Assembly (NCBI GenBank): GCA_026388185.1
Contig: JAPLKG010000008.1
Coordinates: 399,149-463,148, forward strand
Source: Candidatus Eisenbacteria bacterium
GTDB taxonomy: Bacteria > Eisenbacteria > RBG-16-71-46 > JAFGJU01
DNA length: 64,000 nucleotides
Direction of reading: 5' to 3'
In this document: one piece after another, positions 1 through 64,000 of the stretch
Numbering within the stretch: the first letter of the stretch is position 1
How the letters are laid out: the number at the start of each line of letters is the position of its first letter
Notes under the pieces: model-generated
Databases searched by the model: none
The model's input: only the letters and a program-made list of their open reading frames with translations
Told to the model about the DNA's origin: nothing
Made by a program: the position numbers and the translations under genes

Positions 1-2
1 GA

Positions 3-125
<123 letters not shown>

Positions 126-135
126 GGGGGAGCTC

Positions 136-783
136 ATGGACGAGGTTTATTCATCATACATCAGTAAGTTGATCGCACGAACAGTCGAGTCACTTGAGAA
201 GCGTGGTTTCGACGCGTTTTCTGCCGAGAGCGGCGCCGCCGCCAGGGATTTAGTCCTGGGTATGATCCCTGCCGGTTCCACCATAGGCGTGGGTGGCTCT
301 GTGACGCTGCGGCAGATAGGCCTCGTCGAGGCTTTGGAGTCGCGCGGTCACACGGTCTATCAGCGCTGGGGATCACAGGTTACTAAGGCCACTGCCACCG
401 ATACGGATTCTCGACGCGCACAGCTCGCATGCGATGTGTTCTTGAGTAGTTCAAATGCTGTTACGGTCGAGGGCGAGCTTGTGAACGTCGACGGAATCGG
501 AAACAGGGTAGCCTCGATGATTTTCGGACCCGGGAAGGTGATCGTGGTCGCCGGATGGAATAAGATAGTCCCGGACGTGAACGGAGCGATCCAGAGGATA
601 AGAAACGTGGCCGCCCCGCTTAACGCGAAGCGGCTGGAACTGAGCGTTCCCTGCGCCAAGACGGGCTATTGTCTTGACTGTGATGCCCCGGACAACATGT
701 GCAGGGTCACCACGATCATCTCACGAAAACCTAGAAGAACAGACACGGCCGTCGTCCTGGTGGCGGAACAACTGGGCTTCTAG
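136..783 (+). CDS. LUD domain protein (LutC/YkgG-like)
   Basis: This 215-residue protein has the fold features of the LUD (DUF162) family: a GSTIGVGGSVTLRQIG segment near residue 50, a central NVDGIGNRVASMIFGP segment (about residues 117-132) and VIVVAGWNKIVPD. Family members accompany lactate oxidation (LutC) or occur alone with unknown roles. A four-cysteine cluster, CAKTGYCLDCDAPDNMC, lies near residues 175-191 and could hold a metal or Fe-S centre; this is inference. It starts at ATG after GGGGGAG. No LutA or LutB partner is nearby, so a lactate role is not supported here. Confidence 0.8.
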   Translation: MDEVYSSYISKLIARTVESLEKRGFDAFSAESGAAARDLVLGMIPAGSTIGVGGSVTLRQIGLVEALESRGHTVYQRWGSQVTKATATDTDSRRAQLACDVFLSSSNAVTVEGELVNVDGIGNRVASMIFGPGKVIVVAGWNKIVPDVNGAIQRIRNVAAPLNAKRLELSVPCAKTGYCLDCDAPDNMCRVTTIISRKPRRTDTAVVLVAEQLGF

Positions 784-809
784 ATTCACGCGGGGCGAGA
801 CTTCGTTTC

Positions 810-839
810 GGCGGCCGCTCTTTCTTCGCAGCGGCCGCC
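810..839. terminator. Inverted repeat between convergent genes
   Basis: GGCGGCCGCT (810-819) and AGCGGCCGCC (830-839) are perfect reverse complements around a 10-base loop. The hairpin lies between the convergent ends of the LUD gene and the slipin gene, where a two-way terminator would be expected. No T-run follows on either strand, so intrinsic termination is only a guess. Confidence 0.4.
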
Positions 840-883
840 GATCCGTTTCCGGTTCCGTCTTGTATGTTCCTCGGCCTCGGCCG

Positions 884-1642
884 CTATGGCTTGAGAGCCT
901 CCTTGGCCTTTCTTATGAACGGCTCGAAGAGGTCGATGGGGACGGGGAAGAGAGTAGTGGAATTATTCTCGGCGGCAACCTCTTTCAGCGTCTGCAAGTA
1001 CCTCAACTGAAGCGCGTACGGGAACTCCGATATTATCTTCGCCGCATCCGCAAGCTTCTGAGCAGCCTGATACTCACCCTCAGCGTTAATGACCTTTGCC
1101 CTTCTTTCTCTCTCCGCCTCGGCCTGCTTGGCAATCGCGCGCTGCATCTCTTGCGGGAGGTCTACCTGCTTCACTTCCACGGCGGACACCTTGATGCCCC
1201 ACGCATCCGTGTGCTTGTCCAGGATGGTCTGCAACTGGAGGTTGATCCGTTCCCTATCGGAGAGCAGGTGATCCAGATCTGACTGTCCCACGACGCTTCG
1301 AAGCGTCGTTTGGGCAAGCTGGGAAGTGGCAAAGAGGTAGTTCTCGACTTCCACAATCGCTTTCTCCGGGTACAGTACTCTGAAATAGACAACGGCGTTG
1401 ACCTTGAGGGAAACGTTGTCCCTCGTGATCACGTCCTGTGGTGGAACGTCCATGACGACGGTTCGCAGACTGACCTTGATCATACGGTCGACTATTGGAA
1501 TGAGCAGGAATATCCCGGGCCCCCTTGCTCCTACAAGCCTTCCCAGCCTGAAAATCACGCCTCTTTCGTACTCCCTGAGTACTTTTACGGCGCTCAGGAT
1601 TATTATGACTAGAATGACAATGAGTGTTGAAATCGCCGGCAT
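884..1642 (-). CDS. Slipin / stomatin-like SPFH protein
   Basis: This 252-residue protein has one N-terminal membrane segment (about residues 4-20), then an SPFH/Band 7 domain with the signature [12 protein letters not shown] charged coiled-coil region follows ([22 protein letters not shown]), typical of bacterial slipins. Slipins form oligomeric membrane scaffolds and are usually encoded beside a long NfeD protease, as here: the gene lies 77 bases downstream of nfeD on the same strand. The ATG has a clear ribosome site, AAGGAGGGACGCT. The two products probably act together in membrane quality control; that role is known for the family and inferred here. Confidence 0.9.
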
Positions 1643-1719
1643 AGCGTCCCTCCTTGCCTGGTAGATGATGGCGGTGACATTGATGATGGCACCGATGACG
1701 AAACGTGACTAAGTCGTGA

Positions 1720-3183
1720 CTACCGCGAGCTCCTCTGCTTCCTCACGGTGAGCTTGAATCCATCCACTTGTGTGACTTGTATCTGGTCACCCAATTCCAG
1801 AGCCTCGCCGCTCGCGGCGTTCCAGAGCTCGCCGTGCACCAGTACCTTCCACCCGTCATCCGGCTTGCTGACGACGGTCCCGCTCTCGCCGACGAGGCCG
1901 GTGGCGCCGGTCGTGGGTTTTCTGCGTTGCGCCAAGAGGGCCTTGCCGACCGCGAAAATGAAGAAACCGGCCGTGGCGGCCACGGCCGCCGCTATCACTT
2001 GCCAGGAAATACGCATGAAGGGCTGCGGAGACTCGATGAGCATGAGGGATCCGATCGTCATGGACACTACTCCTCCAACTGCGAGCATGCCGTAGCTCGT
2101 GATCTTGATCTCGGCGATGAAGAGTATTATTCCAAAGATGATGAGGAGAAGTCCGGCGTAGTTCACGGGAAGTGTCTGCAGCGCGTAGAGGGACATCAAG
2201 ATAAAGATGCCGCCGAGCACGCCCGGAAGTATCGCGCCGGGATTTGAAAGCTCGAAGAAAATGCCGTAGATTCCGAGTATCAGAAGAATGTACGCGATGT
2301 TAGGGTCAGAAATCACGTTGAGAATTCTGTATCGAAGATTCATGCGCAGCGTTTTGACTTCGCTCCCTTTCGTCCTGAGCGTCTTCGTCCCTGAAAGGAC
2401 CTCCACGGTCATACCGTCGATTTTCTCCAGCAACTCCGGGACACTGGCGCAGATAAGATCCGCAACGTGAAGTTTGACTGCTTCGCTGTCTGCCACTGAC
2501 ACGCTCTTGCGCACGGCGTCCTCGGCCCATTGTTCGTTTCTCCCATGCTTCTTGGCGAGACCTCTGATGGAAGCAACCGCGTCGTTCACGACCTTTTCCG
2601 TCATTTCTGGCGAACTCTGTTCTCCGCCAAGACCGACTGGATGGGCGGCGCCAATGTTCGTGCTAGGAGCCATGGCCAAGATGTGCGAAGCGAGTGCGAC
2701 GAAGACCCCGGCGGAAGCCGCGCGAGACCCTGACGGCGCCACGTAGGTGACGACGGGTACGTTGGACGAGAGAATGGCCTTGACGATGACCCTCATGGAT
2801 TCCATCAGCCCGCCGGGAGTGTCGAGTTGGATTATGATGCACTCTGCGCCCTTCTTCTGAGCGTCCTCGATGGAACCTACTATGAAGCCGGAGGAGGCAG
2901 GGTTTATGACGCCGTTCACTTCGATAAGGTAGACGGAGTTGTGAGAGACTGCCTCCGAACCCGAAGTTTCGTGGGCTCCGGTCTCCGATGACGCAGTCTC
3001 AGAACGTGCGGCCTCCGAGGACGAGGTCTTGCGTGACACGATTCCGGCGGAGTCGATCTCCGACGCGACCGCCGAAGGCTGAGTTCTCGTCTCGCGTGCG
3101 GCCAGGGAAAGGCCGACGACACCCAAGACGCAGAGGATCACGCTCGCCAAGAGAACTATCGAAGCCGGTATTGTCTTCTTCAT
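1720..3183 (-). CDS. NfeD-family membrane-bound serine protease (long form)
   Basis: The protein is 487 residues from the chosen ATG. It has a signal or membrane segment, a low-complexity Ser/Glu/Ala-rich stretch, and then a ClpP-like protease domain. That domain has GVINPASSGFI, LDTPGGLMESM and the catalytic-serine region SGSRAASAGVF, followed by IGAAHPVG. Four or so membrane helices and a C-terminal OB-fold NfeD domain (GLVGESGTVVSK, DDGWKVLVHGELWNA) complete the long NfeD form. Known long NfeD proteases (PH1510-type) cleave the C-terminus of the adjacent slipin. The ORF is open up to 3273, but a promoter with its -10 at 3224-3229 and an AAGGG site favour the start at 3183. Confidence 0.88.
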   Translation of the reverse strand: MKKTIPASIVLLASVILCVLGVVGLSLAARETRTQPSAVASEIDSAGIVSRKTSSSEAARSETASSETGAHETSGSEAVSHNSVYLIEVNGVINPASSGFIVGSIEDAQKKGAECIIIQLDTPGGLMESMRVIVKAILSSNVPVVTYVAPSGSRAASAGVFVALASHILAMAPSTNIGAAHPVGLGGEQSSPEMTEKVVNDAVASIRGLAKKHGRNEQWAEDAVRKSVSVADSEAVKLHVADLICASVPELLEKIDGMTVEVLSGTKTLRTKGSEVKTLRMNLRYRILNVISDPNIAYILLILGIYGIFFELSNPGAILPGVLGGIFILMSLYALQTLPVNYAGLLLIIFGIILFIAEIKITSYGMLAVGGVVSMTIGSLMLIESPQPFMRISWQVIAAAVAATAGFFIFAVGKALLAQRRKPTTGATGLVGESGTVVSKPDDGWKVLVHGELWNAASGEALELGDQIQVTQVDGFKLTVRKQRSSR

Positions 3184-3223
3184 TTCAGGAACCCTTCTGG
3201 TGGAGAAACCTTGCTGAGACATG

Positions 3224-3252
3224 ACACTAGCACCGGGGGATTGAATAGTCAA
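3224..3252 (-). promoter_or_regulatory. Candidate sigma-70-type promoter for nfeD-slipin
   Basis: On the minus strand TTGACT (3247-3252) is followed after 17 bases by TAGTGT (3224-3229). The predicted transcript would start near 3217, just upstream of the preferred nfeD start at 3183 and downstream of the longer possible starts. It overlaps the divergent pfkB promoter region. Confidence 0.45.
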
Positions 3253-3259
3253 CCGCGGT

Positions 3260-3288
3260 TTGATTTGACACACTTGCTGATGTAGTAT
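3260..3288 (+). promoter_or_regulatory. Candidate promoter for the PfkB kinase gene
   Basis: TTGATT (3260-3265), a 17-base spacer and TAGTAT (3283-3288) lie about 80 bases upstream of the kinase ATG at 3366. The match is moderate (4 of 6 at each box). Confidence 0.35.
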
Positions 3289-3365
3289 CTCTCAAGACGA
3301 GAGTCGGTCGAGTTACCCGCGTTTGTTTCTGTCTGCTTCTGTCCGGGGCTGCGAGGACTACAACT

Positions 3366-4349
3366 ATGCAAACGAACGTTGAGAAAGGCGACAGCAAAGT
3401 CGTCGACGTGGTCGGTCTTGGTTACACGGCGACGGACTATCTGTCAATAGTGCCGCGCCTGCCGGAGCCTGACACAAAGCTAGAGGCGCTTTGTCTTTCG
3501 ATTCAGGGCGGGGGGCCCGTGGCCACGGGTCTTGTGACCGTGAGGCGGCTCGGCTTGAGCGCGTCGTACGTGGGCAAAGTCGGTGACGACGACTTCGGTA
3601 ACTTCATGCTCCGCGAGCTTGAGAGAGAGGGTATCGATGTTTCTCGCGTGGTGTGCGAGAAGGGGGCTACATCACAATTTGCGTTCATCATGGTGGACGA
3701 AACCAGCGCCACCAGAACCATCGTCTGGACCAGAGGATCCGTGAACAAGCTCAAGAAAGGGGAGGCCGACCTGGACCTGGTCGACGCGTGCAAGTGCCTT
3801 CTCCTTGACGACCTTGAGGTGGAGGCGGCGATCGAGGCGGCGAAGCGAGCCCGTCTGGCAAACGTGCCCATCGTACTTGATGCCGGTAGTCTGAGGGACG
3901 GCATGCGAGAGCTTGTTGGCCTGTGTGACTTCGTCGTGGCCAGCAAGGAATTCGGCAGACAGTTTAGTGGCGAGGCCGGTCCTCTCGCCGCGGCGCAGAG
4001 AATCTATGACGAGACGGGCAGAGTTTCCGTTGTCACTGCGGGCGCCGAAGGTGCCGTCTGTGTCTGCGCCAACGGCGTTTGGAGACAAGAGGGCTTTCGA
4101 GTTCGAGCCGTCGATACCACCGGCGCGGGGGATGTCTTCCACGGGGCCTTTGCGGCGGGGATCATCAAAGGGTGGGAGATCCCCAAGGTTCTCGAGTTCT
4201 CATGCGCGGTCGCTGCGATGAAGTGCAGGAGCCTTGGCGGCAGACCGGGGATTCCGAGTTTCGTGGAGGCAATCGCATTTCTCAGGAGGGAGTCTACGGA
4301 ACGTTGGTGGGGATCGGAGGGCGCACCGACAACCGAGGATGTACCGTGA
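3366..4349 (+). CDS. PfkB-family carbohydrate kinase
   Basis: This 327-residue kinase has the ribokinase fold. The N-terminal VVGLGYTATDYLS leads to a GGGPVATGLVTVRRLG segment of the sugar pocket, and the C-terminal signature DTTGAGDVFHGAFAAG holds the catalytic aspartate and anion hole. PfkB enzymes phosphorylate sugars or nucleosides at a CH2OH group with ATP. The substrate cannot be told from sequence; no sugar transporter or other catabolic gene lies next to it. It starts at ATG, divergent from nfeD. A second, different PfkB gene lies at 28620. Confidence 0.88.
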   Translation: MQTNVEKGDSKVVDVVGLGYTATDYLSIVPRLPEPDTKLEALCLSIQGGGPVATGLVTVRRLGLSASYVGKVGDDDFGNFMLRELEREGIDVSRVVCEKGATSQFAFIMVDETSATRTIVWTRGSVNKLKKGEADLDLVDACKCLLLDDLEVEAAIEAAKRARLANVPIVLDAGSLRDGMRELVGLCDFVVASKEFGRQFSGEAGPLAAAQRIYDETGRVSVVTAGAEGAVCVCANGVWRQEGFRVRAVDTTGAGDVFHGAFAAGIIKGWEIPKVLEFSCAVAAMKCRSLGGRPGIPSFVEAIAFLRRESTERWWGSEGAPTTEDVP

Positions 4350-4438
4350 TACTGCGCGGCCCTGTCTCCCGCGGACCATCCTCGCTTGAAAGTGAGCGCA
4401 CTCTCGCATAGACTGGTGACGTGACTGGAGAAACAAGT

Positions 4439-4900
4439 GTGCCTAAGCTCCTGGTGGATTCCACCGCCGCGCGGCTCTCAAAGTGGCTGAGATTCCTGGG
4501 CCTTGACGCCGCCCTCGATAGAAGCAAGAGCACCGCAGGTCTCCTCGTGAGGGCGCGAAGAGAGGGAAGGGTGCTTGTCTCGAGAAGAAGGAGCCTCGAG
4601 AGCGGATCTGCGCCTGGTTCTCCGCCTGGAGTCGTTCTTCTCGAGTCCGACCACCTAGTTGATCAGCTCAGGCAAGTCATCGCCACACTGAAACTCTCCG
4701 AGGGATTCTCGCCGCGATGCACTATTTGCAACGGCGAGCTCGACATCGTCCCGCGAGTCAACGCCGACGGCAGAGTTCCGGAGTTCGTGTACCGGACCCA
4801 GAGTGAGTTTGCCTTCTGTCACAACTGTGACAAGTACTACTGGAAGGGAAGTCACTGGAAGAACGTGCACGACGCGTCAAGACCTCTCTTGAGCGAGTAA
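4439..4900 (+). CDS. Mut7-C family protein with zinc ribbon (PIN-like RNase domain)
   Basis: About 153 residues. The N-terminal part (KLLVDSTAARLSKWLRFLG) matches the Mut7-C domain, a PIN-fold module presumed to be an RNase. The C-terminal half has a zinc ribbon with CTIC near residue 100 and CHNC near residue 130, then YYWKGSHWKNV, a typical ending for this family. The function of the stand-alone protein is not established. An earlier GTG at 4421 is in frame, but the GTG at 4439 has GGAG eight bases upstream and fits the family N-terminus better. Confidence 0.82.
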   Translation: MPKLLVDSTAARLSKWLRFLGLDAALDRSKSTAGLLVRARREGRVLVSRRRSLESGSAPGSPPGVVLLESDHLVDQLRQVIATLKLSEGFSPRCTICNGELDIVPRVNADGRVPEFVYRTQSEFAFCHNCDKYYWKGSHWKNVHDASRPLLSE

Positions 4901-4988
4901 ACCGGCTCGACCGAAGGGAAGTGGAAGACGGGAGAGCGAGGAGGGCGGAACGGCGCGGAGAGAGAGGAAAGGGGGAGGGTTCGCTCCC

Positions 4989-5804
4989 GTGAACTTGAGA
5001 GTGATTTCTGCAAGCCGTCGCATAGACATGGTGGGAACACAACCGCGGAAGCTTGTGGAGACTCTGCGAAGAAAGCATCCACCGTCGGAAGTGCACACTC
5101 TAGTGATATGGACCAAGAACCCGGTCGCCCTCCTTCAAAACAAGCTACTCCGTGAAACCGTCGCCGGCTACACCCAACTCTTTGTACATTGTACGATCAC
5201 CGGGATGGGGAATACGTTACTGGAGCCTGCCTGCCCGCCGATCGAGGAAGCTCTCCATTCACTGCCGGGATTGATCGCGCTCGTCGGTTTGCCGGAGAGA
5301 GTGAGATTGAGGTTCGACCCGGTAGTCCATTTCGTATTCCCCGACGGAAGGAAATATTCAAACCTTCAGCATTTCAGAAGAGTCGCGTCCGTTGCAGGCA
5401 GTCTGGGCATTCCCGAGGTGATCGTGAGTCGGGTGGAACTCTACCCGAAAGTTGTGAGCAGACTCGAAAGAGAGGGGATAGCGGCGGAGATTCTACCAGA
5501 AAAGGACGTGGCGAGAGAACGAGAATACTTGCGGCAGGAGTGTTCTGCGAACCGTCTGAGGTTGCTTGGCTGCTGCGTGCCGGGCCTAACGTCTTCCCGC
5601 TGCATTGACGGGGCGCTCTTCAACGGGCTTCACCCCCTCGGGCTCAAGTGTTCCGAGGCGAAAGCCAGGGGGCAAAGGCCGCTCTGCACGTGTACCGACA
5701 GTATTGACATCGGCTGGTACACGCCTTGCTCGCACGGGTGTCTTTACTGCTATGCCAATCCCAGCATTAGGGTGTCGCGGGACGGCAAGCCGTGGCCGCG
5801 CTAA
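4989..5804 (+). CDS. DUF1848 protein with C-terminal radical-SAM-like cysteine motif
   Basis: This 271-residue protein begins VISASRRIDM and has VIWTKNPVALL near residue 42 and a LRFDPVVHF segment, all typical of DUF1848. The C-terminus holds a cysteine-rich block: CTCTDSIDIGWYTPC followed by CSHGCLYCYANP, a Cx3Cx2C arrangement like that which binds the 4Fe-4S cluster in radical SAM enzymes. Here it sits at the very end instead of the start of the barrel. The reaction is unknown. The GTG start follows GGGGGAGG. It is tandem with the Mut7-C gene, 88 bases apart. Confidence 0.8.
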   Translation: MNLRVISASRRIDMVGTQPRKLVETLRRKHPPSEVHTLVIWTKNPVALLQNKLLRETVAGYTQLFVHCTITGMGNTLLEPACPPIEEALHSLPGLIALVGLPERVRLRFDPVVHFVFPDGRKYSNLQHFRRVASVAGSLGIPEVIVSRVELYPKVVSRLEREGIAAEILPEKDVAREREYLRQECSANRLRLLGCCVPGLTSSRCIDGALFNGLHPLGLKCSEAKARGQRPLCTCTDSIDIGWYTPCSHGCLYCYANPSIRVSRDGKPWPR

Positions 5805-5832
5805 CCGGCTTGAGGGCGGCGGAACGCCGCTC

Positions 5833-6828
5833 CTACTGCCCCTGTGCCGCCGTCTGTTTCAGGTAATCCTCGATCCCCTTCGCGGCCTTTATGGCAGCCG
5901 GCGTTTGCGGGGATGATTTGTCCTGGGCCGCCAGATTGTACTCCTTGAGGGCAAGTTGCCACTGTTCTTTTTTGTGATATATTCTCCCGAGCTCGAAGTG
6001 GGCACTTCCGTAGTTCTGCTTAGTCTCGATCGCTTTCTTGTAAGCCGCTATTGCGTCGTTGTCCTTGGCCAGGTTGCTCAACGCCTTCCCTTTCACAAAG
6101 TACGCCTGGGCCATGTCGGGTTTTAGGCTCACGGCCGAGTCCGCAGCGGCGACGGCCTGCTCGTTTTGCTTCAATGCCAAGTACATCTTCGCGAGATAGA
6201 AATACGCCACGGGGGCGTTGCCGTGCGTGGGACCGAGCTCGAGCGCCTTCTTGTACGCCGCGATCACGTCAGGATAGTCCTTGTCCGAGGCGGCCTTTCG
6301 AAATCGGGTGGCCGCGAGTTGGTAGTGAGCGTCAACGTAGCCCGGCTTGATCTGAATTGCCTTCTCCAGTGCAGCCAGGGCACCGTCCAGGTCGTTTGTC
6401 TGGTCGAGCGCGGCCCCCAGGCTGAAGTATGCGTCGGCAGACATGGAATCAAGTTCGGTCGCCTTCCTGAGGTGGCTGACGGCGGTCGCGTAGTCCTGCT
6501 TCCGCAGGGCAACCGTGCTGAGACCGAAGTGGGCCGCCACGAGGGTAGAGTCAAGGGAGAGTGCGGCGGCGTAGGCGATTCCGGCGGAGTCAACAACGCC
6601 AAGCCGTTCGTACGTGAAGCCCAAGTTGTACTGAGCTTCGACAAAATTGGCAGAATCCGACACGGCTGCTCTTAACAGGGGCAAAGCGTCAGAATAGCTG
6701 CCCTTCTGCACGTATTCCATGGCGTCGAGATACGCTTTCGCGGCGGAATACTCGGACTGGGAGATCGCACCTCCAGACCAGGTCAAGATCGCCAAAAGCG
6801 CAATTGCAAGACAAAACCTTCGCTGCAT
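5833..6828 (-). CDS. Tetratricopeptide-repeat protein, exported
   Basis: The protein has 331 residues. A signal peptide (MQRRFCLAIALLAILTWSGG) is followed by about eight TPR units, for example AQYNLGFTYERLGVVDSAG and AHFELGRIYHKKEQWQLAL. TPR arrays mediate protein-protein contacts; no catalytic domain is present. The start was chosen because AAGGAGG lies 7 bases before the ATG at 6828; the open frame continues to 6855. It is transcribed away from the methyltransferase-bsh operon, and a candidate divergent promoter pair lies between them. The specific role is unknown. Confidence 0.85.
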   Translation of the reverse strand: MQRRFCLAIALLAILTWSGGAISQSEYSAAKAYLDAMEYVQKGSYSDALPLLRAAVSDSANFVEAQYNLGFTYERLGVVDSAGIAYAAALSLDSTLVAAHFGLSTVALRKQDYATAVSHLRKATELDSMSADAYFSLGAALDQTNDLDGALAALEKAIQIKPGYVDAHYQLAATRFRKAASDKDYPDVIAAYKKALELGPTHGNAPVAYFYLAKMYLALKQNEQAVAAADSAVSLKPDMAQAYFVKGKALSNLAKDNDAIAAYKKAIETKQNYGSAHFELGRIYHKKEQWQLALKEYNLAAQDKSSPQTPAAIKAAKGIEDYLKQTAAQGQ

Positions 6829-6895
6829 GCTCTCTCTCCTCCTTGTCGGCCTCAAACGCGTTTGTCCCTACACTACCCTTGCGTCTCTGCTAATT

Positions 6896-6924
6896 AAGTT
6901 ACACTGCCCGGCGGAACGTGTCAA
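6896..6924 (-). promoter_or_regulatory. Candidate promoter for the TPR gene
   Basis: The minus strand reads TTGACA (6919-6924), 17 bases, TAACTT (6896-6901). The -35 box is perfect and the -10 box is weak. It is placed about 70 bases upstream of the TPR start. Confidence 0.45.
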
Positions 6925-6927
6925 CCC

Positions 6928-6956
6928 TTGACTGCCTTCAGGCGCTAACCTATGCT
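6928..6956 (+). promoter_or_regulatory. Candidate promoter for the methyltransferase-bsh operon
   Basis: TTGACT (6928-6933), a 17-base spacer and TATGCT (6951-6956) lie about 60 bases before the methyltransferase start at 7019. It is back-to-back with the TPR promoter, so the two transcripts could share control. Confidence 0.5.
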
Positions 6957-7018
6957 AGTCGTGAATTGCTCTTCCCTTCGTCCCTTGCCGTTCGTTTCCC
7001 GTGGCCAAGGAATTCGGA

Positions 7019-7771
7019 ATGGTCGAATGGTATAAAGAAGCCTTTGACGAGTTCTATGCGGAAGTCTATTCGCACAGAGACGAAAAGGAAGCCCAGGAGT
7101 TTGCCGCTTTTCTAGGGAAGGTGGTTACCCTGGAGGGCGCCGAAATGCTCGACGTCTGCTGCGGAGGCGGCCGTCACATCAGGGCTTTCGGGGCGGCGGG
7201 CGCAACTTGTTTTGGGCTGGACCTCTCGGAGGTCTTGCTCTGTCAGTGCAGGGCCGAAGGCTCGCGGGGCATGTCGAGAGTCGTGAGGGGGGACATGCGG
7301 AGTTTCCCTTTCAAGAGTGAGTCCTTTGATGTCTGCATCAACATGTTCACAAGTCTGGGATATTTCGAGGATGTGCAAGAAGAGCTCGAGGTCTTGCGCG
7401 AGGTGTACAGAGTGCTCAGACCGCGAGGTCTTTTCATTCTCGACCACGCAAACCTGAATTGGGTCAAGTCCAATTTCGAAGCCCGCACAGTCAGAACGAA
7501 GGGAGAGCTTCTCATCGAAGAGACGCGCAACTTGCTTTCCGACGGAAGACTCGTCGAGAAGAGGACTATAATACGATCTGCAGAAGACCCCTCCGTCGCC
7601 GTGAGCGATCACACCGAGAGACTGGTTCTTTTCGCCAAGACCGAGCTCGAAGGAATGCTCGTGAACATCGGCTACGATCCAGTCGGTTTCTACGGCGATT
7701 ATGCCGGCGCTCCGTTTGAAGAGGAAGCTTCTCCTCGACTCCTGATTCTGTCGAGGAAGCGCGGTGGTTGA
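7019..7771 (+). CDS. Class I SAM-dependent methyltransferase linked to bacillithiol genes
   Basis: The protein has 250 residues. Motif I of the Rossmann methyltransferase fold is MLDVCCGGGRHIRAF (about residues 43-57). An acidic residue ends the next strand (FGLDLSEVLL), and later motifs include FDVCINMFTSLGYF and LRPRGLFILDHANLNW. Such enzymes transfer the methyl group of S-adenosylmethionine. The gene ends only 21 bases before bshC and heads the bsh operon. In Chlorobi a SAM methyltransferase (NmbA) makes N-methyl-bacillithiol, so an N-methylating role here is a reasonable inference, not shown. The ATG at 7019 has AAGGA upstream; a GTG at 7001 is an alternative start. Confidence 0.85.
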   Translation: MVEWYKEAFDEFYAEVYSHRDEKEAQEFAAFLGKVVTLEGAEMLDVCCGGGRHIRAFGAAGATCFGLDLSEVLLCQCRAEGSRGMSRVVRGDMRSFPFKSESFDVCINMFTSLGYFEDVQEELEVLREVYRVLRPRGLFILDHANLNWVKSNFEARTVRTKGELLIEETRNLLSDGRLVEKRTIIRSAEDPSVAVSDHTERLVLFAKTELEGMLVNIGYDPVGFYGDYAGAPFEEEASPRLLILSRKRGG

Positions 7772-7792
7772 TCAGTCTGAAAGGATGTATCC

Positions 7793-9466
7793 GTGAGTGA
7801 ACAGTTTGCCAGGGTAGACCTTCGGACCTTTAAGTTTCCGGAGCTTTATGTGGACTACCTGTCGGAGAGACTGCCCGCCTCCATCGACGCTCCGGAGTTT
7901 TTCGGCAAGAAGCAAAGGGAGGAGTTTGAGACAAGAACGGCCGCGGCAGTTGAAGAGCCGTTCTGGAGAGATGTTCTCGAGTACAATGCACGTCTTGGGG
8001 CGAGCAAAGCCAGTCTGGAGGGGATAGAGGCGCTTTCTCACGGAAGAGCAATCCCAATCGTGACCGGACAGCAGCCGGGCCTTATGGGAGGGCCGCTCTA
8101 CACGCTGTACAAGGCGTTGACCGCCGTGTCTCTTGCCGAACTGCTCTCGGAGAGCGGGCCGTCGCCAGCGTCCGCCTCCGGAGGCGAGACATCCGGGACG
8201 GGCGCACTCCAGAGCGACAAGCTGCGTGTAGTGCCGGTGTTCTGGAATGCCTCGGACGACAGTGATTTTGCCGAAGTGTCGAGCGCGACATTCTTCGACA
8301 GCGATCTCTCCCTCAGAAAACTCTCTGTTGCGGCGTCTCACCACTCGCCCGGAGGCATGGTGGGCGCGATGGGCACACAAGCTCTCAGCCGTCCCGTCGA
8401 AGCGCTGATGCGCGGTCTTGAGAAATCCCCTGCGACGACCTTCCTGATGCCCTTGATCGAGGACGGTCTCTCGGTTGCCGGTGACTGGGGCGAGTTTTTC
8501 TCGGCTCTTCTCGTTCGCCTGTTCTCCTCTTCAGGGATGGTGGTCGTAGATTCCAGGCTTCCCTCGGTGGGAAAGTACTCGAGGCCCACAATCGACGCCT
8601 ATCTCAGGGAAGCAAGCTCAGTCGAAAGCCGGATTGCGGAGTGTCTCACTGAGCTGAGGGAACGCGGCTACGGCGAGCCGGTGTCGCCACGCAGCGGAGA
8701 AACCTGCGTGTTTCTCAAGGACGGAATGGCGAGAAGAAAAGTCTCGAAGGAGGAGCTTCCGGCAGTTGCAGACTCGTGGAGCAAGGGCGAGATCGAGCTT
8801 CTTCCGAACGTTCTGTTGGGTCCCGTGGTGCGGGACAGACTCATGAGGCCCGCGGTGAACGTCGTCGGGCCTTCCGAGGCGTCCTACTACATTGTGGCCC
8901 GAACGTTGTATGATGTACTGGGTTTTCCGCAAAGCCCAGTCTTTCCCCGAGTGAGCTTGACGATTGTGCCTCGGCGTTTGACCTCCCTTGTCGGCGAAGA
9001 CCCAGGCAGGTTCAAGGAGCTGGTCGTTTCCTTTGACAAGGTGGCACGGGATTACTTTGAAAAGCAGGTTCCGCCTGAAGTGATGAGGGAGCTGGAGATT
9101 TCGCAGAACGACATGCGTTCCGTCGCGGGGAGAGTGGCCAGACTGGCCGCTGTGTCGGGAAAGAGCACGGAGGAAGTCGCCGCATCTGCTGCCAGGAAGA
9201 TAGACTTTGAACTCGGGCGAATACGTGAGGGGTTGATCGCTGCTCACAGGAAGAGAATCCTGAGCGAAAATCCCTTTCTTCGAAAGGCCGGAGAATTTCT
9301 TCTGCCGTCGGGGGCGCCGCAGGAACGCTCGCTCTGTAGCCTGTCACCTCTCATCTACGGAGGACGATCTCTAATTCAGGCGCTTGGCTCGTTGGCGGGA
9401 AGTCACGTTCGTGAAAGTCTTGAACGCCACGTGCATCACTACGTCGCCGGCGTGGCAATTCCCTAG
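7793..9466 (+). CDS. bshC: Bacillithiol biosynthesis cysteine-adding enzyme BshC
   Basis: At 557 residues it has the usual BshC length. It carries the family segments IVTGQQPGLMGGPLYTLYKA near residue 87 and VVPVFWNASDDSDFAEV near residue 145, plus a long helical region and the C-terminal HKRILSENPFLRKAGEF. BshC is the presumed ligase adding cysteine to glucosaminyl malate as the last step of bacillithiol synthesis in the cytoplasm. The GTG start follows AAGGATG. It sits between the methyltransferase and bshB1 with very short gaps, so one transcript is likely. Confidence 0.93.
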   Translation: MSEQFARVDLRTFKFPELYVDYLSERLPASIDAPEFFGKKQREEFETRTAAAVEEPFWRDVLEYNARLGASKASLEGIEALSHGRAIPIVTGQQPGLMGGPLYTLYKALTAVSLAELLSESGPSPASASGGETSGTGALQSDKLRVVPVFWNASDDSDFAEVSSATFFDSDLSLRKLSVAASHHSPGGMVGAMGTQALSRPVEALMRGLEKSPATTFLMPLIEDGLSVAGDWGEFFSALLVRLFSSSGMVVVDSRLPSVGKYSRPTIDAYLREASSVESRIAECLTELRERGYGEPVSPRSGETCVFLKDGMARRKVSKEELPAVADSWSKGEIELLPNVLLGPVVRDRLMRPAVNVVGPSEASYYIVARTLYDVLGFPQSPVFPRVSLTIVPRRLTSLVGEDPGRFKELVVSFDKVARDYFEKQVPPEVMRELEISQNDMRSVAGRVARLAAVSGKSTEEVAASAARKIDFELGRIREGLIAAHRKRILSENPFLRKAGEFLLPSGAPQERSLCSLSPLIYGGRSLIQALGSLAGSHVRESLERHVHHYVAGVAIP

Positions 9467-9475
9467 GAGGGATCT

Positions 9476-10186
9476 ATGAAAGTAATGGCAATCGGCGCCC
9501 ATCCGGACGACGTGGAACTGAGCTGCGGCGGTTTGGTTGCGAAGTTGGTGTCGCTGGGGCACGAAACGGGAATAGCAGACCTCACTGGGGGTGAACTTGG
9601 GAGTTCAGGCAGTAAGAAAACCCGGGCCGCGGAGAGCATGAAGGCGGCCAAGATTCTGCGCGTGGCCTGGAGAGAATGCTGCGAACTACCCGACACCGGG
9701 CTTGACCACACGAACAGGGGACACATGCGCACCGTCGTGGAGCTTCTCCGCAGGCACAGACCGGCGCTCGTGTTGTCACCCCACGGAGGAGACTCCAGAC
9801 ATCCAGACCACGTGGAGGCAAGGGAAATCGTGAGGAGGGCCGTCTACCTGGCGGGCCTCAGGCAATTCGACGCAGGGGGAAGGCCGTTTTCTTCGGGGAG
9901 ACTTCTGTACTACATGAGTGACGTCCAGTTTGAGCCGACCCTCATCGTTGACGTGGGGGAATTCTTCGACAGAAAAATGAAAGCCATTCGTGCCTATCGA
10001 AGTCAGTTCTCGGGCAACAGATCCGATTCATACCCGACGCGCCTTAACAACCCCGGCTTTCTGGACAGGATTGAAATGAGAGCGAGATTTCTCGGAGCGA
10101 TGATCGACAAGGCCTATGCAGAGGGCTTCCTGCACGAAGGCCCGCTCCAGGTGGACGATCCCGTGACGCTTCTGGCGAAGCCCTGA
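9476..10186 (+). CDS. bshB1: Bacillithiol biosynthesis deacetylase BshB1
   Basis: This 236-residue member of the LmbE/PIG-L family has the zinc-binding motif GAHPDDVELSCGG near the N-terminus, the later HGGDSRHPDHVEA segment, and a C-terminal YRSQFSG typical of the BshB1 type. It removes the acetyl group from N-acetylglucosaminyl malate, the second step of bacillithiol synthesis. The ATG is preceded by AGGAGGGATCT, 9 bases after the bshC stop. Neighbouring bshC and bshA make the assignment secure. Confidence 0.94.
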   Translation: MKVMAIGAHPDDVELSCGGLVAKLVSLGHETGIADLTGGELGSSGSKKTRAAESMKAAKILRVAWRECCELPDTGLDHTNRGHMRTVVELLRRHRPALVLSPHGGDSRHPDHVEAREIVRRAVYLAGLRQFDAGGRPFSSGRLLYYMSDVQFEPTLIVDVGEFFDRKMKAIRAYRSQFSGNRSDSYPTRLNNPGFLDRIEMRARFLGAMIDKAYAEGFLHEGPLQVDDPVTLLAKP

Positions 10187-10250
10187 GTAACTGCGGCGGC
10201 TGCAGCGAGATCGTGCGGCCGACGAGATGTCACAAACGGAGAGAATTGCC

Positions 10251-11390
10251 ATGAAACCATACTGTGTGGCGATCACATGCTATCCCACTTCGGGCGGCAG
10301 CGGAATCGTTGCCACCGAGCTCGGGATGGAACTTGCGAGGAAGGGTCACCAAGTGCATTTTGTCACCTACTCCGTTCCCGTGAGACTGAAGAGATTCGAG
10401 AAGAACATCTTCTTTCATCAGGTCGACACGCAATTCTACCCTCTCTTTGTTGACGCACCTTACAGCCTGAGTCTTGCTGCCAAGATGTGCGAGGTGGCGG
10501 AGCTTCACTCGGTGGAGATACTCCATGTCCACTATGCCATTCCTCATGCCGCGAGTGCATACCTCGCTCGAAGCATGTACAAGTCAAGGAGGCTTCTGAC
10601 CGTGACCACGTTGCACGGCACCGACATCACGCTCGTCGGCCACCACCCCTCTTTTCACGGGATTACGAAGTTCTGCATCGAGGAGAGCGACGGCGTCACG
10701 GCCGTGAGTGAGTACCTGAAGGCCCGCACGCAGGAGAGCTTTCAGATCAAGAAGGACATAGAGGTGATCCCCAATTTCGTGGACAGCTCGAAATTCCGGC
10801 CCGACGGCGCGATAGTCCCCAAATCTGACTTCTGTCCGTCGGGGCAGCCGATGATCATTCATATCTCTAATTTCCGACCAGTCAAGAACATACCTGGTGT
10901 ACTTCAGGTATTTGCTAGGGTGAGGGCCGAGCTTGCCTGCAGGCTCGTTCTCGTGGGTGACGGTCCCGAAGTCGGGCACGCCGAGCGGCTCTCCGAGCAG
11001 TTGGGCGTGCAAGATGACGTGCTGTTTCTTGGCAATCAGGAGTGCATTGAATGTCTTTTGCCGCTTGCCGACGTTCTTCTCCTGCCGAGCGAACAGGAGA
11101 GTTTCGGGCTCGTTTGCCTTGAGGCCATGAGTTGTGCCGTTCCCGTGGTCTCCACCAACGTGGGCGGCGTCAAGGAAGTTGTTGAGCACGGCAAGACGGG
11201 TTTCTTGCACGATCCGTTCGACACCGAAGCCATGGCCGCTTCTATCATCCGGCTATTGCGGAATCGAGACGAGCGGATTGCCATGGGGCAGGAGGGAAGA
11301 AGAGTGGCCCTCGACAAGTTTGACATATCAGACGGAGTGAAGAGGTACGTGGAGCTCTACGACAAGGCCAGAAACTCGGTCTCCGTTTGA
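10251..11390 (+). CDS. bshA: N-acetyl-alpha-D-glucosaminyl L-malate synthase BshA
   Basis: A GT4-type retaining glycosyltransferase of 379 residues. The N-terminal CYPTSGGSGIVATELG is the BshA signature. LHVHYAIPHA, TLHGTDITLVG and the donor-binding EQESFGLVCLEAMSCAVPVV follow. It joins UDP-GlcNAc to L-malate, the first bacillithiol step. The ATG at 10251 has GGAGA upstream and matches the usual N-terminus; an ATG at 10227 would add eight residues. It is the last gene of the methyltransferase-bshC-bshB1-bshA run and converges on pgeF. Confidence 0.93.
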   Translation: MKPYCVAITCYPTSGGSGIVATELGMELARKGHQVHFVTYSVPVRLKRFEKNIFFHQVDTQFYPLFVDAPYSLSLAAKMCEVAELHSVEILHVHYAIPHAASAYLARSMYKSRRLLTVTTLHGTDITLVGHHPSFHGITKFCIEESDGVTAVSEYLKARTQESFQIKKDIEVIPNFVDSSKFRPDGAIVPKSDFCPSGQPMIIHISNFRPVKNIPGVLQVFARVRAELACRLVLVGDGPEVGHAERLSEQLGVQDDVLFLGNQECIECLLPLADVLLLPSEQESFGLVCLEAMSCAVPVVSTNVGGVKEVVEHGKTGFLHDPFDTEAMAASIIRLLRNRDERIAMGQEGRRVALDKFDISDGVKRYVELYDKARNSVSV

Positions 11391-11419
11391 TGCGACCGCC
11401 GCCCCTCGGCTTTGCTGCC
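11388..11419 (+). repeat. Dispersed intergenic repeat, copy A
   Basis: A stretch starting at the bshA stop codon (TGATGCG) and ending in CGGCTTTGCTGCC at 11407-11419 resembles one at 49468-49496 that also starts at a stop codon. A partial copy of the first part (TGATGCGACCG) occurs near 15410. It is a weak candidate for a small dispersed repeat family. Confidence 0.3.
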
Positions 11420-11445
11420 GGCTGCCGTTCACGCGCGGGGCCGCC

Positions 11446-12279
11446 TCACTGTGATGCGCCACTGCTCCTGTCCCGGCCGATCTCCAATCCCCCATGCCTT
11501 GTGATTGCCATCTGCCTTCCGGCCTTGCCTCTTTGTCCCCTGTGAGAAAAGAACACGTCCTTTCGGCAGCACGTGCATGCAGGGGGCAGGATGATGCTCT
11601 CCTCGGGAACACCTTCTTCCAGGGCCTGGGCCGCGTTGGCACTCCATAGATCAAAGAAGATCTTTCCCTCCCTTTCGGTGACGAACGTCTGACGCAACCC
11701 GGAGGCTGTGGTGGAATCAATCTCGTAGCAGCAGGGCCCTATGGAAGGACCCAGGGCCACAACCAATTGACCTGGTGGGAGATCGAAGGCTGACTTGACT
11801 TGCTCTATCAAGCTCCCGGCAATGCCGGCGTGAGTTCCTTTCCTTCCGGCGTGGGCGAGGCCGACCACGGAGAAATCGCGGTTGAAAACAAAGACGGGCA
11901 CGCAGTCCGCGACGAGAACCGCCGTCCAAAGTCGAGGGTCTGAGATCACGAGTCCGTCAGCGGCCTTGTATCGGCCGGGAGCACCGGCCAGTAGGACCGT
12001 GCCCCCGTGTACCTGCTCCGGCTGAGCAAGCCGATCCTCTCGAAGGCCCAGTTTATTGAACAGGAACTCCCTGTTGTCTCTGACGTCGTCTGTGTCGTCA
12101 CCAACGTTGAAAGAGAGATTCAGCCCTTGGCACCGGTGGGTGTCGGGCCTGCCCCCGCGAGTTGTGACAATCGCCGGGCTCCGTTTGCCTCCGTGGGCCA
12201 AGACTGCGTAGAACGCCGGAGTAGTCCCTTCACTGATTTCTCTGGTGGTTTTGTCAAGGGGGCGCCATGAGAGTTCCAT
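11446..12279 (-). CDS. pgeF: Laccase-domain (YfiH/PgeF) purine nucleoside phosphorylase family protein
   Basis: This 277-residue DUF152 protein has the zinc-site residues of the family: HGG in QVHGGTVLL, the AHAGRKGTHAGI segment, and a C-terminal CTCC. The conserved GPSIGPCCYEID is intact. Members were called laccase-like but act as purine nucleoside phosphorylases or peptidoglycan-editing factors. The gene converges on bshA and diverges from dgcN. The ATG has no clear ribosome site, so the start is uncertain by some residues. Confidence 0.88.
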   Translation of the reverse strand: MELSWRPLDKTTREISEGTTPAFYAVLAHGGKRSPAIVTTRGGRPDTHRCQGLNLSFNVGDDTDDVRDNREFLFNKLGLREDRLAQPEQVHGGTVLLAGAPGRYKAADGLVISDPRLWTAVLVADCVPVFVFNRDFSVVGLAHAGRKGTHAGIAGSLIEQVKSAFDLPPGQLVVALGPSIGPCCYEIDSTTASGLRQTFVTEREGKIFFDLWSANAAQALEEGVPEESIILPPACTCCRKDVFFSHRGQRGKAGRQMAITRHGGLEIGRDRSSGASQ

Positions 12280-12474
12280 TGCCCGAGGATTCTATGGGTC
12301 GTTGCCGGGGGTGTCAAGCGGGCGAATCACTGCCATCTGCTCGGTCCGCACAATCACACACCGAGGTGGTGCCCCAGCCTTGGTGCTTTGTAGTGGACTG
12401 TATCTGGTGCCTGTGGCATACTGTCCGGAGGTTTTTGGCATCTCTCAACACAGTTTTCTTAGCCCTTGTACGCG

Positions 12475-13515
12475 GTGAAGAAGAACAGAATCGTCATACT
12501 GGCAGAGGGGTCGTTCGGCCTGCTCGGCTCCAAGACGGCGGCTTGCGTCATCAGATACAGGCAGGACGACGTGGTGGCCGTGATTGACACGGGCAAGGCA
12601 GGAATGACGGTAGGTGGAGTCTTGGGCTTCGGTGGCTCCATTCCCATAGTTCGGGGGCTTGCCGATGCGCTCCAATACTCGCCGGATTCCCTCCTCATAG
12701 GAATCGCCCCCAAGGGAGGACGCCTGCCCGCCGAATGGAGAGCCGTTCTCATTGAGGCCATCTCACATGGTCTGGACATCTACAGCGGTATGCACACCTT
12801 CGTTTCGGAAGACCCTGAACTTGTGAGGCTCGCCTCGGAAAGGGGCGCGCGCCTCACGGACTTGAGAAAGGTCCCGGACGATATCCCGGTTGCGAGATGC
12901 CTGGCCGGGAAGGTCGGCGCGTTTGTTGTTCTCACCGTCGGTACCGATTGTGCAACCGGCAAGATGACAGTCGCGCTCGAGATGGCGATCGAGGCCGGAA
13001 AAAGGGGAGTGAGAGCGCATTTTGCGGCCACGGGTCAGACGGGCATCTACATCGCCGGCGAAGGGATCGCAGTTGACAGGGTCGTGGGAGATTTCATTGC
13101 CGGTGCTGCGGAGAAACTCGTCATTGATGGAGCCAGAGGCAACGACGTCGTCTTACTCGAGGGCCAAGGCTCCGTCTTCCACCCCGGGTACTCCGGCGTG
13201 GCGCTTGCACTGTTGCACGGCGCTCTTCCCGACGCCCTCGTCCTCTGCCACCAGCCGAGCAGGCGATTTTTCAGCGATTATGAAGTGCGTGTTCCTTCCG
13301 TGTGCGAAGCGATCAGGGTGCACGACGTGTTGTCGGGAGTTCTCAAACCTGCACCGGTGATCGGAATTGCGCTCAATTGCTTCGATTTGAGTGAAGAAGA
13401 AACGTTGGCGGAGATTGCAGGGACGGAGAAAGAAACGGGCATTCCCACCACCGACTGCATCAAGTTCGGAGCGGGGAAGCTCGTTGATGCGATGCTCGAA
13501 CGAATCAAATCGTGA
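12475..13515 (+). CDS. dgcN: DUF1611 protein, DgcN-like D-glutamate N-acetyltransferase
   Basis: About 346 residues. The N-terminal VILAEGSFGLLGSKTA, a P-loop-like TVGTDCATGKMTVALEMA near residue 160 and EGQGSVFHPGYSG are hallmarks of DUF1611. Characterised members (DgcN) acetylate D-glutamate using acetyl-CoA; in genomes they pair with an enolase-family racemase DgcA, as here. The GTG at 12475 gives the family N-terminus; TTG at 12466 is also possible. Neither start has a good ribosome site. The next gene starts 11 bases after the stop. Confidence 0.8.
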   Translation: MKKNRIVILAEGSFGLLGSKTAACVIRYRQDDVVAVIDTGKAGMTVGGVLGFGGSIPIVRGLADALQYSPDSLLIGIAPKGGRLPAEWRAVLIEAISHGLDIYSGMHTFVSEDPELVRLASERGARLTDLRKVPDDIPVARCLAGKVGAFVVLTVGTDCATGKMTVALEMAIEAGKRGVRAHFAATGQTGIYIAGEGIAVDRVVGDFIAGAAEKLVIDGARGNDVVLLEGQGSVFHPGYSGVALALLHGALPDALVLCHQPSRRFFSDYEVRVPSVCEAIRVHDVLSGVLKPAPVIGIALNCFDLSEEETLAEIAGTEKETGIPTTDCIKFGAGKLVDAMLERIKS

Positions 13516-13526
13516 GGGAAAGGAAG

Positions 13527-14543
13527 ATGCGATTTTCATACGAACCTCTGACGTTGAGAACACGTCACGTGTTTGCCATCTCCAGAGGTGCGTCGGACAC
13601 TTTTGGCGGGGCGATCGTCTCGATAGAGCATGACGGACTGGTTGGGCTGGGGGAGGCTGCGCCTTCGCCTTTCTACGGCGAGAACCAGGCCACGGTCCTC
13701 GCCGTCCTCGAAATCCTGAGGCAGGACATTCCTGACGATCCGTTTCTCCTGGAAGAGGTCCAGCAGAAAATGGAGAAGAGGATATGCGGCAATCCCGCGG
13801 CAAAGGCCGCCGTTGATATTGCGCTCCACGACCTAGTCTGTAAGAAGCTCGGGATTCCTCTCCACCGTTTCTTTGGCCTTTCAGCAGAGAAGACGCCGTG
13901 CACTTCCTTCACGATCGGAATCGACGAAACCGATGTCATGAAGCAGAGAGCTCTTGAGGCGGGCGAGTTTTCGGTTCTCAAGATAAAGGTTGGCACCGAC
14001 AGGGATGAGTTCGTGCTCGATGCCATAAGGAGCGTGACGGACAAGACTCTGAGAGTAGACGCGAATTGTGCCTGGACACCGCGAGAAGCGGTGGTCAAGA
14101 TTTCGAGGCTCGAGAAGTTCGGCATCGAGTTCGTGGAACAGCCCATTGCTCCAGGCGACGCCCACGGTCTGAGGTTTGTGAGGGAGAACGTCGCAGTGCC
14201 CGTCATTGCGGACGAGAGCGTCAGGACTTCACGTGATATCGAGGCGTTGATAGGTGCCGTGGATGGGATCAACATCAAGTTGATGAAATGCGGCGGGCTC
14301 CGCGAAGCACTCAAAATGATACACGTTGCACGGGCGGTGGGAATGAAAGTGATGCTGGGCTGCATGGTGGAATCTTCCGTCGGCATAACGGCGGCTGCTC
14401 ATCTTTCTCCGGCGGTAGATTATGCAGATCTCGACGGTAATCTCCTTCTGGCGAAGGATCCCTTCAGCGGCGTCGGGGTCAGGCAAGGCAAGCTTGTCCT
14501 GCCTTCCGAACCCGGTCTGGGTGTGAGAGCCCAGGGAAAGTAG
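13527..14543 (+). CDS. dgcA: Enolase-superfamily racemase/epimerase, DgcA / Ala-Glu epimerase type
   Basis: This 338-residue mandelate racemase/muconate lactonizing group protein has KIKVG (acid/base lysine), RVDAN, EQP and ADES (three metal ligands) and NIKLMKCGG (second lysine) in the usual order. The family contains L-Ala-D/L-Glu epimerases and N-acetyl-D-Glu racemases. Being next to dgcN suggests it racemises N-acetyl-D-glutamate so that D-glutamate can be used; a muropeptide dipeptide epimerase is the alternative. The ATG at 13527 has GGAAAGGAAG in front of it; a GTG at 13512 would overlap dgcN. Confidence 0.82.
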   Translation: MRFSYEPLTLRTRHVFAISRGASDTFGGAIVSIEHDGLVGLGEAAPSPFYGENQATVLAVLEILRQDIPDDPFLLEEVQQKMEKRICGNPAAKAAVDIALHDLVCKKLGIPLHRFFGLSAEKTPCTSFTIGIDETDVMKQRALEAGEFSVLKIKVGTDRDEFVLDAIRSVTDKTLRVDANCAWTPREAVVKISRLEKFGIEFVEQPIAPGDAHGLRFVRENVAVPVIADESVRTSRDIEALIGAVDGINIKLMKCGGLREALKMIHVARAVGMKVMLGCMVESSVGITAAAHLSPAVDYADLDGNLLLAKDPFSGVGVRQGKLVLPSEPGLGVRAQGK

Positions 14544-14600
14544 CCGTTGCGACAGGCCGTGAGGTCGGATTCTTGTGAAGGATAACGGAGGGAAAGCTTG

Positions 14601-15368
14601 ATGGCGCTTCTCAGATTGCAGAAGGCGATCGTGTACGGACCGGTCTCCTCCAGGAGGTTGGGGTGCTCTCTGGGCGTGAACGTCCTTCCTTTCGACTACA
14701 AACTCTGTTCGCTCAACTGTGTCTACTGCCAGTACGGCTGGACAGAGGCGTGCGCCGTAGATGCCAGTTCGCACTTGTCTGATTTGCCGAGCGCGGACGA
14801 CGTGGCTCTTGCACTCAGGGAGTCTCTTCTCAGGCTTAAGGACGAAGGCGTCGGTCCTTCATACATCACCTTCTCCGGCAATGGTGAACCGACCTTGCAC
14901 CCTCGATTTGGGGAGATAGTCGACGTCGTCAAGAAGACGCGTGATGAGCTTGCTCCCAAGGCGCTGGTTGCGATTCTGTCCAACTCGACGACGGTCGGAG
15001 ACGAATCGGTGAGGAGAGCGCTCGAGCGGCTTGACGTCAGAGTGATGAAGCTGGATTGCGGGGAAGCCGGTACATTCGGTCTGTTCAACAGGCCGTGCGC
15101 CGGGGTGGCCTTCGAGAAGATTGTCGAGGGATTGCTCAAACTTCGCCGGTTCAGCGTGCAGACTCTTTTCACAAATCTGAACTCCGACGAGCGTTGCATA
15201 CAAAGATGGATCGGAGTAATCAAGACGCTCAAGCCGCTGGATGTCCAGGTCTACACGCTTGATAGATCTGCTCCCTTGGCGGAGCTGCGACCTGTCGGCA
15301 AAGACAGGCTCGAGGAGATAGCACGCAGGGTGTTTTCAGAGACGGGCGTCCCGGCCAATGTGTACTGA
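14601..15368 (+). CDS. Radical SAM protein, COG0731 (TYW1-like Fe-S oxidoreductase)
   Basis: This 255-residue protein opens with YGPVSSRRLGCSLGVN and has the cluster motif CSLNCVYCQYG (Cx3Cx2C) near residue 35, then FSGNGEPTLHP, which contributes to SAM binding. This family resembles the radical SAM core of wyosine-forming TYW1 but lacks the flavodoxin domain; the function of the bacterial members is not established. The ATG at 14601 follows GGAGGG at good spacing. It stands 57 bases after dgcA. Confidence 0.85.
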   Translation: MALLRLQKAIVYGPVSSRRLGCSLGVNVLPFDYKLCSLNCVYCQYGWTEACAVDASSHLSDLPSADDVALALRESLLRLKDEGVGPSYITFSGNGEPTLHPRFGEIVDVVKKTRDELAPKALVAILSNSTTVGDESVRRALERLDVRVMKLDCGEAGTFGLFNRPCAGVAFEKIVEGLLKLRRFSVQTLFTNLNSDERCIQRWIGVIKTLKPLDVQVYTLDRSAPLAELRPVGKDRLEEIARRVFSETGVPANVY

Positions 15369-15448
15369 GCGTCGGGCGCGTGGAGGCCCTAGATGCGTGT
15401 AAGCTGCGCTGATGCGACCGACCGCGTCGGCCCATTGAGGAGGTTGCC

Positions 15449-16312
15449 ATAGAGTCTGGATTCTTTCTCTGGAACTGGCCGGGCGCACTCCGATTCTTAC
15501 TTTGTGCGTCTGCCTTCTTCTACGCCGTGTCTCTTGTTTCTCTGGTGGCCGGCCGCTCGGTCCGGAGCCTTTCACGCCCCGTGGTGTTCGAGAGACTGCT
15601 GGGGCTGGCTCTCGTCTGTCACACCGGGTTCACCGTCTGCCGGGCATGGGTGGCGGGCAGGCCTCCGTTTTTCGGAGGAACCGAGCTTCTTTCCTGGTGC
15701 GCCCTTTGCTGCGGAGCCCTGTGTTTGTTCGGCAGCAGGAGATTCGGCTCAAGGTTTGTGATTGCATTCGGCGTGTCGTGCGCCTTTGCCGCCACGCTGG
15801 CGCTGGGTGTTTCCTACCGGGCGCAGATACTTCCCGGCATGTTCGCGCTGCGCGACGTCAGGGTGTGGTGGTATGGATTCGCGACGCCGTTAAGCTGTGC
15901 GGCAGGGATTCTGGCATTCGCCGCTCAGTTCAGAGGGATCCTGGCAGTCCCTCAAGACACGAGATCTCCCGCCATCAACGTATTCCCTGTGAGCGAGGAG
16001 ACCATGAACTGGCTGGCTCTTTCCCTCGTGAGATTCTGTTATCCTTTGCTTCTGTCGGGTTTTCTTGCTGCTGCGATCAGCTCTCTTGATGCCGTTGGCC
16101 GGGCGTGGTTCTGGCAGAGGTCGATAGCCGCGCAGCTTTTCACCCTCGTCGCCTATTGTGTCTACATGCACGTCTGCAGTTCCATGCCGGGACACAGAGG
16201 GAGAATCGTTGTCGCTCAGTTTGCGGCGTTCAGCGGCCTGCTCATATCCGTTCTATCATTTGAGCTTCCGCAGGGACTCCTGAGAGGGTTGGGTCTCGAT
16301 CTTTTCCTGTGA
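15449..16312 (+). CDS. CcsA/ResC-like cytochrome c biogenesis protein, probable AUA start
   Basis: An integral membrane protein of about 287 residues with roughly eight helices, upstream of a ResB gene. It resembles CcsA/ResC, which with ResB carries haem across the membrane for cytochrome c assembly. Two histidines in expected places are seen (LVCHTGF and YMHVC), but the WWD-region equivalent reads GRAWFWQRS and lacks the usual aspartate. The first ATG/GTG/TTG in frame is GTG at 15527, in the middle of the first helix. GAGGAGG at 15437-15443 lies five bases before an in-frame ATA, giving a full first helix, so ATA is taken as the start. Confidence 0.7.
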   Translation: MESGFFLWNWPGALRFLLCASAFFYAVSLVSLVAGRSVRSLSRPVVFERLLGLALVCHTGFTVCRAWVAGRPPFFGGTELLSWCALCCGALCLFGSRRFGSRFVIAFGVSCAFAATLALGVSYRAQILPGMFALRDVRVWWYGFATPLSCAAGILAFAAQFRGILAVPQDTRSPAINVFPVSEETMNWLALSLVRFCYPLLLSGFLAAAISSLDAVGRAWFWQRSIAAQLFTLVAYCVYMHVCSSMPGHRGRIVVAQFAAFSGLLISVLSFELPQGLLRGLGLDLFL

Positions 16313-16411
16313 GCCAACGGTTTGTGCGGCGGTCACGGGAGAGTTAACCGGGGAATTGCGCCAGAAAGAGATCGATAAGCGTACTGAGGACGAGACGGGG
16401 CAGGACTTTCT

Positions 16412-17902
16412 ATGAGGAAAGGTTTTGACGATACTCGCGTTCGTGAGGCAGGGCTCGGAAGAAACCCGCTTTACAGGACGCTTTCGTCCGTAGAGTTTTC
16501 CGTCGTTCTGATGTTGTTGATCGGCATTGCCACCCTGATTGCAGCGTTGTTTCCGCAGGGGATGGACGAGGCGTTCTACGTCGCTCGATTTGGCGAAAGG
16601 CTTTATCGTGTCTACGATTCCCTCGGGTTGCTCGCCGCCCTGCGATCTTGGTGGTTCATGCTCCTCTTCGCACTCCTTTTCGCGGCGCTGGTTTTCTGCA
16701 CTCATTCGCGAGTGCGAGAGGGAAGGCCGAGGGGAACCAAGGGAACGAGGCTCTACGAGACAGAATTTTCCGTTCCCACGTCGACCGAAGAAGTACTACT
16801 CATCTTCCCCGTGCTGTTGAGTTCGATGGGATTCACCAAGAAAAGGATCATAACAGGGGAAGGACACTGGGAAATTCTGGCCGAAAAAGGAATCCACCCT
16901 TTCCTGAGCTCACTTCTCCTCCACCTCAGTGCGGTCCTTCTTCTGTCGGGAGTTCTCGTGACCTACCTTTTTTCCTGGGGATGCTCTGTGAACCTGGAGC
17001 TTGGCAAATCCCTGACGGTTCCACTTCGCGGCGGAGGATCAAGATGGGCAAAGTTCACGGGAGCGCAGATCCTGGAGCAATCACATTCCGGCGAGCAAGA
17101 ATCTCTCCGCATCGAGCTTGTCAAGCTAACCAGGCATTATGGGCCGGCGTCCGGGGCGCTGCCCGCGGTTCGGGACAGCCTTTTCTCGCCGCCTGGCTCC
17201 ATACCTGCCCAGGAGCTCTTCGTGCAGAAAGACGGAAGGAGCTTTTTCCTCAAAGGTTGGACGAGTCGCCTATCGATAGCGAGAGGTACACGAAGCCAGA
17301 CTCTGAACATATCGGCCGGAGAGAGCAAAATAGCGAAGGGGTTACATATTTCGCAAGGTGCCGTCTTGAAGACGGCGCGTATTGTCTTTCCTGCTCTTGG
17401 GGAGACTCTCCAGGCATCACTCCCGATGAACTTGACGTTCGGGGCCGCCCAGATTGCTGCAACTCCTTCTGAAACGCAGCCCGCGGGGCGAGTGTTTCGA
17501 CTGGAGAGCCCCGGTGTTCCGGGACGGAGAGCAGTCAGGATCAAGGTCCTGCCTTCGAGTGCAAACGAAGACACTGCCGGCGCACCTCACGAAAACTCCG
17601 TAGACCTTCGAGTCGGGGAAGAGACCCAGCTCGGAGGATTGGACATGAAGGTGATCCAGATATCCGAGTGGAGCTTGATAAGACTGCGCTCGGATCCGGG
17701 ATGGAGAATTGTGAGGCTGGGGGCGTTTCTCATCTTTCTCTTCACAATGGTAAGGCTATACGTATACTGTTACGTGCTCAGGGCCGAGATTTCGGGAGCC
17801 AAAGGGGGACCGTCGCATTTGAGCCTCAGAATAAGAGCGTCGGGTCTCTTTGCGTCTCCCGCCGGAGTTGCCCGGAAGATAGCGGGCCTCCTGGCGAAAT
17901 GA
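16412..17902 (+). CDS. resB: ResB-like cytochrome c biogenesis protein
   Basis: The protein has 496 residues. N-terminal helices include SSVEFSVVLMLLIGIATLIA and LFPQG, the ResB/Ccs1 start. A WWFMLLFALLFAALVFCT helix, a third helix, a large outer domain and a last helix before the C-terminus complete the family layout. ResB binds apocytochrome c and works with CcsA, whose gene precedes it by 99 bases. The outer domain is divergent, so the match rests on the N-terminal part and on context. Its stop overlaps the next gene by four bases (ATGA). Confidence 0.82.
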   Translation: MRKGFDDTRVREAGLGRNPLYRTLSSVEFSVVLMLLIGIATLIAALFPQGMDEAFYVARFGERLYRVYDSLGLLAALRSWWFMLLFALLFAALVFCTHSRVREGRPRGTKGTRLYETEFSVPTSTEEVLLIFPVLLSSMGFTKKRIITGEGHWEILAEKGIHPFLSSLLLHLSAVLLLSGVLVTYLFSWGCSVNLELGKSLTVPLRGGGSRWAKFTGAQILEQSHSGEQESLRIELVKLTRHYGPASGALPAVRDSLFSPPGSIPAQELFVQKDGRSFFLKGWTSRLSIARGTRSQTLNISAGESKIAKGLHISQGAVLKTARIVFPALGETLQASLPMNLTFGAAQIAATPSETQPAGRVFRLESPGVPGRRAVRIKVLPSSANEDTAGAPHENSVDLRVGEETQLGGLDMKVIQISEWSLIRLRSDPGWRIVRLGAFLIFLFTMVRLYVYCYVLRAEISGAKGGPSHLSLRIRASGLFASPAGVARKIAGLLAK

Positions 17903-19017
17903 ATTGTTTGCACTGGAAGCGAGGTGTCCGTTTGACGGCAGAGAATAGTCCTCACGGCTGGCTCAGGGTTTCAGTGGGAATACTGGCTTTTCTCGCCTTC
18001 CTGTGGGCGTGCTACGCGGCCCAGGACATAATCATACTAGTCGTGGTTGCGATCTTGATCGCGTATGCCCTCAGCCCCGTGGTTGATGTTCTTGAGAAGC
18101 TCAGATTGCCCTTTACGCGATTTCGGCTCAGCCGTGGCGTTGCTTCCGGAGTAGTGGTGATCGGGGTGCTGGTCCTGTTCGGCGTTGTGTTGTCCAAAGT
18201 GGTCCCCGCCATTGCCACGCAAGCCAACAACGTAATGCGTGACACTCCCTTCTACGTCGCACGGCTCCAGGAGCTGATGGTTCAGGCGCGAGCACGAGTG
18301 GGAGAGAATGCTCTGCTGTCTTCGTGGCTCTCCTCTTTCGAACAGGAACTCGGCAGAATCTCGCTCGAGTCGGGGCGGTACGTAGGCAAAGGTTTGTTTA
18401 CGGCCGTGAATGCGGTCGTCAAACTGGTGGGGCTCGTTCTTCTTCCGATCGCGACCTTCTACGTGCTAAAGGACGGCAAGAAGTTCAGGGATGGCTTCTT
18501 GAGAATCGTCCCGAGCGCACGGAAGGAAGGAGCAGAGAGAATCCTCTGCGACGTGGACACGGCCCTTTCCTCTTACGTGAGAGGACTGGCCAGTGTCTGT
18601 TTGATCATGGCCACGTCTGTCACCATCGCTCTCGCGGTCATCGGCGTCAACAATCCTCTGGTGCTCGGACTCTTTGCCGGCGCATGTGAAGTCATCCCTT
18701 TTGTCGGTTTCATAATGGCGTCAATTGCCATCGTCCTGGTCGGCTTCTTCGAGAGTCCGTGGATGGCACTCAAGGGGTTCTTGGCTTATCTCGCCGTGAA
18801 TCAGGTCCTCTCTTACGTGATTACCCCGCGCGTGATGGGTGCGCGCATGAAACTCCACCCTCTCACCGCAATGGTTTCGGTGATGATAGGCGCGAGACTC
18901 GCGGGGGTAACGGGGGTGGTCTTCGCACTTCCTGCCGTTGCGGTGGGCAAGGTATTACTCTTACATCTCATTGTTGGAGGGAAGGTGACCGATGAAATCA
19001 CTACCGTTAACCGTTAG
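17899..19017 (+). CDS. AI-2E family transporter (PerM/TqsA-like)
   Basis: A membrane protein of about 372 residues with the family pattern: paired N-terminal helices ending in LIAYALSPVVDVLEKL, a soluble central part (residues about 100-170), then YVRGLASVCLIMA and GLFAGACEVIPFVGFI, followed by YVITPRVMGARMKLHPL. Members are exporters of varied small molecules or ions; only some move autoinducer-2. An ATG overlapping the resB stop would couple translation. A TTG at 17932 with GAGGTG upstream is an equally good start. Confidence 0.88.
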   Translation: MNCLHWKRGVRLTAENSPHGWLRVSVGILAFLAFLWACYAAQDIIILVVVAILIAYALSPVVDVLEKLRLPFTRFRLSRGVASGVVVIGVLVLFGVVLSKVVPAIATQANNVMRDTPFYVARLQELMVQARARVGENALLSSWLSSFEQELGRISLESGRYVGKGLFTAVNAVVKLVGLVLLPIATFYVLKDGKKFRDGFLRIVPSARKEGAERILCDVDTALSSYVRGLASVCLIMATSVTIALAVIGVNNPLVLGLFAGACEVIPFVGFIMASIAIVLVGFFESPWMALKGFLAYLAVNQVLSYVITPRVMGARMKLHPLTAMVSVMIGARLAGVTGVVFALPAVAVGKVLLLHLIVGGKVTDEITTVNR

Positions 19018-19861
19018 GGTCTCATCCTCAGCCAGACTGCACTCTGTGACCAGGCTTCTTACCGTTGCCGGACCGTTCTTTCTTGCTGTCGTGGCAATTC
19101 TCGCGTCTCTCACGGGCTGCGCGACCACCGGAGTCAACCGTGGAGATTTCAATCTCATCTCCTCGGCCGAGGAAGTCCAAATGGGTGACAGCCTCGCGGT
19201 GGAAGTTGGAATCAAGTACCCGTTGCTCAAGAACGCAACGGTCGGCGCCTACATAAACGAAGTGGGGCAGAGAGTCGCTTCGATCTGCGACAGGCGCGAC
19301 ATCCCTTACTACTTCAGCGTGATCGCGGACAAGGAACAGGTCAATGCCTTCGCGCTTCCGGGCGGGCACATTTACGTGTACGCGGGGCTACTTCTCGAAG
19401 CTTCCAACGAAGCCGAGCTTGCGGGCGTGCTTGCTCACGAAGTGGGTCACGTGGTGGCGAGGCACGCCATGGAGCAACTCAGCAAGGAGTACGGCTATGA
19501 CTTTCTCGTGAGTCTGGTGCTCGGCAGCCAACCCGGCTGGTGGGCGGAGACCGCCGCCAATCTCTTTGGTACGGCAGGTCTTCTCAAGTTCAGTCGCGAC
19601 GACGAGTACGAAGGCGACAAGTTTGCCGTCCTCTACACAAATGCGGCCGGATACTCACCGGGCGCCGTCGCTGATTTTCTTGGGAAGTTGGAGTCTCTCG
19701 AAGCAAGCGAGCCGGGCAAACTCGAAACCCTTCTGATGACTCATCCGCCGACTTCAGAGCGGATGAGTAGAGTGAGGGCCCAGGTAGCTGCCCTTTCGTC
19801 TGCGTCTACGGGCTCCTTTGCTGAGAGATATCGCAGCAAGATTTCCTCGATAACGCAATAG
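18992..19861 (+). CDS. M48 family zinc metalloprotease, lipoprotein
   Basis: This 289-residue protein has a signal sequence ending in a lipobox (LTGC), so the mature form is probably lipid-anchored. The protease domain begins near EEVQMGDSLAVEV. It has the zinc motif HEVGH in LAHEVGHVVARHAMEQ and the third ligand glutamate in DEYEGDKFAV. BepA/LoiP-type members act on outer-membrane assembly in the periplasm. The gene overlaps the transporter gene by 26 bases and is followed 6 bases later by a DUF401 gene. Confidence 0.9.
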   Translation: MKSLPLTVRVSSSARLHSVTRLLTVAGPFFLAVVAILASLTGCATTGVNRGDFNLISSAEEVQMGDSLAVEVGIKYPLLKNATVGAYINEVGQRVASICDRRDIPYYFSVIADKEQVNAFALPGGHIYVYAGLLLEASNEAELAGVLAHEVGHVVARHAMEQLSKEYGYDFLVSLVLGSQPGWWAETAANLFGTAGLLKFSRDDEYEGDKFAVLYTNAAGYSPGAVADFLGKLESLEASEPGKLETLLMTHPPTSERMSRVRAQVAALSSASTGSFAERYRSKISSITQ

Positions 19862-19867
19862 GCCCTG

Positions 19868-21097
19868 ATGGAATCTGCTTGCTCTCCGGTAGGCGCACTG
19901 TCGGGACTGCTGGTCGCGATAGTGCTGATCGTAATACTGCTCCGTTTCCGCGTAGACCTCGGGCTCTCCCTCTTTGCGGGGGCGGCCCTGATTGGTCTGT
20001 TTTCAGGGCTTGGTGCAGAGAGAGTCCTTACGACGCTTCTCCTCGCCTGCGTCAAGACGCCCACGGTTCGATTGGTCTTCGTGATCATCCTGATAATGTT
20101 CTTGGCCGAGCTCGCCTCTCACCATGGCTACCTTGAAACCTTCACGAAGGCTCTCGAAAAACTGATCTCGGACAGGCGCATCAACATGTGTCTCATTCCG
20201 GCTTTCGGTGGGCTCCTTCCCATGCCGGGCGGCGCCATGTGGTCGGCGCCTCTGGTAAACAGCGTCGCGGGCGACACGGACATCAGCCCGGAAGAACGCA
20301 CTTTCATCAATTACTGGTTCAGGCACGTGTGGGAGTACGTTCTTCCCGTCTATCCCGGCGTCGTGGTCGCTGCCGCGATCCTCGCATTTCCGATCGAACG
20401 AGTCATAGCCGCCCAGGCTCCGCTTTCCGCCGCGGCGATAGTGGGGGGAGCGATCGTCCTTTTTCTGAGAATCAAGAAGGGAAGTCAGCCTGAGGCGAGA
20501 CGCAGACCTGCGCTACGCGATTTGCTGCAGTTACTTTCTGGAATATGGCCTTTTGCATTTGTGATAGTGCTCGTCGTGGGTTTCAAGGCCGATCTTCTCA
20601 CGGTACTTGCGGCAACGATCGTCTTGGTAGGTTTGCTCAAGAAGACGGGCGTGCGCAGCATGGCAGGCCTCGCGCGAAAGGCCTTTTCTCCGTCCACGAT
20701 CTCGCTAGTTTTGGGTGTGATGGCGTTCAAGGAAGTAATGGAAGTCGGTGGAGTGGTGCGCGTGTTCCCCGGACTGCTGGGCTCGATGAGAGTGCCCGAC
20801 GCGCTGGTACTCTTTCTGGTACCCATGCTCGTGGGCCTTCTTACCGGCATCACCCAGGCGTTTGTTGGCGTGACTTTTCCCGTTGTCATGCCGTTCATCT
20901 TGGCCGCGGGCTCGCCGGCCTCTGCGGCCGCGCTGGCGTACGCGGGCGGCTTTCTTGGCGTACTTCTTTCGCCCGTTCATCTGTGTCTGGTCCTCACGTA
21001 CCAATACTTCAAGGCAAGGCTTAGCGGAGTCTATTACCTGATGATCTTCCCGTCGCTCTTTGTAGCGTTGATTGCTTTTCTGCTGGGCTTGCGCTAA
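19868..21097 (+). CDS. DUF401 family integral membrane protein
   Basis: A 409-residue protein of about ten helices. PAFGGLLPMPGGAMWSAPLV near residue 115 and TFINYWFRHVWEYVLPVYPG are the DUF401 signatures, and GITQAFVGVTFPV appears in the C-terminal half. The layout resembles ion transporter superfamily members, but no substrate is known. It follows the M48 gene with a 6-base gap and precedes cca, so it may share their transcript. Confidence 0.85.
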   Translation: MESACSPVGALSGLLVAIVLIVILLRFRVDLGLSLFAGAALIGLFSGLGAERVLTTLLLACVKTPTVRLVFVIILIMFLAELASHHGYLETFTKALEKLISDRRINMCLIPAFGGLLPMPGGAMWSAPLVNSVAGDTDISPEERTFINYWFRHVWEYVLPVYPGVVVAAAILAFPIERVIAAQAPLSAAAIVGGAIVLFLRIKKGSQPEARRRPALRDLLQLLSGIWPFAFVIVLVVGFKADLLTVLAATIVLVGLLKKTGVRSMAGLARKAFSPSTISLVLGVMAFKEVMEVGGVVRVFPGLLGSMRVPDALVLFLVPMLVGLLTGITQAFVGVTFPVVMPFILAAGSPASAAALAYAGGFLGVLLSPVHLCLVLTYQYFKARLSGVYYLMIFPSLFVALIAFLLGLR

Positions 21098-21121
21098 ATT
21101 GTCCAATGAACCCGATGCATT

Positions 21122-22591
21122 GTGTCTCAACCCACCACGAGGCAGCCGTCCGCAGTGAGCAAACAGGAAGAAAGAGGCAAAGAACTCGATAGGAACAGGA
21201 CGCCGCGCGAGGACGAGCAGCGCAGCTTGCTCGAGGAGCGTTTCGCCGCCGTCGCTCCCGCGGGCCTACTTGAGCTTCTTTCGACGTTGAGACGGGGCGG
21301 ATTCAAGGCGTACATCGTCGGAGGATGTGTGCGCGACATGCTCATCAAGCGACCCGTCACGGACTGGGACGTCTCGACTGACGCGACGCCCGACGAGGTG
21401 CGGGCGAGTTTCACCAGGACGGTCCCGACAGGCGTCGCGCATGGCACGGTCACGGTTCTGGCGGGGGAAGACGCCTTTGAGGTGACGACCTTCAGGCAGG
21501 ACAGCGACTATCCGGACGCGAGGCATCCCGAAAAGGTCTCCTTCACCAGGAACGTGGAAGACGACGTATCTCGGCGCGACTTCACCATCAACGCAATCGC
21601 TTACGAGCCTCTGAATCATGAAGTCGCTGCGCCCGAAGGGGGGCTCAAGGACATAGCCGCGAGAATCGTGCGGACCGTAGGAAAGCCGCTGGACAGATTC
21701 CGAGAGGACGGCCTTCGTCCCCTGCGGGCGGTGCGATTGGCGTGTCAACTCGACTTCGAGATAGAAAGGAACACCTACGAGGCCATATCTCTTGCCCTGG
21801 ACAGAGTGGCGCTCGTCTCCATGGAGAGAGTGCGAGACGAGGTCATGAAGATCCTGGAATGCAGGAAGCCATCGAGGGGTTTCGAGCTCATGAGAGAAAC
21901 AGGGCTGCTCGGGCTTTTTCTGCCCGAACTCGAGCGGAGCAGGGGTGTCACACAAAACGAATTTCATGCGTACGACGTTTTCTGGCACAGCCTACATACT
22001 TGTGATGCCGCGCCTCAAGATAAACCGCTCGTGAGACTGGCCGGGCTGCTGCACGATGTGGGGAAGACTTCGACGTGGGAAGAGAGGGAAGGTCGTGTGA
22101 CCTTCTACAATCACCAGCACGTGGGCGCCGAGATGGCGGCCGACATCATGGGCAGGTTCAAGTTCAGCAATGCCGACAGGGATTACGTGGTCAGGCTGGT
22201 AGAGAATCACATGTTCGACTACAAGAGTGCGTGGACTGACGGCGCCTTGAGAAGGTTCATAAAGCGGGTGGGGGTCGACACGATTGCCGACGCCTTTGAC
22301 CTTCGCATCGCGGACTTCCTCGGAAACGGCCTCAGACAAGGCTTTCCTCATTACCTTGAGGAGATGAGAGACCGAATAGAAGAGCTTCTTGAGAAGGAAG
22401 ACGCTCTAACCGTGAAGGACCTCGCAATAGACGGAAACGATGTGATGCTGGAACTCGGCATAGGTTCGGACGAGAAGGTGGGGATCGTGCTGCGGGAGCT
22501 GCTCGAACTCGTGCTCGATCGCCCCGAGTTGAACACGAGGGACGAACTATTGGGGCGCATCAGGGAGAAGAAGGGCTCCGCACGCGGCTAG
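21122..22591 (+). CDS. cca: CCA tRNA nucleotidyltransferase / poly(A) polymerase with HD domain
   Basis: A class II nucleotidyltransferase of 489 residues. The head domain has YIVGGCVRDMLIKRPVTDWD with the GG and two catalytic aspartates. RRDFTINAIAY and the RPLRAVRLACQLDFEIE region, which selects CTP and ATP, follow. A C-terminal HD domain (LLHDVGKTSTWE, NHQHVGAEMA) is typical of the bacterial CCA-adding group. It repairs or builds the 3' CCA end of tRNA. The GTG start has no obvious ribosome site, and the first 40 residues are poorly conserved in type, so the start may be later. Confidence 0.9.
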   Translation: MSQPTTRQPSAVSKQEERGKELDRNRTPREDEQRSLLEERFAAVAPAGLLELLSTLRRGGFKAYIVGGCVRDMLIKRPVTDWDVSTDATPDEVRASFTRTVPTGVAHGTVTVLAGEDAFEVTTFRQDSDYPDARHPEKVSFTRNVEDDVSRRDFTINAIAYEPLNHEVAAPEGGLKDIAARIVRTVGKPLDRFREDGLRPLRAVRLACQLDFEIERNTYEAISLALDRVALVSMERVRDEVMKILECRKPSRGFELMRETGLLGLFLPELERSRGVTQNEFHAYDVFWHSLHTCDAAPQDKPLVRLAGLLHDVGKTSTWEEREGRVTFYNHQHVGAEMAADIMGRFKFSNADRDYVVRLVENHMFDYKSAWTDGALRRFIKRVGVDTIADAFDLRIADFLGNGLRQGFPHYLEEMRDRIEELLEKEDALTVKDLAIDGNDVMLELGIGSDEKVGIVLRELLELVLDRPELNTRDELLGRIREKKGSARG

Positions 22592-22706
22592 ATGACGGGC
22601 GCCTTGGCCCTGCGCGTGGCCGGCCTTGACGTTCGGCACTTTGCAGTTGACAACGTCCCGTTCCCTGAATAGCATTGCGGCAAGCCGGGGTCACGAAAGA
22701 GGTAGC

Positions 22707-24056
22707 ATGTCGAATCAAATGCCGAGCTTGGCGAAGAAGCCTTCGAGAAGCATGGTGAAGCACGTCAGTTTGATTCTTCTTGTCGTGTTCGCGTTCGCAT
22801 TTCTCTTCTGGGAATTCAAGGAACAGCAAGCCAAGGTCGTAGTCTTACAATCACAAGACTCGTCGTCGGTCGCGGAGACGACGGCGAACGGACTGCGGTC
22901 CAAAGTCGACACCCTGGGAGCGGGCACTTCCCTCTACGCATCTTTTCTCCAAAAAGACGTCCCGCTGGATCTCATAACCAGTCTGCTGGAGGAACTCGGC
23001 AAGGTCATGGACCTCAAGAAGACTCTCCCGGGAGAATCCTACGAGCTCGTTACCGACGCCCGGGGTGCGCTGAGATCGCTTCGTTATGTCAAGGCGCCGG
23101 GCGAGGTTCTTGTCGTGGAGCCGGCCGAGGAAGGTCTCACGGTCTTTCAGGAAAACGTGCCTCTTACAAAGATCGTTCGGAGGATCGAAGGTGAGGTAAA
23201 GTCCTCTCTGTACGACGCGGTGCGTGCCTCGGGTGGTGACGCCGAGCTCGCGATGCTCCTGAGCGACATCTTTGCCTGGGACGTCGACTTCTTCACCGAT
23301 CCGAGGAGCGGCGATCGTTTTTCGGTTCTTGTCGAGCAGTACATGAGGGGCGAGTACAAACGGGGATACGGGGACATTCTTGTGGCACGCTACCAGGGCA
23401 AGGAGATTTCGAGAGAGGCTTACTTGTTTAAACTGGCCGGCGGGAACAGCGGCTATTTTGACGGAGAAGGGAAGTCTCTCCGCAGAGCATTTCTCCGCTC
23501 GCCGCTCAACTACAGACGAATCAGTTCGTTCTTCACCAACAGCCGCTTTCATCCGATTCTCAAACGATACAGACCACATCACGGCGTAGACTACAGCGCG
23601 AAGTACGGCACGCCGGTCGTCACGATAGGAGACGGCACCGTGAAGTACGCGGGGTGGAAGGGCGGTTTCGGCAGATTCGTGACCGTACGCCACAACTCCA
23701 CGTACATTTCCATGTACGGTCACCTTTCCAGGTTCGGAAAGGGAATCCGGAACGGTGCCAAGGTGAGACAGGGGCAGGTGATCGCCTACGTCGGTTCGAG
23801 CGGCCTATCCACGGGACCTCACCTTGACTTCCGAATAACGCGCAACGGTTCATTCATCAATCCTCTCAAGCTCAGCGTCCCCACGCTTGACCCCGTTCCC
23901 AACGGGCAGATGACCGCATTCAGGGGCCGCGTGGAGCAACTCGCAAAGGCTCTGGACGGCATGCCGACCTCCGGGTGGATGAGCTCGAGCGAGTTTGGGC
24001 TCAAGTTCTTCCCGGATTCGGCCTCGGTTTCGTACGCGTCCGGTCAAGTATACTGA
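22707..24056 (+). CDS. M23 family peptidoglycan endopeptidase, membrane-anchored
   Basis: The protein has 449 residues. One N-terminal membrane helix (about residues 15-35) is followed by a periplasmic domain like that of MepM-type enzymes and a C-terminal LytM/M23 domain. RYRPHHGVDYSAKYGTPV supplies the first zinc ligands, and SMYGHLS and GPHLDFRI supply the catalytic and ligand histidines, so the site is intact. Such enzymes cut peptide cross-links in peptidoglycan. The ATG at 22707 has AGAGGT just upstream; the open frame extends back to 22626 without a ribosome site. Confidence 0.9.
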   Translation: MSNQMPSLAKKPSRSMVKHVSLILLVVFAFAFLFWEFKEQQAKVVVLQSQDSSSVAETTANGLRSKVDTLGAGTSLYASFLQKDVPLDLITSLLEELGKVMDLKKTLPGESYELVTDARGALRSLRYVKAPGEVLVVEPAEEGLTVFQENVPLTKIVRRIEGEVKSSLYDAVRASGGDAELAMLLSDIFAWDVDFFTDPRSGDRFSVLVEQYMRGEYKRGYGDILVARYQGKEISREAYLFKLAGGNSGYFDGEGKSLRRAFLRSPLNYRRISSFFTNSRFHPILKRYRPHHGVDYSAKYGTPVVTIGDGTVKYAGWKGGFGRFVTVRHNSTYISMYGHLSRFGKGIRNGAKVRQGQVIAYVGSSGLSTGPHLDFRITRNGSFINPLKLSVPTLDPVPNGQMTAFRGRVEQLAKALDGMPTSGWMSSSEFGLKFFPDSASVSYASGQVY

Positions 24057-24087
24057 AACGACTCCGACCCCCGGCAGGCCTTTTCGC

Positions 24088-24116
24088 TTGACACTAGACG
24101 GGGCCGGTGTTAGCGT
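24088..24116 (+). promoter_or_regulatory. Candidate promoter for the polyprenyl synthase operon
   Basis: TTGACA (24088-24093), 17 bases, TAGCGT (24111-24116). The perfect -35 with a TAGCGT -10 is the same pair seen in front of the C25 gene on the minus strand (46835-46863). Confidence 0.45.
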
Positions 24117-24181
24117 TCTGGAGTGATCCGCACGGAAGCTATTCTGGCCAGTGTTCGCATTTCCCCCGGGTGGTTATCGTA

Positions 24182-25156
24182 ATGGAACTCAAGGGGCCGC
24201 AAGGTCCCATAGCAAGAGAGCTAGAGGAAGTCGAAGAGCAGATGAAGGCTGCTCTCTTTTCCAACCGTCCGCTGATCCAGAAGGTGGGAAGTCATCTTCT
24301 GGCCACGCACGGGAAGAGATTTCGGCCGACCGTTCTGCTGCTGAGTGCAAAACTCGACGGCAATCTTCCTCCTCTGGCGGTTTGCGCGGCCACAGTGGTC
24401 GAACTCATTCACACCGCAACTCTCATCCACGACGATTCGATTGACAAGAGCGAACTGCGGCGCGGTTGTCCGACCGTGAATTCCATGTGGGACGACGACG
24501 TCTCCATAGCCATGGGAGATTTCATTTACTCCAAAGCGTTCTCCATACTTGTGAACAACGAGATGTATGACGTGATGCAGGTGCTGGCGGAGGCGTCTCA
24601 TCGAATGAGCGTGGGAGAACTGCTCGAGCTCGAGAAGCGGAACGACCTCGATATCACAGAAGAAGACTACATGACGATCATTGCCGACAAGACCGCCTCT
24701 CTCATGTCCGCTTCGTGCGAAATCGGCACAATGCTCGGGAGTCCCGGAGACGGAACAAGGGAGTGCTTCTCTCGATACGGCCATGCGGTGGGCGTCGCCT
24801 TCCAGATCACGGATGATCTTTTTGATTATGTCGGCCACGCAAGAGAGTTAGGCAAGAGCGTGGGCAACGACATCAGAGGCGGCAAGATCACTCTTCCTCT
24901 GATTGCGACTCTAAAGAACGCCACCTCGCGAGACAGGGCCAGGATACTGGATATCATCGCGTCGAGTGCCTTTGCCGACGGCAGGTGGGAAGAGCTTCTG
25001 ACCTTGATGAACGAGTATGACGGCATAGGGTACTCCCGAAAGAGAGCCCTCGCCTACGCGGTTGAAGCGAAGCAAACGATACGGCCCTTTGAAGACTCGC
25101 CCTATTACACGCATCTTTGTTCTGCAGTCGATTACACGGTGGAGAGAAGACAGTAG
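24182..25156 (+). CDS. Trans-polyprenyl diphosphate synthase
   Basis: The protein has 324 residues. It has both aspartate-rich motifs of the family: the first in LIHDDSID and the second in QITDDLFDYVG. GKRFRPTVLLLSAKL is present as well. It condenses isopentenyl diphosphate onto an allylic primer to make a long polyprenyl chain, most likely for a quinone side chain (IspB or HepT type). Chain length cannot be read with certainty. The ATG at 24182 gives the normal N-terminus; the frame is open from 24107. Confidence 0.88.
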   Translation: MELKGPQGPIARELEEVEEQMKAALFSNRPLIQKVGSHLLATHGKRFRPTVLLLSAKLDGNLPPLAVCAATVVELIHTATLIHDDSIDKSELRRGCPTVNSMWDDDVSIAMGDFIYSKAFSILVNNEMYDVMQVLAEASHRMSVGELLELEKRNDLDITEEDYMTIIADKTASLMSASCEIGTMLGSPGDGTRECFSRYGHAVGVAFQITDDLFDYVGHARELGKSVGNDIRGGKITLPLIATLKNATSRDRARILDIIASSAFADGRWEELLTLMNEYDGIGYSRKRALAYAVEAKQTIRPFEDSPYYTHLCSAVDYTVERRQ

Positions 25157-25160
25157 TCTG

Positions 25161-25310
25161 ATGTCTCACACTGTAACCCCTCTTCTTGTCACGAGAGACC
25201 GCCTCGAGATTCCTGAACACGACGAAGTAGATGCGGGTCGGACCGCGTCGGGAATCGTGTTTTTCTCTCGCAACGTGGGTGATTCGATGGGAGGTGTGAA
25301 TCGTGGTTGA
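25161..25310 (+). CDS. Short ORF of unknown reality before amrS
   Basis: An ATG four bases after the polyprenyl synthase stop opens a 49-codon frame that ends inside the first codons of amrS (8-base overlap). It has no recognisable domain and no ribosome site. It might be a translated leader or a remnant; it is listed because it fills the gap exactly and could couple translation into amrS. Confidence 0.2.
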   Translation: MSHTVTPLLVTRDRLEIPEHDEVDAGRTASGIVFFSRNVGDSMGGVNRG

Positions 25311-26289
25311 GGCCAAGCACTGGACTGTACTGGACGCCGGGAAGGTGCGCTGCGATCTCTGCCCTCACCACTGCACATTGTCGGGCGGGCAGGCCGGTAT
25401 ATGTATGGGCAGAGTGAACGAGAACGGGAAACTCTATTCCAGCAACTTCGGCCAGGTCGTCTCGGCATCGCTCGACCCAATCGAGAAGAAGCCGCTCTAT
25501 CACTTCTTTCCTGGAAGCCTGATATTCTCCGTCGGCCCGAACGGATGCAACTTCAGGTGCCCGTACTGTCAGAATTGGGAGATCTCTCAGCGGGAGACGC
25601 ACACTTCGTTCGTGCCTCCTCACGAACTCGTGAGAAACGCCGGGAGGGACGGTTCCGTAGGCATCGCTTACACCTACGCGGAGCCCCTGATTTGGTACGA
25701 GTACGTCCTGGAGTGCTCCAAACTGGCCAGGGAGGCGGGTCTCGTCAACGTTCTCGTTACGAACGGCTTCATTGAGAAGGCGCCGCTCGCGGAGTTACTC
25801 CCGCTCATCGACGCTCTCAACATCGACGTCAAGTCCGTCCGTGAAGAATTCTACAAGAAATTGTGCAAGGCGTCGCTCGAGCCGGTGTTGCGAACCTGCG
25901 AAACTGCCAAGAAGGTGTGCCACGTGGAGATCACGAATCTTCTTATTCCGGGCGAGAATACCGGCAAGGAGGACGTGACCGAACTCGTGCGTTGGATTGC
26001 TTCCAAGCTGGGCAAGGACACGCCACTTCATTTTTCGCGTTACTTCCCACATTACAAGTTTGCGGCAGAAGCGACAACCGAATCGACACTCTTCACCGCG
26101 TACGAGATCGGCAAGAAGGAGCTCTTCTACTGCTACGTCGGAAACGTCCGTTCGGCGAACGGGGCCAACACGTATTGTCCCAAGTGTGGGAACATGTTGG
26201 TTGAAAGGGCGGGTTACTCTATTAGAATCGCCGGCATCGAGGATAGGAAGTGTTCACGTTGCGGTCGGAACGCCGACTTCGTGCTTTGA
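25303..26289 (+). CDS. amrS: AmmeMemoRadiSam system radical SAM enzyme
   Basis: A 328-residue protein with CDLCPHHC near the N-terminus, the cluster motif CNFRCPYCQNWE (Cx3Cx2C), AYTYAEPLIWYEYV and a C-terminal zinc-ribbon-like CPKCG...CSRCGR pair. This is the radical SAM partner of the AMMECR1 and Memo proteins; the product of the system is not known. Neither partner is in the window. The GTG start follows GGGAGGTG with ideal spacing. rsfS follows 13 bases later. Confidence 0.9.
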   Translation: MVEAKHWTVLDAGKVRCDLCPHHCTLSGGQAGICMGRVNENGKLYSSNFGQVVSASLDPIEKKPLYHFFPGSLIFSVGPNGCNFRCPYCQNWEISQRETHTSFVPPHELVRNAGRDGSVGIAYTYAEPLIWYEYVLECSKLAREAGLVNVLVTNGFIEKAPLAELLPLIDALNIDVKSVREEFYKKLCKASLEPVLRTCETAKKVCHVEITNLLIPGENTGKEDVTELVRWIASKLGKDTPLHFSRYFPHYKFAAEATTESTLFTAYEIGKKELFYCYVGNVRSANGANTYCPKCGNMLVERAGYSIRIAGIEDRKCSRCGRNADFVL

Positions 26290-26302
26290 AGACGGGAGTT
26301 GA

Positions 26303-26689
26303 TTGAAAGGAGACATCATTATTAAGGAGAAAGAGAAGACTGCGTTGACGTCGCCCAAATTGGCGCGAGAGGCGGCCGACCTTGCCTTGTCGAAGAAGGC
26401 GGAGGACGTGGCCATCCTCGATCTGCGGGGCTTATCCACCGTCACCGATTTCTTTGTAATCTGTAGCGGTTCGTCCGACACTCACGTCAAGGCGATCTCT
26501 GACGCCATCGAAAGCGGACTGGAAGCGAAAGGCGTGCGCAAGTGGCACATCGAGGGCTACACGCACAAGCGATGGGTGCTGCTCGATTACGTGGACGTGG
26601 TCGTTCACGTGTTCCATCACAAGACTCGCGAATTCTACCTGCTCGAACGACTCTGGGGAGACGCCAAGATTGAGAAAGTGGTGGATTGA
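26303..26689 (+). CDS. rsfS: Ribosomal silencing factor RsfS
   Basis: This 128-residue protein has the family segments VAILDLRGLSTVTDFFVICS and HIEGYTHKRWVLLDYVDVVV and ends in FYLLERLWGDAKI. RsfS binds ribosomal protein L14 and keeps the subunits apart under starvation. A TTG at 26303 preceded by GGGAG is taken as start. The strong AAAGGAG inside the first codons points instead at an ATT five bases on, so a non-standard start cannot be excluded. Confidence 0.9.
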   Translation: MKGDIIIKEKEKTALTSPKLAREAADLALSKKAEDVAILDLRGLSTVTDFFVICSGSSDTHVKAISDAIESGLEAKGVRKWHIEGYTHKRWVLLDYVDVVVHVFHHKTREFYLLERLWGDAKIEKVVD

Positions 26690-26771
26690 GGTGGGCCGCC
26701 GAAGTAGACGGAGTCGAAACTTGAACGGGGCTCGTCCAAGTAACTGGATGGCTTAAGAGGGAGAGGCTGGA

Positions 26772-28583
26772 TTGAGAGACTCGATAGCCGACATTCTGCG
26801 TAATGCGATAAGGGAGGCCGCTCTCTTGACCGGACTTGTGACCGAGGAATCTCTGCCCTCCGTCGTCGTCGAAGTGCCGAGGGAGCGAGGGCACGGAGAT
26901 TTCAGCACAAACATTGCGATGCTGATAGCCGGTAGAGCGGGCGCCGGCGCGAAAGACGCAAGCGGCGGTGCCCTCGGCGGAACTCGTGCGACCGACGTTG
27001 TGGATGCAGGCGGCGTCGAGCACAAGATCTCTCCCATCGTCGTCGCCGAGGCAATTGCCGGAAAAATAGACAAAGCCGCGGCGAAGCTCGAAGGGGTTCA
27101 AGTACAAGCACCCGGTTTCATCAACATGCACTTGAGCCACGACTACCTGGAGGAGAACGTCCGTTGGATACTCACCGAAGGCGAAAGATACGGGACGTCT
27201 GACTTCGGCAAGGGAAGCACGGTTCAGGTCGAATTCGTGAGTGCAAACCCGACCGGCCCGCTCAACGTCGTGAGCGCGAGGGCGGCGGCCGTCGGGGATT
27301 CGCTCGTGAGACTGTTCAGAGCTTGCGGATACGACGCAAGAAGTGAGTTTTTTGTCAACGATTCGGGCACGCAAGTGGAACTGCTGGGACTCTCTCTCAA
27401 GGCGAGAGTCGAGGAGCTTCTGGGAAGGGGGGAGGCCAAGATTCCGGACGAAGGCTATCACGGCCAATACCTGGTAGATCTTGCAAAAGAGATTCCGAGA
27501 GAGAAGGCCCTGGAGATGCTCGGCGAATCTGAGGGCAAGGCGGGCGCGAGTGGGCCGGCCGTCGCCGGGAACAAGGCCGCCAGTGGCTTCAGGGAGCTGG
27601 CCTTAGAGAGGATGCACGAGGCTCAGAAGAAGGATCTTGCCGAGTTCGGCGTGAAATTCGACCGATGGTTCAGAGAGTCTTCCCTTCACACTTCCGGCCA
27701 CGTGGAGGAGACCTTCGGCAGGCTGAAGAGCTCCGGATTCGTCTACGAAAAAGACGGCGCAAACTGGTTCAAGTCCAGCGAGCTGGGGGACGACCAGGAT
27801 CGAGTGGTAAGGAAGAGCCCCTCCGATCCCTCGAAGTCGATTGGCGAACCGACGTATTTTCTCTCGGACATCGCCTATCACAGAGACAAGTTCGAGCGCG
27901 GTTTCAACAAAGTGATCGACATATTGGGGCCGGACCACCACAGCCACGTACCCAGGATGAAGGCCGCGGCGCGGGCCCTCGGCTATCCCGAAGACTGGCT
28001 CGAGATACTCATTGTGCAATGGGTGAGGTTGATGAGGGGGAAGACGCCGGTGTCCATGTCCAAGCGGGCCGGCGAGTTCATCACGCTTGTCGACCTCATA
28101 CGTGAGGTGGGCGTGGACTGCGCGCGGTTCTTCTTCTTGATGAGAAGACTAAACAGTCATCTGGACTTCGACCTCGACCTTGCAAAAAAGCAGTCCGAGG
28201 AAAATCCGGTGTACTACGTCCAATACGCCCACGCCAGGGTGAGCAGCATCATCGGGTTTGCCACGGAGGGCGGGATAGGTCTTTGCGGACTGGACGAGAC
28301 CGACCTGTCGCTTCTCAAAGAGCCGGAAGAGCTGGAGTTGCTCAAGCTCATGGTCGGCTACCCCGAGCAAGTGCTCGCGGCCTGCCTGAGCCGCGAGCCG
28401 CAGAGAATCACGAACTATCTCACTTCAATCGCCACGGCGCTTCACCAGTTTTATCACAATCATCGCGTCGTGGGCGTGGAACCCGGATTGATGCAGGCCA
28501 GGCTGGTTCTCGTTCGAGCAGTGAAAATAGTAATCGGGAACGGGCTCGAGCTGATCGGCGTCTCGGCTCCCGAGAAGATGTAG
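26772..28583 (+). CDS. argS: Arginyl-tRNA synthetase with altered HIGH motif
   Basis: A class I synthetase of 603 residues. An N-terminal Add-1 domain (residues about 1-130, enlarged by an Ala/Gly-rich insert near 55-75) is followed by the catalytic core with ANPTGPLNVVSARAA at about residues 159-173, where most ArgRS have HxGH. VSMSKRAGEF near 425 is the KMSKS equivalent. The C-terminal DALR domain has ENPVYYVQYAHARVSS. The enzyme charges tRNA-Arg. It is the only argS in the window, and the rest of the protein looks normal. The TTG start has GGGAG upstream. Confidence 0.92.
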   Translation: MRDSIADILRNAIREAALLTGLVTEESLPSVVVEVPRERGHGDFSTNIAMLIAGRAGAGAKDASGGALGGTRATDVVDAGGVEHKISPIVVAEAIAGKIDKAAAKLEGVQVQAPGFINMHLSHDYLEENVRWILTEGERYGTSDFGKGSTVQVEFVSANPTGPLNVVSARAAAVGDSLVRLFRACGYDARSEFFVNDSGTQVELLGLSLKARVEELLGRGEAKIPDEGYHGQYLVDLAKEIPREKALEMLGESEGKAGASGPAVAGNKAASGFRELALERMHEAQKKDLAEFGVKFDRWFRESSLHTSGHVEETFGRLKSSGFVYEKDGANWFKSSELGDDQDRVVRKSPSDPSKSIGEPTYFLSDIAYHRDKFERGFNKVIDILGPDHHSHVPRMKAAARALGYPEDWLEILIVQWVRLMRGKTPVSMSKRAGEFITLVDLIREVGVDCARFFFLMRRLNSHLDFDLDLAKKQSEENPVYYVQYAHARVSSIIGFATEGGIGLCGLDETDLSLLKEPEELELLKLMVGYPEQVLAACLSREPQRITNYLTSIATALHQFYHNHRVVGVEPGLMQARLVLVRAVKIVIGNGLELIGVSAPEKM

Positions 28584-28619
28584 TTACGAGTGTTTGGACG
28601 TTGACCGCGAGGTAAGAAA

Positions 28620-29534
28620 ATGAGCATTCTGGTTGTCGGTTCAGTGGCTCTCGACACGATAGCGACACCTTTCGGTTCGTGCGAGGACGAACTGGGAGGA
28701 TCGGCATCGTACTTCTCCGTGGCCGCCGGACACTTTGACAAAGTGCAACTGGTGGCCGTGGTGGGAACCGATTTCCCGAAGAAGCACATAGATTTTCTTG
28801 GCGGGCGCGGCATCGACGTCACGGGTCTCCAGGTAGCCGAAGGCCTGACTTTCAGGTGGCAGGCCGAGTACGGTTTCGAGCTGGGCGGGGCGAAAACCAT
28901 CAGCACGTGCGTCAACGTCTTCGAGCATTTTCATCCCGTGATTCCCGATCAGTTCAAGCAGTCGGAATACCTCTTTCTCGCAAACATCGACCCGTGCCTT
29001 CAATTGGAAGTCCTGGACAAGGTGAACGGGGCCAAGTTCGTGGCGTGTGACACCATGAACTTCTGGATAACGAGGAGACGCGAAGAACTCCTGCGGACAA
29101 TCGAGAGGGTCAACGCCCTCATCCTCAACGATGCCGAGGTGCGGCAATTGACCGGGGAGCCCCATCTCATCAAGGCCGCGAAATGGATACTGGACCTCGG
29201 CCCAAAGATTGTGATTATCAAGAAGGGCGAGCACGGTGCGCTTCTCATCACCCCCGAATTCAAGTTTGCCGCGCCCGCGTATCCCGTTGAGTCTCTCTAC
29301 GATCCCACGGGGGCCGGAGATTCCTTTGCGGGCGGCTTCGTGGGCTTTCTCGCCCGCTGCGGCGAATGCTGCGAGGACTCGCTCCGCCTTGCCGTCATGT
29401 ACGGCACCGTGATGGCCTCCTTTGCCGTCGAACGCTTTGGCGTGCGGAGACTTGCCGAGATAGACACGTTTGCCATCCTCGAGCGGCTCAAGGAACTTAA
29501 GAAGCTGTCGGACTTTCAGATAGAGCCGGTGTAA
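28620..29534 (+). CDS. PfkB-family sugar kinase
   Basis: The protein has 304 residues. The N-terminal ILVVGSVALDTIATPFG and ELGGSASYFSVAAG form the sugar site. The C-terminal DPTGAGDSFAGGFVGFLAR is the PfkB signature with the catalytic aspartate. It is unlike the kinase at 3366 in length and N-terminus. The substrate is unknown; the family includes ribokinase, adenosine kinase and related enzymes. The ATG has GAGGTAAG upstream. It ends the argS run, and a 488-base gap without genes follows. Confidence 0.87.
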   Translation: MSILVVGSVALDTIATPFGSCEDELGGSASYFSVAAGHFDKVQLVAVVGTDFPKKHIDFLGGRGIDVTGLQVAEGLTFRWQAEYGFELGGAKTISTCVNVFEHFHPVIPDQFKQSEYLFLANIDPCLQLEVLDKVNGAKFVACDTMNFWITRRREELLRTIERVNALILNDAEVRQLTGEPHLIKAAKWILDLGPKIVIIKKGEHGALLITPEFKFAAPAYPVESLYDPTGAGDSFAGGFVGFLARCGECCEDSLRLAVMYGTVMASFAVERFGVRRLAEIDTFAILERLKELKKLSDFQIEPV

Positions 29535-29776
29535 GGCTTCGGCCCTTGGGGAATGGGGCTGCATTTGGAAGGTGCCACGTCTGTGCCTTCTCCAAGCCTT
29601 CCGTAACTGTTTCCTTCACATACATAGCCCCATCGCTCGTCTCATCACAGACTGACGACCACATCCCGGCGCGTCCGAAACTGGGCGAGTTGCCACGGTG
29701 CTCTGTCAGTAGCCCCGGCGCACGTCACAAACTGACGGTTCAGTCCCAACTTTTTTCGTAGGGTTATGTTTTTCGG
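29535..29776 (+). other. Gene-free stretch after the PfkB kinase, weak terminator
   Basis: No ORF here is convincing. A short hairpin, ACTGA (29731-29735) with TCAGT (29740-29744), is followed six bases later by T6 (29751-29756). It could end the argS-pfkB transcript, but the stem is only five pairs. Confidence 0.35.
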
Positions 29777-29805
29777 TTGACATGGGTGCAATGTGGTGAT
29801 ATCAT
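29777..29805 (+). promoter_or_regulatory. Near-consensus sigma-70 promoter
   Basis: TTGACA (29777-29782), exactly 17 bases, TATCAT (29800-29805). It is among the best sigma-70-type matches in the window. The transcript would start near 29812, about 210 bases before the next start codon. Confidence 0.7.
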
Positions 29806-29811
29806 ATTTCT

Positions 29812-30022
29812 GGTTTCGACAGGAGACTCTTGCTACGTGAACGAGGTCAAGAGTTGCTTTCCTAGCCAAGAGAAGTTCTTTCGGTTCGCCGTGGGCTGTT
29901 TCGTCGGTTGTTTCCGGGTGTTTCAGTAGGGTTCAGGCCATTGGTGCGCCTGCTGCGCACATTGGGCCTTGTCGCGTTCAATCGGAAGAGATCCATCTTC
30001 CACCAACCGAAAAGGAGGGGGT
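29812..30022 (+). other. Long structured 5' leader of the small secreted protein gene
   Basis: About 210 bases of likely untranslated leader. It has at least three inverted repeats: ACTCTTG/CAAGAGT (29826-29832, 29848-29854); GTGCGC/GCGCAC inside GGCC arms (29936-29968); and GGAAGA/TCTTCC (29984-29989, 29996-30001). It ends in AAAAGGAGGGGGT before the ATG. I do not recognise a known riboswitch. Confidence 0.4.
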
Positions 30023-30385
30023 ATGCGGAAGTGGGTTGCAAAGTGTTCAGCGGCGCTTCTTACCGTGACTCTGATCGGACTTGCCGTTACCTGTATGCAG
30101 CTCGTCTCGCCGGCTCCGGCGTACTCGCGCCAGATTCCCAGTGGGTTTGAGGATGGCGGAGACCCGGATGGGCTTGATGGGGCTATGAGCGTGACGGACG
30201 AGTTTGGGGGGCTGGTATCTACACCTGAAGTTGGAGCTCAGGATGCGGGAGACCGTTCGGAAGTGGAGACAACTCTCGACTCTTCGTCTCGTTTTGTGTT
30301 CAGATTGTTTGGTGCGCGTGCGGAACAGAGAACGGTCGTATTGAAACTATGGTTCTCCATATCATCATTTGTTTTCACATTCTAG
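30023..30385 (+). CDS. Small exported protein of unknown function
   Basis: The protein has 120 residues. A clear signal peptide (positive start RKWVAK, hydrophobic ALLTVTLIGLAV, likely cleavage near PAYSR) is followed by an acidic Gly/Asp-rich middle and a hydrophobic C-terminus (LKLWFSISSFVFTF). No family is recognised. The ribosome site AAAAGGAGGGGGT is excellent. It ends 13 bases before the TPR/sigma-54 activator start and is probably in the same transcript, which suggests a regulatory or sensory link. Confidence 0.65.
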   Translation: MRKWVAKCSAALLTVTLIGLAVTCMQLVSPAPAYSRQIPSGFEDGGDPDGLDGAMSVTDEFGGLVSTPEVGAQDAGDRSEVETTLDSSSRFVFRLFGARAEQRTVVLKLWFSISSFVFTF

Positions 30386-30398
30386 CGGGGAGGTCTCC

Positions 30399-32873
30399 AT
30401 GGTTTTCGAAATTCCCGAGATCCAGAGAATAGAGGAGAGGCTGGAGACCCTTCGCAGTGTCTTCGGCAATCCAGAGTATTTGGAGCGTCTGGAGCTCTTG
30501 GCAGATCTGTACTTGAAGGAGGACGGCTACGAGCCGGCACTAGAGTATCTGGAAGAGATCTTGTCGGAAACTCACAGACTCCAGATCTCAGACAAGAAGA
30601 GAATGCGCCTGCAAATGAAAGTCATTGACTGTCTCCTGAAGCGCTCGCGTTGCACGGAGGCCCTGGAGAGGTGCAAGGCCATTGCCAACGAGCCGGGGAC
30701 ACTGGAGGATCAAGAGCTCAGAGCACAGCTCAATCTGCTTTTCTCCAAGACGTACTGGAAAACAGGTGACTATCCGAATGCGTTGAAAGCCAGTCAGGAT
30801 GCGATTCAAATATTCGAGAGTCTTGGAGACGAACGCGGCGTAGCTCAGTGTCAATGCTGGTTTGGCAATAGCTATCTCAGGCTCGGCCAATTCGAAGCAG
30901 CGAGAGAGCATTTTGAAGAAGGTCTGGCAGCGTACAGGAGGGTGAAGGACAAGGAAGGAATTGCTATCTGTCATAATAACCTCGGTGTCATGCACAAGAA
31001 CCGTGGTGAGTGGCAGCTTGCCACAGATCATCTGACAAAAGCGTTGGAGCTGGACAGAGAAACTGGCAACTACGGGAAGACCGCGCTGAGACTACTGAAC
31101 CTGGGCCTTGTGTACTACAAGACTGCTCAATGGAGAAGAGCTAAGGAATCAATGGAAGAGGCTCTCGCGATTGCGAGACGCATTGGTGACCAGCATACCT
31201 GCGCTGCCGCGTCCATCGGACTGGGCAATTGTCTCAGACTGCTCGGTGATTCCGAGGGAGCTGAAAGGTTCTACGTCCAAGCGACTTCTATAGCCGAGAA
31301 AGAAAACTTATTGCGCGAGCTCGCTCTGGCCCACGAGTTCTCGGGAGAGAATGAGTTGAGCCGAGGGAATCCACAGGCGGCGCTCAGCAAGTTGGACCGG
31401 GCTCTTGCAATTGCAGAGGGAATTGCCCGGGACGGAGACATCGTTGCCGAAGTGGAGCGACGACGGGCCGAAGCGTTCCTCGATCTCGGGGACATCAAGA
31501 AAGCGTTGAAGGCATCAATGCGATCCCTGAAGCTCTGTCGCCTGCTCGGTGACAGGTATGAAGAAGGTGCCGTTCTTTCCGTTATCGCCAGACTCAAGGA
31601 AAGAGCAGGGCACAGAAGAAGCGCGATGGTTGCGTTCGACGCCTCGGTCAAGTGCCGTGAATCAGTCAGAGACAGATACGGCTTGGCCTCTACGTTGCTT
31701 CACCTTGGCCGATTCCTGCGTGGCGAAGTCTGTTCGCAGGACAGGAGCCGAGAGGTGAAGCGTGTTCTCGCAAGGGCTGCGGGACTCCTTGCGGAAGTCG
31801 GAGCCGAGACGCTTCTCAGAGAAGCAGAGAGAGAACTGGAGTCCGCCTGGGACGAAAGTGCCAAAGCCTCTGCCCCAGTTGCTGCGAGGCGGGCCGGCCG
31901 TCTGACACCTTGTTCAATGCACGGAATCGTGACCTGCGATGCTTCCTTGATCAGCGTGATATGCTATGCGGAGCAATTGTGCAAGAGCGATGCTAGAGTA
32001 TTGATTCAAGGCGAAACCGGCGCCGGCAAGAACCTTCTAGCATACATCTTCAAGGCGCACGAGGAATCTGAAGGACGACCGTTTGTTGAGCTCAACTGTG
32101 CCACCATTCCTGCGGAATTGCTGGAGAGCGAACTATTCGGCTACGCAAAGGGCGCCTTCAGCGGAGCCAATTCCGACAAGAAGGGAATACTCGAAGAGGC
32201 AAATGGGGGCACGCTGTTTCTCAACGAAATCGCCGAAATGGACTTGAGGATGCAGGCCAAACTCCTGCAGTTTCTGGACGACGGCTCGTACAGACGCGTA
32301 GGTGATACACGTCTACGAAAACTCCACACTCGTATAGTCTGTGCGACGAACAAGGACCTTTGGCAGCAGGTTGAGAAGGGGGCGTACAGGCGCGACCTGT
32401 ACTTCAGACTTTCGCAAGCCGTGCTGAACATCACCCCGCTGCGTGACAGAAGCGAAGATGTGCCGGTGCTGGCGAGGCACTTTGTGGAGATGTACGGCCG
32501 GTTCTGCTCAAAGCAATTGCGCTTAGATCCCCCTGCGATCGAGTTGTTGCAGCGGCACAGTTGGCCCGGCAACGTGCGAGAGTTAAGAAGCAAGATCCAA
32601 CTCCTTGTGCTGGGGATGCCAACGGGAGCGGTCATCACCGCGGGCGACGTTGAGAAGGTGCTTAGCACCCCCGAAGCAGAAGCCCAGCCTAAGACTCTGG
32701 CAGACAAGATCGAACGGCTTAAGAGAACGGAGATAACCCGTGCTCTTACCAAGTTTGGTGGTAACAAGACCAAGGCCGCTCAAGTGCTTGGAATGAGTCG
32801 GCGTGGGCTCGTCAAGGTCGTGGAACGGATGGATACCTGTAGCGGGGGAACTGGTCCGGGCGTAGTCGCATAA
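30399..32873 (+). CDS. TPR-sensor sigma-54-dependent transcriptional activator
   Basis: The protein has 824 residues. About 490 residues of TPR repeats (for example AICHNNLGVMHKNRGEWQL) replace the usual receiver or GAF domain. An AAA+ sigma-54 activator domain follows, and then a Fis-type helix-turn-helix (KFGGNKTKAAQVLGMSRRG). Walker A is GETGAGKN (538-545). The sigma-54-contact loop is GAFSGA (585-590) instead of GAFTGA. Walker B reads LFLNEI, with asparagine at residue 609 where aspartate is normal. The protein may be a weak ATPase or a specialised activator. The ATG at 30399 follows GGGGAGGT. A second, canonical activator lies at 36829. Confidence 0.88.
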   Translation: MVFEIPEIQRIEERLETLRSVFGNPEYLERLELLADLYLKEDGYEPALEYLEEILSETHRLQISDKKRMRLQMKVIDCLLKRSRCTEALERCKAIANEPGTLEDQELRAQLNLLFSKTYWKTGDYPNALKASQDAIQIFESLGDERGVAQCQCWFGNSYLRLGQFEAAREHFEEGLAAYRRVKDKEGIAICHNNLGVMHKNRGEWQLATDHLTKALELDRETGNYGKTALRLLNLGLVYYKTAQWRRAKESMEEALAIARRIGDQHTCAAASIGLGNCLRLLGDSEGAERFYVQATSIAEKENLLRELALAHEFSGENELSRGNPQAALSKLDRALAIAEGIARDGDIVAEVERRRAEAFLDLGDIKKALKASMRSLKLCRLLGDRYEEGAVLSVIARLKERAGHRRSAMVAFDASVKCRESVRDRYGLASTLLHLGRFLRGEVCSQDRSREVKRVLARAAGLLAEVGAETLLREAERELESAWDESAKASAPVAARRAGRLTPCSMHGIVTCDASLISVICYAEQLCKSDARVLIQGETGAGKNLLAYIFKAHEESEGRPFVELNCATIPAELLESELFGYAKGAFSGANSDKKGILEEANGGTLFLNEIAEMDLRMQAKLLQFLDDGSYRRVGDTRLRKLHTRIVCATNKDLWQQVEKGAYRRDLYFRLSQAVLNITPLRDRSEDVPVLARHFVEMYGRFCSKQLRLDPPAIELLQRHSWPGNVRELRSKIQLLVLGMPTGAVITAGDVEKVLSTPEAEAQPKTLADKIERLKRTEITRALTKFGGNKTKAAQVLGMSRRGLVKVVERMDTCSGGTGPGVVA

Positions 32874-32882
32874 GTCAAGACA

Positions 32883-32933
32883 AGAACGGCGTTCAACTGA
32901 GAACGTAGGTTACGTTCCGGAGAACGCCGTTCT
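32883..32933 (+). repeat. Nested perfect inverted repeats after the activator gene
   Basis: The outer arms AGAACGGCGTTC (32883-32894) and GAACGCCGTTCT (32922-32933) enclose a second hairpin, GAACGTA-GGT-TACGTTC (32901-32917). The outer 12 and inner 7 pairs are perfect. It starts 10 bases past the stop codon. No T-run follows. It may be a terminator, an RNA-stability element or a protein-binding site. The rest of 32934-33265 shows no gene. Confidence 0.5.
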
Positions 32934-33265
32934 CGTCAAGAGCCCTATGGAAGACACTCAAGTACAACCATCCTGCGGTTTCCGGGAATTCCGTTCCCAT
33001 TCGTTTCGCCTACCTCGTCACGAGCACTGCGGGAGGCGGAGGTGTCATCTTGTAACCTCTTCGGATTGCATCGGTTGCGGCGTAACCTTAAAGTGTTGAT
33101 TTCGACGGTGCGCGGGTACAGTTTCTGCAATGTTGGTCTTCGCCGATGAAGGGTGCCCGGGCGCATGGCACGAGGTCACAGCTCTTGAGCCAGCCTTAAG
33201 TGTCTGGCCAGATCGCACAAGCAGGCAGGCGTCGGGCACCCTCCCGGCTGCAAGAATTTTTGCCC

Positions 33266-33294
33266 TTGCAACTGAACCAGGGAAATGGTATATT
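33266..33294 (+). promoter_or_regulatory. Candidate promoter for the conserved gene - GGHAWW peptide - HD-GYP group
   Basis: TTGCAA (33266-33271), 17 bases, TATATT (33289-33294). It lies 36 bases upstream of the start at 33330. Confidence 0.5.
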
Positions 33295-33329
33295 TTCTTT
33301 CGGCAGGTGTTCGCTTTCACCAGAAGTGA

Positions 33330-34070
33330 ATGGGGGTCAGTTTGGCTAACGTGCTGCAAAAGTGTGCCCTTGCGATTCGTGCGGAGAATGTTCTCCGCGG
33401 ACTTCGGGACATCTCCGCCGTTTCTGTCCTTGCTGACGATGGACAGATCACCGAGATTCACATCACAACCGCCAGCAACCGTTCTCCGAAGCAGCTCGTC
33501 AGGGACGTGGAGTCGGCTCTCGAGGCCGAGCTCGGGCTGCGGGTTGACCACCGGTGTATAAGTATTGCTCAGAAGAAGGAATGCGGGGAAGGCGCCGAGG
33601 TCCGGGAGCTGACACTCGCCGATTTTTGCGAGCCGGACAACAAGGAGCCTAGAGTCCGTTTCGGTAGCATCAACGTGAATTTTTCCGAGCTCAAAGGTCA
33701 TGCCAAGGTAGAGCTTTGCCTTGATACTCTTGAGTCTGCGGGCTTTGCTGACGGTTCATGCGATCAGCATGACGTCAATAGACTGATAGCGAGTGCTACG
33801 TTACAGTCCATGGGACAGTTTGTCGCCGAGGAGTGTTCGTTATCCTTGAGCGACGTGGAGGTAATACACCTAGGGCCAGACCAGGTAGTCGTTGCCACGG
33901 TCAAGTTCCTGTTGGGTAGGACCGACACAACTCTTGTGGGATCAAGCGTTGTGTCGCAGAATCTGCATCAGAGCGTTGTGTATGCCGTTCTGGATGCGGT
34001 CAACAGAGTATTCGGCAACCTGCGTCTTAAGGAACCGGTGGAGTATGAAGTAAGACCGACATCAACTTGA
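33330..34070 (+). CDS. Conserved protein of unknown function (SPKQLVRDVES domain)
   Basis: The protein has 246 residues. The first part (about residues 10-85) looks like a small alpha/beta domain: VSVLADDGQITEIHI, then SPKQLVRDVESALEAELGL, then VDHRCISIAQ. A second domain (about 105-240) ends GSSVVSQNLHQSVVYAVLDA. I recall similar uncharacterised proteins in thermophilic Firmicutes and Actinobacteria but cannot name a family. It has no signal or membrane segment. It is followed by the GGHAWW peptide ORF and an HD-GYP gene. The start is ATG at 33330, or TTG at 33342 after GGGGGT. Confidence 0.7.
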   Translation: MGVSLANVLQKCALAIRAENVLRGLRDISAVSVLADDGQITEIHITTASNRSPKQLVRDVESALEAELGLRVDHRCISIAQKKECGEGAEVRELTLADFCEPDNKEPRVRFGSINVNFSELKGHAKVELCLDTLESAGFADGSCDQHDVNRLIASATLQSMGQFVAEECSLSLSDVEVIHLGPDQVVVATVKFLLGRTDTTLVGSSVVSQNLHQSVVYAVLDAVNRVFGNLRLKEPVEYEVRPTST

Positions 34071-34075
34071 GGCTG

Positions 34076-34106
34076 GAGCGAAGCGGCGTAACTAGAGCGA
34101 AGCGGC
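34076..34106 (+). repeat. Direct repeat of GAGCGAAGCGGC
   Basis: Two exact 12-base copies (34076-34087 and 34095-34106), 19 bases apart start to start, just after the stop of the conserved gene and before the peptide ORF. Confidence 0.4.
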
Positions 34107-34128
34107 CATCCTACCTTTCATTTCGCCG

Positions 34129-34149
34129 GGCAGTTTCTTGACTGCCTTT
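34129..34149 (+). terminator. Weak hairpin with T-run before the peptide ORF
   Basis: GGCAG (34129-34133) and CTGCC (34142-34146) can pair and are followed by TTT. It is short, and might attenuate transcription into the peptide ORF. Confidence 0.25.
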
Positions 34150-34169
34150 AAGGAGGTGGCTGCGGGGTT

Positions 34170-34292
34170 ATGCCAAAAGTAATTCATTCTATTCTCGCCG
34201 CCCTGCTCACGTACACGATAAGTGGTGGGCACGCCTGGTGGGCCAATGGTGGGCACGCCTGGTGGATGAGTGGCGGACACGCTTGGTGGTAG
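34170..34292 (+). CDS. 40-residue peptide with three C-terminal GGHAWW repeats
   Basis: ATG to TAG encodes 40 residues: a short hydrophobic start (VIHSILAALLTYTI, residues 4-17), then GGHAWW at 19-24, 27-32 and 35-40 with AN and MS between them; the last Trp is the C-terminus. The DNA unit is 24 bases. Copies one and two are identical over the 18-base core, and copy three differs at three third-codon positions only. AAGGAGG lies 14 bases upstream, a little far. Double-Trp ends recall ComS/XIP peptide pheromones of streptococci, but this is analogy only. It lies between the conserved gene and an HD-GYP membrane protein in the same direction. Confidence 0.6.
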   Translation: MPKVIHSILAALLTYTISGGHAWWANGGHAWWMSGGHAWW

Positions 34293-34420
34293 TAGTCGTG
34301 GCCTCGGTTGATGTCGGTTCTTGATTTTGGGCTTATCTTGGTGGTATGAATGTGTATGCTCGGTAACGTTCTTGAGTCGACGATGAACACCACCCGCTAC
34401 GTATTGGAGAACGTGACCCC

Positions 34421-35746
34421 ATGAAGTCTGCGGTAGCGACCAAGAGAGCCAGCGGCGGGCACCAACGCATTACTTTCTGGCTTTTCTACGTGTGCGTCGT
34501 AGCGGCAGGCATTCTCGCGCTGGCGCTCGCCCCGGTGCCGCCTGGCACTGTCAGTTCGCTCACGTTCTGGCTTTGGATCGCGCTCTTAATCCTAGCTGGC
34601 ATCGCTCCCATTCCTCTGCCCGCTGGTGGCTCCATGACTGTTTCTTCCGCGATGAACTATGCGGGTATTGTCGTAATGGGGCCTATCCCCACCGCTTGGG
34701 CGGGCGTAATCAGTGCGATGTTTCTTCAGCTCGTCATACTCCGCAAGCCGGTAGTAAAGAGTATTTTCAATGCGGCTGTCCTGGCTTTGACCGTGCTTGT
34801 GGCTGGGTGGGTGTATCTGGCCCTTGGGGGGACGGTGGGTAAGCTGCACCTACCGGGTGACATGCTTTACCTCTTGATATCCGGCATTGCCTATTTCGTG
34901 GTCAATACGGGTTCCATCAGTCTTGTCATCGGCCTTGAACAAAGGCTGAATACTTTTCGTGTCTGGCAAGTCAACTTCATGTGGACGATTCTTCACCTCT
35001 TGGCCCTGCTCCCCTTCGGCGCATTGCTTGCTTTGGTATATCTCAGTGCGGGGATGTGGGCCATTCTCCTCTTCTTCGTCCCGCTCCTTCTCGCCAGATA
35101 CTCCTTCAAGCTCTACGTTGACATGCGGAGAGATCATTTTGATTTTGTGAAGGCACTCACGGGAGTCATCGACGAAATCGACCCATACACGCGGCAGCAT
35201 TCGCTACGTGTTGCGGAGTACTCTGTTCGTCTCGCGCGGGGGCTCGGATTGCGCGAGAGCGATGTTCGGACCATAGAGTATGCCGCTCTCGTGCACGATC
35301 TGGGCAAGGTTGACTTGAGGTACAGGGACATACTGGGGAAGCCGGGCGCGCTCTCGACGGACGAGAGGAAGACGCTGCGGAGGCATCCCGGCATTGGGGC
35401 CGACATAGTGACCAAGGTCAAATCCCTCAAGAGAGCTTCCGAGATGGTTCGCTCACATCATGAGAGACCGGACGGGAAGGGGTATCCATACGGCCTTGTC
35501 GATCAAGACGTTCCCCTGGGTGCGCGGATCCTAAACGTGGCAGACGCCTTCGACGCGATGACGTCCGACCGTCCGTACAGGCCGGCCCTGACTCTTGAGC
35601 AGGCGGTCGCAGAAGTCAAGCGCTGCTGCGATACCCAGTTTGACAAGAGAGTTGCGGGTTGTCTCGTGAGAATGTACGAGGCGGGGCAGTTCGACGTGTA
35701 CAGAGAAGGGCGTGAGGAAACGCACTCCATGAGGGCCGCGGGCTAG
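34421..35746 (+). CDS. Membrane-anchored HD-GYP domain protein
   Basis: The protein has 441 residues. Six or seven N-terminal membrane helices (about residues 20-225) precede an HD domain with HSLRVAEYSVRLARGLGL, VHDLGKVDLR and the GYP-type motif HHERPDGKGYPYGL, then DAFDAMTSDRPYR. HD-GYP proteins hydrolyse cyclic di-GMP or related dinucleotides; the metal-binding residues look complete. The membrane part resembles sensory modules. With a small peptide ORF just upstream it could be a receptor, but that is inference. The ATG follows GGAG at 12 bases. purM starts 22 bases after the stop. Confidence 0.87.
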   Translation: MKSAVATKRASGGHQRITFWLFYVCVVAAGILALALAPVPPGTVSSLTFWLWIALLILAGIAPIPLPAGGSMTVSSAMNYAGIVVMGPIPTAWAGVISAMFLQLVILRKPVVKSIFNAAVLALTVLVAGWVYLALGGTVGKLHLPGDMLYLLISGIAYFVVNTGSISLVIGLEQRLNTFRVWQVNFMWTILHLLALLPFGALLALVYLSAGMWAILLFFVPLLLARYSFKLYVDMRRDHFDFVKALTGVIDEIDPYTRQHSLRVAEYSVRLARGLGLRESDVRTIEYAALVHDLGKVDLRYRDILGKPGALSTDERKTLRRHPGIGADIVTKVKSLKRASEMVRSHHERPDGKGYPYGLVDQDVPLGARILNVADAFDAMTSDRPYRPALTLEQAVAEVKRCCDTQFDKRVAGCLVRMYEAGQFDVYREGREETHSMRAAG

Positions 35747-35768
35747 CGCTGACAGAGCGGGTTGGGTT

Positions 35769-36791
35769 TTGAAGTACAAGGACGCCGGAGTTGACATAGA
35801 CGCAGCCAACGCTGCCCTGGAACGAATCAAAGCCCTCGTTCGCTCCACCTACACCAAAGGTGTGTCCAGCGAACCTGGGCTTTTTGCCGGCGCCTACTCG
35901 TTGGCTTCGGCAGGCATTAGAGATCCGCTTCTCCTCTCCAGCATGGACGGCGTTGGGACGAAGCTCAAGATTGCGTTTGCCGCGCGGAAGTTCAAGTCCG
36001 TCGGCACCGACATCGTGTCTCACTGCTGTAACGACGTGCTCGTGCACGCGGCCCAGCCGATCTTTTTCTTAGACTACATCGGGATTGACAAGATAGAAGT
36101 CACGGTCCTGGAGGAGTTGGTTTCGGGGATGGCGGAAGAGTGCATCAACTGGGGCTGTGCGCTGATAGGCGGGGAGACGGCGGAAATGCCGGGCTTCTAC
36201 AACAAAGGCGAGTTCGATGTCGTGGGCTGCGCCGTCGGGGTCGTCGAGAAAAGTGACTTCGTAGACGGCGCCGACATTCGGAGTGGCGACGTCCTGATCG
36301 GACTACCATCCACCGGACTTCACACCAATGGCTTTTCGCTGGCAAGGAAGATCCTCTTCGAGAAGAAGAACTTTTCAGTTGAGGACTCACTTCCGGAGCT
36401 AGGTTGTACCATCGAAGAGGCTCTTCTTGTTCCTCACCGGTCGTATCTCCGACCCGTTCGCCTTCTTCTTGCAGGGGGATGGGTCAGGGGTATGGCTCAC
36501 ATCACCGGTGGGGGATTCTTCGACAACATCACGCGAATTCTCCCCGACGGGCTTCAGGTTCACATTCGCAAGGGGACGTGGCCCATTCTGCCGGTGTTCG
36601 GCCTGCTCAGACGATGGGGGGAGATGGAAGACGAGGAAGCGTTCAGGACTTTCAACATGGGCGTTGGGTTCGTCGTATTTGTGCGTGAGAAAGATGTGAG
36701 TTCGGCTGTCAACGAGCTTCTCGCCAACGACGAGAAGGCGTTTGTCATCGGCGAGGTAAGGAGCGGCAAGAAAGGTGTTCACGTAGTTTAG
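35769..36791 (+). CDS. purM: Phosphoribosylformylglycinamidine cyclo-ligase (AIR synthase)
   Basis: The protein has 340 residues. Family signatures are KYKDAGVDIDAAN at the N-terminus, SSMDGVGTKLKIAF, LIGGETAEMPGFY, LPSTGLHTNGFSLAR and HITGGGFFDNI. The enzyme closes the imidazole ring, the fifth step of purine synthesis. It stands apart from the purB-L-Q-F cluster at 50.8 kb, between the HD-GYP gene and a sigma-54 activator. The start is TTG after GGGTTGGG; no nearby ATG fits. Confidence 0.94.
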   Translation: MKYKDAGVDIDAANAALERIKALVRSTYTKGVSSEPGLFAGAYSLASAGIRDPLLLSSMDGVGTKLKIAFAARKFKSVGTDIVSHCCNDVLVHAAQPIFFLDYIGIDKIEVTVLEELVSGMAEECINWGCALIGGETAEMPGFYNKGEFDVVGCAVGVVEKSDFVDGADIRSGDVLIGLPSTGLHTNGFSLARKILFEKKNFSVEDSLPELGCTIEEALLVPHRSYLRPVRLLLAGGWVRGMAHITGGGFFDNITRILPDGLQVHIRKGTWPILPVFGLLRRWGEMEDEEAFRTFNMGVGFVVFVREKDVSSAVNELLANDEKAFVIGEVRSGKKGVHVV

Positions 36792-36828
36792 ATTTGCTCA
36801 ACTCCCGAATGGGGAAGAGGAGGGTGTG

Positions 36829-38070
36829 ATGGATGTGTTCCGGGACAAGAGCAGAAAGGAACGTGCCTGCTCCGAACCTTCTGACTCTGAGACAAGACGA
36901 TCGTTTCCGCTTGGCAATGCTGCTTCCCTGTCCGACGACGCTGCTGTTGCGTCTGAGGACTCCGCCCCTTCAGCCGCTGACGCTCATCCCGGCCTCGATG
37001 TTCGCTCGCTCCGCGATATTCATCCTGCGCGCGAGGGCCGGTCAGTCGCAGCGTCCGAGGCCGTTGCGAGTGCCCTGATGAAGCTGGTAGGCCGTAGCAG
37101 AGAAATGCTGCACGTCCATGAACTGATCAAGAAGATCGCGCTCTGCGACACGACGGTCCTCATCGAGGGTGAGACCGGCACGGGAAAGGAACTGGTCGCA
37201 AAGGCGATCCATCAACTCGGGCGCCGCCGTGGCTCCAACTTTCTTGCTCACAACTGTGGAGCGACCCCCGACACTCTCATCGAAAGCGAGCTCTTCGGCC
37301 ACGTGAAGGGGGCTTTCACCGGCGCAGTGCAGGACAAGAAGGGGCTGTTCGAGGTGGCCGATGGAGGCACCTTTTTCCTGGATGAGATCGCGGACATAAG
37401 CTCGATGATGCAGATCAAGCTCCTGCGCGTTCTCCAGGAGCGCGAGTTCAGAAGGGTGGGGGAGACTCAGGCACGAAGGATCGACGTACGAGTCATTGCG
37501 GCCACGAACCGGGATTTGCTCGGCGAAGTCGAGCAAGGGAGATTTCGAAGAGATCTGTATTATCGTCTGGGTGTGATCAAGCTCAGATTGCCCGCGCTGC
37601 GAGAAAGAAGAGACGATATACCGGCGCTCGTCGAGCATTTTCTTGCGATACAGGCGCGCAGAATCGGGGCTCGCACCATTGCCGTGCGTGAGAACGCACT
37701 GGAGGTCTTGAGAAACTACGATTGGCCGGGAAACGTGCGGGAGCTGGAGAACGAAATGGAAAGGGCGGTCGCGCTCGGCCATCCGGGAACGGAAGTCACC
37801 CTCTGGGGATTGTCCGACGCAGTAAGGAGCAACAGTTGCGCAGCGGTGTGCGACCTCGGCCCCGCCGGCACCTTGAAGTACGAGACCGACCGTTTGGAAA
37901 GACAGAGAATCCTCGAGGCCCTGGAGTCGAGCATGTGGAACAAGACTCGCGCCGCAAAAGCACTTGGCCTGAGCAGGCAGGGTCTGCTCAAGAAGATGCG
38001 GAGGTTCAAGCTGGGAAACGGCCACACGGGGCCCTCGGAGACGACGGGCCGGCCAGGAAGCAGTAAGTGA
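36829..38070 (+). CDS. Sigma-54-dependent transcriptional activator, canonical motifs
   Basis: The protein has 413 residues. A 70-residue Ser/Ala/Asp-rich N-terminus without a known sensor domain precedes the AAA+ domain: Walker A GETGTGKE, contact loop GAFTGA, Walker B FFLDEIAD, then FRRDLYYRLGVIKLRLP and WPGNVRELENE. The C-terminus has a Fis-type helix-turn-helix (KTRAAKALGLSRQGLLKK). It should open sigma-54 promoters. A near-consensus promoter of that class lies 450 bases downstream at 38524. GAGGAGGG precedes the ATG at 36829. Confidence 0.9.
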   Translation: MDVFRDKSRKERACSEPSDSETRRSFPLGNAASLSDDAAVASEDSAPSAADAHPGLDVRSLRDIHPAREGRSVAASEAVASALMKLVGRSREMLHVHELIKKIALCDTTVLIEGETGTGKELVAKAIHQLGRRRGSNFLAHNCGATPDTLIESELFGHVKGAFTGAVQDKKGLFEVADGGTFFLDEIADISSMMQIKLLRVLQEREFRRVGETQARRIDVRVIAATNRDLLGEVEQGRFRRDLYYRLGVIKLRLPALRERRDDIPALVEHFLAIQARRIGARTIAVRENALEVLRNYDWPGNVRELENEMERAVALGHPGTEVTLWGLSDAVRSNSCAAVCDLGPAGTLKYETDRLERQRILEALESSMWNKTRAAKALGLSRQGLLKKMRRFKLGNGHTGPSETTGRPGSSK

Positions 38071-38096
38071 GCGACCAGCCTGTAGGAAAGGAACGC

Positions 38097-38138
38097 CCGA
38101 GGCGGAGTCGTGACAGCCGACTTCGCTAAGGGCCTCGG
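38097..38138 (+). repeat. Stem-loop after the activator gene
   Basis: The outer arms CCGAGGC (38097-38103) and GCCTCGG (38132-38138) enclose GAGTCG (38105-38110) and CGACTT (38118-38123), which pair with one G-T. It may end or protect the activator mRNA. Confidence 0.4.
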
Positions 38139-38202
38139 CACATAGATACTCTTTCACGCCACCCGACCCCAAGACGGTTCCCTCATGCGTGTAGATTCCC
38201 CA

Positions 38203-38231
38203 TTGACAACTAATTGTCCATACGCAATACT
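38203..38231 (+). promoter_or_regulatory. Candidate sigma-70 promoter overlapping a palindrome
   Basis: TTGACA (38203-38208), 17 bases, AATACT (38226-38231). The palindrome GACAA-CTAA-TTGTC (38205-38218) covers the end of the -35 box and the start of the spacer, as an operator would. Confidence 0.45.
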
Positions 38232-38238
38232 GACACGA

Positions 38239-38510
38239 GAGAGGCGAGGGCATTAACCGCACCGTTCTGTTCGGGAGAAGATCAAGAAGCTCAAGACGAT
38301 GGGGATCTGTTACCCAGGTGGCGAAAGCGTAGCTATCTCGTACCCACTGAACTGCATTGGCTTTCACAGAGTTGCACCTCTGCCACGCTGACTGGTGACT
38401 TTGGTCGCAAAACTGAGTCGGTGGGCGCGGGTCGCGATGAGTGCGGACATCTACTCGGTCACATAACTCGTTGATGGGTGGGTAGGTAGAGATCGGGGTA
38501 GTATCACAAT
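38239..38510 (+). other. Gene-free stretch, possible non-coding transcript
   Basis: About 270 bases downstream of the promoter at 38203 with no convincing gene. A frame of 86 codons exists but has no ribosome site or family. A CAGAG-TTGCAC-CTCTG hairpin lies near 38367-38382. I recognise no known RNA family; a small RNA or leader is possible. Confidence 0.25.
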
Positions 38511-38523
38511 ATTAGTTACGTTC

Positions 38524-38538
38524 CGGCACGACTTGTGC
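38524..38538 (+). promoter_or_regulatory. Near-consensus sigma-54 promoter
   Basis: CGGCACGACTTGTGC matches the TGGCACG-N4-TTGC pattern at 9 of 11 positions. The invariant GG and GC are exactly 10 bases apart. Transcription would start near 38550, about 115 bases before the secreted-protein gene at 38665. The two sigma-54 activators in the window make this a likely real target. Confidence 0.65.
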
Positions 38539-38664
38539 GATACAAGAAGATTGGCGCGACCAGGTCACAGTTTGCAAGTCTCAAGATTGAGGTATCAGCT
38601 CGGGGGGAACCTACATGTTCAAGGGTGTTGTGGGTCGGACCAGGGTTGGAGGAAGGAGCGAGGG

Positions 38665-39237
38665 ATGAGGAAAATGGGGTCGGTAGTTCTGCCGTTGATG
38701 GTTGTTTGCCTAATGGCGTTGTGGGCGCCGTGTGGTGATGGTGAGGCTGGTAGGCGTGGTGAGGGTCTTGGGCTTTGGTGGGCGCCGGACAGTGCGTGTG
38801 CGGTGCGTTTAGCTCAGGTGGTTGGCCTCGAGAGGATAGCGAGACTTCTGGAAGGAAGGCCTGAGAAGGTTGTGGGCTGGTTGATGCTTGAGCGCATGGT
38901 GGAGGATGAGGGTGAGTGGTTCTGGATCCGGGTGAGGATGAAGAATGTTAAGAGCGTGACATTCACTAAGAGTACGAAGATCGTTGTGACAGAGAGGGAC
39001 GGGAGGCGTGTAGAGAGTGAGGGAATTTTCTTCTGGCCTGATTATCACCAGACGAGCCTGTATGACTCGAGAGAGATGTGTGTCGTGGTGGGCAGGAGTT
39101 CTGTGTGGCAGGGACTTGACGGTCTTGCGCCTACGGGGTGCGTGAAGTTCGCTGCCGGCAGTGTGAGGGTTGGTGATGTGAGGGGTTTCGAAGTCGTGGG
39201 AGCGATCGTGGATGTCGGCGGGGGAGAGACTAGGTGA
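38665..39237 (+). CDS. Exported protein of unknown function, sigma-54 promoter-linked
   Basis: The protein has 190 residues. A signal peptide (RKMGSVVLPLMVVCLMALW) is followed by GLWWAPDSACAVR, a basic/valine-rich middle (MKNVKSVTFTKSTKIVV) and a Gly/Val-rich end. No family is recognised. GGAGGAAGGAGCGAGGG precedes the ATG. The coding strand is strikingly rich in G and T compared with neighbours, as is the next gene; this may reflect foreign origin. It lies 115 bases from a predicted sigma-54 transcription start. Confidence 0.65.
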   Translation: MRKMGSVVLPLMVVCLMALWAPCGDGEAGRRGEGLGLWWAPDSACAVRLAQVVGLERIARLLEGRPEKVVGWLMLERMVEDEGEWFWIRVRMKNVKSVTFTKSTKIVVTERDGRRVESEGIFFWPDYHQTSLYDSREMCVVVGRSSVWQGLDGLAPTGCVKFAAGSVRVGDVRGFEVVGAIVDVGGGETR

Positions 39238-39253
39238 GAGGGGGTGAGTTGGC

Positions 39254-39454
39254 ATGAAGGGTGCTGTTGTGGTGCTTTTGTTGGTGCTGCTCTTGGTGCC
39301 CTGTGTTGCGAATGCGGTGGACGCGGTCGGGTGTGATGTGTGGCTGGAGAGTGGGAACGTGGTCATGTGGGCTGCGTGTCACGTTGGTGAGTGGCTCCGG
39401 TTCAACGAGGCGACGGATGACCTGCTGTGGGAGGTTGGGTACGTCGGGCCGTAG
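39254..39454 (+). CDS. Small exported protein of unknown function
   Basis: The protein has 66 residues. A textbook signal peptide (GAVVVLLLVLLLVPCVANA) is followed by about 45 residues with two cysteines and several tryptophans (GCDVWLESGNVVMWAACHVG). No family is recognised. It starts 16 bases after the previous gene and shares its G/T-rich coding strand. A strong hairpin follows its stop, so these two genes probably form one short operon. Confidence 0.6.
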   Translation: MKGAVVVLLLVLLLVPCVANAVDAVGCDVWLESGNVVMWAACHVGEWLRFNEATDDLLWEVGYVGP

Positions 39455-39462
39455 TGCGGCTG

Positions 39463-39504
39463 CTGCACCAGGAAGGCCGGCGTGAGCCGGTCTTCCTGGT
39501 GCAG
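39463..39504 (+). terminator. Strong 19-pair hairpin ending the secreted-protein operon
   Basis: The left arm 39463-39481 and right arm 39486-39504 pair over 19 positions with a single G-T, around a GTGA (GNRA-type) loop. It starts 9 bases after the stop at 39454. The following bases are GT-rich without a clean T-run, so termination may be factor-assisted. Confidence 0.6.
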
Positions 39505-39700
39505 CGTGTGTGTGTTTGACGTGTACAGTGATGGCAATCACCTGAGACCTGCCCCTGTGGGTCGACGAGGCTCGCTTCATGGTGTCCTTCCGCAACCAGA
39601 GGCCAGGGCGCGCAGGTCACAATCAGGGCGTCCCATTTTGTCCACTTATTTCCTTTAGTCCGAAGTGTGAGTCGTGTAGAATGGGGATGCTCTCGTTCTC

Positions 39701-41308
39701 GTGCCGTCGGTCAGCGATAGAGAAGCAGAAGACAAGAAAGGTGTTGAAGCGAGCCACGTGTTGCAGCCTGCATTTTTCCTCTTAGTTTTCGCGGTCCTAC
39801 TTTCCCTCACGTTTTTCCCGTCAGGCCTGGGCTTTCTATCTTTTGTGGCGCTAGTGCCTCTTTTCAAGGCGATTCTCCAGGGCGCGACCGCCGGTGGCGA
39901 AGGAAGGTGGAAGGCGCTCAAGCGAGGGTTCTTCCTGGGATGGCTTGGCGGGGTCATGTTCTTCGGCATCACCTTCTATTGGATACCGCTTCTGCCCGGC
40001 GAAAACGTGACGGTTCCATTCATCATGTTCCCGGCATACCTGGTCATGGTGGGGTACCTGGCACTCTACCTAGGGGTCTTCGGTGCGCTTCTTAGGCTGA
40101 CCTACGTGCAGGTCACAAGAAAGGTTGTTCTGCTTGCTCCGTGTCTCTGGGTTCTGGTTGAGCTCTTGCGGGCGAGAGGCGCACTTGGCTTTCCGTGGGC
40201 GAGTCTGGGGTACAGTTTGTGGCAATATCCCAGCCTGATTCAAATCGCTTCCGTCGGCTCCGTCTATGCGGTAAGCCTCATACTCGTTGTCGTCAACGCG
40301 CTCCTGTACGATGCAGTTGCGAGAAGAATCAAACCCGTTGTGGCAGTCCCCGCCGCACTTGCGATCGTGGTCCTGATGCTGCTCTTTGGTCAGGTCGCAA
40401 TCCATTCCAATCCGCCCGCGCGAGAACTCACGGTTGGCCTTGTTCAACCGAACATGGCGAGCGGAATAAAGTGGGATCCGAGATTCAGGCAACACAATCT
40501 CGACGTTCTTCTTGAGCTCACGGAGCAACTCGCCTCGCAGAATCCGGATTTCATTGTCTGGCCCGAGACGGCGGCTCCTTTTCACCTGAGGTACGAGCCC
40601 ACCTACATGAACCTGCTGACCCGCACCATCGATCGTGTGCGCGTTCCTCTCTTTCTCGGCTTTCCTGACGCTGTTCCCCAGGAAGACGGCGAGCTGGTCT
40701 ATTACAATTCGGCCGGATTAATGATGCCCGGACTCGGCCTCGTCAAGAAATACGACAAGGTGCACCTGGTTCCTTTTGGGGAGAGAATACCTTACGACGA
40801 CGTGTTTGCATTTCTCAAGAGAGTGGACTTCGGAGAGGCAGATTTTGGGGTAGGAAAGGAGAGGACCGTCTTCAGCTTGAACGGCGAGAAATTCAGCGTC
40901 CTCATCTGCTTTGAGTCGATATTCCCCGAACTGGTGCGCTCGTTCAAAGCGGAGGGCGCCGATTTTCTCGTCAACATCACGAACGACGAATGGTTCGGCA
41001 GGAGCGCGGCTCCCTATCAGCACGCTTACATGGCCGTGTTCAGAGCGGTCGAGACCAGGTCAAGCATCGCGCGCTGCGCAAACACAGGGATCTCGATGCT
41101 CATTGATCCTTGGGGAAGGATCACGTTGAGGAGTGGCCTCTTCACCAGGGAAGCTCTCGTGGGCAAGATCAAGATAGTGTCGTCAGAGACTTTCTTTACG
41201 AAGCACGGGTTCCTGGTCCTGTGGCCTTTTGTGGGTATCGCAATTCTGGAGTGCGTCCTGGCTCTTGTCGGTGGCCGGAAGCTCAAGGCGAAGAGACTTC
41301 CTATTTAG
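39701..41308 (+). CDS. lnt: Apolipoprotein N-acyltransferase
   Basis: The protein has 535 residues. N-terminal membrane helices (about residues 20-235) are followed by a nitrilase-fold domain with the catalytic set: Glu in IVWPETAAPF, Lys in KKYDKVHLVPFGE, and Cys in LICFESIFPEL. A last helix closes the protein. Lnt adds the third acyl chain to lipoproteins in the inner membrane of diderm bacteria and supports an outer-membrane lifestyle here. The GTG start has a weak ribosome site. Its end overlaps the convergent HEAT gene by four bases. Confidence 0.92.
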   Translation: MPSVSDREAEDKKGVEASHVLQPAFFLLVFAVLLSLTFFPSGLGFLSFVALVPLFKAILQGATAGGEGRWKALKRGFFLGWLGGVMFFGITFYWIPLLPGENVTVPFIMFPAYLVMVGYLALYLGVFGALLRLTYVQVTRKVVLLAPCLWVLVELLRARGALGFPWASLGYSLWQYPSLIQIASVGSVYAVSLILVVVNALLYDAVARRIKPVVAVPAALAIVVLMLLFGQVAIHSNPPARELTVGLVQPNMASGIKWDPRFRQHNLDVLLELTEQLASQNPDFIVWPETAAPFHLRYEPTYMNLLTRTIDRVRVPLFLGFPDAVPQEDGELVYYNSAGLMMPGLGLVKKYDKVHLVPFGERIPYDDVFAFLKRVDFGEADFGVGKERTVFSLNGEKFSVLICFESIFPELVRSFKAEGADFLVNITNDEWFGRSAAPYQHAYMAVFRAVETRSSIARCANTGISMLIDPWGRITLRSGLFTREALVGKIKIVSSETFFTKHGFLVLWPFVGIAILECVLALVGGRKLKAKRLPI

Positions 41309-42072
41309 TCGGCGTCTTTCCTCTCACGAATCCTGGTCAGGGCAGCACGAGCCGAGTCTCGGACCTCCGCATCATTGCTAGCGAGGGCTCTCTCTAGGCC
41401 GTCAACTACTTCCTTGCCTCCTATCTCCTCGAGTAGCTTGAGGGCAGAAGCTGACAGACGGTGCGGATACTCGGCCACCAGTCTACTTCGCAATGACTCT
41501 CGCATATCCGGTCTGTCTAGGACACTTTCCCAATCCTGCTTCTCAAAATCCTTTTTCATGAAAAGATCAAGCAGAGTCGGTAGGACCGTGGTCCTTTCGT
41601 TGAAGTCTCTGGCCAGGACGGATGCGGCCGTGAATCTATTGCCTATGTTAGGATCCTCGTTCAATGCCCTCATCAGTACTGGAACCGCTCGTCTGTCACC
41701 AAGCGAGCCAAGGTTCATCATGATGTCGCTTCTAACCATGGCAACGGAATCAGACTGCACGGCCTCACATAGCGTTTCGACTGCTCTTAAGTCATGAAGA
41801 TTCGTCAGAGCCAAGGCATAACTGGATCGCTTGTCCGGGGTCTCTCCCTCTTTTACTGCCTTCAGGTATCGTTGAAACTTCTTCTCGCTAATCTTCCTGA
41901 CCGCGTTTGCTGCAGTTGCGGGCTTCTTGGCCGCTGAAGTAGTGTCTAACACCAGTGCCGTATCGCGGCCATCAGAACCGGCAGAGGGTCTGGCCTTCTC
42001 GGAGGACACAATAGCGAAAGCAAGCAACGTCACAGTGATTAGTGCGGTTGAAACAACTCTCAAGCTCTTCAA
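41305..42072 (-). CDS. HEAT-repeat protein, exported
   Basis: The protein has about 255 residues. A signal peptide (KSLRVVSTALITVTLLAFAIV) and a linker precede four or five HEAT-like repeats, for example MVRSDIMMNLGSLGDRRAV and VRDSARAALTRIRER. HEAT solenoids bind other proteins; no enzyme domain is present. A TTG at 42072 with GAGGTGA six bases upstream is preferred over the ATG at 42117, which has no ribosome site and would spoil the signal peptide. It is the last gene of the minus-strand secreted-protein operon. Confidence 0.78.
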   Translation of the reverse strand: MKSLRVVSTALITVTLLAFAIVSSEKARPSAGSDGRDTALVLDTTSAAKKPATAANAVRKISEKKFQRYLKAVKEGETPDKRSSYALALTNLHDLRAVETLCEAVQSDSVAMVRSDIMMNLGSLGDRRAVPVLMRALNEDPNIGNRFTAASVLARDFNERTTVLPTLLDLFMKKDFEKQDWESVLDRPDMRESLRSRLVAEYPHRLSASALKLLEEIGGKEVVDGLERALASNDAEVRDSARAALTRIRERKDAD

Positions 42073-42121
42073 TGGTATCACCTCAATCCATTTGGGATTA
42101 ACTTGTCGATTCTGCACAATC

Positions 42122-43720
42122 CTACCGAATTAAGACGGTTTTTTCCACCCTGCAGTCTCTGCCCCTACACAGATGGCATAGGTATAGCCCCGGTGCCAAG
42201 CGTGAACCGCCGTCATCCCTTCCATCCCATATGAGACTCTGCTCGCCTGCCTCCCTCCACTCGTTGGGGAACGTTCGAACGATCCGCCCGCTGACATCAA
42301 AGATAGCAATCGAGACTTCGCCTGGAGTACTCATCTCGAATCGGATGTGCGCGGCGTTTGAGAAGGGATTCGGGACCAGACAGGAGCTCAGTATGCCACT
42401 CGCTCCGGGTAAGAAGGCCTCGGCAGTTGCTATCGGCCATGTCGTCCCGTCAGTGAACGCAACATCAAGTCGATACGCGTAAGGCATGCCGGGCTTCACA
42501 CTGCGATCCACATATCTAAAATGCTGTTCGGCGCACGAATCCGCCGCTGTCCCGTTTGCAGGAACCTCGGCCAACCATACGGGCTCCTGTCCTTCAGGGC
42601 CTCCATAAAGTCGGAATCCGGTCAGATCTGGCATGAGCTTTGCGACCCAGCTGAGCGTAATCGCGCCACACTCTGGTGTTGCCTCGAAGTCTTGCGCGCA
42701 GATTTCTGGGTTGTTGTCGCAGTCTTCGTATGTATCGGTCCTGTAAGAAACGTTATCGTATTCGTTAGTCTCAGCCCAGTACCCGATGTCATCAACGCTC
42801 ATCTCGATCGTCTGATCCCCAGTCGCAGGTATCAGAATCGCGTAGTCCTCCACGGCGCCCGTCTGGTCGTACAGGAGCGCTCGAATTGGGAGCGGTGGCC
42901 CCGCGACAAGGGTCCAGCCCCCGTTTGTGTAATAGTAAAGTCTCACATATATGGTATCCGGGATATCGCAGGCTATATAGTTGCCTATGCGCATATCTGC
43001 GTACGTATAGCAGGGAGTGACGTAGAGAGGGGTCTGTGGTGCGCTGCCGGGAGTACTGGATAGGACCAGGGGTTGGTTCAGGGACGGCGCAAGATTTGCC
43101 GTAACGCCAGCGTTCGATGGAATATGGTAGCACGTGGCGAAATCAAAACCGTTCAGAATGGAGCCGAAAGCGTGATGGTACCTCTCACTGGTATGCGAAT
43201 TGATCAGAATTGTAGTGCCGCTCCGGTACGTGACAATAGCAGCGTGTGCGTATTCATCGTATTCATCGCCGGTGCTCTCCTCGTCGGTGCCGAAGACCCC
43301 GAAAATAACTACATCGCCAGCGACAATATCGTCAGGCGGGTTAGTAGCGCTGTCTACTCTATGCGGGGTGATTCCCAGTGAGCGTAGAAACGAGTTCAGA
43401 TTGTCACAATTGTGGATGGAGTGCATGTCCTCGCAAGCTCCCAGGTAGGTGCGAATGTAACCAGCCATCAAGCATTGCGACACGTAGTTGGCGCAGTCAC
43501 CGCCGGTCTTTGTATAGTCGTGGAAAAATTTGTTACGAATACTCTTGTCTTTCTCGTTTGGGTCTACCCACTTATCTGCATATCGCACCGCCTGATAGCT
43601 GTTGTAGTAATCGGCACCCACACTTGTCGCCATCACTGCCGACAATACGAAGAATAGACAAAGTGAGAGCCCTGCGCAAGTCCTTGATCTCTTCCAGGGG
43701 GTCACCACAATAAATGTCAC
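42122..43720 (-). CDS. Secreted amidase-domain (Amidase_6) protein with FlgD-like C-terminal tail
   Basis: The protein has about 532 residues. The signal peptide is followed by a papain-like amidase domain (YQAVRYADKWV, then TGGDCANYVSQCLMAGY with the presumed catalytic Cys, and EYAHAAIVTYRSG with the His). A beta-rich middle follows. An Ig-like FlgD tail (CLVPNPFSNAAHIRF, APGLYLCHLCRG, KTVLIR) resembles secretion or anchoring tails in FCB-type bacteria. It likely acts on peptidoglycan peptides or other secreted substrates. Of two in-frame GTGs, 43720 has AGGAGG at eight bases. Confidence 0.82.
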   Translation of the reverse strand: MTFIVVTPWKRSRTCAGLSLCLFFVLSAVMATSVGADYYNSYQAVRYADKWVDPNEKDKSIRNKFFHDYTKTGGDCANYVSQCLMAGYIRTYLGACEDMHSIHNCDNLNSFLRSLGITPHRVDSATNPPDDIVAGDVVIFGVFGTDEESTGDEYDEYAHAAIVTYRSGTTILINSHTSERYHHAFGSILNGFDFATCYHIPSNAGVTANLAPSLNQPLVLSSTPGSAPQTPLYVTPCYTYADMRIGNYIACDIPDTIYVRLYYYTNGGWTLVAGPPLPIRALLYDQTGAVEDYAILIPATGDQTIEMSVDDIGYWAETNEYDNVSYRTDTYEDCDNNPEICAQDFEATPECGAITLSWVAKLMPDLTGFRLYGGPEGQEPVWLAEVPANGTAADSCAEQHFRYVDRSVKPGMPYAYRLDVAFTDGTTWPIATAEAFLPGASGILSSCLVPNPFSNAAHIRFEMSTPGEVSIAIFDVSGRIVRTFPNEWREAGEQSLIWDGRDDGGSRLAPGLYLCHLCRGRDCRVEKTVLIR

Positions 43721-43747
43721 AATATTCACCTCCTCGAGACGCGAGTA

Positions 43748-44581
43748 CTACCTGATAAACACAACCTTCTTCGCTGCTTCCTCTTTCCCGAACCTCGTGC
43801 GGCAGAGGTAAACACCGCATCTCACTGTGTTACCGGCCTCGTCCCTCCCATCCCATTGGAGGGTTTGGTCGCGTTGTTCTGCATTCCCGTCGAAGATTCG
43901 CCGAACGAATCTTCCTGCGCAATCGAATATGTCTACAGTAAGCCTGGCTGTCCGCCCTCTGAGGGAAACCTCCAACTTGGTACTCGCAGCGAAGGGGTTC
44001 GGCACACACGAAGTGATTGCCACTGCAGTGTGGACTGCTGCGGTTTGCTCTGCCTGAAGCGTTGCGTAGCCACCGTAGGAAGAGAAAAAGATCTCCCTCA
44101 CTTGTCCGGGAGACGGTTCCTCGAACGGGAAAGCCAAGGTGAGGGTCTGGCCCGGTCTGAGCTCGACGCAGCGACTATCACAACTGGCAAGCTTAGAGAG
44201 CATGCTCATGCCCAACCCGCTCTGCGTCGATTGAGTTGCCTCGCTTGGCTCCAGGGCACGCGACGTGAAAGGAACGACCCTTCGCTTGTACAGCGCGACT
44301 TGGTCAATTTCGTGTTTGCCAAGCCATTTGATTCTGAGGCCGAATTTCTCAACCAGAGGTACAGTGGATTCGTCAAGCTCTACCAGGAAGGTGGACGTGT
44401 TCTCCCTCGGTCTAACGAGGCCGATAGTGCTCCATCCGCTTCCATCGTATTGTGGAACCTCTACCGTCAATCCTCTCTGTGAAAGTCGATTGCGCCACGT
44501 CTGATACTGGAGGGGAAGGGTCACAATCCTCCTCGCACGGAAAAGGTGGCTTTCCGCTCGCGACAAGGAGGATGCCGTCAA
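43748..44581 (-). pseudogene. C-terminal part of the C25-like protein, displaced by a frameshift
   Basis: The frame encodes up to 277 residues from a TTG that has no ribosome site. From about residue 24 it reads as a normal continuation of the upstream protein: a beta domain with VEVPQYDGSGWSTIG and RPREN, then an FlgD-like Ig tail (CVPNPFAASTKLEV, GVYLCRTRFG, KKVVFIR) as in the neighbouring amidase protein. It overlaps the C25 frame by 170 bases. Removing one C from a four-C run (44512-44515, minus strand) would join both into one protein of about 977 residues. It is either a real frameshift or an assembly error. Confidence 0.75.
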
Positions 44582-46682
44582 ATGGTGCCAAACTCTCTTC
44601 TCCGTTGCCCGTCACCGCTTCGAGGCTTTCAGCCGCGTATCCTTCAAATCGGACTCTGAGCCAATCGTCTGCGACTCCCTCGCATGTAGCACCGTCATTG
44701 GACTGAAGCGTCAGCGAGCTCGTGGCGGAGGAAGAGGCGTCGATTATGAGAGGCGGAGCGTTGAGGGTGTAAAGGAATGGTCCTCCGTCCTCGGCGAGGC
44801 CAGCGTGTAGATCCAGAGTCTCGTACGCGCCAAGCACGTAGGCTCCGGGCGGAAGTGTGGTCGGATGATCCACAACCGTCAGCTTGGCCTCATCAATCCT
44901 GGAGACTTCGCTCTCGAACTCGGCGATCTTTAGCCAGTACTGACCATCCACGGGTTCAAGGTCACCTTGGATCAGATAGTGATCCTGGCTCATGGCAATC
45001 TCTGTTCCTTCGGAGCCGCGAAGTATGCTGTTGTCGAGAACATAGCCGAGCTTGTCCCTGACAAGGAGGAAGGGACATCCTCCTGACGGAAGGGTGATGG
45101 ATACTCGTCTCCTCTCCGTGTCGCTTCTATTGGTCTGGTCAAGCACTGAGACGGTCAGAGTGTCCCACGTCGGCTGCGTCACGGACGGGGCTGTATACGT
45201 GACCCAGTTATCGTGCTCGTCAGAGATCGATCCCTGCCGAGCTCCCCAGGCAAGCTGAAAGAAATCTCTGGCCCCGGGATAACAGTCAAAAGTGCCGTTC
45301 CTGTCTGTCCAGTCGACGGACACAGCACAGCTCGCGCCACTCTCCATGCGAACGGGAAGCCCATCAATAGCCGTTATCTCGGGGGAGTAGTTGCGGGCCC
45401 ATATGAGGGCCGGGTCGCCCAGAAGTACATACTCGCGGATGGGCCAGAGGAGGTACGGATATGCGAGCTCGGCATCGATCTTGGCGCGCCTGAAGGCCTC
45501 TCCCACCGGAAGAGACTCGTTGAGAAAGAGCTGATCTAGCAGCTCTCTCATGAGCATGTGGTTCCCCGCCTGATAGGAGGCGCCAGACGCAGGGCCGACC
45601 CAGCCTATCGCCCCCTTATTCTGGGCGAACAGGAAGGCGTCAGCCAGGGTAACATCCCGGTCGCCACATCCCGATGTCTGCCGGCCGAAGAAGGAGCCGA
45701 GTCCACAAGAAGCTCCGATCACAAGCGGGAAATCCTGGGTGTTTGAAAGCTCCGCAGCATCAAAGCACCAATCATGGCCTTGGCAAGAGCAAGGACCCTC
45801 AAGAGATAAGAAATCCACGAAGAGGTTGCTACTGGCTATAGTGCCCATGCCCACAATTAGCGTCTTCCCGTCTGTATTCCTGTTTATCTCCTGAAGCAGA
45901 GCGGCTTTTCGTTCGGCCCAAGTGTCGTACTCAGGCTCGGAGGCGTAGAAGGCAAGCTTGTCCCAGAAATAGGAAGAAGGAGTGTGATTCGTCAACAAGT
46001 CTTCCACTGCTTGTCTCACATAGGGACCGGATACAAAATTGATGTTGTTGTCTTCCGCCACAAACAGCAAGTTGTCTTTCCAGCGATGTGAACCGTACGC
46101 GCCCTCGTATTCAAGAACCTTATTGACGTAGATTGTCACTTCCGTACTGGTTCGGGCCGGCAGGCGGCCTATGGCCATCTTGGGAAGGCTATCGTTTTCG
46201 CCCACGGACACAAACCAATCTTCCCAGGCGATCCTCACGGGCGTCCCACTGAAGTCGAAGAAAACATAATGGCTCGGTATGAGGTCCCCAGACTGTGTGG
46301 TGTCATAGTTTGCGTCGCCCACGAGAAACACGAATCGAGGGCGTACGGCCCAGTTGTCGTATGCGTACGAGAGGAATTCCTTGATGCCTTCAGCGCCAGG
46401 CGAGAATTCAGAGTAAACCTCTGATGTAGCTACAGCGAGTGCCCTGTGACCCCCGCCTCCTCCGCACGGAGAGCTATCCTGCCGGTGTTGCACGAGCGGC
46501 ATTGCTGCCTGAAGAAGCTCGTCCGGGGCAAGAAGGATGTAGTCGTAGGCATTGGTTGAGTCGCTCAATGCCGCCGAACAGAGGCTACCGAGGGCAAGAA
46601 GCAAGAAGCCTGATGCAGAGCCGTAGAATAAGCATACGCGAATGACCCGGAGAATCGTTGGCGTTCGTCGCAGGGTCATCAT
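44412..46682 (-). CDS. Gingipain-like (C25) secreted protein, frame broken before its C-terminal tail
   Basis: 756 residues in this frame. A signal peptide (about residues 10-37) precedes a C25-type domain with FVFLVGDANYDT, MAIGRLPARTSTEV, LVIGASCGLGSFFG (the usual place of the catalytic Cys) and REYVLLGDPALIW. The place where active C25 peptidases have GHG reads IVGMGTIASSN, so the catalytic histidine appears lost. After residue 723 the frame leaves the domain and runs to a chance stop; the true tail continues in the frame at 43748. The ATG at 46682 has GGGGGTGA upstream. It is first in the operon with the amidase and HEAT genes. Confidence 0.78.
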   Translation of the reverse strand: MMTLRRTPTILRVIRVCLFYGSASGFLLLALGSLCSAALSDSTNAYDYILLAPDELLQAAMPLVQHRQDSSPCGGGGGHRALAVATSEVYSEFSPGAEGIKEFLSYAYDNWAVRPRFVFLVGDANYDTTQSGDLIPSHYVFFDFSGTPVRIAWEDWFVSVGENDSLPKMAIGRLPARTSTEVTIYVNKVLEYEGAYGSHRWKDNLLFVAEDNNINFVSGPYVRQAVEDLLTNHTPSSYFWDKLAFYASEPEYDTWAERKAALLQEINRNTDGKTLIVGMGTIASSNLFVDFLSLEGPCSCQGHDWCFDAAELSNTQDFPLVIGASCGLGSFFGRQTSGCGDRDVTLADAFLFAQNKGAIGWVGPASGASYQAGNHMLMRELLDQLFLNESLPVGEAFRRAKIDAELAYPYLLWPIREYVLLGDPALIWARNYSPEITAIDGLPVRMESGASCAVSVDWTDRNGTFDCYPGARDFFQLAWGARQGSISDEHDNWVTYTAPSVTQPTWDTLTVSVLDQTNRSDTERRRVSITLPSGGCPFLLVRDKLGYVLDNSILRGSEGTEIAMSQDHYLIQGDLEPVDGQYWLKIAEFESEVSRIDEAKLTVVDHPTTLPPGAYVLGAYETLDLHAGLAEDGGPFLYTLNAPPLIIDASSSATSSLTLQSNDGATCEGVADDWLRVRFEGYAAESLEAVTGNGEESLAPFDGILLVASGKPPFPCEEDCDPSPPVSDVAQSTFTERIDGRGSTIRWKRMEHYRPR
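44512..44515 (-). other. Probable frameshift site
   Basis: A run of four C on the minus strand within CCCTTCCCCTCC. Losing one C changes the reading to Ser-Leu-Gln and joins the C25 domain to its beta/FlgD tail. The two frames show protein-like sequence on opposite sides of this point. Confidence 0.6.
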
Positions 46683-46744
46683 GCTCACCCCCTTCGACAA
46701 GTCCCCCGCAGTGCGAGAGGGAAAAACGACAAATGCAAAGCAGT

Positions 46745-46764
46745 GAGCCAACGCGTGTTGGCTC
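46745..46764. repeat. Perfect inverted repeat in the leader of the C25 operon
   Basis: GAGCCAAC (46745-46752) and GTTGGCTC (46757-46764) around GCGT. It lies between the predicted promoter and the C25 start, as an operator or leader hairpin would. The rest of 46683-46834 shows no gene. Confidence 0.4.
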
Positions 46765-46834
46765 GCGCACGTGGATGAGTGATGGAGGGACTAGGGTTGC
46801 ATCTGCCGTAGCTGACCCAATGACCTCACGCTCC

Positions 46835-46863
46835 ACGCTACTACCTGTCGCAAAATGTGTCAA
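46835..46863 (-). promoter_or_regulatory. Candidate promoter for the C25-amidase-HEAT operon
   Basis: The minus strand reads TTGACA (46858-46863), 17 bases, TAGCGT (46835-46840). The transcript would start near 46828 with a leader of about 145 bases. Confidence 0.5.
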
Positions 46864-46992
46864 TAGTTGTTTCGTGACCGGCAGCACGGGAGGAGGCCGG
46901 ACAGCAAGGGACCGTGCGGCTTTGTCTTCGTGGCCGGCTAACTCAAAGTGTTTATTGTCGGTAGCCGGTGGGGGCAGTCTTCACACTTGCGT

Positions 46993-47021
46993 TTGACACG
47001 CCACGGCCGCATTGATATAGT
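46993..47021 (+). promoter_or_regulatory. Near-consensus sigma-70 promoter for ecfT-truA
   Basis: TTGACA (46993-46998), 17 bases, TATAGT (47016-47021). The transcript would start near 47028, leaving a leader of about 140 bases before ecfT. No gene is seen between 46864 and 47166. Confidence 0.7.
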
Positions 47022-47166
47022 AGCCTGTTACGATCGAGGTCATCATGTCGGCCTGAGTGGGAGTCATCAGTTTCGGCTCGAGTGAAGAAGACTTCTAGCA
47101 GGGAGGGGTTTTCAGTTCACGCTCGAGCGTGAAGCGGCGACTTGCCTGGCCGGGCGGAGGATTCCA

Positions 47167-47958
47167 TTGCTGCCGCAGAGTCCCATAGGAAGGTACGTCG
47201 ACACGGGCTCGATTGTTCACTCACTCGACGCTCGCGCAAAGAGCGTCTGCCTCTTGTTATTGCTGGCGGCCTGTTTTTCGATTCACTCGCTCTGGTCGTT
47301 GGGTCTAGTGGTGGCGCTGTTTCTGACTGTCACGATTTTGTCGCGTCTTCCTTTCCGAACGGCCATCGGAAACGGGAGACTCTTGCTCCTGTTCTTGGGC
47401 TTGGCCGTGGTATTCAACGCCCTCTTCTGGCAGCCCGCGAGCTCCGTGAGCTTGTTTGTCATGCCCCATCCGCATTTGGCGGGCCTCGTCAGGGGCGCAT
47501 GGGCAGGCGCAAAGCTTATTGTGATGATGAGCTTCGTGAACCTCTTCTTACTCTGCACTGCACCCGAAGAGTGTACGGAGGCAGTGGCGTTCTTCCTCTC
47601 TCCGCTCAAGCGAATCGTCCGTGGTGTTGCCGGCGTGCCCATGGTCGTGACGATCGCTTTGAGGTTTGTGCCACTCGTACTGGCGGAGGGGAACAGGATC
47701 ATGATTGCCCAGCGCGCGAGGGGAATGCGGGCGGAACGCAGGCTCACTGGAAGAATAAGGGACTTGAGGCCGCTCGTAGTGCCTCTCTTCAGAAGCGTGC
47801 TCACGAGGGCGGACCAACTCTCCGTCGCTCTTGAAGTGAGGTGTTTCGATCCCTCCAGGCCGAGGCGAAGCGCCTTCGCGAGGAACTTCAGTCTGAGAGA
47901 CGCTGGTGCGCTCTTGTGTTGTGTCTGCGTACTCGTCCTGGTGAGAATCCTAGGGTAG
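47167..47958 (+). CDS. ecfT: Energy-coupling factor transporter membrane protein EcfT
   Basis: A membrane protein of 263 residues. The N-terminal SIVHSLDARAKSVCLL is the CbiQ/EcfT start. Helices follow, and then the coupling helix with AQRARGMRAE, which contacts the ATPases. EcfT links substrate-binding proteins to EcfA ATPases for vitamin or metal uptake; none of these partners is in the window. The TTG start follows GGAGG at good spacing. truA follows 55 bases later. Confidence 0.87.
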   Translation: MLPQSPIGRYVDTGSIVHSLDARAKSVCLLLLLAACFSIHSLWSLGLVVALFLTVTILSRLPFRTAIGNGRLLLLFLGLAVVFNALFWQPASSVSLFVMPHPHLAGLVRGAWAGAKLIVMMSFVNLFLLCTAPEECTEAVAFFLSPLKRIVRGVAGVPMVVTIALRFVPLVLAEGNRIMIAQRARGMRAERRLTGRIRDLRPLVVPLFRSVLTRADQLSVALEVRCFDPSRPRRSAFARNFSLRDAGALLCCVCVLVLVRILG

Positions 47959-48013
47959 CGGGCGAGAGTTTTTGGCTGACCGGTGAAGACTCTTGGGGTA
48001 ATGGTGACGGCCG

Positions 48014-48775
48014 TTGGATGAATCGCCGAAGTGTCCTGCTCAGTTACGAAACTTGAAGCTCGTCCTCGAGTACGACGGAAGCGAGTTTCACGGCTGGCAA
48101 ATTCAGAGACGCGAGCGCACCGTGCAGGGCGTCCTTGAAGAAGCTCTTGCGCGACTGCTGGGTTCACCTCACAGGGTGGTTGCGGCCAGCAGAACGGACG
48201 CGGGAGCGCACGCCCGCGGGCAGGTGGCGAGCTTCCACACGAGAAGCGTGATGCCGGCGGGCAGAGTGATGCTGGGGCTGAACGGAATATTCCCCGATGA
48301 CGTGGTGGTGAGAGAAGCCGGCGAAGTCGGTCTCGACTTTAGCGCCAGGCGCAGCGCAAAGAGCCGCCTTTACAGCTACCGTGTTGTGCTCGGGCCTTCG
48401 GCTCTTTGGAGAGGGCATGCATGGTCCGTCCGGCGCCCCCTCAAGCTTTCGGCCATGGAGGAGGCCTGTCGTGGTATCATTGGTCTCAGAGACTTTCGCG
48501 CATTCTCGGGAATCCCGGAACAGGGAGACAGTACTCTCTGCACCGTGATCGAGAGCGCCTGGCGGGAATGGTCTGGAGGTTACGTTTTCGAGATCGAAGC
48601 TGATAGATTCATCATTCACATGATCAGGACCCTCGCCGGCACGATGGTCAGGTTGGGAGAAGGGAAACTGAGTGTCAATGAATTCGTCGAGGCGTTGCAC
48701 ACGAGAACAAGACCAAAGCTGGGAATGACGGCGCCGGCGAGAGGGCTCTGCCTCGAGGCAGTCAAGTACGATTGA
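48014..48775 (+). CDS. truA: tRNA pseudouridine(38-40) synthase
   Basis: The protein has 253 residues. It has [16 protein letters not shown], the catalytic aspartate in [15 protein letters not shown] and [20 protein letters not shown]. TruA makes pseudouridine at positions 38-40 of the anticodon arm. TTG at 48014 is the first usable start; its ribosome site is poor, so the first few residues are uncertain. Confidence 0.92.
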
Positions 48776-48813
48776 GGGCAGCAGCGCGCTTTTCAAGCAA
48801 CATGGAGGTGGTC

Positions 48814-49470
48814 ATGAAGTTTTTCGTCGATACTGCAAACGTTGGAGAGATTCGTGAAGCAGCGAGCATGGGCATACTGGATGGTGTCACCACGAATCCG
48901 AGTCTTCTCTGCAAGGAGTCGGGCGAGCCTAGAGCCATCCTCAAGGAAATCTGCTCGATAGTGGACGGTCCGGTGAGCGCGGAGGTCGTGGCTCTTGACA
49001 GAGAGGGGATGGTGAGGGAAGCGCTGGACCTGAGCAAGCTTCATCCCAACATCGTGATCAAGGTTCCCCTCACAAAAGAGGGCGTCAAGGCAATAAAGGA
49101 ACTGGGTGAGAAGGGTGTTCGCACAAATGCCACCCTGGTCTTCTCGTCCAACCAGGCGATACTGGCCGCAAAGGCCGGCGCCACGTACGTGAGCCCCTTC
49201 ATCGGCAGACTGGATGACGCGGGTCACGTGGGCATGGACGTAATTCGCGAAATCGTGACGATCTACGGGAACTACGGCTTCGAGACGGAGGTAATAGTTG
49301 CGAGCGTGAGAAGCCCGCTGCAGGTCGTCGACGCCGCTCTCGCGGGGGCGCCGATAGTGACGGCGCCTTTCAAGATAATCGAGTTGATGTTCAACCATCC
49401 ACTGACCGAGCTCGGGATAAAGAAGTTCCTGGAGGATTGGGACAAGATACAGAAAAGATGCAAGACCTGA
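48814..49470 (+). CDS. fsa: Transaldolase-like fructose-6-phosphate aldolase
   Basis: The protein has 218 residues, the size of the short FSA/TalC group. It has [25 protein letters not shown], the Schiff-base lysine in NIVIKVPLT, and [11 protein letters not shown]. It either cleaves fructose 6-phosphate or acts as a transaldolase; sequence alone does not decide. GGAGGTG lies four bases before the ATG at 48814. It follows truA by 38 bases. Confidence 0.88.
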
Positions 49471-49496
49471 TGCGCCGTCGCGGCGGCTTTGCTGCC
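49468..49496 (+). repeat. Dispersed intergenic repeat, copy B
   Basis: It starts at the fsa stop codon with TGATGCG and ends CGGCTTTGCTGCC (49484-49496), as does copy A at 11388-11419. Confidence 0.3.
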
Positions 49497-49519
49497 ATTG
49501 CCAGCCGGGGGCAGCCGCC
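49482..49519 (+). terminator. Hairpin between fsa and the HtrA gene
   Basis: GGCGGCT (49482-49488) pairs with AGCCGCC (49513-49519), with further pairing possible inside. It lies directly after the fsa stop. No T-run follows. Confidence 0.35.
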
Positions 49520-49551
49520 TGCCAGGCGCGGTCTTGGAAAGGCAAGTAGTC

Positions 49552-50817
49552 GTGGAAAACAGTAGAAATCGCACGGTAATCGGCCTCGCAATAGGGCTGC
49601 TGTCGATCGGCGTTCTCGTCCTGGGGATCGCCATCGGCAGGGCCAACATCGGCAAAGGCGCTGGGGACTCATTGCTGAAAGGAGGTCCAGAGGCTGCGGA
49701 ACCGTTGAGACTGGTGACGCGGTCCAGTGACGACACCCCCGCAGGCAGCATGAGCACTCTCGACATTTCGCGTGATGTGGATGATTCGAGGGACAACGCG
49801 ATAGTGCGCGCTTCGAGAATCGCGGGCCCTTCCGTGGTCAGCGTCAGCGTCATTCAGACCTTGGTCGCAAGAGGGGGACCCTTCTTCGGTCAGTCGGGGG
49901 ACGATTTCTTTGAACAGTTTTTCGGCGACGTTTTTCCTCCTCGAGTGTACCGCGAGCGCATACCCAGCCTGGGTTCCGGCTTTGTCATAAGCGACAACGG
50001 CTACGTTCTTACGAACGAGCACGTCGTTCACAGCGCCGAGCAGATAAAGGTGACACTCCCTGACGGGAGGCAGTTCGACGGCAAGCTTGTGGGCTCGGAC
50101 TCCAGCTTCGATCTCGCAGTGTTGAAGATCGACGCGAAGGGATTACCGGTCGCCGTTCTCGGCAACTCGGACGACATAGTGGTGGGCGAGTGGGCGATCG
50201 CCATAGGTAACCCCTTCGGCTTTCTCTTGAATGACCCGAGCCCGTCTGTCACTGCCGGTGTGATAAGCGCCCTCAAGCGGGACGTGAAGTCCACCGGTCT
50301 TCAGGGAGGCATCTACAAGGACATGATTCAGACGGACGCGGCGATAAATCCCGGCAACAGCGGCGGCCCACTCGTGAACGGCAAGGGCCAAGTCATCGGT
50401 GTGAACACGTTCATTTTTACGCAGAGCGGCGGGTCGCTGGGAATGGGGTTTGCGATACCCGTGAACATCGCCAAGAGAGTCGTCGAAGAGATAATCAAAT
50501 TTGGAGCGGTGAGGGGTGTCTGGGTTGGAATATCGGTTCAGGACATCACTCCCTACGTCGCCTCGCATCTCGGCATCACCGACACGCACGGAGTGATAGT
50601 GGCGCGCCTGGAGCAGGGTAGTCCTGCGGACAAAGCGGGTGTCAAAGCGGGAGACATAATCAGGAAGGTCCAGGGGCAGCAAGTGAACAACTCGACCGAT
50701 GCACAGAGAAGCATCTTCGGAGCAGGTGTGGGCGACGTAGTCGTTCTCACGATAGAGCGCGATGACAAGAGATGGGACGTCAAGCTTAAGCTAGAGGAGG
50801 TGCCGAAAAAGAGCTAG
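49552..50817 (+). CDS. DegQ/HtrA-like serine protease with PDZ domain
   Basis: The protein has about 421 residues. An N-terminal membrane anchor (about residues 8-28) precedes a trypsin-like domain with the triad in LTNEHVV (His), FDLAVLKI (Asp) and NPGNSGGPL (Ser). One C-terminal PDZ domain follows (GVIVARLEQGSPADKAGVKA). It degrades or refolds damaged envelope proteins. GTG at 49552 with AAAGG upstream is chosen; the frame is open from 49489, but the extra residues look like translated hairpin. Confidence 0.9.
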   Translation: MENSRNRTVIGLAIGLLSIGVLVLGIAIGRANIGKGAGDSLLKGGPEAAEPLRLVTRSSDDTPAGSMSTLDISRDVDDSRDNAIVRASRIAGPSVVSVSVIQTLVARGGPFFGQSGDDFFEQFFGDVFPPRVYRERIPSLGSGFVISDNGYVLTNEHVVHSAEQIKVTLPDGRQFDGKLVGSDSSFDLAVLKIDAKGLPVAVLGNSDDIVVGEWAIAIGNPFGFLLNDPSPSVTAGVISALKRDVKSTGLQGGIYKDMIQTDAAINPGNSGGPLVNGKGQVIGVNTFIFTQSGGSLGMGFAIPVNIAKRVVEEIIKFGAVRGVWVGISVQDITPYVASHLGITDTHGVIVARLEQGSPADKAGVKAGDIIRKVQGQQVNNSTDAQRSIFGAGVGDVVVLTIERDDKRWDVKLKLEEVPKKS

Positions 50818-50842
50818 CTTCAGGCAGGGGCTGGCCCACGAA

Positions 50843-52138
50843 ATGATAGAAAGATACACGCGCCCCGCAATGGGTGCCCTCTGGAGCGAGGAGAAAAAGC
50901 TCTCCACGTGGCTCGAAGTAGAAATCGTGATATGCGAGCAGATGGAGGCTCTGGGCCTTTGTCCCGCTGGTACGGGGGCGAGAATAAGAAAACGCGCGCG
51001 CTTTGACGCCTCGAAGATCAAGGATCTAGAGCTTCTCGTCAAGCACGACGTGATCGCGTTCGTTTCTAACGTTGCTGAGAACCTGGGCGATGAGTCCAGG
51101 TTTTTCCATTACGGGCTGACCTCTTCCGACCTTCTCGACACGTCGGAGGCCTTGCTGTTGCGAGACGCCTGTCTCATCATCGAGTCAGACTTGGAGGAAC
51201 TCAAGAGCGTCCTCAGGGAACTGGCCCTGAGGCACAAGGGAACAGTAATGGCGGGGCGCACCCACGGAGTGCACGCCGAGCCCATAACGTTTGGGCTCAA
51301 GGTCCTGGTCTGGTTTGAGGAAGCGGGGCGCAATCTGTCCCGCGTGAAGACTGCCCGCGACAACGTGTCCGTGGGGAAGGTTTCGGGAGCCGTGGGAACT
51401 TTCTCTCACCTGCCGCCCGAGCTTGAGGAACTTGTCTGCAAACGACTGGGTCTGCAGCCTGAGCCCGCGTCTACTCAGATAGTGCAGAGAGACAGGCACG
51501 CCGAGCTCCTCTGCGCTCTTGCCGTCACGGCGGCCTCACTCGAGAAGTTCGCAACCGAGATAAGACATCTTCAGCGAACCGAAGTGCGAGAAGTGGAGGA
51601 GTGCTTTGCGGAGGGACAGAAGGGTTCCTCCGCCATGCCTCACAAGAGAAACCCCATTCTCTGCGAAAGAATCTGCGGCCTCGCGAGGGTCGTGAGGAGC
51701 AATGCGACGGCCGGAATGGAAGACGTCGCCCTCTGGCACGAGCGGGACATCAGTCACTCTTCCGTGGAGAGAATCATAGTTCCCGACTCGTTCATACTCG
51801 TTGATTACATGCTTGCCACGTTTACGGACGTCATGAGAACGCTTCGCGTGTATCCGGAAAGGATGAAGGAAAATGTTGGGAAATCAGGCGAGGTCGTGTT
51901 CTCGCAGCGCGTTCTTCTCGAACTGGTGAAGCGCGGGATGCGTCGCGACGAAGCCTACGGTCTGGTGCAGTCCATTGCCGGCCTTTCGTGGAGCGGAACG
52001 GCAAGCTTCAGGGACGCAGTATTGAAGAACGAGAGGCTGCGAGCTCTCCTCGACGAGAAGACTCTCGAAGAGTGTTTTGACATTTCCTACCTCCTCAGAA
52101 ACGTAGACAGAATCTACCAGAGAGTGCTCGGTGAATAG
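50843..52138 (+). CDS. purB: Adenylosuccinate lyase
   Basis: The protein has 431 residues. It has the fumarase/aspartase-superfamily signature GSSAMPHKRNPI and the conserved TSSDLLDTSEALL and GRTHGVHAEP. PurB acts twice in purine synthesis, making AICAR and AMP. It is first in a run of purine genes; the purL start overlaps its end by eight bases. The ATG has no strong ribosome site. Confidence 0.94.
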   Translation: MIERYTRPAMGALWSEEKKLSTWLEVEIVICEQMEALGLCPAGTGARIRKRARFDASKIKDLELLVKHDVIAFVSNVAENLGDESRFFHYGLTSSDLLDTSEALLLRDACLIIESDLEELKSVLRELALRHKGTVMAGRTHGVHAEPITFGLKVLVWFEEAGRNLSRVKTARDNVSVGKVSGAVGTFSHLPPELEELVCKRLGLQPEPASTQIVQRDRHAELLCALAVTAASLEKFATEIRHLQRTEVREVEECFAEGQKGSSAMPHKRNPILCERICGLARVVRSNATAGMEDVALWHERDISHSSVERIIVPDSFILVDYMLATFTDVMRTLRVYPERMKENVGKSGEVVFSQRVLLELVKRGMRRDEAYGLVQSIAGLSWSGTASFRDAVLKNERLRALLDEKTLEECFDISYLLRNVDRIYQRVLGE

Positions 52139-54500
52139 CAGGACGACGACAGAGGTAAGAACCTTCCCCATCAAGGATTCGCCTGACGGGGAGGTTCGGG
52201 CCGGACTTCGTTCTCTCGGGCTAAAGCTCACCGTTTCAGAGGCGCGGCACCTGGTGGAACTTCTCGGCCGCGATCCCAGCAACGTCGAAGTCACCATTTT
52301 CGATATCATGTGGAGTGAACACTGCTCTTACAAGAGTAGCAAGGAGTTGTTGAAGAAATACCTGCCCACAAGCGCGCCCAACGTGGTGCTGGGACCGGGC
52401 GAGGACGCCGGGATCATCAGACTGTGCAGCCACGAGGGAGAGAGCTTCTGTCTCGTAATGGCGCACGAGAGTCACAATCATCCGTCCCAGGTCTTGCCGT
52501 TCGAGGGGGCGGCGACCGGGATAGGTGGGATAGTGAGGGACGTTTACTGCATGGGAGCGGACGTGCTGGCCGTGATGGACGGTCTGAGATTCGGCGACCC
52601 GCACGGTATAAGGAAGAACAAGGTGAGGGAGGTCGCCTCGGGCGTGGTGTCGGGTATATGGCAATACGGGAACGCGCTGGGCGTGGCGAACCTTGGCGGC
52701 GACGTTTACTTCGACGAGTCGTACGACGAGAACTGTGTCGTGAACGTCATTGCCGTGGGTGTGGTCAGGGAGGGCGAAATCGTGAGGAGCGCCGTCCCAA
52801 AGGAAGCCGAGGCGGAAGCTTACGACTTGATTCTCGTGGGCAAGCCGACCGACGCGAGTGGTTTTGGCGGAGCCTCTTTTGCTTCGGACGTGCTGGATTC
52901 GCAGGAGTGGGCCGGATCCAGGTCCGCCGTGCAGGTCCCCGACCCATTCCTCAAGAGGATTCTTGCCGAGGCCAACAAGAGCATGCTCAGACTCGTGCAT
53001 TCTCGCGGTCTCAGGATAGGGTTCAAGGACCTGGGAGCCGGAGGGATGGCTTGTGCGACGTCCGAACTGGTAGCCGCTCAAGGCCTGGGGGCGCGCATCG
53101 AACTCGACAGCGTCCCCCTGGACTCTGGATGTCTGCCTCCCGAGGTCGTTGCATGCTCCGAGACTCAGGAGAGGTTTGTGCTCGCCGTGCCCTCTCGCAT
53201 CTCCGGCGAAGTACTGCGCATATACAATGACGAGTTCGAGCTTCCGTTTGTCTATCGCGGTGCAGGGGCGACGGTCATCGGTCGTGTCACCAAGGAACCG
53301 GATTACGTCCTGTACAGCCGCGGGATGCGCGTCTGTGACGTTAAGGCGGCGGCCATCACTTCGGGAATCTCGGCGACCAGAAATTCGGCGGTGCGCGAGT
53401 TCACGGAAACGGAGCCTCAGTTCTGCCCGCCGCACGATATCGAAGGATTCTTTCTCGATTTTCTCGGGTCGGTCAACGTCGCATCGCGAAAACCGGTCTT
53501 CGGATATTACGATTGTGGGGTCGGGGGAAACACGGTGGTGAGCCCGGGAGATGCCGATGCAGGCGTGTTCGCCCCGATACATGGAAGCCCCGTGGGGGTG
53601 GCAGTGTCGCTGGACGGAGTTCCCTCGTACGGGAAGATATCTCCGTACTGGGGCGGGGCGCAGGCCGTGGCAGAGGCCATGCGGAACGTTGCGTGTGTTG
53701 GCGCCTCGCCGAGGGCCCTGAGCGACTGCCTCAACTTCGGCAATCCCGAGGACCCGGAAATCTTTTGTCAGTTTGAGGAGGCGCTCAAGGGAATCGGTGA
53801 CTGTGCGCGCGGAATCTGGCAGAAGGATTCGCCCGGGGTGCCCGTTCCAGTTGTGACCGGCAACGTAAGCTTTTACAACCAGAGCGCGACCGGCAAAGCG
53901 ATCGCGCCGTCCCCGATGGTTGCCTGCTTTGGATTGATGGACGACTATAGCAAGACCGTCACGGCGAGCGTGAAGCTGCCCGGCTCGCACGTCATTCTCA
54001 TCGGCGCACGCCGGGACGAGTTGGGCGGTTCCCTCTATTATCGTGAGCTACTTGGTTGTCTCGGCAGAAATGTACCCAACGTCCGATTCGAGGAGGAAAG
54101 AGCGGCGATGCACCTCGTGATCGAAGCGATCGACCTGGGTTTGTTGGAGGCGTGTCACGATATTTCCTCCGGGGGACTGGTCACAACCCTGGCCGAGATG
54201 TCGATGGCGTCGCCGAGGGCGCTCGGCATGACGATCGACGTCGGACCCTTGGGCGACTCTCTGAGGTACGACAGGAGGCTTTTCAGCGAATCCGGCGGCT
54301 TCGTGATCGAAATCACGCCCTGGAAGCTGGATGCATTCCTGACTCTCGGCGAGCAGAGACACGTGCAGACATTCAGGTTGGGCGAGGTGTGGGCCGAGCC
54401 GGTATTTCTTGTGCGTGACGGCGAGCGCCGTCTCCTGGAGCTTTCAGTGAGCGAGATGAAGGCTCGTTGGGAAAAGGCTTTGGATCGTTCGCTCGCGTAG
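52131..54500 (+). CDS. purL: Phosphoribosylformylglycinamidine synthase subunit PurL (small type)
   Basis: The protein has 789 residues. It has MWSEHCSYKSSKELL, GPGEDAGIIRL, HESHNHPSQVLPFEGAATG and FKDLGAGGMACATSEL. It is the ATP-dependent synthetase subunit that needs PurQ for ammonia and PurS as a bridge. It is slightly longer than B. subtilis PurL. The GTG start overlaps purB, so translation is coupled. purQ and a tandem PurS-like gene follow, consistent with the three-part complex. Confidence 0.94.
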   Translation: MNSRTTTEVRTFPIKDSPDGEVRAGLRSLGLKLTVSEARHLVELLGRDPSNVEVTIFDIMWSEHCSYKSSKELLKKYLPTSAPNVVLGPGEDAGIIRLCSHEGESFCLVMAHESHNHPSQVLPFEGAATGIGGIVRDVYCMGADVLAVMDGLRFGDPHGIRKNKVREVASGVVSGIWQYGNALGVANLGGDVYFDESYDENCVVNVIAVGVVREGEIVRSAVPKEAEAEAYDLILVGKPTDASGFGGASFASDVLDSQEWAGSRSAVQVPDPFLKRILAEANKSMLRLVHSRGLRIGFKDLGAGGMACATSELVAAQGLGARIELDSVPLDSGCLPPEVVACSETQERFVLAVPSRISGEVLRIYNDEFELPFVYRGAGATVIGRVTKEPDYVLYSRGMRVCDVKAAAITSGISATRNSAVREFTETEPQFCPPHDIEGFFLDFLGSVNVASRKPVFGYYDCGVGGNTVVSPGDADAGVFAPIHGSPVGVAVSLDGVPSYGKISPYWGGAQAVAEAMRNVACVGASPRALSDCLNFGNPEDPEIFCQFEEALKGIGDCARGIWQKDSPGVPVPVVTGNVSFYNQSATGKAIAPSPMVACFGLMDDYSKTVTASVKLPGSHVILIGARRDELGGSLYYRELLGCLGRNVPNVRFEEERAAMHLVIEAIDLGLLEACHDISSGGLVTTLAEMSMASPRALGMTIDVGPLGDSLRYDRRLFSESGGFVIEITPWKLDAFLTLGEQRHVQTFRLGEVWAEPVFLVRDGERRLLELSVSEMKARWEKALDRSLA

Positions 54501-54538
54501 GGATCGAGTCTCATGGGAGTGGGACAGGAGATGAGGAT

Positions 54539-55354
54539 TTGAAACCCAGAGCGGCCGTGATCCAATTTCCGGGAGTGAATTGCGAGTACGAGACGGCGAG
54601 AGCGCTGCTTGCTTCGGGCCTCGAAGCAGAGATCTTCAGGTGGAATCTTGACATTTCGCGTCTGGCGAGTTTCGACGCTTTCGTTCTGCCCGGCGGCTTT
54701 TCCTATCAGGATAGGATAAGGGCCGGTGCAATTGCCGCCAAGGACGCCATCGTGGAAGAGATTGCAAATCAGGCCCGGAAGGGAAAGCCCGTTCTGGGAA
54801 TATGCAACGGTGCCCAGGTTCTCGTCGAGGCGGGTCTTGTTCCCGGGCTTTTGGAGGGTCGTGTCGAAATGGCCCTCGGCCCCAACAGGGCCGGCGGCAG
54901 GAGCGGATACCTGTGCGACTGGGTGTACGTCAAAGTCGCGGAGCCTTCTCGTACGGCATTCACGTGCGTGATGAATGAGGGGGAGACGCTTCCGCTTCCG
55001 ATTGCTCACGCAGAAGGCAGGTTTCTCTCCGCGTCATCCGCGATCACGGACACCCTGAAGAGAGAGGGACTGGCTCGATTGTTCTATTGTGACCAACTCG
55101 GCAGGACGAGAGAAGAATTTCCTTGGAATCCGAATGGTTCGGTATTCTCGTCCGCGGCCATCTCCAACAGAAGAGGCAACGTCATGGCCATGATGCCGCA
55201 CCCCGAGAGGGCGGCGTGGCTCAAGCAAGTGCCTGCCGAGGTGCACGGGGAATGGGGGGAGAGTAAGCGGGAGGCGAGAGGACGATTCGAGCGGATGGAG
55301 GAGCCGGGTCCGGGGCGAAGAATTTTTGATTCACTCAGGCAATACCTTGGCTAA
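54539..55354 (+). CDS. purQ: Phosphoribosylformylglycinamidine synthase subunit PurQ
   Basis: A class I glutamine amidotransferase of 271 residues. It has PRAAVIQFPGVNCEYETARAL, LPGGFSYQDR, the catalytic cysteine in LGICNGAQVL, and MMPHPERA with the active histidine and glutamate. It frees ammonia from glutamine for PurL. It is longer than the usual 220-250 residues, with a short C-terminal extension. TTG at 54539 with AGGAG eight bases upstream is chosen; the frame is open from 54467 within the end of purL. Confidence 0.93.
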   Translation: MKPRAAVIQFPGVNCEYETARALLASGLEAEIFRWNLDISRLASFDAFVLPGGFSYQDRIRAGAIAAKDAIVEEIANQARKGKPVLGICNGAQVLVEAGLVPGLLEGRVEMALGPNRAGGRSGYLCDWVYVKVAEPSRTAFTCVMNEGETLPLPIAHAEGRFLSASSAITDTLKREGLARLFYCDQLGRTREEFPWNPNGSVFSSAAISNRRGNVMAMMPHPERAAWLKQVPAEVHGEWGESKREARGRFERMEEPGPGRRIFDSLRQYLG

Positions 55355-55444
55355 ACGGATCGGAAGGAAACCCGTGAATATCGTGAGGATCGTGAGTCAC
55401 AGCCGGCCGAGGAGGACGCAAGGCCGATCGAAGAAGAGTGATTT

Positions 55445-56089
55445 ATGTCCGTGACCGCAGTGTGCGTGAGACCGCTTGGGACCGATCTGGTCGCCCTGAG
55501 TGCCTTTGACACTCTTGTCCGCAAGATGGGTTACGCGGACTCGCTCGTCTCTCTCTCTCGGGAGGAGGTGTGGCTTCTGGGTCTTGATCTGGATGACGAG
55601 AAGGCGAGTGGAGTCACGAAGATGCTTGTGGAAGAGACCGGCATTTTCGTGAATCCGAACACTCACACGCACACGATCGTGCGTCCTGACGAAATGCTGC
55701 CTCGCGGCAGGCAGTGTGGTGGAGAGGAATTGGAGATCGCCGTGTGGTCGCGGGAAGATCCGCAGGCCGGGCCTGTGGCGACAGCGGTGAGAGAGAGAAT
55801 GCGGATTCTGAGCTTACTCGAGCTGAGGCGGCTCAGCCTGTGGCGGCCGCGCTTTCAGGCGGACGAGGGGGAGGAAGGCAAGGGCGAAAGAGACGGAAGC
55901 GACGGGAGAAAAGGGAGAAATGTCAGGGAGATCGCTTCGTCCATGGTGGCCACCCGTTCCAGAAAGGAAGGCCTTCTCGCCAACCCTCATTGCCAGTGTT
56001 GGATCATTGTTGAAGGCGCCCTCAAGCCTCACGAGCTATTGAGGACCGTCTGTGAGGTTGAAGAACCGTGGCCGCGGAATTCTTGTTGA
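55445..56089 (+). CDS. purS: PurS-like protein with two tandem PurS modules
   Basis: The protein has 214 residues. Residues about 1-78 follow the PurS pattern: a first strand, LVRKMGYADSLVSLSREEVW, a second helix, and VNPNTHTHTI where PurS has ANPVIEDY-like endings. The pattern repeats at about 97-195: EIAVWSREDPQAGPVATAV (as in DPQG-type PurS starts) and LLANPHCQCWIIVEG, interrupted by a Lys/Arg/Glu/Gly-rich insert at about 139-155. PurS normally is an 80-90 residue homodimer bridging PurQ and PurL. Its position between purQ and purF supports the call, although the sequence is divergent. It overlaps purF by 22 bases. Confidence 0.7.
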   Translation: MSVTAVCVRPLGTDLVALSAFDTLVRKMGYADSLVSLSREEVWLLGLDLDDEKASGVTKMLVEETGIFVNPNTHTHTIVRPDEMLPRGRQCGGEELEIAVWSREDPQAGPVATAVRERMRILSLLELRRLSLWRPRFQADEGEEGKGERDGSDGRKGRNVREIASSMVATRSRKEGLLANPHCQCWIIVEGALKPHELLRTVCEVEEPWPRNSC

Positions 56090-57624
56090 GGAAAAGGGAC
56101 AAATTGACTGGAAGCATCGACCCTGTCCGAGAGAGATATCTTCAAGGGGAGCGCCTCAGAGAGGAGTGCGGCGTGTTCGGAGTGAGCGGAGTCGAACAAG
56201 CGGCGGAGCTTGTGTTTTTCGGCCTCTACTCTCTTCAGCATCGAGGTCAGGAGAGCGCTGGAATTGTGTCTTCCGACGGAAAATGCGTGTACGCTCACAA
56301 GGGGCTCGGTCTGGTGAGCGACGTTCTCACCGCGGATGCACTCAAGGGCCTTCCCGGCCAGCTCGCGATCGGACACAATCGCTATTCCACCACCGGGCGT
56401 ACGACCCTGGAGAACGCGCAGCCGCTGGTCGTGACCTATCAGGGTGGAAGACTTGCAATCGCACACAACGGAAACCTGGTGAACGCCAGAGAGCTCAAAG
56501 CGAAGATGGAGACTCAGGGTTCGATCTTTCAGACGACGATGGACAGCGAGGTGATCGTCCATCTCGTGGCACGTTCCGAGGCGGCCACTCTGGAGGAAAA
56601 GCTCACGGATGCGCTCTCGCAGCTCAAAGGAGCGTATGCTCTCATAGTGATGACGGAGACCAAGTTGATCGGCGTTTCCGACCCCTTTGGCTTCAGACCT
56701 CTCAGTATTGGAAGGCTCGGGTCGGGTCACTGCCTCGCATCTGAGACCTGCGCTTTTGACATAATAGGCGGCACGTATGTGAGGCCGGTGGAAGCCGGCG
56801 AGATGGTGGTGGTGGAGGGAGGGGGCATGAGGAATCTGGACGCTCTCGGAGGCACGAGAAAAGCGCACTGCATATTCGAACTGATCTATTTCTCTCGTCC
56901 GGACAGCATGGTGTTTTCCGAGAGCGTGGATAGGGTTAGACGGAATCTCGGTCGAACGCTTGCCGGAGAAGCACCCGCCGACGCCGATATTGTGATTGCC
57001 GTTCCGGACTCGAGTAACTCGGCGGCGCTGGGTTTTGCGGAGGGTTCCGGGCTTCCGTTTGAACTGGGACTCATCCGTAACCACTACGTCGGACGCACCT
57101 TCATAGATCCAATTCAGCACGTGAGAGATCAGGCCGTGAAGGCGAAGTTCAATCCCGTCAGGGAGATCCTCTCGGGGAAGAAGGTGGTCGTCGTGGACGA
57201 CTCAATCGTGAGAGGCACGACGAGCAGAAAACTCATCCGTCTCATCCGTAACGCAGGCGCGAAGGCGGTCCATTTCAGGGTGGGTTCTCCACCGATACAG
57301 AATCCGTGTTTCTATGGGATAGACACTCCGAGCAAGGGAGAGCTCATCGCGTCCAGTCACACCGTGGAAGAGATCGCTCAATTCCTGGGAGTGGACAGTC
57401 TCGCGTATCTATCCATGAGAGGCTTGAGGTCGTGTGTGAGAAGGCCCGACGATTTCTGCTACGCGTGCTTCAACGGTAGCTATCCCGTTCCGGTGGAGGC
57501 CCGAGGAGACAAACTGGCGCTCGAGAGGGACTCGGTGAGAACCCCTGGCGACGGCAGCCCGGCGGCCGAAGCTCGTGACAGCGGTTGTCCCCAGGAGACG
57601 CGTGGGGATGGCCTTTTGCCTTGA
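56068..57624 (+). CDS. purF: Amidophosphoribosyltransferase (4Fe-4S type)
   Basis: The protein has 518 residues. After a propeptide of about 30 residues the sequence EECGVFGV gives the catalytic N-terminal Cys. GHNRYSTTGRTTLENAQPL, the PRPP site VVVVDDSIVRGTTSRKL and the C-terminal FCYACFNGSYPVP mark the B. subtilis-type enzyme, which holds an Fe-S cluster. It makes phosphoribosylamine, the first step of purine synthesis. The C-terminal tail after YPVP (about 45 residues) is of low complexity. The GTG start overlaps the PurS-like gene. Confidence 0.94.
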   Translation: MAAEFLLRKRDKLTGSIDPVRERYLQGERLREECGVFGVSGVEQAAELVFFGLYSLQHRGQESAGIVSSDGKCVYAHKGLGLVSDVLTADALKGLPGQLAIGHNRYSTTGRTTLENAQPLVVTYQGGRLAIAHNGNLVNARELKAKMETQGSIFQTTMDSEVIVHLVARSEAATLEEKLTDALSQLKGAYALIVMTETKLIGVSDPFGFRPLSIGRLGSGHCLASETCAFDIIGGTYVRPVEAGEMVVVEGGGMRNLDALGGTRKAHCIFELIYFSRPDSMVFSESVDRVRRNLGRTLAGEAPADADIVIAVPDSSNSAALGFAEGSGLPFELGLIRNHYVGRTFIDPIQHVRDQAVKAKFNPVREILSGKKVVVVDDSIVRGTTSRKLIRLIRNAGAKAVHFRVGSPPIQNPCFYGIDTPSKGELIASSHTVEEIAQFLGVDSLAYLSMRGLRSCVRRPDDFCYACFNGSYPVPVEARGDKLALERDSVRTPGDGSPAAEARDSGCPQETRGDGLLP

Positions 57625-57648
57625 CAGTGCGGGGCACAGTGATATTAT
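57621..57648 (+). promoter_or_regulatory. Near-consensus sigma-70 promoter for lysS
   Basis: TTGACA (57621-57626), 16 bases, TATTAT (57643-57648). It begins within the purF stop codon. The transcript would start near 57655, about 95 bases before lysS. Confidence 0.65.
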
Positions 57649-57750
57649 CCTTCGGAAACACTTCGAGTTAGAAGGGTGGGCGCCCTCGCTCCTGCGCGAG
57701 CGATTGAGTCAGAGGGCTCGAGGATTTTCACCATTTCTGGAGGCACTTCC

Positions 57751-59388
57751 GTGACACACGGAGTCAACGCGGAACGAGTTGCCAAGCTGGAGCTTCTCAA
57801 AGAGAAGGGGATACGGCCTTATCCCTCGAGATTCCCGGTTACTCACGGATCCTCCGCCGTGCTGGACTCGTTTGAGGCCCTGGAGCGCGAGCAGAACCGT
57901 GTGTCGGTAGCCGGCAGGCTCATTGCGAAGAGGACGCACGGCAAGGCCAGCTTCGGGCACCTCCTGGACGGGGCAGGCAAGCTTCAGGTCTACTTCAGGG
58001 AAGACGTACTCGGCGCCGATGCCTACGAGCTTTTCTCTATGGTCGACGTCGGTGACATACTCGGTGTCACGGGCCCGGTATTCAAGACACGCACGGGTGA
58101 GATAACCGTGAAGGCAGAATCCATGGAGTTGCTCTGTAAGTCCCTCAGGCCTCTTCCCGAGAAGTGGCACGGGTTGAAGGACGTGGAGACGCGCTACAGG
58201 CAACGATATGTGGACCTCATCGTCAACACGGACGTGAGGAGGCTTTTCAAGGGACGTTCGAGAATCGTGGCCACAATCAGGAACTTTCTAGATGAGCGAG
58301 GCTTCGTCGAAGTGGAGACGCCGGTGCTTCAGCCTCTTTACGGCGGCGCCTTTGCCAGGCCCTTTGTGACGCACCACCAGGCGCTCGACATGAATCTCTA
58401 TCTCAGAATAGCCGACGAGCTCTACCTGAAGAGGCTGGTGGTAGGCGGTCTTGAGAGAGTCTACGAGATCGGGAAGGATTTCCGGAACGAGGGAATCGAC
58501 AGAACGCACAGTCCCGAGTTCACGCAGTTGGAGCTCTACCAGGCCTACGCCGACTATACGGACATGATGGATCTCCTCGAACAGATGGTCTGCAGGGTCG
58601 TCACGGAGCTCCACGGCGGACTCACGTGCACGTACGGAGAACATCAGTTGGATTTCTCGAGGCCCTGGAAGAAGATGAGCTATTTTGAGGCGCTGAAGGA
58701 ACACCTGGGCGTGGACGTCCGGAACGTAACAGAGCAGGAACTGCGCGCGCTGTGTCTCAAGCTGGGCGTGGAGATCGACGGACACGCCCAAGACGCGACG
58801 CCCGGCGCACCCGCGCAAGCGTTTCAGGGCGCACCGCCGCAAGGACCTCGGAGCGGAACGCCCCTCACGACAATAGAGTTGATCGACGAGCTCTTCTCAG
58901 AAAAAGTGCAGCCGAACCTGATTCAGCCGACGCTTGTCTACGACTATCCGAAGGAAATATCGCCTCTGGCGAAGGAGAAGCCGGGCTCGCCGGGAATAGC
59001 CGAGAGGTTTGAACCCGTTGTCGCGGGAATCGAGCTCGGAAACGCTTTCTCCGAGCAGAACGACCCCTTGGAACAAGCGCGGCAGTTTGACGTGCAGGCC
59101 GAGTTGAGAGCCAAGGGGAACCAGGAGGCTCAGCCCAAGGACTCGGATTTCTTGAGAGCGCTCGAGTACGGTATGCCCCCCACCGGTGGGATGGGGGTGG
59201 GAATTGACAGGCTCACCATGATCCTCACGAACGCTCGCTCGATGAGGGAGGTGATCCTGTTCCCGCACCTCAGACCCGAAGCCCTGTTGGACGAGGACGA
59301 CGGTGGTGGGACGGATCTGCCGACGGGGGGCACGACGGGACAGAAAGACGAACAGGGCGACCGGAGGGAGAAAGAGAATGAGGTTTGA
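57751..59388 (+). CDS. lysS: Lysyl-tRNA synthetase, class II
   Basis: The protein has 545 residues. An N-terminal OB-fold tRNA-binding domain (VSVAGRLIAKRTHGKASFGHL) precedes the class II core, with motif 2 FRNEGIDRTHSPEFTQLELY and motif 3 GGMGVGIDRL. An Ala/Pro/Gly-rich insert near residues 344-371 is unusual, and the C-terminus has an extra charged tail. The enzyme charges tRNA-Lys. GTG at 57751 has GGAGG upstream; the longer GTG at 57676 lacks family similarity. The next gene overlaps its end by 11 bases. Confidence 0.93.
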   Translation: MTHGVNAERVAKLELLKEKGIRPYPSRFPVTHGSSAVLDSFEALEREQNRVSVAGRLIAKRTHGKASFGHLLDGAGKLQVYFREDVLGADAYELFSMVDVGDILGVTGPVFKTRTGEITVKAESMELLCKSLRPLPEKWHGLKDVETRYRQRYVDLIVNTDVRRLFKGRSRIVATIRNFLDERGFVEVETPVLQPLYGGAFARPFVTHHQALDMNLYLRIADELYLKRLVVGGLERVYEIGKDFRNEGIDRTHSPEFTQLELYQAYADYTDMMDLLEQMVCRVVTELHGGLTCTYGEHQLDFSRPWKKMSYFEALKEHLGVDVRNVTEQELRALCLKLGVEIDGHAQDATPGAPAQAFQGAPPQGPRSGTPLTTIELIDELFSEKVQPNLIQPTLVYDYPKEISPLAKEKPGSPGIAERFEPVVAGIELGNAFSEQNDPLEQARQFDVQAELRAKGNQEAQPKDSDFLRALEYGMPPTGGMGVGIDRLTMILTNARSMREVILFPHLRPEALLDEDDGGGTDLPTGGTTGQKDEQGDRREKENEV

Positions 59389-60607
59389 GTTTTTTGTGGC
59401 CGGTCGCTATCTCAGGGCGAAGAGGCGGCTCAGCTTCATTTCCATAATCAGCGGTATCTCCGTCGGCGGGGTCTTGGTCGGCGTGGCGGCGCTCACGATT
59501 GTCCTCTCCGTGATGAATGGATTTGAGGACGAGGTTCAGAGGCGTATCGTGGGAACCAACGCCCACGTCATCGTGCTAAGTCATGACGAGAGGGGAGTCA
59601 AGGCGGACGACGAATTGCTGAAGCGTATCGAGGCGGTTCCCGGCGTGGTCGGCGCCGCTCCCTTTGTATACAGCAAGGGTATGATAAGCGCGGGCGGTTT
59701 CTCGGACGCCGTCGTGATCAAGGGAGTAAACCTGTCTCTCGAGAAACAGGTCACGGACGTGTATCGGAACATATCTCCTCCAATCGCATCCATCGATTCC
59801 CCGGACGGTACGAACGGGATCGTTCTAGGGCAATATCTTGCAAACTCTCTCGGAGTGTCCGCCGGCGACGACGTGATCTTGACCTCGCCTCTTCAAGGGC
59901 GTGTCACAATATTCGGCATGATTCCCAGGGTCAAGAAATTCAAGGTCGTGGGAATCTTCGCGTCCGGAATGTACGATTACGACTCCAGCCTGGGCTACAT
60001 TTCGATACCTGCCGCTCAGAGTTTTCTGGGGCTCGGGGACTACGTGACGGGCGTCGAAATCAAGGTCGAGGACATGTACAAGGCTCCCCAGATTGCAGAT
60101 TCTGTCATCAGGGGTCTGGGAGGTTTTCCGTTCACCGCAAGCAACTGGATAGAACTGAACAGGAACCTGTTTTCCTGGATGAAAATGGAGAAGGTCGTGA
60201 TGTTTGTCATCCTGATGCTCATAGTCGCGGTGGCCGCCTTCAACATTATCAGCACCCTCATAATGGTGGTCATGGAAAAGCGAAGAGACATCGGAATACT
60301 CAAGTCAATGGGCGCAACCTCGAAGAGCGTCATGCGGATCTTCATTGCCGAGGGCGTGGCCGTCGGTTTGATCGGAACGGTTCTCGGGTGCCTCACTGGG
60401 TTTGTCGGATGCTACCTGCTTCAAAAATACAAGTTCATTACTCTGCCTGGTGATGTATACTTTATAGATAAATTACCGGTTAAGATGGAAGCCGGAGACT
60501 TCCTGATGGTTGCGCTCGCTGCCGTCGGAGTTTGCTTTGCCGCAACTCTCTACCCTTCCTGGAAAGCTTCCAGATTGGTTCCGGTCGAGGCAATCAGGTA
60601 CGAATAG
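59378..60607 (+). CDS. Lipoprotein-releasing ABC transporter permease (LolC/LolE family)
   Basis: The protein has 409 residues. N-terminal RFEFFVAGRYLRAKRR and SFISIISGISVGGVLVGVAA form the first helix. A large periplasmic domain (about 50-260) and three C-terminal helices (for example KRRDIGILKSMGATSKSVM) give the LolC/E layout. It moves outer-membrane lipoproteins out of the inner membrane with LolD, whose gene follows. A single permease gene suggests a homodimer (LolF-like). The ATG has GGAGG upstream. Confidence 0.9.
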   Translation: MRFEFFVAGRYLRAKRRLSFISIISGISVGGVLVGVAALTIVLSVMNGFEDEVQRRIVGTNAHVIVLSHDERGVKADDELLKRIEAVPGVVGAAPFVYSKGMISAGGFSDAVVIKGVNLSLEKQVTDVYRNISPPIASIDSPDGTNGIVLGQYLANSLGVSAGDDVILTSPLQGRVTIFGMIPRVKKFKVVGIFASGMYDYDSSLGYISIPAAQSFLGLGDYVTGVEIKVEDMYKAPQIADSVIRGLGGFPFTASNWIELNRNLFSWMKMEKVVMFVILMLIVAVAAFNIISTLIMVVMEKRRDIGILKSMGATSKSVMRIFIAEGVAVGLIGTVLGCLTGFVGCYLLQKYKFITLPGDVYFIDKLPVKMEAGDFLMVALAAVGVCFAATLYPSWKASRLVPVEAIRYE

Positions 60608-60711
60608 GAATGGTGCGATATACTTCTGAAATGCCGCACGTGCCCGAGCGGTTGTGCAAATCCCTTGGAATGTAACAGACGTATCCGGTGTTAAATGGAG
60701 GAGAAGTCGAC

Positions 60712-61395
60712 ATGACGGAGCCCATTCTGAGTGCGAAGGACGTGCACAAGGGCTTCAGAATGGGCCGGCACGTGCTGAGCGTGCTCAAGGGGGTGGATCT
60801 GGAGATAGCCGAAGGGCAGATTCTGGCACTCGTGGGAGCATCCGGTGTCGGCAAGAGCACTCTGCTTCACATTCTTGGCGCTCTTGACAGGCCCGACAGA
60901 GGCTCTGTAAGACTGGACTCGCAGGAGGTCTTCAGTATGGACGACGAGAGCCTCGCCGGTTTTCGCAATCACACGGTGGGCTTCGTGTTTCAGTTCCATC
61001 ACCTCTTGCCCGAGTTCACCGCCCTCGAGAACGTCATGCTGCCGGCGCTCATTGCAGGAGAACCGGTCGAGCGTTGTAAGATCAGGGCCAGGAAGTTGCT
61101 CGAAGAAGTTCGTCTCATCGATAGGGAAGAGCACAAACCTGGCGAGCTTTCCGGAGGAGAGCAACAACGCACCGCGGTTGCCAGGGCACTGATGAATGAT
61201 CCACGCATAGTCCTTGCGGACGAGCCGTCGGGGAATCTTGACAGGACGAGCGGGGACGAACTTCACGCCCTTCTTCGCGAACTCAGCCGGACTCGGAGAC
61301 AGACGTTCGTGATAGCAACGCACAACGAGAAACTCGCCGAGGCGGCCGATAGAGTGGTGAAACTTGAAGAAGGGAAGGCGCACACGGTCCGCTAG
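60712..61395 (+). CDS. lolD: Lipoprotein-releasing ABC transporter ATP-binding protein
   Basis: An ABC ATPase of 227 residues with Walker A GASGVGKST, signature LSGGEQQRTAVARAL and Walker B RIVLADEPSGNLD. The Q-loop region FVFQFHHLLPEFTALENVMLP is typical of LolD/MacB-type ATPases. It powers the permease encoded just upstream. The ATG at 60712 follows GGAGGAGAAG; the frame is open from 60688. Confidence 0.92.
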   Translation: MTEPILSAKDVHKGFRMGRHVLSVLKGVDLEIAEGQILALVGASGVGKSTLLHILGALDRPDRGSVRLDSQEVFSMDDESLAGFRNHTVGFVFQFHHLLPEFTALENVMLPALIAGEPVERCKIRARKLLEEVRLIDREEHKPGELSGGEQQRTAVARALMNDPRIVLADEPSGNLDRTSGDELHALLRELSRTRRQTFVIATHNEKLAEAADRVVKLEEGKAHTVR

Positions 61396-61484
61396 AGCGG
61401 CCGAGAAGACGGGGGGACCCGGCCTTCCCGTGAAGCGTATTTGCAGAGGGACGCAGATTCGCTCTGTTTGAATGGAGGACTACG

Positions 61485-62015
61485 ATGCAGTGCCAAATTT
61501 GCGGAAAGGCTCCGGCCTGCGTGCACTACACCGAGATCGTGAACGACAAGATGACGGAGCTTCACGTGTGCGAGAAGTGCGCTGAGGAAAGGGGCCTCCA
61601 CGGCGTGCTGGGGAAGGACAAGCTGTCGATTTCCGGGCCTCTGGTATGGATGATGGACAGCATGACGTCCACGGAGGAAGACAAGCTGGGTAACGTGCAG
61701 TGCCCCGTGTGCGGCATGAGGTATTCTACTTTCAAGGAAACGGCCAGGCTCGGCTGCGCTTCGTGCTACGAGGCCTTTCATTCCCATCTTCGGCCCGTCT
61801 TGAGAAGGGTGCACGGGAGCACCAGACATTGTGGAAAGAGTCCCACCAGGGACAGCGCCAAGTACGCGCGCAGAAGAGAGATTCAAGAGCTCCAGGACGA
61901 GCTCGAAAAAGCAATTCAGCGCGAGGAGTTTGAACTCGCCGCAGAACTGAGAGACAAGATCAAAAAGATGGAGACTTCGTTCAGCAGGAGACGCAAGGGT
62001 ACTCCGAAGCCTTGA
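61485..62015 (+). CDS. mcsA: McsA-like zinc-finger protein with UVR motif
   Basis: The protein has 176 residues. Zinc-binding cysteine pairs: CQIC, CEKC, CPVC and CASC. The C-terminal half has a UvrB/UvrC motif in EIQELQDELEKAIQREEFE. McsA activates the arginine kinase McsB, which is encoded next. In Firmicutes ctsR stands before mcsA, but here the preceding gene is lolD. The ATG has TGGAGG upstream. Confidence 0.9.
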   Translation: MQCQICGKAPACVHYTEIVNDKMTELHVCEKCAEERGLHGVLGKDKLSISGPLVWMMDSMTSTEEDKLGNVQCPVCGMRYSTFKETARLGCASCYEAFHSHLRPVLRRVHGSTRHCGKSPTRDSAKYARRREIQELQDELEKAIQREEFELAAELRDKIKKMETSFSRRRKGTPKP

Positions 62016-62106
62016 CGGCAAATGCAGCCCCCGCCTCCGCGGGAAGCGGCGGGCAGGAGACCGGAGGGCGTCGCGAACACAGTGGTGACTTGGTCCGGAG
62101 GTAGAC

Positions 62107-63165
62107 GTGGCTTCTTTTCAGGAAATGGTCAGGCGACCGGGTAGCTGGCTTGATGGAAGCGGTCCTCACGCCGACAAGATTCTGAGCACGCGGCTCAGGC
62201 TTGCAAGAAATCTGAGGAGCGTTCCGTTCCCGGGCAGAGCCAGGCCGGAGCAACTTTCTCAGGTGCTTCCGTCGGTCGTGGCCGCGGCCAAGAAGAGCCC
62301 TTCGTTTTCTGAGCTCACGGTCTTGAGGTCTTCCGAGATGACGAAAGCAGACAAGCAGTTTCTTGTCGAAAGGCATCTTATAAGCCATGACTTCGCGGAG
62401 GACTCGAAAGTCGGGGCTCTGATAATAGGTGCAGACGAAAGCAGCAGCGTCATGGTCAACGAAGAGGATCATCTGCGGATCCAGGTGTTGTGCTCCGGGC
62501 TTCAGTTGGGCGGGGCCCTCAAGTCGGCCGACAAGATTGACGAGGAGTTGGACGCGTCCCTCGAATACGCCTTTTCGGATGAGCTAGGCTATCTGACTTC
62601 TTGTCCCACTAACGTCGGGACCGGAATGCGCGCCTCGGTTCTGATTCATTTTCCGTCACTCGTTCTCACGAGACAGATTTCGAAGGTTCTACAGGGCATC
62701 ACTCAAGTGGGGCTCGCCGTGAGGGGTTTCTACGGTGAGGGAAGCGAGATCATGGGGAACTTCTTTCAGATCTCCAACCAGACGACGCTTGGTCTCACCG
62801 AAAAGGAAACCATCATGAGTCTCGAGCGAGTCACAAATCAAATCATGGAGTACGAGACAAAGGCCATGGACGTTCTTCTCAAGGACGCCAAGGCGCAGAT
62901 AGAGGATAAAGTCTGGAGGGCTTACGGAACTCTGAAGCACTGCAAGATCCTTACGTCGCGCGAGTTGATCTCTCTGGTTTCCGCCGTGAGATTCGGCGTC
63001 TCTCTCGGTCTGACCGGACTGTGCGATATCGCCGCGGTCAACGAGCTTCTCATTCTCACGCAACCAGCGCACATCCAAAAACTGGCAGGGAGGGAGATGG
63101 CCGCCGCAGAGAGAAACGTCATGCGCGCCGAGATGGTTCACGAGAGATTGAAGGCGAAGCAATAG
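62107..63165 (+). CDS. mcsB: Protein-arginine kinase McsB
   Basis: The protein has 352 residues. Phosphagen kinase-like catalytic domain: LSTRLRLARNLRSVPFPG near the N-terminus, NEEDHLRIQ and SCPTNVGTGMRASV around the active centre. McsB phosphorylates arginines on damaged proteins, marking them for ClpC-ClpP. mcsA, mcsB and clpC are in order, as in Bacillus. The GTG start has GGAGGT upstream. Confidence 0.93.
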   Translation: MASFQEMVRRPGSWLDGSGPHADKILSTRLRLARNLRSVPFPGRARPEQLSQVLPSVVAAAKKSPSFSELTVLRSSEMTKADKQFLVERHLISHDFAEDSKVGALIIGADESSSVMVNEEDHLRIQVLCSGLQLGGALKSADKIDEELDASLEYAFSDELGYLTSCPTNVGTGMRASVLIHFPSLVLTRQISKVLQGITQVGLAVRGFYGEGSEIMGNFFQISNQTTLGLTEKETIMSLERVTNQIMEYETKAMDVLLKDAKAQIEDKVWRAYGTLKHCKILTSRELISLVSAVRFGVSLGLTGLCDIAAVNELLILTQPAHIQKLAGREMAAAERNVMRAEMVHERLKAKQ

Positions 63166-63250
63166 TCCGGTCTGACTTGACCCGATTTCGTCCAGTCTGC
63201 TTTGTTCGGAAGGCTTTGGTTCTTGTTTCCAGAAACGAGGTGGATCTCTG

Positions 63251-64000
63251 ATGCAGGACAAATTCACTGAGAGAGTGCGAAAGGTGATGTACTTGGCGCG
63301 GGAAGAGGCGGCAAGACTTCACCACGATTACATAGGGACGGAGCATCTGCTGCTGGGGATTCTCCGCGAGGGAGAAGGAATCGCCGCGACGGTGCTCAAC
63401 AACCTGGGACTTGACCTCGACGCCATCAGACAGGCCGTTGAAAGCATGGTTTCTGCCAGCGGCGGGACGATGACAATCGGCGAGATCCCCTTTACTCCAA
63501 GAGCCAAGCGCGTGCTCGAGCTCTCGGTGGACGAAGCCAGGCAATTGGGCCACAACTACGTGGGCACGGAGCACCTGCTCCTCGGCCTGATAAGGGAAGG
63601 GGAGGGTGTCGCGGCGAGGGTTCTTCTTGAGTTGGGGGTCGACAGAAAGAAAGTCCGTGACGAGACCTTGCGCCTCCTCGGTGGGTCAGCTCCGACCGGC
63701 CAGGCGAAGGAGGAAGAGAAGACCGAAACGCCTGCCCTGAACCAGTTCAGTCGTGACCTCACTCAGCTTGCGAGAGAAGCGAAGCTGGATCCCGTCATCG
63801 GCCGCGAGAAGGAAATCGAGAGAGTCGTGCAGGTACTCAGTCGCAGGAAGAAAAACAATCCCGTCCTGATCGGCGAACCCGGTGTCGGGAAGACGGCCAT
63901 CGTCGAGGGACTTGCTCAGAGGATCGTCGAGAACAAAGTGCCGGAGACGCTCCGCAACAGGAGACTTGTGATCATAGACCTGGCGTCCGTGGTCGCAGGC
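63251..64000 (+). CDS. clpC: ClpC-type ATP-dependent unfoldase, 5' part
   Basis: The first 250 codons are inside the window, and the gene runs off the end. Two Clp N-terminal repeats ([17 protein letters not shown] and [17 protein letters not shown]) form the domain that binds McsB-marked substrates. The first AAA+ domain starts with [14 protein letters not shown] and has Walker A GEPGVGKT at about 208-215. It is an unfoldase of the ClpCP protease. The ATG at 63251 follows GAGGTGG. Confidence 0.93.

Follow-up and report, generated by a model that had tools for sequence, protein, structure and literature searches.

Several described systems resemble parts of the locus analysed here. Membrane HD-GYP phosphodiesterases with a MASE9 sensor are known, as are the ECF S-components, among which CbiM and NikM work with the small membrane partners CbiN and NikN. 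Streptococcal ComS/XIP are short, Trp-containing peptide pheromones, with a hydrophobic N-terminal part in the precursor and a Trp-rich functional C-terminal end, and TnaC is a leader peptide encoded in a structured mRNA leader. To our knowledge, few membrane HD-GYP proteins have a described input. In the main text of a review on the sensory inputs of c-di-GMP signalling, the word 'peptide' occurs once (PMC8846402). The open-access papers searched, which connect HD-GYP proteins with leader peptides, pheromones or RNA motifs, with MASE domains, or with small membrane proteins, do not describe the module presented below, an absence that is no proof of novelty.

The window, i.e. the whole stretch of 64,000 nucleotides that was analysed, comes from a genome of 2.6 Mb; among named records, its close relatives belong to Candidatus Eisenbacteria (L022, CP070702.1, is one of them). 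The features relevant here are the following.

33330-34070, + strand: gene 1, a protein of 246 aa (from the ORF list, homologues, AlphaFold, Foldseek and Pfam)
34054-34319, + strand: structured RNA element enclosing the peptide ORF (fold z = -4.52 against 200 dinucleotide shuffles)
34054-34067, + strand: 5' arm of stem P1, GACCGACATCAACT, lying within the end of gene 1 and pairing with 34306-34319
34077-34086, + strand: AGCGAAGCGG motif, copy 1; AGCGRAGCG nearly invariant in 20 Eisenbacteria sequences
34096-34105, + strand: AGCGAAGCGG motif, copy 2; AGCGRAGCG likewise nearly invariant in the 20 sequences
34102-34110, + strand: GCGGCCATC, predicted to pair with the peptide Shine-Dalgarno region at 34155-34163
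34150-34159, + strand: extended Shine-Dalgarno of the peptide ORF, AAGGAGGTGG; AGGAGGTG invariant in 20 Eisenbacteria sequences
34170-34292, + strand: peptide ORF of 40 aa, MPKVIHSILAALLTYTISGGHAWWANGGHAWWMSGGHAWW, conserved in relatives at the equivalent place, with a coding signature in the homologues
34224-34289, + strand: three GGHAWW units (34224-34241, 34248-34265 and 34272-34289), read from the sequence
34306-34319, + strand: 3' arm of P1, GGTTGATGTCGGTT, 13 nt past the peptide stop codon
34421-35746, + strand: membrane HD-GYP protein of 441 aa, with a MASE9 sensor (residues ca. 14-214) and an HD-GYP domain (ca. 226-429), from Pfam and AlphaFold

A preliminary description of this DNA had grouped gene 1, the peptide and the HD-GYP gene into a three-part module behind one promoter candidate. 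The three ORFs are indeed where it placed them, all on the + strand and with zero intervening genes, and our scan recovered the promoter candidate at 33266-33294. However, the scan found two sites where 1.2 ± 1.1 are expected by chance, so this candidate is no evidence of co-transcription. The three-gene picture also overlooked the structured RNA around the peptide ORF.

Directly upstream of gene 1, the window and the relatives G001 and G002 carry a gene for a TPR plus sigma-54 activator protein (30399-32873 in the window), a position taken in more distant relatives by a PfkB-type kinase gene. Several GAAC...GTTC-like inverted repeats (GAACGGCGTTC, GAACGTAGGTTACGTTC and GAGAACGCCGTTCTC), possibly activator binding sites, lie just past the activator gene, at 32884-32936. 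Behind purM, at 36826-38070 of the window, lies another sigma-54 activator, in which no N-terminal sensor domain is recognised. In an actinobacterial relative (L055), a raiA RNA (RF03072, 159 bits; 838-1074) is located around 5 kb upstream of gene 1.

Gene 1 homologues were present in 36 of the 59 genomes searched, and the scan of genome contigs placed them in Eisenbacteria, Coriobacteriia and other Actinobacteria, Firmicutes, Armatimonadota, Zixibacteria and Latescibacterota. The protein has no Pfam family of its own and, by sequence, no significant match among solved structures. Its AlphaFold model (pLDDT 90.5) shows an N-terminal alpha-beta domain followed by two beta-beta-beta-alpha units. 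The top Foldseek matches were LeuA (best 6e-6), the nearest solved folds being the LeuA allosteric (dimerisation) domain, and the corresponding Pfam family, LeuA_dimer (PF08502), matched six of 64 gene 1 homologues (up to 3.5e-7), the window protein itself not among them. The predicted structure of gene 1 resembles this domain in its two beta-beta-beta-alpha units and, unlike LeuA, lacks the catalytic domain and contains an extra N-terminal domain; the protein possibly binds a ligand. Weak structural matches to dsRNA-binding domains were discarded for their low TM-scores.

The protein encoded after the peptide matches HD_5 (PF13487, 5e-33) and MASE9 (PF20972, 1.7e-7; 31.8 bits against a gathering threshold of 24.3), and nine of 12 members of the sensor alignment match PF20972 at E<=0.1. 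It has the domain order and catalytic motifs of known MASE9 membrane HD-GYP phosphodiesterases, both domains scoring above the gathering cut-offs. The HD, HH and GYP motifs are intact (HDLGK and HHERPDGKGYP), which identifies it by motifs as an HD-GYP domain phosphodiesterase, predicted to hydrolyse c-di-GMP or 3'3'-cGAMP. In structure comparisons with its AlphaFold model (pLDDT 88.3), the HD-GYP domain reached Z 25.7 to the HD-GYP of DvhD, and the sensor Z 16.7 both to NikM2 (4m5b, 188 residues) and to RibU (5kbw, 160 residues). The MASE9 sensor is therefore predicted to have the fold of ECF S-components, including NikM/CbiM. Unlike these, it is fused to an HD-GYP domain, and no ECF energy-coupling genes were noticed beside it in the ORF list of the window. 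What sets the locus apart from described MASE9 HD-GYPs is the conserved peptide and the structured RNA directly upstream.

In relatives, the interval from gene 1 to the HD-GYP gene repeatedly contains a short ORF preceded by a strong Shine-Dalgarno, for instance MPKLIYTIIAALLSYITVSGGQSNWW in G002, MDFIYELIEFLGRAGW in G030, MKRILVLLSSLAAMVLAGGAALRW in Coriobacteriia, MQKVLKVVLALIAVVLVGGANARW in Carboxydocella and MKLNAALVKILLALMALVLAGGANFKFG in Thermosediminibacter. An ORF meeting a fixed peptide criterion was found in 49 of 51 loci, against 18 of 2550 dinucleotide shuffles. Furthermore, pN/pS was 0.40 in 14 Coriobacteriia sequences (1.23 and 2.36 in the shifted frames) and 0.51 in eight Eisenbacteria sequences (0.70 and 3.41), a sequence signature indicating that the ORF is coding. 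Peptide lengths ranged from 16 to 40 aa (median 25) in a set of 125 distinct peptides that contains one clear false positive (L227) and a few over-long automatic starts. In this set, 86 peptides have Trp within the last four residues and 107 contain a GGA-like motif of small residues near the end. The C-terminal pattern is followed by a variable tail (W, WG, WGP or WPPP), its distance to the stop codon not being fixed. Neither Pfam nor NCBIfam contained a match to the peptide, and no further copies were found in its own genome. In unit 3 of the GGHAWW repeat, three third codon positions are silently changed relative to units 1 and 2; the triplication is probably recent in this genome, because the family relative G002 has a single unit-like end, SGGQSNWW.

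The RNA that encloses this ORF spans 190-275 nt across loci, contains repeated AGCGRAGCGG motifs and is closed by P1, which is conserved as a structure. Among 35 representative stems, 93% of cells pair and eight of 11 pairs have changed on both sides, with a covariation score of 0.525 as compared with 0.247 for shuffles and at most 0.141 for slid controls. The arms of this first set were partly selected by complementarity, a bias addressed by swapped and shuffled controls: in a further set of 82 loci, some of which share genomes with the first, a strong stem appeared in 52, against 20 of 328 arms swapped between loci and eight of 410 shuffled 3' sequences. A helix over the peptide Shine-Dalgarno region reached a stem score of at least 18 in 65% of loci, as opposed to 19% of shuffles, and its sequences differ by lineage (CCCACCT/AGGTGGG, GAGAAGACC/GGTCTTCTC and TTTATAGCC/GGCTATAAA). 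No Rfam 15 family covers the element at gathering or relaxed thresholds. Our covariance model R1, built on the Eisenbacteria 5' part, matched 24 of 59 genomes, each of them once and at the locus of gene 1. In Coriobacteriia the motif is mostly single-copy and occurs in 38 of 45 genomes with the sensor domain, with seven genomes unmatched on each side.

According to the preliminary description, the module would fall if homologues of its three genes were not neighbours elsewhere. They adjoin across several phyla, and the presence of the peptide follows that of the membrane HD-GYP gene; the trio is nevertheless not tight, since gene 1 and the peptide each occur apart. In the Eisenbacteria class the peptide was present in 22 of 22 loci with the HD-GYP gene and in none of 11 that have gene 1 and lack the HD-GYP gene; in several of these 11, gene 1 is followed directly by purM. 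In Firmicutes, Coriobacteriia and Armatimonadota, where loci were gathered through a sensor-domain search, the 94 loci where gene 1 adjoins the gene of the sensor protein all contain the peptide. It was recognised by an automatic rule in 82 of them and by eye in 12; Armatimonadota peptides with a proline-rich tail are included. Most MASE9-domain loci without an adjacent gene 1 lack the peptide. Three such loci (L173, L179 and L229) have it right before the MASE9-domain protein, and also lack the AGCGRAGCG motif; L173 and L179 encode complete HD-GYP proteins, L229 is truncated by the contig end, and the genome containing L173 (G214) has no gene 1 at all. These loci, along with the 22 of 22 versus none of 11 distribution, tie the peptide to the HD-GYP protein and not to gene 1, which is a frequent but separable neighbour of the pair.

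Two Latescibacterota loci (L082 and L084) have gene 1 beside a MASE9-type HD-GYP gene, with neither peptide nor RNA motif, an arrangement that possibly predates a gain or follows a loss. At L148-L152, L175-L178, L180, L183, L184 and L188, paralogues carry this sensor domain within a longer protein, mostly of 560-630 aa; peptide, gene 1 and RNA motif are absent there. In a coevolution test, peptide distances correlated equally with those of gene 1 and of the sensor (partial r 0.42 and 0.44), so no sensor-specific coevolution is demonstrated.

We favour, with a probability of roughly 0.52, the interpretation that the peptide is a ligand or small regulatory subunit of the membrane HD-GYP sensor, and that its synthesis is gated by the RNA. 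The peptide, of 16-40 aa, hydrophobic or amphipathic and with a turn of small residues and a basic/aromatic C-terminal end, would act on the S-component-fold sensor of the HD-GYP protein encoded after it and would thereby alter cyclic dinucleotide breakdown, while the RNA, by folding over the ribosome-binding site of the peptide, probably sets the timing of its synthesis. Peptide binding, the direction of its effect, the trigger of the RNA and export or membrane insertion are steps that we infer. A single membrane mode does not suit all peptides, since the 16-aa Eisenbacteria forms contain acidic residues, unlike transmembrane segments. The window peptide resembles ComS/XIP in being a short precursor with a hydrophobic N-terminal part and a Trp-rich end that would be the functional one. 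It differs from them in its proposed partner, a membrane phosphodiesterase instead of a cytosolic RRNPP regulator: its conserved neighbour is the membrane HD-GYP gene and not a cytosolic TPR-type receptor, the TPR-sigma54 gene lying upstream of gene 1 in the closest relatives only. No export or import genes were noticed adjoining the window peptide.

The main rival to the peptide as a product, less probable but serious, is a regulatory leader peptide, in which ribosomes would pause near the conserved Gly/basic/Trp end in answer to a metabolite or to translation stress and the RNA would relay this to HD-GYP expression, the peptide having no later role. Its strength lies in the layout, which is a leader's: a short ORF within a structured RNA just upstream of a gene is the classic arrangement, as in TnaC and the mgtCBR leader (PMC3641672). 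Conserved C-terminal residues, Trp-rich in the window, would fit such pausing, and in many loci the 3' arm of P1 starts 8-20 nt past the stop codon of the peptide, where a terminating ribosome could reach it; for the 16-aa peptides of Eisenbacteria, however, this distance is 38-52 nt. Attenuation further implies an intrinsic terminator between the leader ORF and the regulated gene. L173 has a terminator-like hairpin at this place, but such hairpins followed the peptide in only three of 90 loci, counted in a repeat scan with sub-stems after a first one had been too strict (shuffled rate 1%). The gap between the peptide stop and the sensor gene can be as short as 60 nt or exceed 300 nt, and coupling to the HD-GYP start is not conserved. 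Variable spacing and rare terminators thus agree badly with control of the following gene by a leader. Moreover, and unlike in the TnaC and mgtCBR leaders, there is no conserved terminator and the Shine-Dalgarno region that the RNA covers by pairing is that of the peptide itself, which makes the peptide look like the regulated product. The variable tails after the conserved motif and the multiplied GGHAWW end add to the masked ribosome-binding site, the variable spacing and the rare terminators in favour of a peptide product.

We consider improbable a dual-function RNA, comparable in layout to RNAIII with delta-haemolysin, that would be released as a trans-acting small RNA and also encode a membrane-active peptide, its linkage to HD-GYP being regulatory. 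A long-range closing stem with covariation and a single copy per genome would suit it, as would the U-run behind the 3' arm of P1 in some Firmicutes, but this run is missing in the Eisenbacteria and Coriobacteriia examples, and the peptide is kept before the MASE9 protein in the three motif-free loci. Lastly, a stand-alone toxin or bacteriocin-like peptide lying beside the HD-GYP gene by chance, suggested by the short hydrophobic peptide and masked ribosome-binding site, as in the layout of type I toxin systems, is hardly credible for a single-copy peptide that has the same neighbour across several phyla and is absent where the HD-GYP gene is absent.

Returning to the peptide as an RNA-gated product, a bolder and more tentative version would make the locus a cross-phylum signalling system: the RNA would sense a cue, and the peptide would then be translated, undergo processing at the membrane or insertion into it, and bind to the sensor, which would control the HD-GYP phosphodiesterase; in this Eisenbacterium, GGHAWW would be the active unit, present three times in a single precursor. 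In all, a peptide and an RNA before a membrane second-messenger enzyme, in several unrelated phyla, point to an undescribed signalling or control system. With ORFs of 16-40 codons, the peptide family tends to escape standard annotation. If our interpretation is correct, it would add one RNA family and one peptide family, and the RNA-gated peptide would be a concrete candidate input for a membrane HD-GYP protein, testable in cultured relatives such as Carboxydocella and Thermosediminibacter.

Follow-up and report, generated by a model that had tools for sequence, protein, structure and literature searches.

A micropeptide gene enclosed in a conserved RNA domain beside a MASE9-HD-GYP gene in Candidatus Eisenbacteria

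The short open reading frame (ORF) at 34170–34292 of the window, as the whole analysed stretch of 64,000 nt from a Candidatus Eisenbacteria genome is called here, is by comparison with its relatives a coding gene on the + strand that was previously unannotated. It belongs to a family of Trp-tailed micropeptides and is linked to a MASE9-HD-GYP gene directly downstream. It lies within a conserved, covarying RNA domain, and in the predicted folds its Shine-Dalgarno (SD) sequence is paired. The initial annotation of the ORF is correct in its observation but understates what is present; it missed the enclosing RNA domain, in which the ribosome-binding site is hidden. The preferred reading, whose chances of being right or wrong we put about level, is that of an RNA-gated micropeptide acting on the adjacent MASE9-HD-GYP cyclic-di-GMP (c-di-GMP) phosphodiesterase sensor. 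Peptide and sensor may represent a new kind of control unit. The gene probably escaped detection because gene finders skip such small ORFs and RNA searches skip coding regions.

The micropeptide gene and its relatives

The genes of the locus are as follows.
33266–33294, + strand: possible sigma-70-type operon promoter TTGCAA-17-TATATT, weak (consensus scan, 2 found against 1.2 expected)
33330–34070, + strand: u246, conserved 246-residue protein, adjoining the ORF upstream; its last codons are the 5' arm of helix P0
34170–34292, + strand: micropeptide gene, 40 residues with three C-terminal GGHAWW units; short orthologous ORFs in 24 genomes, synonymous pattern
34421–35746, + strand: MASE9-HD-GYP gene (PF20972, PF13487; AlphaFold2 model, Foldseek)
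35769–36791, + strand: purM (TIGR00878, E = 7e-111), order kept in the named relatives

The + strand translation of 34170–34292 is MPKVIHSILAALLTYTISGGHAWWANGGHAWWMSGGHAWW, with the third GGHAWW abutting the stop codon and AAGGAGG upstream at 34150–34156. When the sequence was re-read and submitted to Tandem Repeats Finder, the 40-residue ORF, the triple GGHAWW, the 24-base unit (three times at 34217–34289) and the third-position differences were all exactly as first described. Copies 1 and 2 are GGTGGGCACGCCTGGTGG and copy 3 is GGCGGACACGCTTGGTGG. The three changes in copy 3 (GGT to GGC, GGG to GGA, and GCC to GCT) are all synonymous; by our own arithmetic, a single change in the unit is silent in 10 of 54 cases, so three out of three would be expected by chance with a probability of about 0.006. 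The ORF is the sole copy in its genome (2.6 Mb assembly, 98% complete).

The comparison covered 47 genomes of this phylum, counting the window's own, and all named relatives are Candidatus Eisenbacteria MAGs. The slot between the u246 and HD-GYP genes was read in every relative with that layout. The search for small ORFs upstream of HD-GYP genes that the initial annotation had proposed revealed a short ORF in 24 of the 47 genomes, from five of the families labelled f1 to f11, and the same strong GGAGGTG site precedes all 24. The window genome belongs to f1, together with G002 (peptide MPKLIYTIIAALLSYITVSGGQSNWW) and G001 (MPKFIYTALAALISLAVSGGH, ending at a contig end). The peptides of f2, f3, and f11 are MEFLQLVVLATLLKWITVNSRGHW, LIALWIAAIYVVLNGGRAGW (start codon TTG), and MSFINLDLLELVGVLLIGFYRAGWGPGGP, respectively. 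Family f8, with 18 genomes, has peptides of 16–18 residues, such as MDLLIEIVELFGKAGW, VDLILELVTFFGRAGW, and MDDVVKVIITFLGKGGW.

Lengths in the family range from 16 to 40 residues, and every complete member has the Trp tail. The common plan is a hydrophobic or amphipathic stretch followed by a C-terminal (K/R/H/Q)-x-x-W-like tail, in which a basic or polar residue, mostly after Gly, stands shortly before Trp (e.g., MDLLIEIVELFGKAGW, SGGQSNWW, GGRAGW). The terminal Trp codon is directly before the stop codon in all complete members except G024, where GPGGP is added after Trp. C-terminal WW occurs in the window genome and G002 only, with a single Trp in f2, f3, f8, and f11. The GGHAWW repeats stand for the window genome and not as a family trait: the triplication is peculiar to it among the slots read, and the relatives have one C-terminal motif (GGQSNWW, GGRAGW, GKAGW). 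Judged by composition only, peptides of f1, f2, and f3 resemble a short signal or membrane helix, those of f1 with Lys3 and a hydrophobic N-terminus; f8 peptides are mostly acidic, amphipathic, too short for a classical signal, and have no hydrophobic N-terminus.

Codon-level conservation was compared on both strands in the 18 members of f8. The sense frame on the + strand is the most synonymous, with 424 synonymous to 257 non-synonymous single-difference codons; the remaining + strand frames gave 186:433 and 101:601, and the opposite-strand frames 150:531, 365:337, and 32:587. The warning given at the outset, that an opposite-strand frame shares the third positions, was apt, as exactly this frame is the nearest competitor (365:337). 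The relatives settle the strand question: in 24 genomes the + strand retains SD, start, stop, and frame, and no antisense ORF is conserved. A coding gene on the strand originally claimed thus agrees with the relatives, and the antisense reading, with its lower synonymous ratio, was rejected. Trp is kept in 18/18 members of f8, all three stop codons are used, and Lys and Arg replace each other via two-base changes.

RNA domain around the ORF

The elements of the RNA domain in the window are listed below.
34054–34073, + strand: P0 5' arm at the u246 end (GACCGACATCAAC at 34054–34066, GAGGC at 34069–34073)
34077–34085, + strand: motif AGCGNAGCG, copy 1, invariant but for N in 23 aligned genomes
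34085–34092, + strand: P1 5' strand GGCGTAAC, pairing with 34167–34174; clear in three f1 genomes, weaker elsewhere
34096–34104, + strand: motif AGCGNAGCG, copy 2, invariant but for N in 23 aligned genomes
34102–34110, + strand: P2 5' strand GCGGCCATC, pairing with 34155–34163 in the SD region (swap test, covariation)
34129–34146, + strand: P3 hairpin GGCAGT-TTCTTG-ACTGCC between the P2 strands; 6/6 pairs with changes on both sides
34150–34163, + strand: SD AAGGAGG (34150–34156) and P2 3' strand GGTGGCTGC (34155–34163); GGAGGTG invariant
34167–34174, + strand: P1 3' strand GTTATGCC, including the start codon
34301–34319, + strand: P0 3' arm between the ORF and the HD-GYP gene (GCCTC at 34301–34305, GTTGATGTCGGTT at 34307–34319)

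The motif AGCGNAGCG is present twice before every ORF, G024 and G037 having variant copies, and the pair is unique within the window (0.00 expected). Both motifs with GGAGGTG were found once each in 22 Eisenbacteria genomes, always at this locus (22 of 385 genomes searched), and in 0 of 338 other bacterial genomes searched.

Because a plain MAFFT alignment misplaces the helix arms, pairing was assessed by partner-swap tests and a covariance model. In the alignment-free swap test of P2, cognate strands gave -18.9 kcal/mol and permuted strands -16.4 +/- 0.44 kcal/mol (0/20000), with p = 0.016 for f8 alone. P1 is formed in f1 by GGCGUAAC, flanking copy 1, and GUUAUGCC, the latter with AUG within it; the P1 swap test gave p = 0.0014 across all genomes and about 0.07 within f8, so that P1 appears secure in f1 only and weak outside it. 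With the f8-based covariance model, all 24 loci were recovered; the window scores 27 bits and G024 a weak 14.8. In the fitted alignment A8, 12 of 20 pairs have changes on both sides and covariation is 0.269, against 0.149 +/- 0.012 when shuffled and at most 0.089 with slid partners; A8 was fitted to its covariance model and therefore favours the model's structure, and f8 is the predominant family in the alignments. In 23/23 genomes, the minimum free energy (MFE) fold pairs the SD, and the folding z-score of the window domain is -4.67.

The domain is closed by helix P0, which joins GAGACCGACATC, where u246 ends, to its complement GATGTCGGTCTC, about 15–55 bases past the ORF stop, and so encloses the whole ORF. 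The complement is present in 23/23 genomes and the helix in the MFE fold of 23/23 domains. Its eleven pairs are anchored on invariant CCG/CGG, and 92% of them are formed over 20 distinct rows; one position shows A-U, G-C, U-A, and G-U. Covariation is 0.278 (0.162 shuffled, at most 0.097 slid), a value reached by at most 1 of 500 shuffles. Within this arm u246 keeps an AGA codon; of 637 Arg codons counted in the f8 and f11 HD-GYP genes, 1 is AGA. In G016, G030, G032, and G046, the arm is kept although the usual u246 C-terminus is no longer encoded. The rare codon and the arm outlasting the C-terminus show selection acting on nucleic acid, and G-U pairs and variable spacing favour RNA over a DNA inverted repeat.

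Neither 12 kb of the window nor 34 kb surrounding the locus in relatives gave an Rfam match at gathering score; permissive thresholds gave sub-threshold mir-598 and CcsR1 only, both outside the element. No Rfam, Pfam, or NCBIfam family matches the element or the peptide, and nothing on this element was found in the open-access literature. Of three other readings of the twin motif, one is disfavoured and two were rejected. A DNA-binding site is disfavoured by the spacing of 17 to 27 nt and by flanks that covary as RNA with G-U pairs. A CsrA-type site does not fit a motif whose N is mostly A, nor a GGA after copy 2 that is not kept in f1. A genome-wide regulon is at odds with one element per genome, always here, the look-alikes in two genomes being 23-nt minigene arrays. 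These arrays (L180–L185 in G044 and G045, nzgw208/nzgw207; e.g., G044:C297:14063-14252) are tandem units ATGAGCG[A/C]AGCGAAGAGGCTCAC before unrelated genes. Each unit is a whole minigene, M S E A K R L T, whose stop TGA overlaps the next ATG; AGCGAAGCG is in common with the element, the structure is not.

Neighbouring genes and the predicted sensor

As originally stated, the neighbours have the same direction as the ORF; they are the 246-residue protein upstream and the MASE9-HD-GYP protein downstream. The gene order in the named relatives is pfkB, u246, peptide, HD-GYP, purM, and NtrC-type activator. The peptide ORF accompanies every syntenic HD-GYP gene, directly upstream of it, and is absent from the seven genomes in which u246 runs directly into purM. 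At six f4 loci, a related HD-GYP gene follows pfkB after a sigma-54-like TGGCAC-N5-TGC site, with no peptide. As these HD-GYP genes are non-syntenic and no peptide is found where u246 meets purM, the ORF tracks the syntenic HD-GYP gene and not u246. Relatives that keep the HD-GYP gene and lack the ORF, named initially as evidence that would count against the peptide, are confined to these non-syntenic f4 homologues. The sigma-54-like promoter before the HD-GYP gene of the f4 loci (L044–L050) is, for example, TGGCACACTCCGTGC, and an NtrC-type activator gene was found elsewhere in the neighbourhood. A TPR array fused to a sigma-54 activator domain is encoded at 30369–32873 of the window between pfkB and u246; it is also present in G002 and absent in most relatives.

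The HD-GYP protein has the domains MASE9 (PF20972) and HD_5 (PF13487) in Pfam, and its motif residues H292 D293 and G354 Y355 P356 are invariant; by domain and motif it is a predicted c-di-GMP phosphodiesterase. The gene of G002 includes a masked stretch. The AlphaFold2 model has a mean pLDDT of 79 and matches HD-GYP structures in Foldseek. Its membrane part (residues about 13–215) matches the ECF S components RibU (5kbw) and FolT (5d0y), with TM by target about 0.6–0.75 and E of 0.008–0.14, and the MASE9 membrane domain is thus predicted to have an ECF-transporter S-component-like fold. S components are known for binding small extracellular ligands, so the MASE9 part would by its fold be a sensor domain. 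For MASE9 sensors generally, the modelled fold suggests binding of a small molecule or peptide tail from outside.

The u246 gene is kept in 36 of 59 genomes. Its product has no Pfam or NCBIfam match, and no relatives were found in viral contigs. In the model, the C-terminal half resembles the LeuA regulatory domain, beside a separate N-terminal alpha/beta domain. A dsRNA-binding role indicated by Foldseek hits was set aside for poor superposition and low TM.

Proposed mechanism and alternatives

The mechanism proposed starts from the predicted folds, in which P0 closes the domain around the ORF, P2 hides the SD and, in the window's family, P1 hides the start codon. Opening would probably take place at the invariant twin AGCGNAGCG, whose two copies each adjoin a hiding strand on its 5' side, through a protein, a ligand, or a ribosome coming off the gene upstream. 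The micropeptide would be made only once the RNA opens. Its hydrophobic or amphipathic helix would then be placed at the membrane, and the C-terminal basic-x-x-Trp tail, triplicated in the window genome, would be offered to the S-component-like domain of the neighbouring MASE9-HD-GYP protein, and c-di-GMP breakdown would thereby be set. The trigger, the membrane placement, the binding, and the effect on c-di-GMP are inferred here; the choice of the HD-GYP protein as target rests on its S-component pocket, its strict linkage to the peptide gene, and the conservation of Trp at the C-terminus of the peptide. Points against the mechanism are the difference between peptides of f1–f3 and f8, the f4 HD-GYP relatives with no peptide, and the GPGGP extension in G024.

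We know of no other peptide dedicated to a MASE9/S-component-type c-di-GMP enzyme; control of the HD-GYP sensor by this one, if true, would make it the first known to us and provide an orphan sensor domain with a ligand. The RNA may represent a new class, and its trigger can be searched for in vitro without culturing the organism. A more tentative proposal, which we consider possible and rather doubtful, is a self-contained loop. In it, an RNA of a new class, built on the invariant twin AGCGNAGCG and perhaps responsive to c-di-GMP or another nucleotide messenger, would enclose and gate a Trp-tailed micropeptide serving as dedicated ligand of an S-component-fold c-di-GMP phosphodiesterase. If true, RNA switch, peptide, and receptor would form one feedback loop in an uncultured phylum.

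A secreted pheromone, as the initial suggestion of a signalling peptide implies, is an unlikely alternative, in which the C-terminal unit would be cleaved, exported, and sensed by the HD-GYP protein, with three GGHAWW as a multi-dose precursor like tandem Phr. The hydrophobic N-terminus with Lys3 in f1, the C-terminal and triplicated motif, and the S-component-like receptor domain would suit it. Internal duplication of the pheromone unit is documented for some precursors of Rap-Phr systems (PMC11343458; see also PMC5199041). These tandem precursors are the nearest analogues for the triplication, alike in a short precursor with a C-terminal unit; here, however, there is no RRNPPA receptor partner, f8 members of 16–18 residues have no recognisable export signal, and the unit is conserved between genera with a C-terminus that is not diversifying. 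The repeats are also confined to one genome, and no exporter, processing protease, or import system was recognised among the immediate neighbours. No TPR receptor gene of RRNPPA type is adjacent; the TPR-sigma-54 activator is two genes upstream in the window and G002, where most relatives have pfkB. The comparison with ComS/XIP drawn at first survives as an analogy only, in the C-terminal WW of f1: the neighbours are u246, HD-GYP, purM, and sigma-54 activators, with no adjacent Rgg/ComR-type receptor gene, and Trp is mostly single, in a different phylum and context.

A leader or arrest peptide is likewise improbable and is placed second among the alternatives. Here the terminal Trp or the stop codon would arrest the translating ribosome, which would alter both the folding of the RNA and how strongly the HD-GYP gene downstream is expressed. 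In its favour are the invariant Trp codon, directly preceding the stop in every complete member apart from G024, and the P0 3' arm between the ORF and the HD-GYP gene, and trp leader peptides contain WW pairs, of which those here are reminiscent. Yet the consistently hidden SD is the ORF's own, which is unusual for a leader, the HD-GYP start is outside the structured domain, and the spacer between ORF and HD-GYP gene has no terminator as an attenuator would need. Triplication makes little sense with a single stall site, and selection extends beyond Trp codons to Gly-Lys/Arg-Ala-Gly and the hydrophobic pattern, for which a plain trp-type attenuator was rejected.

Third is a type I toxin-like mRNA, quite improbable, whose membrane-active peptide would be silenced by mRNA folding and an undetected antisense RNA. 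A small hydrophobic or amphipathic peptide with an SD occluded in the predicted fold and long-range 5'–3' pairing is present as in aapA mRNAs, and AapA3, with hidden SD and long-distance 5'/3' pairing around the ORF (PMC6733600), is the nearest known system in RNA logic. AapA3/IsoA3 and Hok/Sok share with the locus the short membrane-type ORF, the hidden SD, and 5' and 3' RNA paired around the ORF. They differ in that no antisense RNA was found here (no antisense promoter over the ORF in a consensus scan and no conserved antisense ORF). The gene here is a single copy, strictly syntenic across the phylum, in a gene row tied to one c-di-GMP enzyme; its C-terminal Trp tail is specific and conserved, and the closing arm is within the upstream gene. 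A structured non-coding RNA with an incidental ORF would explain the strong RNA conservation and the overlap of P1 with the start codon in the window, and is most improbable given the frame-specific synonymous pattern and the conserved start, stop, and SD.

For the RNA-gated micropeptide itself, further known systems may be compared. Translation-controlling riboswitches are alike in conserved covarying structure, invariant motifs, and hidden SD, and the predicted control by SD pairing makes the element a candidate orphan riboswitch-like class; it differs in that the domain closes around the regulated ORF, with no ligand known and no Rfam match. RNAIII of Staphylococcus likewise combines a structured RNA with a micropeptide, in its case the leaderless and amphipathic delta-haemolysin; phylum, sequence, and context differ, and no trans-acting role is known here. 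MgrB is a small membrane protein that tunes the sensor enzyme PhoQ. The peptide here is similarly tiny and hydrophobic and would, as proposed, act on the membrane sensor next to it; the target in this case would be an S-component-like HD-GYP phosphodiesterase. Elsewhere in the window, at 39254–39454, a short ORF has a VVLLLVLLLV stretch derived from a 12-base tandem repeat (39260–39299).
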